A DNA stretch of 37,913 bases from Verrucomicrobiales bacterium (GTDB lineage: Bacteria; Verrucomicrobiota; Verrucomicrobiia; Limisphaerales; JAQGOV01). Under the pieces are notes generated by a model, which saw nothing but the letters and a program-made list of their open reading frames with translations, was not told where the DNA came from and did no database searches. Each line of letters begins with the position of its first letter. Positions within the stretch are counted from its first letter, which is position 1. The stretch lies in NCBI GenBank assembly GCA_028293425.1, contig JAQGOV010000630.1:1-37913 (forward strand). Reading direction: 5' to 3'. Position numbers and translations under genes: made by a program. This document shows positions 1-37,913 of this stretch, in pieces.

Positions 1-2
1 CA

Positions 3-179
3 AAAGAAAAATGGGGAAATAGATTCAAGTCCCACGTAGCTTTTGTTGGCATCGGGCTGGCGATGGTGCTACTATTGGCCGCGCGGATGAATACCATCTT
101 GGAATTGTTGCAGCCTGGATTTGTCCAGTTGGCCCATCTCGGCCCCCTGGCTGCGCAGGGCCCTGTTGAGTTTTCCTGA
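3..179 (+). CDS. C-terminal tail of a membrane protein (5' end outside window)
   Basis: An open frame runs from the window edge to a TGA at 177-179 and encodes 58 residues. It has a basic stretch ([11 protein letters not shown]), then one strongly hydrophobic helix of about 20 residues ([15 protein letters not shown]) and a short polar tail. The following hydrolase gene starts one base after the stop, which argues for a real upstream cistron in the same operon. I do not recognise the family; the end of a multi-pass membrane protein is the simplest reading. Too little is visible to name a function. Confidence 0.4.
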
Positions 180-180
180 T

Positions 181-966
181 ATGTCGTTTTCCTTTATTTT
201 TTTAGGGACAGGCACCTCCCAAGGCGTGCCCATGGTGGGCGCCGAGTACACGCCCGAATTTCTAGCCAACCCGAAAAATCATCGGACCCGTCCGTCCATT
301 TATATCCAAACGGACCAGGTGAAGCTGCTGGTGGACACCACTCCGGATTTTCGAACTCAAATGCTCCGCGAAAAGCTCGGTTACCTGGATGCGGTTATTT
401 TCACCCATTCCCATGCGGACCATATCATGGGACTGGACGACTGCCGGCGCGTTTGCGATTTGCGGGGCGGCCAGGCTCTCCCGATTTATGCCTCGGAGGC
501 GACCATGCAGGACCTCAAACGGGTCTTTAACTACGCTTTTCACGATGGTCCATGGCCGAAAGGGTATTTCATCCCGGAACCGCACCTGATTGATGGCCCG
601 TTCACGGTAGGGGATTTGCACATCACTCCCTGTCACTTGCCTCACGGCAAAACGACCACCAACGGCTATATTTTTTCCCAGAATGGGGTTAAACGCCTCG
701 CGTATTTCAGCGATTGCAAGGAAGTCCCCCCGGTGGTTATCGAGGAAGCGTTTGGGGTGGAGGTCGCAGTCCTCGATGCTTTGCGCTATGCGCCGCATTT
801 CACTCACATGTGTCTGGACGAGGCCCTTACGGCAGCTCGGCGCATCAATGCCCGCGAAACCTGGTTTACTCACCTGACTCACGACTACGATCACGACAAA
901 GCACAAGCAGAGTTGCCAGCGGGCGTGGCGTTCGCTTATGATGGCCTGCGCATAAAAATTGCCTGA
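181..966 (+). CDS. PhnP-like MBL-fold metallo-hydrolase
   Basis: A 261-residue protein of the metallo-beta-lactamase superfamily, closest in layout to PhnP/RNase Z-type phosphodiesterases. Visible motifs are the N-terminal [11 protein letters not shown] strand-loop, the metal-binding THSHADH followed by D, a later HLPHGKTT, a metal-ligand Asp in FSDCKE and a C-terminal THLTHDYDH. It probably hydrolyses a cyclic or nucleotide-type phosphodiester in the cytoplasm; the exact substrate cannot be read from sequence. ATG 181 is preferred over a TTG at 121 because the conserved beta strand begins at once and the ATG follows the upstream stop by one base. The next gene begins 13 bases after its stop, so it is likely cotranscribed with both neighbours. 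Confidence 0.85.
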
Positions 967-979
967 ACCGAGGTTTGGC

Positions 980-2671
980 ATGAAATCCTTGCAAAAACTA
1001 ACTTTAATTCTTGGAGCTGTCCTTCTCTCTTCGGGCAGTGGTTTTGCTCTCCCCCCTGAACCGGGTAAAGCGGTTGTTGTCATTTACAACTCCCGTGTTC
1101 CCGAATCAAAGCAGGTGGCTGAGTATTACGCTCAAAAGCGGTCTGTTCCCGCAAGCCAGGTGCACGGCTTCAATCTTCCGACCGAAGAAACCATTTCCCG
1201 CCAGGACTACCTCACCGAACTTGAGCAGCCTCTCTACAAAATGTTCGAAACCAACCACTGGTTTACTTTTGGGCCAATGCCCAAGGAAGCTCCCGCTCCA
1301 CTAAGGAACGTTCGTAAAGTGGTGGATGCTTCCATCCGTTACGTGGTGCTCTGTTACGGGGTGCCAACGAGAATCCTCCGCGATCCCAAGTTCGAGGAAA
1401 GCTCTGAAAGCACTTTCCCGCTCCCCCTCCGCCGGAACGAAGCTTCCGTGGATAGCCAGCTCGCCGTTCTGCCTGCGCACGAACAAAAGCCGGATTGGGT
1501 GGGACCGCTTCGGAACCCTGTTTACAGTACGACCAATGGCTCATTTATCGATCCGAAAAACAACGTTTTGATGGTCGCTCGGCTGGATGGCCCCACTCCC
1601 GCCATCGCCCGTGGTTTGGTGGATAAAGCGATGGAGGCTGAAACCAACGGGCTTTGGGGCCGCGCTTATTTCGACTCTCGTGGCTTGACGAACGGCGACT
1701 ATGCCCTTGGCGATGAATGGCTGAACAAAGCCGCGAGTCTCACTCGAATCCTGGGTTTCGAAACCGAGCTCGATTCCAGCCCTTCAACCTTTCCCGCCGG
1801 CCATCCCATGAGCCATATCGCGTTTTACTCAGGCTGGTACGACGAAAATGTATCAGGCCCGTTTGCGCAGCCCCAAGTCGAGTTTATGCCCGGGGCTTTC
1901 GCTTACCACCTCCACTCCTTTAATGCCGCCACGATTCGCTCCGCAAACACCCATTGGGTTGGCCCGCTCCTTGCCAAAGGCGCTACCTGCACCATGGGGA
2001 GCGTGGACGAGCCTTATTTGCACCTCACCCCGGATCTGGCTGTCTTTTACCATCGCTTCATTGCCTTGGGTTTTACTTTTGGCGAAGCAGCCTATGCCTG
2101 CCAGGCTGCTCTTTCCTGGCAAAACATTGCTGTTGGCGATCCGCTTTACCGGCCTTTTGGCAAGGATCCCAAGGCGCAGCATGAGGAACTGCAGGCCCGG
2201 CAAAGTCCGCTGATGGATTGGTCCGTCCTGCGTTGGGTCAACTTCAATCTTGCCCAGCCGCAGCCGAATTACGACCGATGGATCACTTACCTCGAAAATG
2301 AAGTCCCATTAACCAGCACCAGCCCGATCCTGAAAGAAAAGCTGGCCGACCTTTACCTGGCCAAGAAGAAGGGCCTGGATGCATCCGATTTATATGAGTC
2401 GGTTCTGAAGCTGAAGCCTTCCCCTCAAGAAAAATTGCGCGTGCTCCTGATACTGATCCAGAAACGATCGTTCTACGGTCCGGACAGCGGATTGCTTCAG
2501 GCTTATCAGCAGCTCATCCAGGGTTACCCGGATTTCCCTGGACTCCTGGAAATTTGCCGCAAAGCTTTACCCCTCGCGCAAAAGCTTGGGGAAAAGGACG
2601 CTGTCACATCGATCGAGCAGGTGATTCATCGCCTCAGCCCCGCACCGGCCGCCACTAATGCCAAGTCCTGA
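980..2671 (+). CDS. TIGR03790-family secreted protein with C-terminal TPR-like region
   Basis: A 563-residue protein with a signal peptide (MKSLQKLTLILGAVLLSSG, cleavage near GFALPP). The body matches my memory of the TIGR03790 family, found in Verrucomicrobia, Planctomycetes and some Proteobacteria: an early VVVIYNSRVPESK strand, a YVVLCYGVPTRI core, a conserved FYSGWYDENV segment and a GAFAYHLHSF segment. Function is unknown. Residues from about 440 on become helical with the spacing of TPR-like repeats (LADLYLAKKKGLDASDLYESVL). The start is the first ATG, 13 bases after the hydrolase stop; a TTG 21 bases upstream is less likely because it would put charged residues before the signal peptide. 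It probably acts outside the inner membrane. Confidence 0.85.
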   Translation: MKSLQKLTLILGAVLLSSGSGFALPPEPGKAVVVIYNSRVPESKQVAEYYAQKRSVPASQVHGFNLPTEETISRQDYLTELEQPLYKMFETNHWFTFGPMPKEAPAPLRNVRKVVDASIRYVVLCYGVPTRILRDPKFEESSESTFPLPLRRNEASVDSQLAVLPAHEQKPDWVGPLRNPVYSTTNGSFIDPKNNVLMVARLDGPTPAIARGLVDKAMEAETNGLWGRAYFDSRGLTNGDYALGDEWLNKAASLTRILGFETELDSSPSTFPAGHPMSHIAFYSGWYDENVSGPFAQPQVEFMPGAFAYHLHSFNAATIRSANTHWVGPLLAKGATCTMGSVDEPYLHLTPDLAVFYHRFIALGFTFGEAAYACQAALSWQNIAVGDPLYRPFGKDPKAQHEELQARQSPLMDWSVLRWVNFNLAQPQPNYDRWITYLENEVPLTSTSPILKEKLADLYLAKKKGLDASDLYESVLKLKPSPQEKLRVLLILIQKRSFYGPDSGLLQAYQQLIQGYPDFPGLLEICRKALPLAQKLGEKDAVTSIEQVIHRLSPAPAATNAKS

Positions 2672-2744
2672 GTCAGGAATTCAGGGGTTGCCAGACAAAC
2701 CGCCGCTTGACCTTCACCCTCCGGATTCATTTACTTCCAGCCAA

Positions 2745-3707
2745 ATGTTCCGTAGCAAACTGATATTGCCGCGTTGTCTTCATGGCTGGGCCTATTCCGC
2801 CCTTCCCGCAGCCTGCGTCCTGCTGGGCCTTTTACAGTCCTTCGCGTCGGAAACCCTCCCTCGAAAGCCTTTTGCTGAATGGGCCGATGTCCCTGCTGAA
2901 AGGCAATTCAATATCCGGTTTTCGTACGTGGAGGGCGAGGCTTACCATGTCTGGTACGGAAGAGAGCAAAAGAACATCAGCGTGAAGAAACAGGGCGAAG
3001 AATACGGCATCGATCCGATGTACGGGGTCATCGCCATGGAATACGGTTTGACGCCTCGTTGGACCGCGGACCTGAATGTTGGCTACGGCACGGTGGGCAC
3101 TCGGTCCTATAATCCCGGCGCGGGCTCACAATCCACCTCGGGAATCCTGGATGTGAATGTGGGTGTTCGGTATCAAATTTTCCATGAGTCGGATGCGCAG
3201 CCGTGGCTGCCCACGTTTGCCTTTCGCGCCGGGGGCATTCTTCCCGGAACCTACAACAAGCGCTTTCCCTTTGCTCCTGGCTCCCATTCGGCCGCGATTG
3301 AGCCCTCCATCTACGTCAAAAAGCATTTTGGCTGGACGGGTTTTGGCGCCTATGGCGAGGCGAGCTATCGCTGGATGCGCACTTCGGGCGACGACCAATA
3401 CACCGCAGCCGTCGGTTTTTTCCAGGAAATCTGCTCGTGGAATTTCAATGCAGGTTACCGCCATTTCCAGCAGATCTCGGGCGACGATCTTCTGCCTGTC
3501 CCCGTTGGCACTCCAATTAGCTACTCTCCCCAGGTTCGGGAGATTAACGACGCCATGGAAGCGGGCTTTTCCTACACCACGACCCAGCGTTGGAAGTGGG
3601 GCTTCTATACAACCAAAATTTTTGATGGCAGCAACACAGACTCCCGCTTCCTCATCAGCGGTTATTTGGAAATCCCGTTCCAACGTAAAAAGCCCTCTTT
3701 GGAATAG
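2745..3707 (+). CDS. predicted outer-membrane beta-barrel protein
   Basis: About 320 residues from ATG 2745. The N-terminus is basic then hydrophobic (MFRSKLILPRC, then ALPAACVLLGLLQSFAS) and fits a signal peptide. The mature part is rich in aromatic residues, with alternating short stretches typical of transmembrane beta strands (FNIRFSYVEGEAYHVWYG, LTPRWTADLNVGYGTVG, GAYGEASYRWMR), and ends in a strand-like FLISGYLEIPF. No enzyme motif is visible. An in-frame ATG at 2658, overlapping the upstream gene by 14 bases, would add a proline-rich leader and is less convincing. Location after the TIGR03790 gene suggests the two envelope proteins are made together. Role unknown; transport or surface adhesion are possibilities only. 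Confidence 0.65.
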   Translation: MFRSKLILPRCLHGWAYSALPAACVLLGLLQSFASETLPRKPFAEWADVPAERQFNIRFSYVEGEAYHVWYGREQKNISVKKQGEEYGIDPMYGVIAMEYGLTPRWTADLNVGYGTVGTRSYNPGAGSQSTSGILDVNVGVRYQIFHESDAQPWLPTFAFRAGGILPGTYNKRFPFAPGSHSAAIEPSIYVKKHFGWTGFGAYGEASYRWMRTSGDDQYTAAVGFFQEICSWNFNAGYRHFQQISGDDLLPVPVGTPISYSPQVREINDAMEAGFSYTTTQRWKWGFYTTKIFDGSNTDSRFLISGYLEIPFQRKKPSLE

Positions 3708-3714
3708 ACCGAAC

Positions 3715-3729
3715 CTCCAACGGTTGGAG
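3715..3729. terminator. small hairpin between convergent genes
   Basis: CTCCAA (3715-3720), a CGG loop and TTGGAG (3724-3729) form a 6-bp stem in the 24 bases separating the beta-barrel stop (3707) from the rmuC stop (3732). There is no T-run on either side, so it could serve as a weak bidirectional terminator or mRNA 3' end; this is inferred from position and symmetry only. Confidence 0.4.
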
Positions 3730-3731
3730 AC

Positions 3732-5255
3732 TTACGAGCCCCATTCGCCGGCCTGCACCACTCGTGGAGTTTGCTCAACAGGCGTGAGCAGTTCCAACTC
3801 CGTTCCCGGTTGCGCGGCCTGCAATTCAGCAAACCTTCGGGCTGACACCAGCACTCTTGACTCGAGAGTCCCACACGCCTTGTTGTAGCTGTTTACTGCT
3901 GCACCGAGGCCGCGGCCAACGGCAGTCCAATGTTCAGATAAATCCGCTAAGCGCTTGTATAATTCCCTTCCGAGGTCACTGATGTGCTGGGCATTCTCCG
4001 CCAGCTTCTCCTGCCGCCAGCCGTAGGCCACTGCCCGCAGAAGGGCGATCAACGTCGTGGGCGTTGCCAGGATCACCCGCTGATTGTCCCCAAACTCAAT
4101 CAAGCTTGAATCCTGCTCCAGGGCAGCACTGAAGAAGGTTTCCCCTGGCAGAAACATCACCACAAATTCCGGCGCCGGCGTGAACTGTTCCCAATAACCT
4201 TTTGCTCCCAGTTTGATGATATGGTCCTTCACCTGCCGTGCGTGATTCTTCAGGTGCCCGGCCTTGGCCGTTTCATCCACCGTTTCCAGGGCATCCAGGT
4301 AAGACTGGAGAGGGCACTTGGCATCAATCACAACGTTCTTGCCTCCGGGTAGCCTCACGATCAGGTCCGGGCGCAGCCGGCCCTCTTCCGTGGTCACGGA
4401 TTGTTGCTCGGCAAAGTCGCCGCAGTGCTCCGACATTCCCACCATTTCCACCACCCGCCTCAACTGGATCTCGCCCCACCTGCCTCGCACTTGTGGCGCC
4501 CGCAGGGCTTTTACCAGGTTGGCAGTTTCGGTGTGCAGTTGGATCTGGGTGGCTGCCAGCGATCTCACCTGCTCTGCCAGGGTCGCTTCCGCCGTAGCCC
4601 TCGATTTCTCCAGCTCCGAAATCTTGCCGTCCACCTTTTCCAACGATTCCTTGAGCGGCTTCACCAGCTCGTCGATCGCCTTCTGGCGAATGGACAAATC
4701 CGTTTGTGCACCTTCCTGGAACTTTTCCAGAGTTGTTTTGGCCAGTTCCAGGAAACTTTGGTTGTTTCGCCGGAGCGCATCGGAGGATAAAGCCTCGAAG
4801 GCATTCGATAGTTTCGCCTCCGCCTGCTGCAGCAAAACGAGCTTGGCATCCGCTGCTTTCTGCTCCTGGACCAGGGTGGTTTCCAGCTCGGATTCTTTGG
4901 TCTTCAAGGCTACCAACTCCTTGTGGAGATGCTTGACTTCTTCTTCCCTGCGAGCCAGATCCCCTCCGAGCTCTGGGATTCGGCCATTCTTCTCTTCAGC
5001 CGCCACTCGCCCCAGGGACTCTTCCCTCCATCGTGCCTGCACCTGCTGCAGATCGGTGTTAAGCCTGTTCAAATCGCCAGTGAGCCGTTGCACCTCGATA
5101 TCTCGCGCCTGCAACCGTTCCGCCAGCATCACCCGTGCGCTCTCAGATTCCGTCCGCGCCTGGGTGGCCGCATGCTGGGCCTTTGCTCTCCATAGGAGCC
5201 ATGTAGCCACCGAGCCAACCACTAACCCCGCTGCCAGCATTGTTATTTCCAGCAT
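3732..5255 (-). CDS. rmuC: DNA recombination protein RmuC
   Basis: A 507-residue protein of normal RmuC length and layout. It has an N-terminal membrane helix ([16 protein letters not shown]), a long coiled coil (about residues 25-230, many E/K/Q heptads), then the nuclease-like domain. That domain carries [38 protein letters not shown] (a PD-(D/E)XK-like acidic/Lys core) and FMPGETF-like [12 protein letters not shown]. RmuC proteins are linked to limiting DNA inversions and processing DNA ends; a membrane-anchored nuclease role is inferred by family. It lies alone on the minus strand, convergent with the barrel gene. The start ATG at 5253-5255 places the helix at the very N-terminus. Confidence 0.95.
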
Positions 5256-5384
5256 ATGAATATCTCGTGCAAACGCGCTTTCACTCAGTTTGTCCAGCTT
5301 TGCAGATTGCCACCCTTTTCACAACTCCACCGTGGGCATATCCGGGTGGATCGAAAAATAATCGAAACCGAGTTTACCAAAAAT

Positions 5385-5566
5385 GGACGCGACTCAACGC
5401 CGTGGGTTCTTTGGCAAGGGCGTGCTTGGCAGTGATGGTCGACCAGCGCGCCTTGCTCAAGTCCATTCTGGAACCATCCAAGGTCCTCGCTGAAAAGTTC
5501 CGCAACATCACCTTTACCTTGAAGGACGGGAGCACATCACGGGGGGAGAAAGTACTAAAAGTTTAA
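5385..5566 (+). pseudogene. relic of a PVC-type cytochrome c heme-binding domain
   Basis: Within the 495-base gap upstream of the next gene, one frame reads ALLKSILEPSKVLAEKFRN followed by ITFTLKDGSTSRGEKVLKV. This closely resembles the end of the heme-binding domain of Pirellula/Verrucomicrobia cytochromes (pattern LLESILEPSKVIxEKFxNxxxxLKDG). The stretch just before it (TRLNAVGSLARACL) may be the decayed GPDLTAVGxRFSRRDLL segment. The heme CxxCH motif and everything else of the usual ~1000-residue protein are missing, and no credible start exists. I call it a decayed gene end. Family resemblance is from memory. Confidence 0.5.
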
Positions 5567-5605
5567 GAAGGAAACGAAGAGAACAGAGGAAGTACAAGAA
5601 GCATT
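5557..5605. repeat. purine-rich degenerate dispersed repeat
   Basis: Directly after the cytochrome relic the plus strand becomes almost all purine with short A/G units (AAGAAGGAAACGAAGAGAAC and on). Similar degenerate GAAG/ACGAAG-type stretches are scattered between genes in many Verrucomicrobia and Bacteroidetes; a comparable purine-rich run occurs at 6871-6980. No coding or RNA role is visible. Confidence 0.3.
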
Positions 5606-5645
5606 GAGGATGATTCCGACTCGGCTCATTTTTAGGTCTCGGCAT

Positions 5646-5730
5646 TGACCCTGGGCTACCTTCAGGTCACGCCGTTGGGGTTTGAAAACCGGGCACTCTG
5701 GAGAACTTGAACGTGCTTGTTGGGATGCGA
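5646..5730 (+). repeat. dispersed repeat copy A
   Basis: This copy begins TGACCCTGGGCTA and ends AACGTGCTTGTTGGGATGCG. A second, diverged copy at 6368-6450 begins TGACCCCTGGGCTA and ends AACGTGCTTGTCGGGATGCG, with nearly the same spacing of about 50 bases between the conserved ends. Each copy lies just upstream of a small membrane-protein gene. This looks like a short interspersed element of unknown nature. Confidence 0.5.
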
Positions 5731-5750
5731 GCGGGCATGTAGGGTGACGC

Positions 5751-6200
5751 GTGGTTAAGAATGATTCATGGGCAATTAGGCGCCTGGGCAATAGCGTGTT
5801 ATCTAAGTTTCCAGCCTTGGGTCGATTGTTCACAGCGCCAGATACTCAAAGGCGTTGGTATCAGGTCATCATTTGGTGGGAGTTGAGGCGAATTTCATAC
5901 AACGTCATCGTCGGTGTGATCGGCATCATCAGCGTCCTTGTGTTTTTTGGCCTAGCGTCCCTTCGTCCTAAGCATTTCGAGGATGGTCCAGAGCCGTTTT
6001 CCATAATCATCTTTGGGTTTGCAGCGAATCTTTGCTACACCGGTGGTTGGATGGCCGAGTTGGTTGCCCGTTTCCTTTGGCGAGAACGAGCGTCTTTCTT
6101 CGGCCCGATGATGTTCAGCCTTGGGTTAATCTTTTCAGTTGGACTGTGTTTTCTACCTCCCCTTTTTGCAGCATTAGTATGGCTTACGACGCGACCGTGA
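5751..6200 (+). CDS. small multi-pass membrane protein
   Basis: A 149-residue protein starting with GTG. After a polar, basic N-terminal 45 residues (RRLGNSVLSKFPALGRLF, RRWYQVIIWWELRR) come three or four hydrophobic helices: VIVGVIGIISVLVFFGLA, FSIIIFGFAANLCYTGGW, and a long GPMMFSLGLIFSVGLCFLPP region. The WWELRRISYNVIVG and NLCYTGGWMAELVARF segments recur, as I remember, in small Verrucomicrobia/Planctomycetes membrane proteins of unknown function. No catalytic motif is seen. The start is uncertain since no ATG precedes the helices. Repeat copy A ends 20 bases before it. Confidence 0.6.
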   Translation: MVKNDSWAIRRLGNSVLSKFPALGRLFTAPDTQRRWYQVIIWWELRRISYNVIVGVIGIISVLVFFGLASLRPKHFEDGPEPFSIIIFGFAANLCYTGGWMAELVARFLWRERASFFGPMMFSLGLIFSVGLCFLPPLFAALVWLTTRP

Positions 6201-6367
6201 AATGGGGCGGACCGCAGGCTGCATGTGACGCTCGGGGACTCGTCTCGCTTTGCTCGAAAATGAGGCTGTTTCGTTTTTGGTTTGTAAACCCAATGTGGGC
6301 GATGAAAGGCTAAAGGAAGAAGGTAAAAAGCTCGAGTTGGGGAAGGGCGCAAAAAACGATGCAGCGC

Positions 6368-6450
6368 TGACCCCTGGGCTAATTTCTGTCGTCCTTACAG
6401 GACTTCCTAGTGGGTTTCACCAAGGCGGGAACGTGCTTGTCGGGATGCGA
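6368..6450 (+). repeat. dispersed repeat copy B (in 304-base intergenic gap)
   Basis: Diverged second copy of the element at 5646-5730, sharing the TGACCC(C)TGGGCTA head and the AACGTGCTTGTYGGGATGCG tail at similar spacing. It lies in the 6201-6504 gap between two small membrane-protein genes; the rest of that gap shows nothing I can support. A short open frame across the gap (6250-6492) is judged accidental because it runs through the repeat. Confidence 0.5.
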
Positions 6451-6504
6451 AGCAAAGTGGTAGCCTCTGGCATGGTTGGGTCCGGCTCATAGTTATTACG
6501 CGCG

Positions 6505-6831
6505 ATGAACATACGAAGGTTTTTTCTCGTGTCTATAGGATTGGCTTTCCTGGCAATTGGTTTGGATATCGCCGCGATGTCGCAGTATAGCCGGGGTGCT
6601 CGTGCTAAAGCCCGCGCTGTGACCTCGCCGGAGAGTGAGCGTGCGGTTGCGAGGTCGGAGGCTCAGACGTATCGGAGTCTGGGTACAGTCATAAGCCTTG
6701 TGGGACTTGCCTTTGCGGCCGCAAGTTTGGTTTTTGTGATCGCGTCAGCACGGAGACATGAGCCTGCATGGCGTTCAGTCACCTTCGCGCTTTTGTTTTT
6801 TTACGTGATGTTACAGTTTGCTTTGACATGA
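6505..6831 (+). CDS. small three-helix membrane protein
   Basis: A 108-residue protein from ATG 6505. Helix 1 (FFLVSIGLAFLAIGLDIAAM) is followed by a charged loop rich in Arg, Ala and Glu (residues about 27-55), helix 2 (SLGTVISLVGLAFAAASLVF) and helix 3 (VTFALLFFYVMLQFAL). No family was recognised and no motif suggests activity. It follows repeat copy B by 54 bases, mirroring the arrangement of the other small membrane gene at 5751. Probably a real accessory gene on hydrophobicity pattern alone. Confidence 0.55.
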   Translation: MNIRRFFLVSIGLAFLAIGLDIAAMSQYSRGARAKARAVTSPESERAVARSEAQTYRSLGTVISLVGLAFAAASLVFVIASARRHEPAWRSVTFALLFFYVMLQFALT

Positions 6832-6870
6832 AGGCGTTCTTTAACCACGACGTTAACCCATCGTCGGCAG

Positions 6871-6980
6871 GGAAAGGCTGAAGGAGGGGGGCAGCAGACA
6901 AAGGGGTGAGACGAGGAAGCGAACGGAGACAAAGTGATAGAGCAAGTGGGAAGATGAAGAAGCGGGGAAGTGAGCAACAA
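6871..6980 (+). other. purine-rich spacer
   Basis: Roughly three quarters of these bases are A or G on the plus strand, made of irregular GAAG/GGAG/ACGA units. It precedes the VOC gene and resembles the purine-rich run at 5557-5605. No open frame, hairpin or promoter is convincing here. Confidence 0.3.
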
Positions 6981-6982
6981 TT

Positions 6983-7333
6983 ATGATGACGCGTTTGGTG
7001 CCAAAGGTGTTCTTCGAGCGTATGAGTGAAGGATTGGACCTTTTTGTGAATGGCCTGGGATTTGCAGTCCTTCACCAGGAGGGTTCGCTCGCGGTTGTGG
7101 GGCGGGACGGAGCAAAGGCCTACATCGTAGAAAGCCCGGAATATGCGGCGAAAGATCGGCCCGAGATTGCGATTGAGACCGACACGATTGCTGAGCTCTA
7201 CAAGGAAATTTCAGCGAGGAGACCGGACTTGCTGCATCCGAACTCAAAGGTAGTGGCGAAGAAGCCGTGGGGCGCGCAGGAATTCGCAGTTCTGGACAAG
7301 ACACACGTTTGCGTGGTCTTTCGTCAGTGGTGA
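6983..7333 (+). CDS. VOC (glyoxalase/bleomycin-resistance fold) family protein
   Basis: A 116-residue single-domain protein with the beta-alpha-beta-beta-beta pattern of the VOC superfamily. It opens MTRLVPKVFFERMSEGLDLF then FVNGLGFAVLHQEG. The second module carries IAIETDTIAELYKEISARRP and the typical WGAQEFAVLDKTHVCVVF ending, close to the 'xPWGxxxFxxxDPxGxxxxF' pattern. Metal ligands are only partly evident (the Glu in AQEF is in place), so catalysis is not certain. The methyltransferase gene starts 10 bases after its stop, so they are likely one transcript. Substrate unknown. Confidence 0.75.
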   Translation: MMTRLVPKVFFERMSEGLDLFVNGLGFAVLHQEGSLAVVGRDGAKAYIVESPEYAAKDRPEIAIETDTIAELYKEISARRPDLLHPNSKVVAKKPWGAQEFAVLDKTHVCVVFRQW

Positions 7334-7343
7334 AGGCCGCATC

Positions 7344-8141
7344 ATGTCCGAAACCGAAACGAACGAAGTCAGGAGCAACCGGGAGCTGTGGGACAATTTG
7401 GCCAGGGTTCATGTGAACTCGCAGTTTTATGATGTGCCGGGATTTTTGAAGGGCAAATCCTCCTTGGGTTCAATTGAATTGGACCAGCTTGGGGATGTGG
7501 GTGGAAAGTCTGTTTTGCATCTGCAATGTCATTTCGGACTGGATACGTTGTCCCTGGCGCGCCTGGGCGCTTCGGTAACCGGAGTGGATTTCTCGGGAGT
7601 CGCCATCGAGAACGCGCGCGAACTCAACGACCGGCTTGGGCTGGACGCAAGGTTCATTCAGAGCGATGTCAATCAACTGGATAAAGCGCTAGAAGGGGAG
7701 TTTGACATTGTGTATGCGTCGTTCGGAGTGATCGGCTGGCATGCGGACCTTGGAAAATGGGCGAGGATTGTGTCTCACTTCCTGAAAATGGAGGGGAAGT
7801 TTTGTTTCGCTGAATTTCATCCAGTGCTGTGGATGTTCAGTGATGATCATTCCAAAATCGCTTATTCCTACTTCAAGTCGGAGCCGATCATTTGCGAGAA
7901 TGAGAAGTCTTATGCGAACCCAGACGTGGCGCGAATGGGAACATCTTATTGTTGGAATCACAGCCTGGGTGAATTTTTTCAGGCTCTTGAGAGCCATGGG
8001 CTGCAGATAAAGAATTTTAAGGAGTACGACTACTCGCCATACGGCTTTTTCCAGGATGCTACCGAAAAGGACGGCCGGTATTACATCAAGGGACTTGAGC
8101 ACATGCTGCCCCTGGTTTATGCGCTGACGGCGACCAAATAA
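7344..8141 (+). CDS. class I SAM-dependent methyltransferase
   Basis: A 265-residue methyltransferase. Motif I is VLHLQCHFGLDTLSLARLGA, in which the usual glycine-rich loop is H-F-G-L-D. Motif II acid follows in VTGVDFSGVAIENAR, then a RFIQSDVNQLD segment and FDIVYASFGVIGWH (motif IV region). The C-terminal half has the GKFCFAEFHPVLWMF strand and a YYIKGLEHMLPLVYALTA ending typical of small-molecule methyltransferases of the UbiE/Tam type. It is cytoplasmic with unknown acceptor. Cotranscription with the preceding VOC gene is likely. The following 206 bases to the next start hold a 10-bp palindrome AGATATATCT (8146-8155) but no clear terminator. Confidence 0.85.
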   Translation: MSETETNEVRSNRELWDNLARVHVNSQFYDVPGFLKGKSSLGSIELDQLGDVGGKSVLHLQCHFGLDTLSLARLGASVTGVDFSGVAIENARELNDRLGLDARFIQSDVNQLDKALEGEFDIVYASFGVIGWHADLGKWARIVSHFLKMEGKFCFAEFHPVLWMFSDDHSKIAYSYFKSEPIICENEKSYANPDVARMGTSYCWNHSLGEFFQALESHGLQIKNFKEYDYSPYGFFQDATEKDGRYYIKGLEHMLPLVYALTATK

Positions 8142-8347
8142 AAATAGATATATCTGCTAAGAACTTCACAAGTATTGTTTCGGGGACGGTAAATATTCCT
8201 GTTATCACCGCTCTCCGTGGCTCATATTGAGTTTCAAAATTGATTTCGATGATAATTTTGTTTTGCCGCAGCTCGAACGTGTCTCCGACTAAACCTTCCG
8301 TCCCAACGGAGCCTTTTGAATTTTCTTCTGGGGGCAGGGCGAAGGGG

Positions 8348-10474
8348 ATGAGTTGGAGGTTTTTAATTTTTGTTTTGGTTTTCGGCGTATTCGCTCCGTC
8401 GACACCTGCCGCGCCGATGTCAGACTCTTCGGCGAATGTGGATTGGCCCGCGTATCTGGGTGATAAAGGACGCAGCCTTTATTCGCCCCTTGAGCAGATC
8501 AACCGGACGAATGTCGCCCAGCTCAAGGTCGCGTGGTCTTACGACACGGGGGACAAGGGTGAATACCAGGCCAACAACCTGATCGTGGCGGGGGTGTTCT
8601 ACACGGCTTCCCCGACACGCAAGGTGATCGCGCTTAACGCTACTAACGGTAAGGAAATTTGGAAGTGGGATGCACGGTCGGAACGGTCTGGACCTGCCGG
8701 CGGGAGACAACGTGGCTTGGTGCTTTGGCAGAATGAAACCGGCGGCGAACAGCGCCTCTTTACCGGTGTGGGAAATCATCTTTATGCGCTGGATCTCAAA
8801 TCGGGTCAACCGATTCGAAGCTTCGGACAAAATGGTTCCATTCACCTCGGCACAGGACTGGATGTGGAGGGGACTCCCAGCGTGGGGCTGAACACACCCG
8901 GTGTGACCTACAAGGACCTGCTGATTATTGGCGGGCTGGGCGGGCCAGGAGCGTTGCGCGCGTTCGATGCAAGAACCGGGCTGCGGCGCTGGATATTCCA
9001 CGTGATTCCGCGTCCGGGAGAGTTGGGTTATGACACCTGGCCCGCTGAGGCCTACAAGACGGCGACTGGTCTCATGCCGTGGTGCGGTCAATCGCTGGAT
9101 GAGAAGCGCGGGATTGTTTACGTATCCACCAAAACAGCAGAGCCGGACTTCTACGGCGGCAATCGTCACGGAGCCAATCTGTTTGCAAATACCCTTCTGG
9201 CGCTCGATGCGGCGAGCGGAAAACGCCTTTGGCATTATCAGATTGTGCACCATGACTTGCTGGATAAAGACCTTCCCTGTCCTCCGGTGCTTCTGACAGT
9301 GACGCATGAAGGCAAGAGGATCGACGCAGTCGCCCAAGGGACCAAGCACGGCCTGTTGTTTGTATTTGACCGGGTCACCGGCAAGCCGCTTTGGCCCATT
9401 GAAGAAAGGCCAGTGCCCAAATCGGATTTACGCGGCGAGGAAGCTTGGCCGACCCAGCCATTTCCGACCCGGCCTGCCCCGCTCATGCGCCAGGGATACG
9501 GGGAAGCGGATGTATCAACGATTTCACCGCAAGCCTATACCAACACGTTGGAAAGAATCCGGCTCTCGCCCAACTTCGGACCGTTTCCCACTCCCAGCCT
9601 GAAAGAAACGGTGATGTTCCCGGGATTCGACGGAGGCATGGAATGGGGCGGTGGGGCGGCCGATCCCGACGGAGTGTATTACGTGAATGTGAACGAAATT
9701 CCCTGGCTGATGCAAATGGTGGAAACGCGCCGAGCCGATGGGACGCCTGTTTCCCGAAGCGAGCAGGATTACATGGGCTTTTGCGCACCCTGTCATGGGT
9801 TGGACCGGGCCGGCAATCCAGCGGGGGGATTTCCTTCGCTGATCGATGTGGGCACCCGAAAATCCCGCGAGCAGATATCGCTGATCACGCGGCAGGGGGC
9901 AGGACGGATGCCGGCTTTCGATCAGCTTTCGGAACCTCAGCGCAACGCTGTTTTGGATTATGTGCTGGGCCCCGCTCAATCTTCGGCCTCACGTCCCGAG
10001 GCGGGGATAGCAGCTCCAACAGCGAGAAGCGTCGCTCCGCCGTATGCGTTTTCAGGGTTCCGTCGCTGGCTTGATGCCGAAGGTTACCCTGCGATCAAAC
10101 CACCCTGGGGCACATTGAATGCAGTCGATTTGAATACGGGCCAGATCAAGTGGAAGGTGCCGCTAGGCGAATACGCCAAACTGAAAGCCCGCGGCATTCC
10201 GCCGACCGGCACCGAAAATTACGGCGGGCCGGTGGTGACCGCGGGTGGGCTCATTTTCATTGGCGCCAGCGCGGACGAAACTTTCCGAGCGTTTGACAAG
10301 GAGACAGGCGCCATCCTCTGGCAGGCGAAGCTGCCTTTCGGGGGCAATGCCACCCCGAGCACTTATATGGTAAATGGTCGGCAATTTATCGTTATCTCTG
10401 CCGGAGGTGGAAAATCCGGCCGCCCCGCCGGGGGGAGTGTCGTCGCGTTCGCACTTCCAGAACGGCCGCGCTAA
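8348..10474 (+). CDS. PQQ-dependent dehydrogenase with inserted cytochrome c domain
   Basis: A quinoprotein of about 708 residues with a signal peptide (MSWRFLIFVLVFGVFAP, cleavage near TPAAP). The beta-propeller of the Gcd/quinoprotein glucose dehydrogenase group is evident from WPAYLGDKGRSLYSPLEQIN, KVAWSYDTGD, repeated ALDxxxGK strands, and HHDLLDKDLPCPPVLLTV. A heme c site, CAPCH at residues 479-483 with a later MPAF Met ligand, lies in a domain inserted before the last propeller blades, which resume at LNAVDLNTGQIKWKVPLGEY. It should oxidise a sugar or alcohol in the periplasm and pass electrons to the heme. ATG 8348 is favoured over in-frame TTG 8240 and ATG 8249 because it begins the signal peptide. 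Confidence 0.9.
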   Translation: MSWRFLIFVLVFGVFAPSTPAAPMSDSSANVDWPAYLGDKGRSLYSPLEQINRTNVAQLKVAWSYDTGDKGEYQANNLIVAGVFYTASPTRKVIALNATNGKEIWKWDARSERSGPAGGRQRGLVLWQNETGGEQRLFTGVGNHLYALDLKSGQPIRSFGQNGSIHLGTGLDVEGTPSVGLNTPGVTYKDLLIIGGLGGPGALRAFDARTGLRRWIFHVIPRPGELGYDTWPAEAYKTATGLMPWCGQSLDEKRGIVYVSTKTAEPDFYGGNRHGANLFANTLLALDAASGKRLWHYQIVHHDLLDKDLPCPPVLLTVTHEGKRIDAVAQGTKHGLLFVFDRVTGKPLWPIEERPVPKSDLRGEEAWPTQPFPTRPAPLMRQGYGEADVSTISPQAYTNTLERIRLSPNFGPFPTPSLKETVMFPGFDGGMEWGGGAADPDGVYYVNVNEIPWLMQMVETRRADGTPVSRSEQDYMGFCAPCHGLDRAGNPAGGFPSLIDVGTRKSREQISLITRQGAGRMPAFDQLSEPQRNAVLDYVLGPAQSSASRPEAGIAAPTARSVAPPYAFSGFRRWLDAEGYPAIKPPWGTLNAVDLNTGQIKWKVPLGEYAKLKARGIPPTGTENYGGPVVTAGGLIFIGASADETFRAFDKETGAILWQAKLPFGGNATPSTYMVNGRQFIVISAGGGKSGRPAGGSVVAFALPERPR

Positions 10475-10579
10475 TGAACATGAGCACCTTTTCGGCGTGC
10501 GTGTCGTGGCAAAAATGTTGCATTTGGGGCTGAGGCTGGCCAGAGTTTGGGCCTTTAATAATTGAACATTTATTGAACT

Positions 10580-11467
10580 ATGCCGAATCCCTGGACTGGA
10601 AAAGGAAACCCTTACACACGCAAAGAAGTTGTTGAACGGCTGCGGGCCACTTTGAAGAAAGGGCAACCGATCATTGCCGCCGGCGCGGGCACAGGCATTT
10701 CCGCGAAGTTCATTGAAAAAGGCGGGGCGGACCTGATCATCATTTATAATTCAGGCCGTTTCCGGATGGCGGGACGGGGTTCGACCTGCGGTCTGATGGC
10801 TTACGGCGACGCGAATGCGATCGCAATGGAGATTGGCGAACATGAGGTGCTGCCGGTGGTGGAAGAGATACCGGTGATCTGTGGCGTGCACGCAACAGAT
10901 CCGCGCCGTCGCATGTGGCACTGGCTTTTGCAGGTAAAAGACATGGGTTTTTCCGGAGTAAACAATTTTCCAACGCACACGATCATAGACGGCCAGTTCC
11001 GGCAGGTGCTGGAGGAAACGGGCATGAGCGTGAAACAGGAGTTCGAGATGGTGGCGATCGCCCGCAAGATGGAGTTGTTCACGGTGGTTTATGTGGCGAC
11101 GGCGGATGAAGCCAAGGCGATGGCCCAGGCTGGAGCTGATGCGATTATCGCGCATGTGGGCACAACGGTCGGCGGGTCAATTGGCGTCAGAGGCGCGGTT
11201 TGCACGATGGATGACGCGGTGAAGCGCACGCAGTCGATTATCGATGGAGCCAAAAAGGTCCGGAAGGATATCATTTTCCTGTCGCACGGCGGGCCGATCG
11301 CAACTCCGGAGGACGCGGCTTACATTAATGAGCACACAGATTGCGTGGGGTTTGTGGGGGCGTCGAGTTTGGAGCGGTTGGCTGTAGAGGATTCTTTGAC
11401 ACAGTTGACGCAGAAGTTTAAGAAGATTCCGGTCACCAAACAGGCGTTGAAAGCATTTAAAAAGTAG
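10580..11467 (+). CDS. phosphoenolpyruvate hydrolase family TIM-barrel protein
   Basis: A 295-residue protein. The sequence fits the PEP-hydrolase-like family (PF09370): start PWTGKGNPYTRKEVVERL, GAGTGISAKFIEKGGADLII, YNSGRFRMAGRGSTCGLMAY, ICGVHATDPRRRMWHWL, GFSGVNNFPTHTIIDGQFR, AIIAHVGTTVGGSIGV and ILSHGGP-like FLSHGGPIATPEDAAYI. These outline a complete (beta/alpha)8 barrel with phosphate-binding Gly loops. Family members occur alone or fused to signalling proteins; the reaction is not firmly known. The 105 bases upstream hold a direct TTGAAC repeat (TTGAACATTTATTGAAC) just before the ATG. No operon partner is obvious. Confidence 0.85.
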   Translation: MPNPWTGKGNPYTRKEVVERLRATLKKGQPIIAAGAGTGISAKFIEKGGADLIIIYNSGRFRMAGRGSTCGLMAYGDANAIAMEIGEHEVLPVVEEIPVICGVHATDPRRRMWHWLLQVKDMGFSGVNNFPTHTIIDGQFRQVLEETGMSVKQEFEMVAIARKMELFTVVYVATADEAKAMAQAGADAIIAHVGTTVGGSIGVRGAVCTMDDAVKRTQSIIDGAKKVRKDIIFLSHGGPIATPEDAAYINEHTDCVGFVGASSLERLAVEDSLTQLTQKFKKIPVTKQALKAFKK

Positions 11468-11518
11468 TGGGGTCTCCACCTGAGGTTACTTTGCCCAGAG
11501 CCTGCGCAAGGTTAATGG

Positions 11519-12028
11519 ATGCGAAGGTTGAAAAATGAAATCCCGATTAAGGACACTCACAAGCTCACGCGGGCCGCTTCAGCAGATGTGCTCGGCACGC
11601 AAATGGGAGACACGGGTGTTCCGCGAAAATGGAAAGACTATTACCGCCGGTTGAATGATTTGAGAAACCTCTTTATAGAGAAGCGGCGAGACCTGGTGAA
11701 GGACGCGACCGAGGAACGACCCAGCTACAGCATGCATTTGGCGGACGCAGGGACAGATACGTACGATCAGGACTGGGCGTTCAGCATGCTGTCGTCGGAG
11801 CAGAGCGCTCTTTACGAAATCGAAGGGGCGATGGGCCGAATCAAAGATGGCACCTTCGGTATTTGCGAACTCACCGGAAAGCCAATTGAACCAGCGCGTT
11901 TGGAAGCGATTCCCTGGACGCGATATTCTTTGGAGGGTATTACGCAATTGGAACGCGAAGGCAAGGTGAGCCGCACCAAGTTGGGAGAACGCGGTTCGTG
12001 GCACGAGGTGGTGACCGGGGAAGGGTGA
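11519..12028 (+). CDS. TraR/DksA-family protein with reduced zinc finger
   Basis: A 169-residue protein with DksA-like order. It has an N-terminal extension to about residue 35, a helical hairpin (WKDYYRRLNDLRNLFIEKRR) whose tip reads TDTYDQDWAFSML, similar in place to the acidic DksA tip, then EGAMGRIKDGTFGICELTGK, PIEPARLEAIPWTRY and a C-terminal helix. Of the four zinc cysteines of DksA only one remains (in GICE), so zinc binding is unlikely. DksA relatives bind the RNA polymerase secondary channel; this one may do the same with a metal-free fold. It stands alone downstream of the TIM-barrel gene by 51 bases. Confidence 0.8.
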   Translation: MRRLKNEIPIKDTHKLTRAASADVLGTQMGDTGVPRKWKDYYRRLNDLRNLFIEKRRDLVKDATEERPSYSMHLADAGTDTYDQDWAFSMLSSEQSALYEIEGAMGRIKDGTFGICELTGKPIEPARLEAIPWTRYSLEGITQLEREGKVSRTKLGERGSWHEVVTGEG

Positions 12029-12110
12029 GAAGCGGAAGCCCGAATCCCCGAAGGTGGTTCAGCGGTCAAGTCAATGGAAGACTCCGTCCCGTGAAGCTTC
12101 AAGCGGGCGG

Positions 12111-13403
12111 TCATGAATGGGTGAGGAGGGCGACATAGGCCCCGTCAACCCCGTCGGCAAAAGGCAGCAAGCTGCGTTCGGATTGGAGGGTTAGATTTTT
12201 GTTCTCGGAAAGGAACTCCTGGATCAACTCGCCATTTTCTTCGGGTTCCAGGCTGCAGGTGCTGTAGGCCAACGTTCCACCAGGGCTTAAATGCAAGACA
12301 GCCGCTTTGAGCAGGTCTTTTTGAGTTTGGCGGAGCCGTTTTATTTCCTCGGGCTGGACCCGCCAGCGGAGGTCGACGCGGCGGCGCATCACTCCCGTGT
12401 TCGAGCAGGGAGCGTCAATCAATATACGGTTGTAATCTTCTTTTGTTTCAGCAGGGAGAGTTGAGACAATCTCGACGGATTTTATCCCGAGCCGTTCGCA
12501 GTTGCGGCGGATCATTTCACGGCGGGCGATATGGGTGTCGTGGGCGGTGATGGTTCCGGCATTCTCCATTAGCTGGGCCATGTAGGTGGTTTTGCCGCCG
12601 GGAGCGGCGCATAGATCGAGCACTTTTTCGCCAGGGCGTGGGTTGAGCAGGGCTGGGGCAAGGAGGGTGCTCGGGTCCTGCACATAAAACCAGCCTTGTT
12701 GAAAGCTGGGAAGCGTGGTGAGCGGCGGATGAGATTTGAACTCAAATGCCAGATCACCTTTTACCCAGTCGAATTGGCGAGGGAAAAAGTGGACTTCTTC
12801 TTTTTCCCACATTTCGGCCAATTGCTCGGGAGTGCCGCGCAAGGTATTCAGCCGGGCAAAAGTCGTGGGGGAGGTGTTATTCCACTCCAGTAATTTTCGG
12901 GCATTTTCTTCGCCAAAGCGGGTTTTCCAGCGGGCATAAAGCCAATCCGGATGAGAATAACCTACAGCGGGCTCCGAAGTTTTGATTTGCTGGAGTTTTT
13001 GTTCCGTTTCGGCTCTTTCGCGCAAATAGTTGCGGAGAACGGCATTCACGAAACCTGATTGGGGGCCATAGCCATGCGTTTTGGCCAATTCCACCGTTTC
13101 ATGGACAGCGGCGTGGTCGGGAATACGCTCCAACCAAAACATTTGGTAAAGTCCAAGGCGCAGAAGAATTTGCAGGGGCACCTTTTGGGAGCGTCCCTTG
13201 GTTTTCTGGGCGATCAGCCAATCCAGGGTTTCCTGCCATCGCACCACGCCATACACCAGTTCCTGAATCAGGCCTTTGTCCACCTGGGCCAGGCCGGAGG
13301 AAGCGAATCCTTTTTCGAGGATTTGCTCGATAAACCCGCCCTCTTCCGCGTGCTGCCTCAGGAGCCTGACGGCAATTTCTCTTGGTTTTTCCGCCATCAC
13401 CAT
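12111..13403 (-). CDS. rsmB: 16S rRNA (cytosine-C5)-methyltransferase RsmB
   Basis: About 430 residues, the normal RsmB length. An N-terminal NusB-like helical domain (EIAVRLLRQHAEEGGFIEQI to about residue 145) is followed by the SAM domain: VLDLCAAPGGKTT (motif I), DAPCSNTGVMRRRVDLRW (motif IV with its Cys) and YSTCSLEPEENGEL (motif VI with the catalytic-type Cys). It methylates the base corresponding to C967 of 16S rRNA. The start is uncertain among GTG 13415, ATG 13403 and ATG 13397; ATG 13403 is chosen. It diverges from the Gre gene across a very short region that contains an inverted repeat. Confidence 0.93.
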   Translation of the reverse strand: MVMAEKPREIAVRLLRQHAEEGGFIEQILEKGFASSGLAQVDKGLIQELVYGVVRWQETLDWLIAQKTKGRSQKVPLQILLRLGLYQMFWLERIPDHAAVHETVELAKTHGYGPQSGFVNAVLRNYLRERAETEQKLQQIKTSEPAVGYSHPDWLYARWKTRFGEENARKLLEWNNTSPTTFARLNTLRGTPEQLAEMWEKEEVHFFPRQFDWVKGDLAFEFKSHPPLTTLPSFQQGWFYVQDPSTLLAPALLNPRPGEKVLDLCAAPGGKTTYMAQLMENAGTITAHDTHIARREMIRRNCERLGIKSVEIVSTLPAETKEDYNRILIDAPCSNTGVMRRRVDLRWRVQPEEIKRLRQTQKDLLKAAVLHLSPGGTLAYSTCSLEPEENGELIQEFLSENKNLTLQSERSLLPFADGVDGAYVALLTHS

Positions 13404-13413
13404 TAATAATGCC

Positions 13414-13435
13414 ACTCGCTCAACTGCAAGCGAGT
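13414..13435. promoter_or_regulatory. inverted repeat between divergent rsmB and gre genes
   Basis: ACTCGCT (13414-13420) and AGCGAGT (13429-13435) form a perfect 7-bp inverted repeat with an 8-base centre, within the 46 bases between the two divergent starts. It could be an operator or an RNA hairpin in either leader; no -35/-10 pair is clear enough to name. Confidence 0.4.
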
Positions 13436-13449
13436 ATTTACTTTAACAT

Positions 13450-15270
13450 ATGAGAGAAGAGTTCGAAAAATTAGTCTCCGCCGGAAAGTTGACCAAACAA
13501 CATATCGAGCCACTGGTCGTCCTGACGCAGAACGGGTATTGCTATCACCGCAGTTGGGGCTTCGGTAAAATCACGACTGTAGATACGGTCTTCTCCCGGT
13601 TCACGATCGATTTCCAAACCAAAGCCGGCCACAACATGGACCTGGCCTTCGCGGCTGAATCTCTCAAGCCAATAGACCCCAATCATATCCTGGCGCGCAA
13701 GGTTGCGGATCTGGAAGGGCTGCGGCAGATGGCGGCGCTTCACCATTTGGATCTGATCAAGGTCGTACTGCAAAGTTACGGAGGCAAAGCCACAATTGAC
13801 CAGATTCAGCAAGTGCTCGTTCCGGATGTGATTCGGGATGATTGGAAAAAGTGGTGGGAAGTGGCGAAGCGAGAGTTGAAGAAAGACGGACACTTCCAAT
13901 TGCCGGTGAAGAAGACGGACCCGATCGTTTTTGAAATGCAGGAGACTACCCTGCAAGACCGGCTCATGACCGAATTTCGCGCCACGAAGGGTTTGAAAGC
14001 CAAGGTAGGCAGCGCTTTGGAAGCATTGAAGGTTTTCCCGGATATCGCGGATAAGAAGGCGGTGGCCGAGGAGATTGTGGCCGCGCTCAACGCGGACATT
14101 GCGTCGCATCAGCGCACCCAGCCTGGGGTCGCGCTTGAAGGCATATTCGTGCGGGATGACATCAAAGAAGCAGCGGGTCTCGCTGGCATCCCTGAAGAAT
14201 TAACCCCGACCACCATCTGGACTCAGCAGCCCAAGCTGGGCGCGTTCCTGGAAACGATTCCCGCAGCCAAACATCGTCGAGTGTTGCAATCGTTCAAAGC
14301 AGGCAACCCGGAAACCTGGGTTGAGACAGTGCTGATGACGTTGGCTTTGGTGCCAGCCAAGCTGGCCGGGGAACTGGCGCACCTGCTCATCGAGGATGGG
14401 AAGCTGCAGCAATTGAAAGATGTGCTGGCCAAGCTGATCAGCCAGCACCAGGCCAGCAGCGAACTGTTGCTGTGGCTGGCCAAGGAACGCTCCGACAGCT
14501 TTGCGGATATTCTGGGGCCGGAAGTTTTCCGTGCCATGCTGACCGCCATGGAGCGCGACCAGTTTAATGAAAGGAAATCGAACCGCCTGCGCGATTGCAT
14601 TATCGACGACCAGGATTTGTTGGTGGAACTGATTGGCTCCGCTGACCTGGAAATCATCAAGGATTTGACCCGGGCGCTCCAACTTTCGCCCTCCTTTGAC
14701 GACATGGACAAGCGATCTTTGCTGGCCAGGATCGTCAAAACCTACCCGGCGGTGCAATCGCTGATCTCTGGCGAAGCCACCAAGCAGGATTCGACGCTGC
14801 TGGTTTCCTGGGAGAGCCTGGAGCGCCGCAAAGACGAATACAATGAAGTGGTCCAGAAAAAGATTCCGGCCAACTCCAAGGAAATCGCGATCGCGCGCAG
14901 CTATGGCGATTTAAGGGAAAATCACGAGTACAAAGCGGCCAAGGAAATGCAAAAAATCCTGATGCGTCGCAAATCCGAATTGGAATCAATGCTGGTCCGG
15001 GCCCGCGGGACGGATTTTGCGAATCCAAAGACGGACGTGGTGAGCATTGGCACGCGCGTTACTGCAACCGACATGTCGAACGAGACTCCGGAGAGTTATT
15101 GCATTATGGGCGCATGGGATTCTGAACCGGAGAAGGGGATTATCAGCTACCTCACGCCGGTAGCCCAGAGCTTCATCAACCACAAAGTGGGCGAGGAAGT
15201 GGAGTACGAGATGGAGGGCATCAAGCGCAAGCTCCGGATCGACTCCATTGAAGCGGTGAAAACCGCGTAA
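13450..15270 (+). CDS. greA: long Gre-type transcription elongation factor
   Basis: A 606-residue protein. The last 153 residues form a complete GreA/GreB unit: a coiled-coil hairpin with the catalytic-loop motif SYGDLRENHEYKAAKE (Asp487 and Glu490 in the places of the E. coli GreA tip acids), then the FKBP-like C-terminal domain (VSIGTRVTATDMSNETPESY to EYEMEGIKRKLRIDSIE). About 450 residues precede it: a small N-terminal beta part (GYCYHRSWGFGKITTVDTVF) and a long helical region of unknown role. E. coli GreA is only about 160 residues; as I remember, chlamydial GreA is also very long, so the extension looks like a PVC trait. It should relieve backtracked RNA polymerase. Confidence 0.88.
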   Translation: MREEFEKLVSAGKLTKQHIEPLVVLTQNGYCYHRSWGFGKITTVDTVFSRFTIDFQTKAGHNMDLAFAAESLKPIDPNHILARKVADLEGLRQMAALHHLDLIKVVLQSYGGKATIDQIQQVLVPDVIRDDWKKWWEVAKRELKKDGHFQLPVKKTDPIVFEMQETTLQDRLMTEFRATKGLKAKVGSALEALKVFPDIADKKAVAEEIVAALNADIASHQRTQPGVALEGIFVRDDIKEAAGLAGIPEELTPTTIWTQQPKLGAFLETIPAAKHRRVLQSFKAGNPETWVETVLMTLALVPAKLAGELAHLLIEDGKLQQLKDVLAKLISQHQASSELLLWLAKERSDSFADILGPEVFRAMLTAMERDQFNERKSNRLRDCIIDDQDLLVELIGSADLEIIKDLTRALQLSPSFDDMDKRSLLARIVKTYPAVQSLISGEATKQDSTLLVSWESLERRKDEYNEVVQKKIPANSKEIAIARSYGDLRENHEYKAAKEMQKILMRRKSELESMLVRARGTDFANPKTDVVSIGTRVTATDMSNETPESYCIMGAWDSEPEKGIISYLTPVAQSFINHKVGEEVEYEMEGIKRKLRIDSIEAVKTA

Positions 15271-15350
15271 CGATTGAGCGCCGGGTTATAGTTTAAAGTT
15301 GAAGTCCCGCCGCCAGCCTGGCAGCCAATAATATTTGAAAGAGCAGTCTC

Positions 15351-16166
15351 GTGACGCGCACAGAACCCAGTCTGTTGTTGCTGATCCCCGCTTACAACGA
15401 GGAGCACCGGATTGAACCGGTTTTGCGGGAATACGCGGAGTATTTTCAAAAGCATTACACGGGCAAATTCCAAATTGTGGTGGTGCTGAACGGTTGCAAG
15501 GACAACACCCTTGAGGTCGTGGAACGCGTGGCCAAGGACCACGCCAACATTGCTGCCCTCGATTTCCCGGCCCCAATTGGAAAGGGTGGCGCGTTAATTG
15601 AAGGGCTCAAGCTGGCGCCGCTGGGCGATTTGATCGGTTACGTGGACGCCGACGGGGCTACCAGCCCGAAGGCTTTTCATGAGCTGGTGAGGCACACGGG
15701 CGAGGCCGAGTGCGTGATTGCTTCACGCTGGTTGCCAGGCGCGATTCTGCATCAAAGCCAAACCAATCAACGACAGTTTGCCAGCCGCGTCTTCCATGGA
15801 ATTGTCCAAACTCTCTTCTGGATGAACATCCGTGACACGCAGTGCGGAGCCAAGGTGATGCATCGCGCGGCCGTGGAGAAAATTCATTCGTCGCTGCGGA
15901 TTACAGACATGGCTTTTGATATCAACCTCCTCTACGTGCTGAAGCGAAATGGTTTCAAGGTCAAGGAGGTTCCCACGGAATGGACCGACAAGGCTGGTTC
16001 CAAGGTTGTGTTAGGAAAGACCTCGATGTCCATGCTGCTATCGGCGATCCGGCTCCGGATGGTGTACTCGCCGTTTCACGGGCTGCTCAGTTTTTTGCGG
16101 CCGCTGGAAAGTAGGATTTACGCCAAATTGAACTCACCGGCACCTTTGCCGCGGAAGAAAGCTTAG
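15351..16166 (+). CDS. family 2 glycosyltransferase, dolichyl/polyprenyl-phosphate type
   Basis: A 271-residue GT-A glycosyltransferase starting with GTG. Motifs: LLIPAYNEEHRIEPVLREY (nucleotide-sugar strand), IVVVLNGCKDNTLEVVE, PIGKGGALIEGLKLA, the DXD-like GYVDADGATSPKAFHELV, CVIASRWLPGA and a NIRDTQCGAKVMHRAAVEK acceptor loop. This order is typical of ALG5/DPM1-like enzymes that load a lipid phosphate carrier. The C-terminus has an amphipathic helix but no clear transmembrane anchor. Its 3' end overlaps the convergent flippase gene by 4 bases. Together with the flippase and epimerase nearby it suggests a small surface-glycan locus. Confidence 0.85.
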   Translation: MTRTEPSLLLLIPAYNEEHRIEPVLREYAEYFQKHYTGKFQIVVVLNGCKDNTLEVVERVAKDHANIAALDFPAPIGKGGALIEGLKLAPLGDLIGYVDADGATSPKAFHELVRHTGEAECVIASRWLPGAILHQSQTNQRQFASRVFHGIVQTLFWMNIRDTQCGAKVMHRAAVEKIHSSLRITDMAFDINLLYVLKRNGFKVKEVPTEWTDKAGSKVVLGKTSMSMLLSAIRLRMVYSPFHGLLSFLRPLESRIYAKLNSPAPLPRKKA

Positions 16167-17437
16167 GTTCGCGCCCCTTTGCGTGAAAAAAACAGAGCCA
16201 CCATTAGAAAAATTAGATTAAACCCCCCAAGAATTTGGGTGACTGTCAGGAAAGTGGCGTTCCCACGCGACAAAACAAGGTAGAGCGTTCCGGCATAGCA
16301 AGCGGCCACACCAACCAGCCAGGGAACAATCCGGAATTGCCCTTTGGCTAAAGCACCGTTCACCAGCACATTGGCGAGAGTCAAAGGGACCATTCCAAAG
16401 CCAAACCATGGCAACAGCGGCTTGGCCTCGAGAAAGGATTTTGTGAAAACAAAAGGCAGCAGCCACGGTGCGATCAGCCAAATGCCGAGCGCCCCCAAAC
16501 AGGCCAGCACCAAAGTCGTCAAAAGAGTGAGCGTGACGACATCCGTTTTCTCCGAGCGAGCCACGCTGCGCACAACTTTGGGGAACATTACGGCCGCAAT
16601 GGGGCCCGTGAATGCGACCAGCGCCCTGCATAAGGTGCCCGCGGCCATGTAAAAGCCGGTCTTCTCTTTTGGAAAGTAACTCTGCACAAAAATAGGGTCC
16701 GCACTGAACATGAATTGGCAGGCTCCAAACCCGAGGGTGAGCGGAATGACTTTCGCCAGCCATCTTCGCCAGTCAAACGGTGCGGCTTGCCCCTTCCAAA
16801 GTTCCTTGGTTTGCCAGGCGGCCACTAACAGAACGGCTATCATTCCAAGGAGTGCGCCGGTCATGATGCCTGCTGCGTATCCTCCAAAAACGAGGACGAT
16901 TATGGCCACTGCCAGGAGGCGTCCCGCGCCTCCGAGGATGGACGTCCAGCCCATCCATAGAAAATTTTGCGCGCCTTGAAGGAGGCCCGAAAAAATTGGT
17001 CCCCAAATACAGGCTAAGCCAATGAGAAGCGTGACCCACAAGCCGGCAGGGTTCGTGATTTGCAGGCGAGCAAGAATCTCACGGTGTCCCGCCACCACGA
17101 CGAGGGCGATTGCCAGCCAGATGAACAGCGTTCCAACCAGGATAGCTCGGATCGTACCTGTGAGCTGGCGGTGTTGCTCGGGGGTAACGGCCGAAGCGGT
17201 TTGCTGGGCGAAAACCATCTGCAAACCCAGGGACGGAATCGAAATGCAATTGAGAGTGGCAAGCAGAGTTCCTAAAATTCCATATTCGGATTCAGGAATT
17301 TTCTTGGAGAAGAAATGGACGCCGAACATGAATGCACCACCACTCACGGCAGTGATCATCATCCAGGAGCTTTGACGAAAGAACGCCAAACGTTGAGCTT
17401 GGACGGGTTGGTCCGGGTGTTCTGAAGGTTTAGTCAT
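16163..17437 (-). CDS. polysaccharide flippase-like membrane protein
   Basis: A 424-residue, highly hydrophobic protein with about 12 helices spread over its whole length (e.g. SWMMITAVSGGAFMFGVHFF, AILVGTLFIWLAIALVVVAG, LLAVAIIVLVFGGYAAGIMT, LGALGIWLIAPWLLPFVF). The N-terminal FFSKKIPESEYGILGTL and the later FSADPIFVQSYFPKEKTGFY are characteristic of Wzx/MurJ-like oligosaccharide flippases (MOP superfamily). It probably moves a lipid-linked sugar across the inner membrane. Its ATG overlaps the stop of the upstream M20 peptidase gene in an ATGA arrangement, so translation is likely coupled. The substrate is not deducible. Confidence 0.82.
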   Translation of the reverse strand: MTKPSEHPDQPVQAQRLAFFRQSSWMMITAVSGGAFMFGVHFFSKKIPESEYGILGTLLATLNCISIPSLGLQMVFAQQTASAVTPEQHRQLTGTIRAILVGTLFIWLAIALVVVAGHREILARLQITNPAGLWVTLLIGLACIWGPIFSGLLQGAQNFLWMGWTSILGGAGRLLAVAIIVLVFGGYAAGIMTGALLGMIAVLLVAAWQTKELWKGQAAPFDWRRWLAKVIPLTLGFGACQFMFSADPIFVQSYFPKEKTGFYMAAGTLCRALVAFTGPIAAVMFPKVVRSVARSEKTDVVTLTLLTTLVLACLGALGIWLIAPWLLPFVFTKSFLEAKPLLPWFGFGMVPLTLANVLVNGALAKGQFRIVPWLVGVAACYAGTLYLVLSRGNATFLTVTQILGGFNLIFLMVALFFSRKGART

Positions 17438-18570
17438 GCAAGGGACTTAAGGAATATCACCAAAGTTTCTTTTGCCTGTTCCAATTGCTTCACCGCTATC
17501 CATTCGTCTTGTGTGTGCGCTTGTGCGATATCGCCAGGGCCAAACAGAACACTTGCCATGCCATACTCGGCTAAAACCCCGGCATCACTGAAATAGTTAA
17601 CACCCAAAGGCTTCTTTTGATTCGCAGCCTTCATCAATTGGGCAACGAGCGGTTGACGGGCATCGGTGAATAAAGGCAGGCAGGGCAGGGGCTGCATGTT
17701 CCTAAATTCCGGTTTCAAACCCTTTTTGCGCAGGAGCGCTCGCATTTCCTCGATTACGGCAGGCACTTTCTCGCCCGGCAAAGTCCGCCGATCCACTGAA
17801 ATAATGCAATCTGCGGGGACGATGTTGGGCTGCTTTCCGCCTTCGATAGAGCCGACGTTGATTGTTCCAGCGCCCAAAATAGGATGCCTGGTCTTCTTCA
17901 GTTTTTGCGCGTAGTCGGTTTCCAACGCGTCCACAATCAGCGCCATTTCATGAACGGCGTTGCGGCCGAGTTCCGGGCGAGAGCCGTGCGCGGCTTTCCC
18001 GTGCGTCAGGAGTTGGACCCAAAGCACCCCTTTGTGCGCTGTGACCACTTGCGACAACGTTGGTTCCCCCACAATGGCCAGGTCTGCCTTCAAACCGCTT
18101 GCTCCAAGGGTTCGAGAGCCGGTTTGTGCGCACTCCTCGTCAACGAGGGCTGCGAAGACGATCTCGGTTTCACTGGGGCGTTGTTTAGCGGAGGCCACCT
18201 CCAGCACGGCTGAGAACATCGAGGCAATACTGCCCTTGGTATCGCAGGCACCGCGGCCGTAAAGCCGGCCGTTGCGCATCTTGGGTTTAAAGAATTCCCC
18301 AGGCAAAGGGGAGCCGCCGACCGTGTCCATATGGGGAGCCAGGACGATCCGTTGCCGAACTTTTCCACGAGGAGAAAGCACCGCGAGCACGTTGGAGCGG
18401 CCGGAGGACACGCGTTGGATTTGGACGTCCAGCCCTGCACGTGATGCGACGCCCGCCAGAAAGTCTGCCACCCGGTGTTCGCCGGCATGTGGGTCCCCGG
18501 GGGGGAGAAATGCAGGATTGACGCTGGGCAGCGCGATCAAGTCCCGGAGCAGTTTTTCGATTTTTGTCAT
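17434..18570 (-). CDS. M20-family metallopeptidase/deacylase (ArgE/DapE-like)
   Basis: A 378-residue protein with the di-metal M20 layout: the HMDTVGGSPLPGEF motif (first His and Asp), GRGACDTKGSIASM (bridging Asp), DEECAQTG (catalytic and metal Glu), AIVGEPT, a lid domain between about 175 and 290 with GKAAHGSRPELGRNAV, and a final metal His in AHTQDEW. The family includes acetylornithine deacetylase and succinyl-diaminopimelate desuccinylase; which of these, or a peptidase, cannot be decided. ATG 18570 begins the conserved MTKIEKLLRDLIALPSVN; in-frame codons further upstream encode a non-conserved basic leader. Upstream, 77 bases separate it from the epimerase stop. Confidence 0.88.
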   Translation of the reverse strand: MTKIEKLLRDLIALPSVNPAFLPPGDPHAGEHRVADFLAGVASRAGLDVQIQRVSSGRSNVLAVLSPRGKVRQRIVLAPHMDTVGGSPLPGEFFKPKMRNGRLYGRGACDTKGSIASMFSAVLEVASAKQRPSETEIVFAALVDEECAQTGSRTLGASGLKADLAIVGEPTLSQVVTAHKGVLWVQLLTHGKAAHGSRPELGRNAVHEMALIVDALETDYAQKLKKTRHPILGAGTINVGSIEGGKQPNIVPADCIISVDRRTLPGEKVPAVIEEMRALLRKKGLKPEFRNMQPLPCLPLFTDARQPLVAQLMKAANQKKPLGVNYFSDAGVLAEYGMASVLFGPGDIAQAHTQDEWIAVKQLEQAKETLVIFLKSLA

Positions 18571-18647
18571 GACCGTTGGCCTAAGCGAACTCGGGGAGGT
18601 TACGCGCCGAACGTGGGGGTGTCGAGTTGAGAGCGGAACGCGCCTTC

Positions 18648-19601
18648 TCAAGCCTGATTTTCCCGGAACCATTGCACGAACAACGGAATCCCTTGTTCGA
18701 TCTTGATTTGAGGATGATACCCGAGCTTCGCCTGCGCCTTTTCAATGTTGGCGTAAGTAATCGGGACATCCCCCGGCTGGGTGGACTGGCGGTCAATAAC
18801 TGCCTTCTTGCCGAGCGCTTGCTCGAGCAATTCGATCAAGTATTTCAGCGTCACCGTCTGCGATTCTCCGAGGTTGAATATTTCATACCCGAACTCCTTT
18901 TGAGTTACTGCCAGGATGCCGTCGACGGTATCGCTCACAAAGGTGTAGTCCCTGGCTGTGCTGCCGTCCCCGAACACCGGGATCGGTTTTCCGGCGCTGA
19001 TGAGCTGGGCGAACTTGTGAATCGCCAAATCCGGTCGTTGCCGCGGTCCGTAGACCGTGAAAAAGCGGAGCATGACGATGTCCATACCATAAACGTGGTG
19101 GTAAACATGGCCAAGGGCTTCGCAAGCGAGCTTGCTGGCCGCGTAAGGGGAAATAGCCGAGAAGATTGGGTCCGATTCGGAGAAGGGGACTTTGGCATTC
19201 ACTCCATAAACCGACGAGGAGGAGGCAATCGTCACTTTTTTTACATGCGTGAGTCGGGCGGCTTCGAGGAGGTTGGTGGTGCCTTCCACATTGACGCGCT
19301 GATAAAGAGCAGGTTCCGCCAGGCTCGGGCGGACCCCCGCGCGTGCGGCCAGGTGAATAACCTGATCGAACTTTGTGCTTTGGAATACGGCATCCAGCGC
19401 AGCGCGGTCAGCCAGGTCTCCCTGGACAAAGGTAAAGGGTTTATTCAAGGCGCGGAGGACCTTCAGATTTTGTTGCTTGATGGCGGGACTATAGAAGTCA
19501 TTGAGCTCATCAAACGCCCAAACGGAATGACCTGTTCGCAGCAGCCGTTCGCAAACATGGGATCCAATAAAGCCGGCCCCTCCCGTGACTAAAAAATTCA
19601 T
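18648..19601 (-). CDS. NAD-dependent nucleotide-sugar epimerase (UDP-glucuronate 4-epimerase-like)
   Basis: A 317-residue extended short-chain dehydrogenase/reductase. Seen: the Rossmann loop VTGGAGFIGSHVCE, VIHLAARAGVRPSL, the catalytic Ser region ASSSSVYG and the YAASK (Tyr-x-x-x-Lys) pair, and FFTVYGPRQRPDLAIHKF. The last is typical of UDP-glucuronate 4-epimerases, which make UDP-galacturonate. ATG 19601 is preferred to the TTG two codons upstream. It lies upstream of the peptidase and flippase genes on the same strand and points to surface-glycan precursor synthesis. It diverges from the reductase gene at 19683. Confidence 0.9.
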   Translation of the reverse strand: MNFLVTGGAGFIGSHVCERLLRTGHSVWAFDELNDFYSPAIKQQNLKVLRALNKPFTFVQGDLADRAALDAVFQSTKFDQVIHLAARAGVRPSLAEPALYQRVNVEGTTNLLEAARLTHVKKVTIASSSSVYGVNAKVPFSESDPIFSAISPYAASKLACEALGHVYHHVYGMDIVMLRFFTVYGPRQRPDLAIHKFAQLISAGKPIPVFGDGSTARDYTFVSDTVDGILAVTQKEFGYEIFNLGESQTVTLKYLIELLEQALGKKAVIDRQSTQPGDVPITYANIEKAQAKLGYHPQIKIEQGIPLFVQWFRENQA

Positions 19602-19682
19602 GGCCAAACGCTAGCAAGTCGCGGCGGCGGTTGGCAACTTAACCTTACTTGGAAAATGCGCGGTTTTTGTTACCTTTGGCCC

Positions 19683-20636
19683 ATGGCGGCACAAGCGCAA
19701 TTTCCAGAGGAACAGTCGAGAGAAGGGGTCTTCGAACGGCAGGAGGATGCTTTTCGCGACTGGGTAAAGGAGGATCCGAACTCGTCCTATCCCTTGGCCA
19801 AGGGCCGTTACCATTTGTATGTCTCCCTTGCTTGTCCCTGGGCATCGCGTGCTTTGATCGTGCGCAACCTGATGGGGCTTCAAGAGGCGGTGAGTATTAC
19901 GATCGTTGACCCAGTGCGCGACGAGCGCGGCTGGTCTTTCGACACAGAACCTGGCGGCCGCGATCCATTGACGCGCTTTCAATTTCTGCGGGAAGCCTAC
20001 TGGGCGACCGATCCCAACTTCGCTGGACGCGTCACGGTGCCTGTATTGTGGGATAAGGAGCGGCGGCTGATCGTGAACAATTCGGAGGATGATATTTGCC
20101 GTATGTTCAATGGCGTGTTTAAGCTTTTCGGGAACGCATCAATGGACCTATTCCCGCAGGACATTGCCCGCGAGCAGGATGAGCTAAGCGCCTTTGTCTA
20201 CGACAAGGTCAATAATGGAGTTTACAAGGCCGGGTTCGCTACCAGCCAGGGAGCCTACGCGAGAGCAGCCCATGAGGTATTCGTGGCTCTCGACTATTTG
20301 GAGGAAAGGTTGTCCAGGCAGCGTTACCTTTTCGGTAACCGCATTGTGGAAACCGATTGGAGGCTCTTTTGCACCCTGGTGCGCTTTGATGCGGTTTATT
20401 ACCTGCACTTTAAGTGCAATCTGCGCCAGATCGTTGATTACCCGAATTTGGATGGTTACCTGCGCGATCTTTATCAGCAGTCGGGTATTGCTGAGACCGT
20501 GAATCTGGACCATATCAAACGGCATTACTACATGACTCACGAGGAGATCAATCCGTTCCGGATCGTGCCAATTGGGCCGGAGTTAGATTTCAACCGGCCA
20601 CATGGGCGGGAGCGGTTTCAGCCGATGCCGGCTTAG
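19683..20636 (+). CDS. glutathionyl-hydroquinone reductase (YqjG/ECM4-like)
   Basis: A 317-residue Xi-class glutathione transferase. The N-terminal thioredoxin-fold domain carries the diagnostic RYHLYVSLACPWASR with the catalytic Cys-Pro-Trp, then VPVLWDKERRLIVNNSEDDI; the helical domain has GNRIVETDWRLFCTLVRFDAVY and HIKRHYYMTHEEINP. Family enzymes reduce glutathionyl-hydroquinones such as those from chlorinated aromatics. Full length for the family. An in-frame ATG at 19656 would add nine residues (MRGFCYLWP); 19683 better matches the usual N-terminus, but neither has a strong ribosome site. It stands alone, divergent from the epimerase. Confidence 0.9.
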   Translation: MAAQAQFPEEQSREGVFERQEDAFRDWVKEDPNSSYPLAKGRYHLYVSLACPWASRALIVRNLMGLQEAVSITIVDPVRDERGWSFDTEPGGRDPLTRFQFLREAYWATDPNFAGRVTVPVLWDKERRLIVNNSEDDICRMFNGVFKLFGNASMDLFPQDIAREQDELSAFVYDKVNNGVYKAGFATSQGAYARAAHEVFVALDYLEERLSRQRYLFGNRIVETDWRLFCTLVRFDAVYYLHFKCNLRQIVDYPNLDGYLRDLYQQSGIAETVNLDHIKRHYYMTHEEINPFRIVPIGPELDFNRPHGRERFQPMPA

Positions 20637-20745
20637 GTCGGCGGGTGCTGTGTTTGTGCTTGGAATATAAGCTTTCTTGGAGCACCCTGTTATCAGAGTG
20701 CAAAGTAGCGTATTTAGCCCCGTGGATCTTTTTTGTGCCCTGAAC

Positions 20746-20749
20746 AGGA
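20746..20749 (+). promoter_or_regulatory. ribosome binding site deciding a TTG start
   Basis: AGGA lies five bases upstream of TTG 20755. No ATG occurs upstream of the lipobox Cys codon of this gene, so a non-ATG start is required; this site makes TTG 20755 the best choice over TTG 20677, GTG 20698 and GTG 20722. Confidence 0.5.
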
Positions 20750-20754
20750 CCTTT

Positions 20755-21387
20755 TTGTCCTTATTGGGACGTTGCCTTTTTCGGCCTTGGAACTTTTTCC
20801 TGCCATTGTTGATTGTCGTCGTTGCCGGTTGCAGTCCTGAGCCGATGGCAAATGGTCGACCCATCTCCGGGCAAAGCGCTGAAAAAGTGATGGTGCTCGA
20901 CTTGGAGGGACGAAGCATTGACCCCTTTGAAGGGACCAAGGATGCAAAAGTGCTGGTTTTTCTTTTTACTTCGACTGATTGCCCTATTTCGAATCGCTAC
21001 GCGCCCACAGTTGCAAGGATCTGGGAGGATTTTCACAACAAAGGCGTTCAGTTTTCACTGGTATATCCGCACAGCGATCTGACCGTGGAGGAAATCCGCA
21101 AGCACTTGAAAGACTTTGCTTATCCTTGTCAGGCGTTGCGTGATCCCAAGCATCTCCTGGTGAAGAAATGTCAGGCGAGAGTCACACCCGAAGCCGCTGT
21201 CTTTAACTCCAAGGGTGAGCTCGTTTACCACGGGCGGATCGATGACCGTTATGTCGACTTTGGCAAGGAACGCCCGGATGCGACCCGCCATGAGTTGGAG
21301 GAAGTGCTCAAGGCTGTTTTGGATGGGAAGGCTCCTGCCCAGAAAGCGGTTCGGCCGATTGGTTGTTACATACCCGAGTTGCCATGA
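20755..21387 (+). CDS. redoxin-domain lipoprotein
   Basis: About 210 residues from a TTG start. The N-terminus is a lipoprotein signal with lipobox VVAGC (Cys26). The mature part is a thioredoxin/AhpC-TSA-like fold with VLVFLFTSTDCPISNRYAPT: the active-site Cys76 is followed by P-I-S, so the second redox Cys of thioredoxin is replaced by Ser. The conserved cis-Pro region reads ARVTPEAAVFNSKGELVYHG, then RIDDRY. Such TDCPISNRY redoxins are common in Planctomycetes, Verrucomicrobia and Acidobacteria next to cytochrome/copper proteins. The next gene's ATG overlaps this stop (ATGA), so the pair is translationally coupled. A role in supplying copper or thiol chemistry to the partner is inferred only. 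Confidence 0.82.
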   Translation: MSLLGRCLFRPWNFFLPLLIVVVAGCSPEPMANGRPISGQSAEKVMVLDLEGRSIDPFEGTKDAKVLVFLFTSTDCPISNRYAPTVARIWEDFHNKGVQFSLVYPHSDLTVEEIRKHLKDFAYPCQALRDPKHLLVKKCQARVTPEAAVFNSKGELVYHGRIDDRYVDFGKERPDATRHELEEVLKAVLDGKAPAQKAVRPIGCYIPELP

Positions 21388-23240
21388 GCGAGAGGCAGGG
21401 GCAAGGACTTGGTTGGTCCATGCGAGCGGGAGCGGGTTTGCTGGTGCTCCTGGGCTTTTGCGAGCTTTCCTGCACGGTGAAGCCCAGGGAAGAAAAGTAC
21501 ACTCCCCGGCCTCCCGGCACCGTCACATTTTCCAAACACCTGGCGCCTATCGTTTTCGAGAACTGTTCGGGTTGCCACCGTCCAGGCCAGTCCGGGCCCT
21601 TTCCGCTTCTGACTTATTCTGATGCGAAGAAGCATGGAAAAGAGATTGCGGATGTCACAGGCAAGCGATACATGCCGCCTTGGCTGCCGGAATCGCAACC
21701 GGGAGAATTTCTCCACCAACGCGGGCTCTCGGTGGAACAGATTGGCTTCATCCATCAATGGTTCACGGACGGCATGCCGGAAGGTGCTACAGCCGACTTG
21801 CCCCCGGCTCCGAAGTGGAACGAGGAATGGCAGCTTGGCAAACCTGACCTGGTGGTGAAGCTGGAACAGCCTTACACCTTGCCCGCCGACGGCAAGGATG
21901 TTTACCGCAACCTGGTGATTCCGGTTCCGCTCAACACCCGCCGTTTTATTCAGGCATTGGAATTTCGTCCCGGCAGCCGCTCGGTCCATCACGTTTTCAT
22001 TCGAGTGGACCGGACACGCAACTCGCGCCGCCTTGATGAGCTGGATCCGGAGCCGGGTTTTGATGGCATGGATGCGCCGAAAACGGCTGAAAGCCCCAGC
22101 GGACAGTATTTGAGCTGGCAGCCGGGCAAGCAGGCAATCCGCTCCGCACCGGGCCTGGGCTGGGCACTTGAGCCAGGAGCCGATTTAGTACTACAATGCC
22201 ATCTCAAACCAAATGGCAAGCGGGAGCCAGTCCAGCCTATTGTGGCCTTCTATTTTACGGATCAGGCTCCCACGAACACTCCAGTCCAGATTCCTCTCAA
22301 TTCCTTTACGATCGATATTCCTGCCGGGGCGAAAGACTCGTTGGTTGAGGATTCCTACGTGCTGCCCGTGGATGCGGATATCATTGGCGTCCTCCCGCAT
22401 GCGCATTATCTCGGAAAAAGGCTGGAGGGCTCCGCGGTGCTGCCCAATGGGAAAACAGCTTGGCGGTTCCTGGTGCCGGATTGGGACTTCAACTGGCAAG
22501 GCGATTATCAATATGCAAAGCCCGTGCCGCTGCCAAAGGGCACGACCTTGAGGATGCGTTACACCTACGACAACTCGACGAACAATTTTCGGAATCCCAA
22601 CCAGCCACCGAAACGGGTGCAGTATGGTGTGAATACCACGGATGAAATGGGTGAACTATGGATCCAATTGTTGCCGCATACCAAAGAGGATTCTGCAACC
22701 CTCACCAGGGATTACAGCCACAAAGCGTTGCTCGATGTAATTGCTTTCAACGAATACCGCCTGCGCAATAATCCGCGGGAAGCAAAGGCTTTGAGCAATA
22801 TTGGGGCTGCCGAGATGGGACTGGGTAAAGTTCAGAATGCTTTCCAGCATTTTCGACAAGCTCTGCAACTGGACCCCCGGCTGGAAGATCCGCATTACTA
22901 TTTGGGGCTGATTTACCGGATGCAAAATAAACCTGTGGAAGCCCAGGCCGAATTTGAGACCACGCTCTCGATCAATCCCGACCACGGCAAGGCAAATGGG
23001 AATCTTGGGCTGCTCATGCTGGATCAAAAAAATATTACCCAGGCCGAAAAATATTTTCGAGAAGCGTTACGGGTGAACCCCAGTGACCCGATTGCGAACG
23101 ACAGTCTGGGAGTGATGCAGTTCAACCAGGGAAATTGGGAAGAAGCCCGTCGGCTTCTCGATGCCGCCCTGCGCGAAAACCCTGACGACCCGGAAGTGCA
23201 GCAGCATCTCCAAACGGTGCGCAAAGCTCTGGGGCTTTAA
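21384..23240 (+). CDS. cytochrome c - type-2 copper monooxygenase-like - TPR envelope protein
   Basis: A 618-residue protein. It begins with a signal sequence with Cys26 and Cys30 as possible but imperfect lipobox residues. A heme c site, CSGCH (61-65), sits in a short cytochrome domain. The middle matches the peptidylglycine/dopamine monooxygenase copper core: HH (202-203) in SVHHVFIRVD, His273 in LVLQCHLKPNG, H-A-H (339-341) in LPHAHYLG, and Met422 in TTDEMGE, i.e. both the CuH triad and the CuM His-His-Met set. From about 453 to the end are four TPR-type repeats. It likely acts in the periplasm or on the outer membrane. It is coupled to the redoxin gene. Substrate unknown. Confidence 0.85.
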   Translation: MSERQGQGLGWSMRAGAGLLVLLGFCELSCTVKPREEKYTPRPPGTVTFSKHLAPIVFENCSGCHRPGQSGPFPLLTYSDAKKHGKEIADVTGKRYMPPWLPESQPGEFLHQRGLSVEQIGFIHQWFTDGMPEGATADLPPAPKWNEEWQLGKPDLVVKLEQPYTLPADGKDVYRNLVIPVPLNTRRFIQALEFRPGSRSVHHVFIRVDRTRNSRRLDELDPEPGFDGMDAPKTAESPSGQYLSWQPGKQAIRSAPGLGWALEPGADLVLQCHLKPNGKREPVQPIVAFYFTDQAPTNTPVQIPLNSFTIDIPAGAKDSLVEDSYVLPVDADIIGVLPHAHYLGKRLEGSAVLPNGKTAWRFLVPDWDFNWQGDYQYAKPVPLPKGTTLRMRYTYDNSTNNFRNPNQPPKRVQYGVNTTDEMGELWIQLLPHTKEDSATLTRDYSHKALLDVIAFNEYRLRNNPREAKALSNIGAAEMGLGKVQNAFQHFRQALQLDPRLEDPHYYLGLIYRMQNKPVEAQAEFETTLSINPDHGKANGNLGLLMLDQKNITQAEKYFREALRVNPSDPIANDSLGVMQFNQGNWEEARRLLDAALRENPDDPEVQQHLQTVRKALGL

Positions 23241-23261
23241 ACCCTGCGGCAGTCCAGCGGG

Positions 23262-24293
23262 CTAGAAACTGTTCAGCACGTCAATCAGGTGTCGCAGCCG
23301 GCCGTAATCCTTCCGATTGAATCCGAAGGCAATTCGTGGCAACTCCAGGAACTGGTTGTCCTCCTTTTCTTCCGGAGTCGGTTCAATGCTGTGGATTTTT
23401 TCTCCAGTGATCAGGTCCGCAAAATCCTGGCTCAACCCTTGAAGCGCTTCGGCCGAGGGCACCCGCTTGAGCCGGATTACCAGCACGTCATGCACAAAGC
23501 GCATCGAGTGATAGTTTCGATAGAAGCGTGTTATGATCCGCACCGCTTCATCAGGGCTGTCGACCACTTGATAAAGCTGCAGGTCATCGGGGGAAATGAA
23601 AGCATTCCGCAGCAAGTGTTCTCGGATGTGCTTATCCCATGTTTTCCAATACGCGCCGCCTGGCCGATCCATGAGCACTAGGGGCATCATGCGGCTCTTG
23701 CCCGTCTGCATCAACGTCAGCGCTTCGTAGCCTTCATCCATCGTGCCAAAGCCCCCCGGGAAAAGCACAATCGCATCTGAATGCCGCAAGAAGGTGAGCT
23801 TGCGCGTAAAGAAATACTTAAAAGTGATCAGCTTTTTGTCGTGCTGAATGATGGGATTGGCACTTTGCTCCCAGGGAAGACGGATATTGGCGCCAAAGCT
23901 TTTTTCAAGTCCCGCACCTTCATGGCCCGCCTGCATGATCCCCGGGCCAGCCCCTGTGATGACCATCCACCCTTCAGCGGCGATTTTACGGGCAAATTCC
24001 ACGGCGGATTGATATTCCGCGCGGGTCGGCAGCGTCCGGGCCGACCCGAACATGGTGACTTTGTGAACGTGCGCATGGGGCGCAAAAAGTTTGAAGGCAT
24101 AGCGCAATTCGCGCACCGCTGTCTGGATTACCCTGACATCGCCCCGCGCTTCCACATCGGTCAACAGCTTCAAACCGTTCTCGATGATATCTATGACCAA
24201 ATCCTCGTTGTAGCCGCCGCCCTTTTGGGCCACGAGTTCCTGTATCTTCTTGCGCAATTCCGGATCCGCCGGCGGCTTTTCCCATTTCTGCAT
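23262..24293 (-). CDS. LOG-family (TIGR00730-type) Rossmann protein, long form
   Basis: A 343-residue protein. The central part is a typical LOG domain: VTMFGSARTLPTRAEYQ, the nucleotide site VITGAGPGIMQAGHEGAG, and the signature VLFPGGFGTMDEGYEALTLMQ (PGGxGTxxE). LOG enzymes release the base from nucleoside 5'-monophosphates; many were once labelled lysine decarboxylases. Standard LOG proteins are near 190-200 residues; here about 90 residues precede and about 80 follow the core. ATG 24293 is chosen; an upstream non-ATG start would add a Cys/Pro-rich leader. It lies just downstream of the rhomboid gene on the same strand. Confidence 0.85.
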   Translation of the reverse strand: MQKWEKPPADPELRKKIQELVAQKGGGYNEDLVIDIIENGLKLLTDVEARGDVRVIQTAVRELRYAFKLFAPHAHVHKVTMFGSARTLPTRAEYQSAVEFARKIAAEGWMVITGAGPGIMQAGHEGAGLEKSFGANIRLPWEQSANPIIQHDKKLITFKYFFTRKLTFLRHSDAIVLFPGGFGTMDEGYEALTLMQTGKSRMMPLVLMDRPGGAYWKTWDKHIREHLLRNAFISPDDLQLYQVVDSPDEAVRIITRFYRNYHSMRFVHDVLVIRLKRVPSAEALQGLSQDFADLITGEKIHSIEPTPEEKEDNQFLELPRIAFGFNRKDYGRLRHLIDVLNSF

Positions 24294-24357
24294 GAGGGTA
24301 GGGTACGGAATCGGCAGGGGTTTGCAACATTCTGAAAAACCCCACCTAGACAACGGA

Positions 24358-25233
24358 TCAGCGCATCTTCTTCCGGGCTTTTTCCAGAATCTCCCGTTCG
24401 TGGTCCGTGAGGCTGTCGATGCCTTGAGAGGAAATCTTGTCGAGGATGGGATCTACCTCATCGCTCACAAAGACCGTTGACTGCTTTCGACCCTTCGCTC
24501 GCTCGCTGGCCCGGGGAGAATGCTTAGCCAGCGAGCCGAGAGGATTCGATTTGCCGTCCCTCCTACCCAAAAATGGCAAGCGGTCCGCGAGGTTCTCGAA
24601 AAGCATTCGGCCTTTTCGGACGTAAAAAATTCCAAACAGAAGTCCTCCAAGGTGTGCCCCATTGGCCACATTGCTGTAAGGAACGATGGCCCCATAAAGT
24701 GCAAATAACCCAAGAACGAGCAGCAGAACATAAGCGCGAACCGTAATCGGGAAGAAATAAACAAAGGTCCGGATCTCGTCCATGGGGTGCTGGGTGCAAA
24801 AAATGGCCATAATGCCATAGACACCGGCTGAGGCGCCGACAACAGGGTAATCGGGGTGTCTAGGCAGGGCCATGGTCAGCGCCGCTTGCAGCAGGCCGCC
24901 GACAGCACCGGCCAGCAGGTAAACCGTCAGGAATCTCTTGGCACCCAGTGTTTCCTCCACCCTGCGCCCAAAGAAATAGAGCCCGAAGCAATTTATTAAA
25001 ACATGCCACGGCATGGGCACCGAATGTAGGAACTGAAACGTGAACAACTGCCAAACTTTGCCGTGGGCCAGGCCTCCTGCGGTTAACGCCAAATGCGTAT
25101 AAGCATTGATGTCCCCGTAAAAATAGAGAGCGCTTTGTATAACGAAAGCGACAATCAGGACAATAATCAGTTTGGTAGTGATATGCGGTGCGTGATACTC
25201 GTCCCGCATGTAATAACGATCGGCGACGCCCAT
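24358..25233 (-). CDS. rhomboid-family intramembrane serine protease
   Basis: A 291-residue protein. After a short cytoplasmic N-terminus come helix 1 (KLIIVLIVAFVIQSALYF), the FTFQFLHSVPMPWHVLINCFGLYFFG block with Asn81, the catalytic Ser135 in GASAGVYG, and the catalytic His194 in NGAHLGGLLFG: a complete rhomboid dyad on six predicted helices. The C-terminal 80 residues are cytoplasmic, basic and helical (ending LTDHEREILEKARKKMR). It cleaves membrane-protein substrates within or near the bilayer. Its stop lies 64 bases before the LOG-family start on the same strand. No substrate is indicated by position. Confidence 0.92.
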   Translation of the reverse strand: MGVADRYYMRDEYHAPHITTKLIIVLIVAFVIQSALYFYGDINAYTHLALTAGGLAHGKVWQLFTFQFLHSVPMPWHVLINCFGLYFFGRRVEETLGAKRFLTVYLLAGAVGGLLQAALTMALPRHPDYPVVGASAGVYGIMAIFCTQHPMDEIRTFVYFFPITVRAYVLLLVLGLFALYGAIVPYSNVANGAHLGGLLFGIFYVRKGRMLFENLADRLPFLGRRDGKSNPLGSLAKHSPRASERAKGRKQSTVFVSDEVDPILDKISSQGIDSLTDHEREILEKARKKMR

Positions 25234-25335
25234 GGTCAGGGGACACTAAACGCGCCTGAGGCTGTTTTCAATGCATTTTCAGCAGACCAATCTAAGGGTT
25301 ATCCTTTTTCCGTAATTTTGTGGCGAAAAATGAAA

Positions 25336-27432
25336 CTACTTCTTCCGTTTTAGTTCGTATGTGTTGGTCGCGCCCAACTCCGGCATCAGCGGGAAGCGCA
25401 GGGTTTCGTAGCCTTCTGCCTCGATCGTCAGGACCCGTTCGTGAATGAAAGTCTCTGCAAAATACCCTGCGAGCGCTTCCCCATTTATGGCCCGCGACGG
25501 GCCGAACTTGTCCGCAAAGGTCGGCGGTCGGCTGTTCAACGTGGTGAAATTCAGGATGGGCTCCTTGGTCTCCGCGTCAATCGCCCGCACTTTCCACGGA
25601 ATCCATTTCTCCATTTTGATCAGGGCCTCGCCCGCATTGGGATCAATCCACGCCGTCGCTTGACGATATCCTCCCACTCCCTGGGCGTGGACCGGAATTT
25701 TGCCCTGGTTTGTAAGGCCGGCTTCTGAGGAATGCTGCAGCGGTTTGTCCCAGATGGCCTCGCCTCGGAAGTCGGCGTTGGCTTTCCAAAACATCACGCC
25801 GCCCGCATCGACAACACTGAAGATGGCACCGGCCAGCGCTGGCCCAATCTCTGGATTGAGCCTCGTCGGCGCCTCAACCGCGCGTAGCTTGAGCGGTTTG
25901 CCGGTTGTCAGTGTGATGTCCACCGGCCCGGGCGGTTGATCAAGGTTGACCAAATAAGCTGTCGGCGCGAAGCGCGGGTCGTTCACGTAAAGCCGGGCCC
26001 GGCTGGACTCGATGCTCGGAAAGACAAAGTGTCCCTGGGCATCCGTGCGAACCTGCTCGGTAATGAAGTTCTTCGGAGGGTTGGTGCGACTGAGGGTCAC
26101 CTCGATGCTTGCGAGGGGCTGGCCCGCGGCGTCTCGCACCGTGCCCGAAATCGTTGGCGCATTCTCAAACCTCAACTCCGCGTCTCCAGCCAGCAGTGCC
26201 TCGCGTGTGGGCGCACCTTTGCCTCCGCCGGACAACGCCACTTCCGTGGCGCGGAAGTCCGAGTGCGTGATCCGGAATCGTAGGTGTTCCATGTTTTCGG
26301 GAACCTCGTGTGCTGACCAGCGTCCTCGCTTGTCGGTTGTGCTCTCCGCGTAACGGAGTTCCGGCTCACCTGCGGCACCTGTGCTCGCTCGATAAATTCC
26401 GACCTTGGCCTTCGCAACCGCGCTGCCGTCCGGATCCCGGACCACTCCGCCAATCCGCACTCCCGGTTCAAGCTTCACGGTCATGTCACGGACAAATCCT
26501 CCGCCGGGTCCGGCCTTTAAGACTGTTTCCATCGGCACATAATTTTTTGCCTCTACTACCAGCCGCAGTTCCCGCGCGGACGCCGGGAAATCCACGGGCA
26601 CGATCCCTGGCTCGCTAGCCGAGTCATCCATCCGTCCCAGCGTGACCGTTCTGGTTGGGGTATCAAACACGATCCCGCGCACATGGGAGCCGGGAACGGC
26701 GTTCCCCGATGGATCCTGTATGTGGAGTGTGAGGGAATTGTGGTACTGGGATTCATCGCTCGAGGCCGTCGGCGCGGTCTGCGTTGCGCCTCCATCCGCC
26801 AGTTCTCCTGTCATCGCGAAAATGCCCAGCGAACTCTTACTAAATAGCGAGAATGCATCGATCGTTTCCAGGGCTGAATCCGTGCGCAACGTGAAGGTCG
26901 TTTTATAAAGCCGGTAAAAAGACCGTGGTTTGTTCGGCCGTGGTCCTCTCCAAACCAGCTTCGAATCCGCATCCGTGACTTCGTCAGGTTCGCCGTCCCC
27001 GTAATAATTCTTCACATGAACCCCGTAAGTGACGAACAGCGTTTGAGTCGCTCCATTAGAGTAATGCAATCGCAACGCGGCCAGCGGCTGGCCGGGAATT
27101 CCCGGAATATTCGCCGCGTAAAGCAGATGCAACCGTCCGAGCCGCTGTCCGACCGCTATGCCGAGACTCCGCGCCACATAGAGACGACCGTCTTTGGAAT
27201 CCGTATTGCCTGCGAGCTGCACCTTGTGCAACACATCGAATGGCACCTGCTCGAAGACCTGTCGTCCCTGCGGTACCGCCCTCCATCCCTCGTTCGCGGG
27301 ATAATCCGCCAATGCCTTGGAGCCAGCAGCCTGTTCCAAAGGCACGGGCACAAACTTCGGTTCATCTGCGGCGTGCAGAGTCCCCGACATAAGCGCCCCA
27401 AGTAAAAAGAGGGAAGATACAATGCGAGTCAT
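25336..27432 (-). CDS. large secreted protein with carboxypeptidase-regulatory-like repeats
   Basis: A 698-residue protein with a signal peptide (MTRIVSSLFLLGALMSGT, cleavage at LHAADEP). The first 200 mature residues form a beta-rich domain (LHLLYAANIPGIPGQPLAAL, LFVTYGVHVKNYYG). At least two carboxypeptidase-regulatory/CNA-B-like Ig folds follow, recognisable as RIGGVVRDPDGSAVAKAKVG and TISGTVRDAAGQPLASIEVT, plus weaker copies before and after. No protease or glycosidase site was found. Such proteins are usually periplasmic or surface exposed and may bind polymers. ATG 27432 opens the signal peptide; codons upstream are non-conserved. It is 102 bases upstream of the rhomboid gene. Confidence 0.75.
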   Translation of the reverse strand: MTRIVSSLFLLGALMSGTLHAADEPKFVPVPLEQAAGSKALADYPANEGWRAVPQGRQVFEQVPFDVLHKVQLAGNTDSKDGRLYVARSLGIAVGQRLGRLHLLYAANIPGIPGQPLAALRLHYSNGATQTLFVTYGVHVKNYYGDGEPDEVTDADSKLVWRGPRPNKPRSFYRLYKTTFTLRTDSALETIDAFSLFSKSSLGIFAMTGELADGGATQTAPTASSDESQYHNSLTLHIQDPSGNAVPGSHVRGIVFDTPTRTVTLGRMDDSASEPGIVPVDFPASARELRLVVEAKNYVPMETVLKAGPGGGFVRDMTVKLEPGVRIGGVVRDPDGSAVAKAKVGIYRASTGAAGEPELRYAESTTDKRGRWSAHEVPENMEHLRFRITHSDFRATEVALSGGGKGAPTREALLAGDAELRFENAPTISGTVRDAAGQPLASIEVTLSRTNPPKNFITEQVRTDAQGHFVFPSIESSRARLYVNDPRFAPTAYLVNLDQPPGPVDITLTTGKPLKLRAVEAPTRLNPEIGPALAGAIFSVVDAGGVMFWKANADFRGEAIWDKPLQHSSEAGLTNQGKIPVHAQGVGGYRQATAWIDPNAGEALIKMEKWIPWKVRAIDAETKEPILNFTTLNSRPPTFADKFGPSRAINGEALAGYFAETFIHERVLTIEAEGYETLRFPLMPELGATNTYELKRKK

Positions 27433-27746
27433 AGCCAGTCTGAGCGTTGAATTTTTGTCCGCAGCCTTTGTTCGGTAGAGCGGAATCGAATCATAGGGCA
27501 ATCTTTTCTCCAATCAATCCACATCTTCAACGACTCCCGATGCAGGCTGTAACGCATCAGCCACTCCATTGATTTCGGGGCACTTACGAAAAGTTGAATC
27601 CAACTCCTCTGGATTATTTCAAGCTTGTTTGAAGGCGGCAGATCATTGCCTCCCACGCTTGCCTGCGCTGAACCAAGGTAGCGCCAGTGGCTTTTGAATA
27701 GAAATATCCTGACAGTTGCGCTGCAAGGCAATGGCCGCCTTGCCTT
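27433..27746. other. intergenic region without supported gene
   Basis: About 310 bases upstream of the secreted protein gene. An open frame on the minus strand crosses it, but its translation has no signal, helix or motif of a real protein. No convincing terminator or promoter was seen. Confidence 0.4.
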
Positions 27747-27965
27747 TCAGAATTTGCTCCGCGCCCAAACGAACACTCCGATTCCCAACATTAAATATTG
27801 CCCCCAAAGAGGCTTCTTAATCTTTAACAATCGCTTTTGGGACTTCAGCGAACTAATTGATTCAGACCATGCAAGCGGCGAGTCGGCCTGCAGCATATGG
27901 TATATATGAGCAATCTCGAATTTTCTTCCTGAAGCTGTTACCTTTCCCTGGTCAGCGGCATTCAC
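27747..27965 (-). CDS. possible small membrane-anchored protein or gene remnant
   Basis: A 72-residue frame starting at GTG 27965. Its translation is protein-like: a polar part (KVTASGRKFEIAHIYHMLQ), a basic segment (SLKSQKRLLKIKKPLWG) and a C-terminal hydrophobic helix (QYLMLGIGVFVWARS). It diverges from the sigma gene at 27972 with only six bases between. No family was recognised. It may be a small tail-anchored protein, or the 3' end of a gene cut by arrival of the sigma cassette. Confidence 0.28.
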   Translation of the reverse strand: MNAADQGKVTASGRKFEIAHIYHMLQADSPLAWSESISSLKSQKRLLKIKKPLWGQYLMLGIGVFVWARSKF

Positions 27966-27971
27966 TTGTAG

Positions 27972-29462
27972 ATGTTGGAACTGGACGACAACGCATTGTT
28001 GAAGGAATACGTCGAGCACGGCTCTGACGAAGCCTTTGCCGCGCTCGTCGCACGGCACGTCAACAAGGTCTATTCCATTGCGCTGCGCCACACGCGCAAT
28101 CCGCATCAGGCCGAGGAAATCACCCAGGCGGTCTTCGTCATCCTCGCCAGGAAATCCCGGCAGTTGGGCAAAAAAGTCATCCTCGCCGGCTGGTTGTGTC
28201 GAACGGCGCGGCTGTCAGCGGTGACCTTCGTTCGCGGCGAGTTGCGCCGGACCCGGCGCGAACAGGAGGCGCACATGCAGAATTTGTTGAACGAAAGCCA
28301 AGCGGAGGTCTGGCCTCAAATCGCGCCCCTGCTGGACGCCGCGATGGGGGGATTAAGCGAAGCTGACCACGATGCGGTCGCGCTGCGTTTCTTTGATCGC
28401 AAAAGCATGAAAGAAATCGGTGCAGCCTTGGGAGCAAGCGAAGATGCGGCCAAGATGCGCGTCAATCGCGCCCTGGAAAAACTGCGAACCTTCTTCACCA
28501 GGCGCGGCATCGTCTGTTCCACTGCGGCACTGGCGGCAGCAATTTCCGAGAATTCGGTCCAAGCCGCGCCGGCAGCTCTGGCAAAAACTGCCACAGCGGT
28601 TGCGATTGCGAAGGGCGCCACAGCTTCCATTTCAACTTTAACCCTCGTGAAAGGAGCATTGAAAATCATGGCTTGGACACAAATAAAGACGCCAATTGTT
28701 GTCAGCGCAGTGGTACTCATTCTTGTTGGAACGACCATTGGAGTCAGAAAAACAAGGGCGGACGAAAAAACGGACGATTCGTGGCGCTCTGCCAGCCTGA
28801 AATGGCAGCAACTAAGACAAGCGGAACCACAAGTCAAAATCCTGCCGACGAAATTCCAACCGCCGGTGCATCAAATGTGGACTTTGGATACTATCAGATG
28901 GGGCGGAGTCAATGTGTCAGTCACGGAGATTCTGCGCGCGGCTTATCGCTGTGGCCCAAGTCGGGTTAGTTTTCCGGCCGGTGAACCGCAGGAGAAATAC
29001 GATTTCATTTCCACCTTGCCATTATTGACAGAGGAAGCTTTGCAACTTGAGTTGAAGAAAGTCCTCCGCCTGACGGGGCGATGGGAAAACGTGGTGACAA
29101 ACATACTCGTGCTCGAAGTGCGAACACCAGACGCGCCGGGATTGAAGCCCGCTGTTAATGCCCCTCATGATTTCGGAAACTTGACCCAGGGCCACATTCA
29201 TTGCTTCGGCGATACGCTTTCATGGAAACCTCGGATGCCTCCGCGGGGATTGACGAAACATTTGGAAAGGATTTTTGAAATGCCCATCGTGGATGAAACC
29301 GGTCTGCCTGGGTCTTACAACCTTGACCTCCGCTGGAATGTGGAGACGGATCCAAAAGCCAATCAAGAGGCAGTAAAACAGGCGCTCATTAAGCAGCTTG
29401 GTCTTGAACTTGTGCCCGCGCGCAAATCTGTTGAAATGCTGGTTGTGGAAAAGCTGCAGTAA
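27972..29462 (+). CDS. membrane-tethered ECF sigma factor with TIGR03435-like C-terminal domain
   Basis: A 496-residue fusion. Sigma region 2 spans about 1-80 (ALVARHVNKVYSIALRHTRN, AEEITQAVFVILARK, LAGWLCRTAR) and region 4 about 110-172 (GLSEADHDAVALRFFD, EIGAALGASEDAAKMRVNRA). An Ala/Thr-rich linker (about 180-235) leads to a membrane helix at about 238-256 (TPIVVSAVVLILVGTTIGV). Residues about 285-490 are outside the cytoplasm and resemble the TIGR03435 domain of soil Verrucomicrobia and Acidobacteria (repeated VLEV strands, IVDETGLPGSYNLDLRW). The sigma half should direct transcription; the anchor suggests it is held at the membrane until cleaved (inference). A paralogous fusion follows 57 bases downstream. 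Confidence 0.85.
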   Translation: MLELDDNALLKEYVEHGSDEAFAALVARHVNKVYSIALRHTRNPHQAEEITQAVFVILARKSRQLGKKVILAGWLCRTARLSAVTFVRGELRRTRREQEAHMQNLLNESQAEVWPQIAPLLDAAMGGLSEADHDAVALRFFDRKSMKEIGAALGASEDAAKMRVNRALEKLRTFFTRRGIVCSTAALAAAISENSVQAAPAALAKTATAVAIAKGATASISTLTLVKGALKIMAWTQIKTPIVVSAVVLILVGTTIGVRKTRADEKTDDSWRSASLKWQQLRQAEPQVKILPTKFQPPVHQMWTLDTIRWGGVNVSVTEILRAAYRCGPSRVSFPAGEPQEKYDFISTLPLLTEEALQLELKKVLRLTGRWENVVTNILVLEVRTPDAPGLKPAVNAPHDFGNLTQGHIHCFGDTLSWKPRMPPRGLTKHLERIFEMPIVDETGLPGSYNLDLRWNVETDPKANQEAVKQALIKQLGLELVPARKSVEMLVVEKLQ

Positions 29463-29500
29463 ATGCATCTCATTCCTGTTCCCTGTCCGGTTTGCGGCTT

Positions 29501-29520
29501 GGCGGCTAATATAGAGTGAG
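29501..29520 (+). promoter_or_regulatory. conserved sigma-gene promoter block (putative)
   Basis: GGCGGC (29501-29506) followed directly by TAATAT (29507-29512), eight bases before the first base of the GTG start (29520). The same GGCGGC block with a TACTCT hexamer occurs before two sigma-gene remnants at 32404 and 37389. If TAATAT is the -10 element, transcription would begin at or next to the start codon, giving a leaderless message. No clear -35 box is present. Confidence 0.4.
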
Positions 29521-31139
29521 TGAACGAACAGACCGATGCGCAATTGTTGCGCGCATATGCCGAAACATGTTCCGAAGCCGCCTTCGCCGAACTGGTGCGG
29601 CGGCACGTCGATTTCGTGTATTCCGCCGCCCGGCGAATGGTGCGCGATCGGCATCTGGCGGAGGATGTGACGCAAGGCGTTTTCCTCGCTCTCGCCAAAA
29701 ACTCCGCCCAACTCCAGGACCGCCCGGTTCTCTCCGGCTGGCTGCATCGCACCGCGCAAAACATTGCCGCCCAGACCGTGCGAACCATTGAGCGTCGCCG
29801 TGCGCGTGAACAGGAGGCTGCCACCATGAATGAACTCCTTGCCGCTGAAGCCGACGCGTCGTGGGAAAACATTGCTCCGCATCTCGACGCCGCCCTCGGG
29901 GAACTCGCCGAGGCCGACCGCGACGCGCTGCTGCTTCGCTACTTCGAGCGCAAGACCGCGCCCCGGATGGCCAAGCTTCTCGGCATCAGCGATGAAGCCG
30001 CCCAAAAGCGCGTGAGCCGCGCCGTGGATCGTTTGCGCGAATGCCTCGCCAGGCGCGGCGTCACGGCGGGTGCGAGCGGGCTTACCGTGCTGATTTCCAC
30101 GAACGCCGTGTTGGTTGCCCCGGCTGAATTGAGCGCGGCCATCCTCACCACGGCTCATGCCGGAATAACTTTTACCACAACCGCAACTGCTACGAAAGCC
30201 ATTGCCATGACTACTCTGCAGAAAACTCTCATAACCGGCGTTCTTTTCGCCGCAATCGGCACGACGATTTACAAGGCACGCGAGGTTTCAAACTTGCGAG
30301 CCCAAATTCAATTGCTCCAGCAACAGCTACTCTCTTCCGCCGCACAAATCGATAAGCGGATTTCAGAAAGCGACGATGCCAGTAATCTAGCCGTACTTCG
30401 TGCTGAAAATGAAAGACTACGCCAGGATGCACTCGCATTACCCCGGATGCGCAGCGAACTCGATGTGCTTAGGCAAAGTGCGACACAACTCTCCAATCAG
30501 GTCGCCAAATCAGCCAATGCCTACGGGCTTCTGCCAGGGCAAATGCCGCCGGCCCGGAGTTCCAGCGTTGCGGAAAATGCCTGGGCTTATGCGAGGTTGG
30601 TCCAGAAGTCGGTTTACGGTCCCTTGACTTTGGCGGAGGAGTACAATCTCGCTAAAGCATGGCCGTATCTAGAAAGGAAGTTCGGCGAGCCGGCGGATTT
30701 TGCGCTCTTCCAGGCTGAGTATTTAGCAGCGTTGCTTGGCGAGCCGAATGAAGACTTCAAATGGGAATTGCGGAGGATTATTGAGAAGGCGCGCGATACC
30801 GAACACAAAAAGGGCCTCAGATGGGCGCGCATGTCCGACGAGGAAATTCAACGGCTTGACCCCAAAGTCGACATTAACAGAGTCCGCTCCCAGTGGAACC
30901 AACTGAGTGAACAAGCGATGACGGACGCTGGTGGTTTGTTGTCCGATGCACAACGTGAAATTCTGACGTCCAGCTTCAAGAGCCTATTAGATTTTGACCC
31001 GCGCTTGAAAGGCGCAGTCGAAAATGTCCCGGATGATCCCCGTTTTCAGAACTTGAATGCGCAAGAAGTCATCGCCGCATTTCTTCCGGAACGTCCCGGC
31101 GTGCGATATGTTCCGGTCAGAAAAACTGATGCGAAATAA
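29520..31139 (+). CDS. membrane-tethered ECF sigma factor with coiled-coil extracytoplasmic domain
   Basis: A 539-residue fusion starting at GTG 29520. Region 2 (ELVRRHVDFVYSAARRMVRD, AEDVTQGVFLALAKNSAQL, LSGWLHRTAQNIAAQ) and region 4 (ELAEADRDALLLRYFE, MAKLLGISDEAAQKRVSRAV) are intact. An Ala/Thr-rich linker is followed by a membrane helix near 230-248 (LITGVLFAAIGTTIYKA), then a coiled coil to about 330 (SNLRAQIQLLQQQLLSS) and a mostly helical C-terminal domain of about 200 residues that I do not recognise. The gene follows the first fusion by 57 bases. Only the sigma half and the GTTI membrane segment are alike, so the pair has swapped its outer domain. Confidence 0.83.
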   Translation: MNEQTDAQLLRAYAETCSEAAFAELVRRHVDFVYSAARRMVRDRHLAEDVTQGVFLALAKNSAQLQDRPVLSGWLHRTAQNIAAQTVRTIERRRAREQEAATMNELLAAEADASWENIAPHLDAALGELAEADRDALLLRYFERKTAPRMAKLLGISDEAAQKRVSRAVDRLRECLARRGVTAGASGLTVLISTNAVLVAPAELSAAILTTAHAGITFTTTATATKAIAMTTLQKTLITGVLFAAIGTTIYKAREVSNLRAQIQLLQQQLLSSAAQIDKRISESDDASNLAVLRAENERLRQDALALPRMRSELDVLRQSATQLSNQVAKSANAYGLLPGQMPPARSSSVAENAWAYARLVQKSVYGPLTLAEEYNLAKAWPYLERKFGEPADFALFQAEYLAALLGEPNEDFKWELRRIIEKARDTEHKKGLRWARMSDEEIQRLDPKVDINRVRSQWNQLSEQAMTDAGGLLSDAQREILTSSFKSLLDFDPRLKGAVENVPDDPRFQNLNAQEVIAAFLPERPGVRYVPVRKTDAK

Positions 31140-31181
31140 TATGCCAACACGATCCGTGGGCTCAGGGTAAATGACGTTCGC

Positions 31182-32375
31182 ATGAGAACTGTGAAGACAA
31201 TCCTGGTCATCGGGCTGCCATTTCTCTGGCTGGCGACCGCGTTTGCGAAGGATGCAATTGAGGTGGACGCGAAAGTTAACGGCCATCCTGTGCGACTGGA
31301 GTTCGATACCGGTGCCTCGCACCTGTTTCTGAACCGCCAGGCAGCGGACCGGCTAGGTTTGAAGCCCCGGCCCGAGTGGATTTCCGTTTGGTCGCGGCCC
31401 AGAGCAGAATGTCTGGTGACGTTTATGGGTTCATCCTGGCACGAGCCGCTTGGAATTTTTGATCTGCCTGTTTCATTAAAACCCGAATCGGACGGAGTGC
31501 TGGGGTGGCCGAGCGTGAGCGGCCGTCGCTTCATGATTGACGCGCTGCACAACCGGCTCGCGTTCGGAGAGGACGTGCCGGAGCCAGGAGCGGATTGGAC
31601 CCAGCTTCCGCTCTGGACCCACGTGCCGCGTTGGTGGGGAATGTCTTTTGCGAAGTGGAAAGTGATGGCTTTGAAAGTACGCTACGCCGAGGGCAAGGAT
31701 GGTTTCGTGATTTTTGACACCGGCTCCGAATCCGGGATCGGCCTTTCACCATCAAATTGGCGGGCCTGGAAGACGTCACATACGAATCAACCTCTGACGC
31801 TCACTTCTGGCTGGAATCCTCATATGCAGATGGTCATTCGGGAGCAGTCATGGACCCCTAATTTTTCGTTGGGCGGTTTGCGTTTGAACGATGTTGTGGT
31901 TGAGGAGGCGGACTCGCTGAGCGTTCGCTGGGCTGGGAAACGACATATCGCCACCTTGGGAATGGCGGCCATCAAGCGGTTGGACGTGGTGGTTGATGGC
32001 CTCAATGATGTTGCTTATTTGCGACCGAAGCAAACTCCGGCAACTCCCTATGACCACAATCGCCTCGGTGCAGTTTTCCTCCCGCGCAATCTCAGGAGTG
32101 AAAAGCTGATCGCGCGCGTGATGAGCAACAGCCCTGCCGCCAAGGCCGGCATCCGCGATGGTGATGTTCTGCTGCAAGTGGACAAATATGCCTTCACGAA
32201 CTGGCGAACGAATGACACCGGCCTATTCGCATTCTGGCAATGGCCGACCGGGACAAAGTTAAATCTGCTTCTGGCGCGTGGTGGAGAAACATTCGAGACT
32301 ACCGTGGTGCTGCGGGACATGCTCGCGCCGCAGACAAAACCTTCGCCAGTTCCCCGAGAACATGCGGCGCTTTGA
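31182..32375 (+). CDS. secreted bilobal aspartic protease with PDZ domain
   Basis: A 397-residue protein with a signal peptide (MRTVKTILVIGLPFLWLATAFA). Two retropepsin-like lobes are visible: FDTGASHLFL (Asp42) with its partner GVLG loop (105-108), and VIFDTGSESGIGLS (Asp179) with IATLGM (256-261). A single chain with two D-T-G loops can form a pepsin-like active site by itself. A PDZ domain follows at about 295-378 (LIARVMSNSPAAKAGIRDGD, VLLQVD). Expected location is the periplasm or cell surface. The ATG lies 43 bases after the second sigma fusion, so they may be cotranscribed, making it a candidate processing protease for those membrane-held sigma factors (inference). Confidence 0.85.
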   Translation: MRTVKTILVIGLPFLWLATAFAKDAIEVDAKVNGHPVRLEFDTGASHLFLNRQAADRLGLKPRPEWISVWSRPRAECLVTFMGSSWHEPLGIFDLPVSLKPESDGVLGWPSVSGRRFMIDALHNRLAFGEDVPEPGADWTQLPLWTHVPRWWGMSFAKWKVMALKVRYAEGKDGFVIFDTGSESGIGLSPSNWRAWKTSHTNQPLTLTSGWNPHMQMVIREQSWTPNFSLGGLRLNDVVVEEADSLSVRWAGKRHIATLGMAAIKRLDVVVDGLNDVAYLRPKQTPATPYDHNRLGAVFLPRNLRSEKLIARVMSNSPAAKAGIRDGDVLLQVDKYAFTNWRTNDTGLFAFWQWPTGTKLNLLLARGGETFETTVVLRDMLAPQTKPSPVPREHAAL

Positions 32376-32403
32376 CCGATTTCTTTTTTTGCCTGTCGGT
32401 TTG

Positions 32404-32520
32404 GGCGGCGGCTACTCTTCCAGGAGTATACAGAACTGACTACCAACTTTTGCGCGAGTACGCGGAATGGCGGAGAGAGTCCGCGCCTGACGACCCGGTG
32501 CGGCGGCAGGTGGGTGCAAA
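32404..32520 (+). pseudogene. 5' remnant of an ECF sigma factor gene
   Basis: The frame from 32435 reads TDYQLLREYAEWRRESAPDD then PVRRQVG, aligning with TDAQLLRAYAETCSEAAFAE and LVRRHVD of the intact sigma gene at 29520. The FAEL positions and everything after region 2.1 are lost, and no start codon remains in frame. The upstream GGCGGC block and TACTCT hexamer are preserved. The same 5' sequence recurs at 37389-37446. No other gene is seen between 32376 and 32562. Confidence 0.6.
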
Positions 32521-32562
32521 TAAATTGCCGGTTTTGGCCGCTCTGCGCACACTTACAGTTGA

Positions 32563-32781
32563 ATGGACCTAACAAATGACAGCGTGCTTTTGCGGCAGTA
32601 TGCGGAAGACCGCTCCGACGAAGCCTTTGCCGCGCTGGTCAGGCGGCACATCAATTTGGTTTATTCCGTTGCATTGCGGTGTGTCGGCGCCACGCTCCGT
32701 ATCAGCGAGAACGCTGCTCAAAAGCGCCTGAGACGCGCCATGGAACGCTGCCATCGAGTAGTGACGCCTCAGGTACCATGA
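32563..32781 (+). pseudogene. internally deleted ECF sigma factor (72 codons)
   Basis: The open frame encodes the start of region 2 (DSVLLRQYAEDRSDEAFAAL, VRRHINLVYSVALRCVG) joined directly to the end of region 4 (ATLRISENAAQKRLRRAMER). About 110 residues of the usual sigma core, including most of the -10 and -35 recognition helices, are missing, yet the reading frame is kept. No membrane segment follows. It is most likely a dead deletion derivative; a small protein that still contacts RNA polymerase is conceivable. A short frame begins at its stop codon in an ATGA overlap. Confidence 0.65.
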
Positions 32782-32855
32782 AAACAAAAGTGCCGTTTGC
32801 TATCGCCATGCTGACAATCAGAGTTGCACGCACCGCGGCTCAATCAACTCGTTAG
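32778..32855 (+). pseudogene. truncated 25-codon ORF after the deleted sigma gene
   Basis: ATG 32778 overlaps the sigma remnant's stop (ATGA) and reads MKTKVPFAIAMLTIRVARTA then ends at TAG 32853. The hydrophobic start looks like the beginning of a signal or membrane segment that soon goes out of frame. A GTGCCGTTTGC match occurs again after the frameshifted sigma gene near 36523, so a similar follower gene may once have belonged to the cassette. The stretch 32856-32930 holds nothing else. Confidence 0.3.
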
Positions 32856-32930
32856 GCCGAAACGAAATTGCAGCACTGGGGTTTAAACCATCAACAAGAC
32901 AACAGCTAGGAACCAATAGTAAACTGAACT

Positions 32931-33134
32931 ATGAAAGCACAGCATCTATTCATCCTTGCTTGCGCCGCCACTGTCCTTGGTGCGTCCGCTGCCGAACCGA
33001 TCTCTAGCCCTCGAAAACTCACGATTACCAAAGTGGAGCCGAGCTATTCCGTGGGAAACCTTGAATTCAAATTGCCGCTGCGCTTGACGCCGCCGGCTCG
33101 CGGCAGTGAGGTCACGCTTATGCAGCGGAAATGA
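32931..33134 (+). CDS. short secreted protein, possibly truncated
   Basis: A 67-residue frame with a clear signal peptide (MKAQHLFILACAATVLGASA, cleavage at AAEPIS) and a 45-residue mature part (KLTITKVEPSYSVGNLEFKL) that ends abruptly after a beta-like segment. No family recognised. It may be the preserved front of a longer secreted protein whose remainder was lost, since the next gene starts 18 bases on with its own signal peptide. Confidence 0.45.
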   Translation: MKAQHLFILACAATVLGASAAEPISSPRKLTITKVEPSYSVGNLEFKLPLRLTPPARGSEVTLMQRK

Positions 33135-33152
33135 AGCCGCCTGACACACGCC

Positions 33153-33779
33153 ATGAGAACTCTCCTACTACTCCCGCTGGTTACCGTATCCCTCTGCTCT
33201 TTTGCAGGCGGAGAGTCCAACATCATCGCCAGGAGCGATTGGTCCAAACCTGTGAGCACGCGGTACTCGCAGACCCTTCGAGGACGGATGTTGATTGCTC
33301 AAGAACATTCGCCAGCCCATGCGGGCCCTTGGCCAGAGACAGAGTTGTATTTAGAGCTGCAGAATGTGTCAGGAGCGGTCGGGCCTCCCATGCGGATTTA
33401 TTTCGACCCTGGACGCGGGTTGCGTTGTGAGTTGCTCAACTCGCTCGGTAAATCGCTGCCCGAGCGCGGCACTCCCGGGAGCGGGGGCGGAGCGGGCGCG
33501 TGTTGGATCATCCTGCCATACGACTCCACCATCCGCTTACGAGCAAATGCGTATGGCTACGGCATGAAACCGGGGGACGGATTTTCGCTGAGGCTTTCGC
33601 CGCCGGGCTCGCAGGACTGGGCAATACGAGCAGGCGACACAAACACCTATTTCTTATCCAGCAGTTTCACCGTGACGCCGCCAACCAACCACATCACCCA
33701 GGACTTCGATGAGGCTCGCACGATTTGGAATGGAACACTCGAGCTTCCGAAGATGAAGATTGAAATCCCCAAACCATGA
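33153..33779 (+). CDS. secreted beta-rich protein of unknown function
   Basis: A 208-residue protein with a signal peptide (MRTLLLLPLVTVSLCSFAGG). The mature part looks like an immunoglobulin-like beta sandwich: LYLELQNVSGAVGPPMRIYF near the middle, a Gly/Ala-rich loop (GTPGSGGGAGACW), and strands IRLRANAYG, FSLRLSPPGS and YFLSSSFTV. It ends in a basic-hydrophobic tail. No catalytic motif. It heads a run of same-strand genes (33153-35981) with short spacers, likely cotranscribed. Confidence 0.6.
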   Translation: MRTLLLLPLVTVSLCSFAGGESNIIARSDWSKPVSTRYSQTLRGRMLIAQEHSPAHAGPWPETELYLELQNVSGAVGPPMRIYFDPGRGLRCELLNSLGKSLPERGTPGSGGGAGACWIILPYDSTIRLRANAYGYGMKPGDGFSLRLSPPGSQDWAIRAGDTNTYFLSSSFTVTPPTNHITQDFDEARTIWNGTLELPKMKIEIPKP

Positions 33780-33786
33780 CTCCGCC

Positions 33787-34206
33787 ATGCAGTTAATGCC
33801 TTCGTCGACAGTCGTTCTGCTGGTTCCAGTGTTTATGCTTCTCTGGTTGTGTGTTGGATTGGGCATTTCGTTTTACGCTTCACAAGGTTGGCGGGCGTGG
33901 GCGGCCCGATTTGCTGCCGATAGCCGGCCGGTCGGGCGTTGTTTTCGTTCGCCATGCACCCTTTGTCATCCATCGCGCTATGAGCGGGGTGCCGTGCATG
34001 TGGTGTTTTCCCAGGCGGGTGTCTATTTGCACGTTCCAAATTTTTTTTCGCGGTGGTTTTGCCGCCCCCTGCTGATTCCTTGGACCAAAGTGGACCTTCT
34101 TCAGAGCCGGTTTGGATTGTGCATCGCCGATTTTCCAGACCAGTTGGAGGTGGTTCTGCCGTCGGAGGCGAAACATGAATTGGCGAGATATTACCACCCG
34201 GCCTAA
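33787..34206 (+). CDS. small membrane protein with cytoplasmic domain
   Basis: A 139-residue protein from ATG 33787, seven bases after the upstream stop. One or two N-terminal helices (VVLLVPVFMLLWLCVGLGIS) are followed by a soluble domain with a strand pattern like a PH-type fold: VHVVFSQAGVYLHVPNF, RPLLIPWTKVDLLQ, LCIADFPDQLEVVLPSEAK. Cysteines in CFRSPCTLCHPS are spaced like a loose metal site, but no heme motif exists. Function unknown. Confidence 0.55.
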   Translation: MQLMPSSTVVLLVPVFMLLWLCVGLGISFYASQGWRAWAARFAADSRPVGRCFRSPCTLCHPSRYERGAVHVVFSQAGVYLHVPNFFSRWFCRPLLIPWTKVDLLQSRFGLCIADFPDQLEVVLPSEAKHELARYYHPA

Positions 34207-34248
34207 TGCGCTGAGCTTGGATCGATAGCCTTGCGACGAACGACTCAT

Positions 34249-34812
34249 ATGGCCTCCCCTGTATCGCATGCAATTCTCGCAGTCACGATTGGGATGGCAT
34301 TTCCCCGACCCCGTCCACGCAGTCGATACTGGCTGGCAGCCGCTCTGTCAGTGTTACCAGATATTGACGCCATTGGATTTTTCGGCGGCATCGAATACGG
34401 CTCGTTGCTGGGCCACCGTGGGCTGACACATTCATTGGCCTTCGCTGCTGTCATGGCGGGAGTCCTGATGACCATTCCAGCCATCCCCAGTTCGAGGTGG
34501 GGACCAAGATTGTTGACCTGGCTCTACCTGTTCCTCGCCTGTGCGTCCCACGGACTGCTGGATGCGATGACGGACGGCGGCCTGGGCGTTGCGTTCTTCT
34601 CGCCTTTCAGCAACACGAGGTACTTTCTTCCGTGGCAACCCATCATGGTCGGCCCAATCAACATCCTCGCTGCCTTCTCCCCCTGGGGGCGAAGAATTGC
34701 GCTTTCTGAATTGAAGTGGGTCATCGGTCCTTGCGCGGCTATCATCCTCGCAGTCCTCGCAATCCGGAAGAGAAGTGGCTATAGCAATGACATCACCAAA
34801 GAAAAACCATGA
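34249..34812 (+). CDS. YdjM-like membrane-bound metal-dependent hydrolase
   Basis: A 187-residue protein from ATG 34249. It has the family marks of YdjM/DUF457 proteins: the N-terminal MASPVSHAILAVTIGMAF, LSVLPDIDAIGFFGGIEYGS, the LGHRGLTHSLAFA His pair, and CASHGLLDAMTDGGLGVAFF with a further His/Asp, set among four hydrophobic helices. These residues are thought to form a metal site in the inner membrane; in E. coli ydjM is under LexA control. No LexA-like box is seen here. The next gene overlaps its stop by four bases (ATGA), so the two are translationally coupled. Confidence 0.8.
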   Translation: MASPVSHAILAVTIGMAFPRPRPRSRYWLAAALSVLPDIDAIGFFGGIEYGSLLGHRGLTHSLAFAAVMAGVLMTIPAIPSSRWGPRLLTWLYLFLACASHGLLDAMTDGGLGVAFFSPFSNTRYFLPWQPIMVGPINILAAFSPWGRRIALSELKWVIGPCAAIILAVLAIRKRSGYSNDITKEKP

Positions 34813-35981
34813 GCGCTCGCACTAGCCGGTGGCTCGTGGCAGCAGCTATCGCCGCCCTGATTCTTGGGGCCATACTCTCGCGCATGATCGAGCCGGGCGT
34901 TCGCGTTGAAAAAGTAATGCTGACGACAAACACGCCCGCGCTTCGACTTTTCCCCGCAATGCCGGGTCCGCATCCCATTGCGCTCCTCGCTCATGGAGGC
35001 ACCGGTTCAAAGGAAAATATGTTTCGTTTCGGCGAAGCGCTCGCCGCCGCTGGTTTTGATTGCTATTCGGTGGATCAGGCGGGGCATGGAGAATCGCCCC
35101 AGCGCTACTCCCTCACCAACATCCTGCTCAAATTCCGAGAGCTTGAGCATGCACTCGGAGGGGTGGACGTCTTTGTCGGCCATTCCATGGGCGGTGGCGC
35201 TGGCAGCTGGAGCGTGCGTGGAGACGGCTTTCGGCCAAAACTCTTCATTGGAGTCGATTCCGCCGCCCATGTGGGCGAGCGCGGACCGCCGCTTCTCCTT
35301 TTGGTAGCTCGATTCAGCGAACTGATGTCGCGGAACTGGTTAAGAGCACAAACAAATGCGCAGGTAGTCTTCTCTCCCTGGTCCGAACACATCACCGCAC
35401 CCTTCGATCCGGGCCTCGTGAACGCCGGCGTGAAAACGGCGTGCACGACCATTGGCAAACCAGTCTCCGCTGCTCCGACCGCGTGGCGATGGAGATTGGT
35501 CGGGCTTGTGCTGGGAATAGCGGCCGCGTTGGTCCTGATGTTTTGCCTGCCTGAACTTCATCCCCATCTGGCACGCACTCGAAGATTTATTGTCCCCGCC
35601 GTTCTCCTAATCGCTGTCATCCTCACAATGGGTACGTGGGTCGGTGTGACCCCGCAATTGCGTCGCATCCCCCAGCAGCTTGTTCTCCTCGTTGTCATCT
35701 GGCTGGCGCTCGCCCGCCTCAGCAGGCTGCGGATGCCGCGATGGAGCCTGCCTGTGGTGACCGGGATACTGACGCCTTGCTGTTTGGCAGTTGCTTATTC
35801 AACCCACATTTTTCTCTTCGCCCTGCTCATGGCCCTCTTGGCAATCAGCACGCTCTTGTTGGCGGTGGGAGTGGCCGTCGGCAGAATCGCCAATCGAGGC
35901 GGCCCGCCGCGTGACGGAGACGTTGCCATGGCCATTTTCGCGAGTTATGTCATCGGGCAATTCATGCCACTCTTCTATTGA
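34809..35981 (+). CDS. alpha/beta hydrolase with membrane-embedded C-terminal half
   Basis: A 390-residue protein. One helix anchors the N-terminus (WLVAAAIAALILGAILS). Residues about 40-225 form an alpha/beta-hydrolase-like domain: oxyanion region LLAHGGTGSKENM, DQAGHGESP, nucleophile elbow VGHSMGGGAGS (Ser in G-H-S-M-G), and SEHITAPFDPGLVNAGV with the likely His. Residues about 230-390 contain five or six hydrophobic helices (LVGLVLGIAAALVLMFC, FLFALLMALLAISTLLLAVG). Hydrolase and membrane halves in one chain are uncommon. Coupled to the YdjM-like gene. Substrate unknown; lipids or esters near the membrane are possible. Confidence 0.72.
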   Translation: MSARTSRWLVAAAIAALILGAILSRMIEPGVRVEKVMLTTNTPALRLFPAMPGPHPIALLAHGGTGSKENMFRFGEALAAAGFDCYSVDQAGHGESPQRYSLTNILLKFRELEHALGGVDVFVGHSMGGGAGSWSVRGDGFRPKLFIGVDSAAHVGERGPPLLLLVARFSELMSRNWLRAQTNAQVVFSPWSEHITAPFDPGLVNAGVKTACTTIGKPVSAAPTAWRWRLVGLVLGIAAALVLMFCLPELHPHLARTRRFIVPAVLLIAVILTMGTWVGVTPQLRRIPQQLVLLVVIWLALARLSRLRMPRWSLPVVTGILTPCCLAVAYSTHIFLFALLMALLAISTLLLAVGVAVGRIANRGGPPRDGDVAMAIFASYVIGQFMPLFY

Positions 35982-36212
35982 AGAATGAGTTTATCGCCAC
36001 CGAACAGTGCGCAGCCGGCTCCCGCAGCACAGGTCCAAGAACCTGGGAAATGTGTCTCACCGCAAATATTCGTTCCCCCATTTCTCCCATCAACCAAACC
36101 GCCCTCAGGCGAATTCCGTGCGGACGTAATTGCCTCGCATACTCTTTACATGGATTTTCGCAACGAACAGCCATTGTCGGATCGGGCCAGTGTGCCGCGT
36201 CATACAGGTGGA

Positions 36213-36514
36213 ATGGACGAAACTGACCTGGAACTGCTAGCCCGCTACGACCGGGACAAGACTGAGGATGCTTTTGCCGAACTCGTGCGTCGGCACGTTG
36301 ACCGCATATATTCGGCCGCTTCCGAATGGTTTACGATTAACACCTGGCCGAAGATGTGATGCAGGAGACTTTTGTGGCACTCGCGCGAAGCGCACCTCGA
36401 CTCAGCGACCGTCCTGTCCTTTCAGGGTGGCTCTGCATCAATATGGACACTGCACAGGCCACGCAAGGAAGGCGAATCTCACGACAGGCCCTGACCTATG
36501 TTTCACCCTCCTAA
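36213..36514 (+). pseudogene. frameshifted, truncated ECF sigma factor gene
   Basis: ATG 36213 opens MDETDLELLARYDRDKTEDA, FAELVRRHVDRIYSAASE, a clear sigma region 2.1, then leaves frame near 36330. In the next frame, past an in-frame TAA at 36338, HLAEDVMQETFVALARSAPR and LSDRPVLSGWL continue region 2 from 36341 and stop at 36512-36514. Region 4 and any membrane part are missing. One lost base plus a nonsense change explain the break. The bases from 36515 to 36765 hold no gene, only a short resemblance to sequence after the deleted sigma gene. Confidence 0.75.
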
Positions 36515-36765
36515 CGCGGGTGCCGTTTGCAATGGAAGAAGATACAGCGCTTGATCCAATCCTAAGAGGTTTGTTCAGTGTCGTCTTTGGGGCGTCTCAG
36601 CCTTTGCTGGTCAGCCGGGGGCCGCAACATATGAGCGAAAGTGGCTTTGACAAAGCCCTTTTGGAAAATTAACGTTGCTTTTGTTGAACATTAATAGGCT
36701 GCAGTTTACCGGTGTTAGGCTGAAGTGCCTCCCGGCCGAATTCTAGTAGGCTGCATCACGCGCGT

Positions 36766-37089
36766 ATGTACATGGAGAGTCCAGCCACCGAGAGCGAGGA
36801 GCAATTCCGAGCCTACGTCACGGAGCTGCTCACGAGCATCTACGGACGAGTGCCCGAGTGGGCGGAGTTTTGTGTTGGTCGCCGGATAGAGAGACGAGGG
36901 GTGTTTTACCGAGAGCTTGTCTGTCCTGCTGGCAGCGTCTGGTGCCAGGTTTCCATGCGAGCCCGACAGCCGAGCGGCATCTCTCGCGGCATCATCTTGC
37001 AGGGCCAGGTTCGTGACGTGCCTCACTGTTGGGAGGTTCGTTCTGGCGCTGAGACGGAGTTTGCTTACGATGAGATCCATGCCGCCTAA
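36766..37089 (+). CDS. small hypothetical protein
   Basis: A 107-residue frame from ATG 36766, acidic at the N-terminus (MESPATESEEQFRAYVTELL) with a compact mixed fold (FCVGRRIERRGVFYRELVCP, GIILQGQVRDVPHCWEV). No signal peptide, helix anchor or known motif. Composition is that of a soluble cytoplasmic protein. Not recognised; support is its length and protein-like content only. A small hairpin 43 bases after its stop could end the transcript. Confidence 0.4.
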   Translation: MYMESPATESEEQFRAYVTELLTSIYGRVPEWAEFCVGRRIERRGVFYRELVCPAGSVWCQVSMRARQPSGISRGIILQGQVRDVPHCWEVRSGAETEFAYDEIHAA

Positions 37090-37131
37090 CCCCTATCAAG
37101 CCCGCGCGGTCAAGAGCAAAGAAAGTAGGAG

Positions 37132-37147
37132 CGGAAATTTTTTTCCG
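37132..37147 (+). terminator. possible terminator hairpin
   Basis: CGGAAA (37132-37137), a TTTT loop and TTTCCG (37142-37147) form a 6-bp stem followed by TTTC. It lies 43 bases after the stop of the small gene at 36766. The stem is weak and the T-run short. From here to 37388 I see nothing supportable. Confidence 0.3.
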
Positions 37148-37388
37148 TTTCTCGTCCGCGGAGCGGGAACTCCAACTTCATTTCTAAATGCGCTGGACTC
37201 CAGAACAACATAAGGGCTGTTCGCTTTGCGACCCGCGATCCCGGCGGAAGCATCGCGGTTGCACACAGAACCGTAAACTAACTACCTGACTTTGCGGGTT
37301 GAGCCTTGAGCCTGGGGCGTGGAGAAAGTTGGGGGTCGGGTGGGCTCCGGAAAATTTCCAGAATAGGCGCGCCAAAAAATGGCTTGCA

Positions 37389-37460
37389 GGCGGCGTCTAC
37401 TCTTCCATGAGTGAACAGTCGGACCGACCAACAACTTTTGCGCGAGCAGGCCCCTCGCTC
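37389..37460 (+). pseudogene. 5' remnant of an ECF sigma factor gene with its promoter block
   Basis: GGCGGC (37389), TACTCT (37398) and ATGAGTGAACAG (37407) are followed, after a 4-base insertion that breaks frame, by codons for TDQQLLRE, matching TDAQLLRA of the intact sigma gene. Nothing of sigma is recognisable beyond about 37450. From 37389 to 37446 it aligns with 32404-32459 almost without gaps, so the two are copies of one 5' end. Confidence 0.55.
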
Positions 37461-37541
37461 AAAGGCCAGGAACGCAGGTCGAGCCATCGAAACAATAGAT
37501 GGATGCGGGTTGCGCCGGGCAAGGCTCCTTTGAGGCTTTGA

Positions 37542-37579
37542 GGGGGGAGTTCCCCCCCTTCCAACCCACGCTGGGGGGG
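37542..37579. promoter_or_regulatory. overlapping G/C-tract hairpins upstream of the lipoprotein gene
   Basis: Six G (37542-37547), seven C (37552-37558) and seven G (37573-37579). The C-tract can pair with the first G-tract (6 bp, 4-base loop) or the second (7 bp, 14-base loop), but not both. They lie 63 bases before ATG 37642. A terminator for upstream transcription or a leader structure are both possible; no downstream T-run supports the first. Confidence 0.35.
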
Positions 37580-37641
37580 TGGTAGGTTGGCAGGAGTACT
37601 TAAGTGAGCGTCCTAATACTCTCCCTAACAAAACTAAAATT

Positions 37642-37809
37642 ATGAAACCTATATTATTCGTCCTGTTAACGGCAGCGGCCCTGGTGGGTTGTGACAAACA
37701 AAAAAGCGCCATCGAAGACCACAAAGAAGCCACTAAGGATGCTTTAGACAACCGGAAAGATGCAGTCAATGCCGCCGCCAAGGACGCTAAGAGCCTGTAC
37801 GGAAATTAA
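37642..37809 (+). CDS. small lipoprotein
   Basis: A 55-residue protein: lipoprotein signal MKPILFVLLTAAALVGC with lipobox LVGC (Cys17), then a short, highly charged, helix-forming mature part with repeated K-D-A spacing (EATKDALDNRKDAVNAAAK). Similar tiny Ala/Lys/Asp-rich lipoproteins are common in Verrucomicrobia and proteobacteria and are usually stress- or envelope-related; I cannot place it further. The ATG is used rather than the in-frame upstream extension because it begins the signal. The last 104 bases of the window hold nothing I can support. Confidence 0.75.
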   Translation: MKPILFVLLTAAALVGCDKQKSAIEDHKEATKDALDNRKDAVNAAAKDAKSLYGN

Positions 37810-37913
37810 GGCTTCAGGATTTTCCGGATATGCCCATGGATGGCAGACCCCCCGTGGTTGAATGGGAGGATGCCCGATTATAGCTTTTATCCGACCTGCT
37901 TAAGCGATACCGA

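Follow-up and report, generated by a model that had tools for sequence, protein, structure and literature searches.

Organization of the Locus

The window, the whole stretch of DNA analyzed here, comprises 37,913 nucleotides of a contig from a Verrucomicrobiales bacterium, a soil- or water-type organism. An open reading frame on the forward strand encodes a 618-residue protein in which an apparent export signal or anchor is followed by a heme c domain with a CxxCH motif, then by a copper core of two domains and finally by TPR repeats (Table 1). Translation of this frame placed His202, His203, His273, His339, His341 and Met422, together with the CSGCH motif, at exactly the positions given for them in a preliminary description of the same DNA. 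The hydrophobic N-terminal segment contains a helix in the AlphaFold2 model, the residues ahead of it are of low pLDDT, and Cys30 could, to judge by its sequence context, be a lipobox cysteine. The copper protein is probably exported; of 60 aligned relatives, 8 carry a Por_Secre_tail (T9SS) sorting domain, an indication that the protein works at the surface or after secretion.

Directly upstream lies the gene for a thioredoxin-like putative lipoprotein (hereafter redoxin), the length of which is counted from the first TTG, with a true start that may be further downstream. Its TGA stop codon overlaps the ATG of the copper-protein gene as ATGA (21384-21387), and the two proteins are therefore probably co-translated. 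Just upstream of the redoxin gene, on the same strand, the segment 19656-20636 (+) encodes a protein that resembles glutathione transferases (xi-class-like by eye); comparison of neighborhoods revealed no recurrence of this gene at the other loci.

Table 1. Features of the redoxin and copper-protein genes (positions in the window; residue numbers are those of the encoded protein)
Feature	Position	Strand	Evidence
Thioredoxin-like putative lipoprotein (redoxin), 236 aa from first TTG	20677..21387	+	PF08534, 2e-7; profile; AlphaFold2; Foldseek
Redoxin Cys102 (DCPISN), predicted nucleophilic Cys	20980..20982	+	36/36 rows reaching the column; invariant in alignment A3
Redoxin Cys230 in C-terminal GCxI	21364..21366	+	37/38 rows; invariant in alignment A3
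Putative heme c/dicopper monooxygenase/TPR protein, 618 aa	21384..23240	+	ORF; Pfam; alignment; profile; AlphaFold2; Foldseek/VIA
N-terminal signal or membrane/lipid anchor plus linker (1-44), predicted	21384..21515	+	predicted helix 19-28; hydrophobic sequence
Heme c domain (45-135)	21516..21788	+	CxxCH; PF13442 Cytochrome_CBB3, 19.7 bits, below cut-off of 27
CSGCH heme attachment motif (61-65)	21564..21578	+	invariant, 87/87
Met97 in MPPW motif, candidate axial heme ligand	21672..21674	+	invariant, 87/87
PHM-like copper core (148-441)	21825..22706	+	PHM 2e-10, DBH 1e-4; VIA Z 20.3, 265 residues, PHM 1sdw
His202-His203, predicted CuH ligands (PHM H107, H108)	21987..21992	+	family alignment; profile alignment
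Gln271 (PHM Q170) and His273, predicted third CuH ligand (PHM H172)	22194..22202	+	His 92/92; Gln 79/92
His339 and His341, predicted CuM ligands (PHM H242, H244)	22398..22406	+	92/92 each
WDFNWQ (367-372), near-invariant family signature	22482..22499	+	F369, W371 92/92
DNSTNNFR (396-403)	22569..22592	+	D396, N397, N401 invariant, 92/92
Met422 in DEM motif, predicted CuM ligand (PHM M314)	22647..22649	+	90/90
TPR tail (about 453-615)	22740..23228	+	PF07719, 3.9e-27

Fold and Ligand Sites of the Copper Core

The core was searched alone against solved structures because a profile search with the whole protein was swamped by TPR matches. Apart from one row at chance level, the profile built from 59 cores matched peptidylglycine α-hydroxylating monooxygenase (PHM) and dopamine β-hydroxylase (DBH) and nothing else. 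The AlphaFold2 model, for which the input alignment held 60 sequences, had a pLDDT of 91.9, and PHM structures were its top Foldseek matches (3.2e-12). In the structural alignment with PHM that had been proposed as a check, VIA-align superposed model residues 152-444 on PHM 1sdw at 18% identity, and the match extended across the whole core. A search with the Cu2_monooxygen domains of Pfam (copper type II ascorbate-dependent monooxygenases), proposed alongside it, gave a divided result: PF03712 scored 16.7 bits with the whole protein and 18.5 bits with the core alone, against a cut-off of 23, and PF01082 did not match the window protein, while PF03712 was matched by 47 of 59 relatives (best value 5.6e-11) and PF01082 by 10 of 59. 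When the window's own genome was searched with PF03712, no match was obtained and the control was silent as well, so that this search carries no weight.

For the family alignment (MAFFT), the genome collection supplied 80 named loci, and 92 homologous proteins were aligned in all. Each of the six proposed ligands pairs with its PHM counterpart in the profile alignment, as expected from the PHM/DBH ligand order claimed earlier, and all six proved fully conserved where the column is present (90/90 for H202, H203 and M422; 92/92 for H273, H339 and H341). The homologues were fetched by peptide patterns, one of which contains M422; copies in other genomes that were found by HMM, independently of any such pattern, also carry the ligands where their alignments are listed in full, and five such copies score strongly against the core profile. 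Across 23 representatives sharing <50% mutual identity, invariant residues occupy 19 of 297 core columns, with all six ligands included, an outcome with a probability of ∼3e-8 if invariant columns were placed at random. A chance occurrence of these His and Met residues is ruled out by their invariance. Cys272 and His432 were also considered as functional residues and were rejected, neither being conserved in the family.

Alignment with PHM further identified Tyr174 as the equivalent of PHM Y79 (Tyr in 71/92 homologues and Phe in 17/92). The WDFNWQ signature and the D396, N397 and N401 positions, invariant or nearly so, lie in the stretch that separates one half of the CuM site from the other. 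Invariance of both sites, together with equivalents of Q170 and Y79 that are mostly kept, is what would be expected, at the level of sequence, of a catalytic center. With the ligand sites in register and a two-domain β core fold predicted, the window protein is, on alignment and model, a member of the PHM/DBH superfamily.

Comparison with individual members defines how far the likeness extends. The window family shares with PHM (1PHM, 1OPM, 1SDW) the entire core fold and the six ligands, but it adds the fused heme c domain, the TPR tail and the family-specific WDFNWQ and DNS...NP motifs. In addition, PHM residues R240, N316 and Y318, which we take to be the anchor for the peptide carboxylate, align to L337, E424 and W426 in columns that vary across the family. 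The PHM core has conserved disulfides, whereas the family alignment revealed none of this type, the sole core cysteine of the window protein being the non-conserved C272. Absence of the carboxylate anchor and the lack of a conserved core cysteine point to a superfamily member with a substrate other than that of PHM, and binding of a glycine-extended peptide in the PHM manner is improbable. DBH (4ZEL) has the same core, although its profile match was the weaker, and it too carries an extra domain ahead of the core, a DOMON domain that has the fold of the CDH heme-binding domain but not the heme ligands (PMC4846438). By contrast, the window protein has in front a heme c domain with CxxCH (residues 45-135), which is modeled as mostly helical and gave no Pfam match to DOMON, and its C-terminal part consists of TPRs in place of the DBH dimerization domain.

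The Heme c Domain and the TPR Tail

Of the 92 aligned homologues, 87 cover the heme c region, and C61, C64, H65 and M97 show no variation among them; PF13442 was matched by 36 of 60 relatives. M97 would be the axial ligand coordinating the heme. Because a small heme c domain of this kind, candidate Met ligand included, is constantly present, it would naturally serve as electron donor instead of ascorbate. The suggestion that this domain is a built-in electron supply thus fits the constancy of the domain, which would be a putative source of electrons. A similar CxxCH domain fused to WD40-like repeats is encoded at two other loci of the window's genome (L012, G000:C46; L017, G000:C247).

The TPRs described as following the core are present, Pfam locating them at about residues 467-607, but are optional and lie outside the core enzyme: TPRs were matched in about half of 60 relatives, and their absence from the others rules them out as an essential part.

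The Redoxin Partner

The best profile matches of the redoxin were 2YWI (Geobacillus), 2CVB (Thermus) and 3U5R (Sinorhizobium), and the same three were retrieved by Foldseek with an AlphaFold2 model of pLDDT 92, the likeness in each case being a full-length profile and fold match. Features of the 2CVB/2YWI family were found throughout, namely the thioredoxin fold, the N-terminal active Cys, the TP(E) segment and the C-terminal GCxI Cys, the region of the last being included in the 2YWI alignment. Conserved in the redoxin family itself are C102, C230, a Y-x-G-R motif and the TP segment, which by analogy would provide the cis-Pro. The window redoxin has no CxxC motif; several Bacteroidota redoxins contain a CxxC of the CPIC or CIIC type. 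The CxxxC motif expected of an SCO copper chaperone is also absent from the window redoxin, C102-PIS-N106 having no second Cys at that spacing. Unlike the three solved proteins, the redoxin studied here is a putative lipoprotein encoded in overlap, or in fusion, with the putative copper enzyme.

Of 83 copies open to assessment, 40 have a redoxin gene as a same-strand neighbor or in fusion with the core (upstream in 30, downstream in 5 and fused in 5). In the five other core-bearing genomes of the phylum sample, where copies were found by HMM alone, a strong redoxin match was present beside the core or in the same chain in every case. Copies from the sampled Gemmatimonadota, and most of those from Acidobacteriota, are without a nearby redoxin. 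The redoxin is thus a common, not a universal, partner, and its absence from the vicinity of about half of the copies implies that it may be non-essential. The view of the copper protein as a self-contained enzyme is doubtful, given that a thioredoxin-like gene overlaps it here and that roughly every second copy has such a gene as a neighbor or in fusion.

Proposed Function and Alternative Explanations

The features originally noted in the window are real, and the interpretation placed on them is supported. The protein is probably a dicopper monooxygenase of the PHM/DBH superfamily that is exported, depends on O2 and has a fused heme c donor as well as a thiol-redox partner. This reading draws on homology, fold, the identity and invariance of the ligands, invariance of the heme motif, the gene overlap and the natural occurrence of redoxin fusions. 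In PHM and DBH, CuH is the electron-transfer site and CuM the site of O2 and substrate (PMC4846438, PMC6123673). By this scheme, CuH (H202, H203 and H273) would take single electrons from the heme c bound covalently within its own chain and hand them to CuM (H339, H341 and M422), where O2 would bind and a C-H bond of the substrate would be hydroxylated. Electron carriers of the periplasm or the cell surface would probably return the heme to its reduced form, in the role that ascorbate otherwise has. The redoxin, through Cys102 and Cys230, would most likely service the enzyme: it may keep thiols or copper reduced and loadable, help to load the metal, or remove peroxide from uncoupled turnover. 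The TPR tail may be an optional platform on which a partner or a substrate docks.

An unlikely alternative is that the dicopper core works as an oxidase, as a peroxide-forming center or as a peroxygenase, with heme c electrons reducing O2 at CuM and no defined substrate being hydroxylated, the redoxin then being a peroxidase or peroxide regulator. Such a role would be consistent with a redox-active thiol partner of redoxin/peroxiredoxin-like fold beside or fused to about half of the copies and with the lack of any consistent substrate gene nearby, but the invariant Met at CuM and the broad invariant signature (WDFNWQ, DN...N, DEM) suggest a real substrate pocket, and about half of the copies do without the redoxin. 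Less probable still is a non-enzymatic PHM-fold protein for copper binding, storage or sensing in which heme c acts as a redox switch. The several copies per genome, six in that of the window, could be accommodated by this explanation, as could the possible role of thioredoxin-like proteins as copper metallochaperones; against it, none of the ligands in the three-His or the two-His-one-Met site varies and the Q170 and Y79 equivalents are mostly kept, as for catalysis, and the window redoxin is missing the CxxxC of SCO. A true peptidylglycine (peptide-amidating) monooxygenase acting on C-terminal glycine, with the TPRs presenting the peptide, is highly improbable, for although PHM is the nearest solved relative and TPRs are frequent peptide binders, the presumed carboxylate anchor falls on variable positions and TPRs are absent from about half of the relatives.

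Enzymes of the PHM and DBH type are familiar chiefly from eukaryotes, where ascorbate drives them; in animals they make amidated hormones and noradrenaline. The route of single electrons to CuH and across to CuM is debated. The open-access literature searched yielded no description of the present architecture or of its bacterial family, in which a PHM/DBH core is combined with heme c in the same chain and with a thiol-redox partner; such absence is weak evidence. With the monooxygenase reading, a bacterial branch with heme c fused to the core would offer a spectroscopically visible donor for the question of the electron route, and a likely O2-dependent C-H hydroxylase would be added to several little-studied phyla. 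The recurrence of the redoxin makes the system accessible to experiment. The chances appear evenly balanced that the family represents a widespread bacterial PHM/DBH branch in which heme c replaces ascorbate, a dedicated thiol partner and the cytochrome form a chain to the non-coupled dicopper site, and a new class of extracellular substrate is hydroxylated.

Distribution and Genomic Neighborhoods

The 92 homologues are distributed over at least eight phyla, among them Verrucomicrobiota, Acidobacteriota, Planctomycetota, Gemmatimonadota, Bacteroidota and Armatimonadota. Pelagicoccus mobilis and Singulisphaera sp. GP187 are cultured relatives in which the gene is present. Within the phylum sample the core was present in 6 of 145 genomes, including that of the window, which contains six copies of the core; most sampled genomes of the phylum have none. 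Two of its paralogues (L006, G000:C167:19161-20909; L005, G000:C533:1862-3625) are single-chain fusions of redoxin, heme c and copper core, and both fall outside the main clade of the tree. Most Bacteroidota copies cluster as a clade (among L085, L088, L090, L092 and L094-L100).

In the neighborhoods of the fetched loci, no functional neighbor besides the redoxin was widely shared, those observed being lineage-specific, and no substrate-pathway gene was consistently near the copper gene. Proteins with FG-GAP/ASPIC-like repeats, recognized by eye, are encoded near the copper gene at six loci, mostly verrucomicrobial (L021, L030, L031, L033, L047 and L086). An M24-peptidase-like protein (prolidase/creatinase-like by eye) follows seven acidobacterial copies (L040-L043, L045, L067 and L093).
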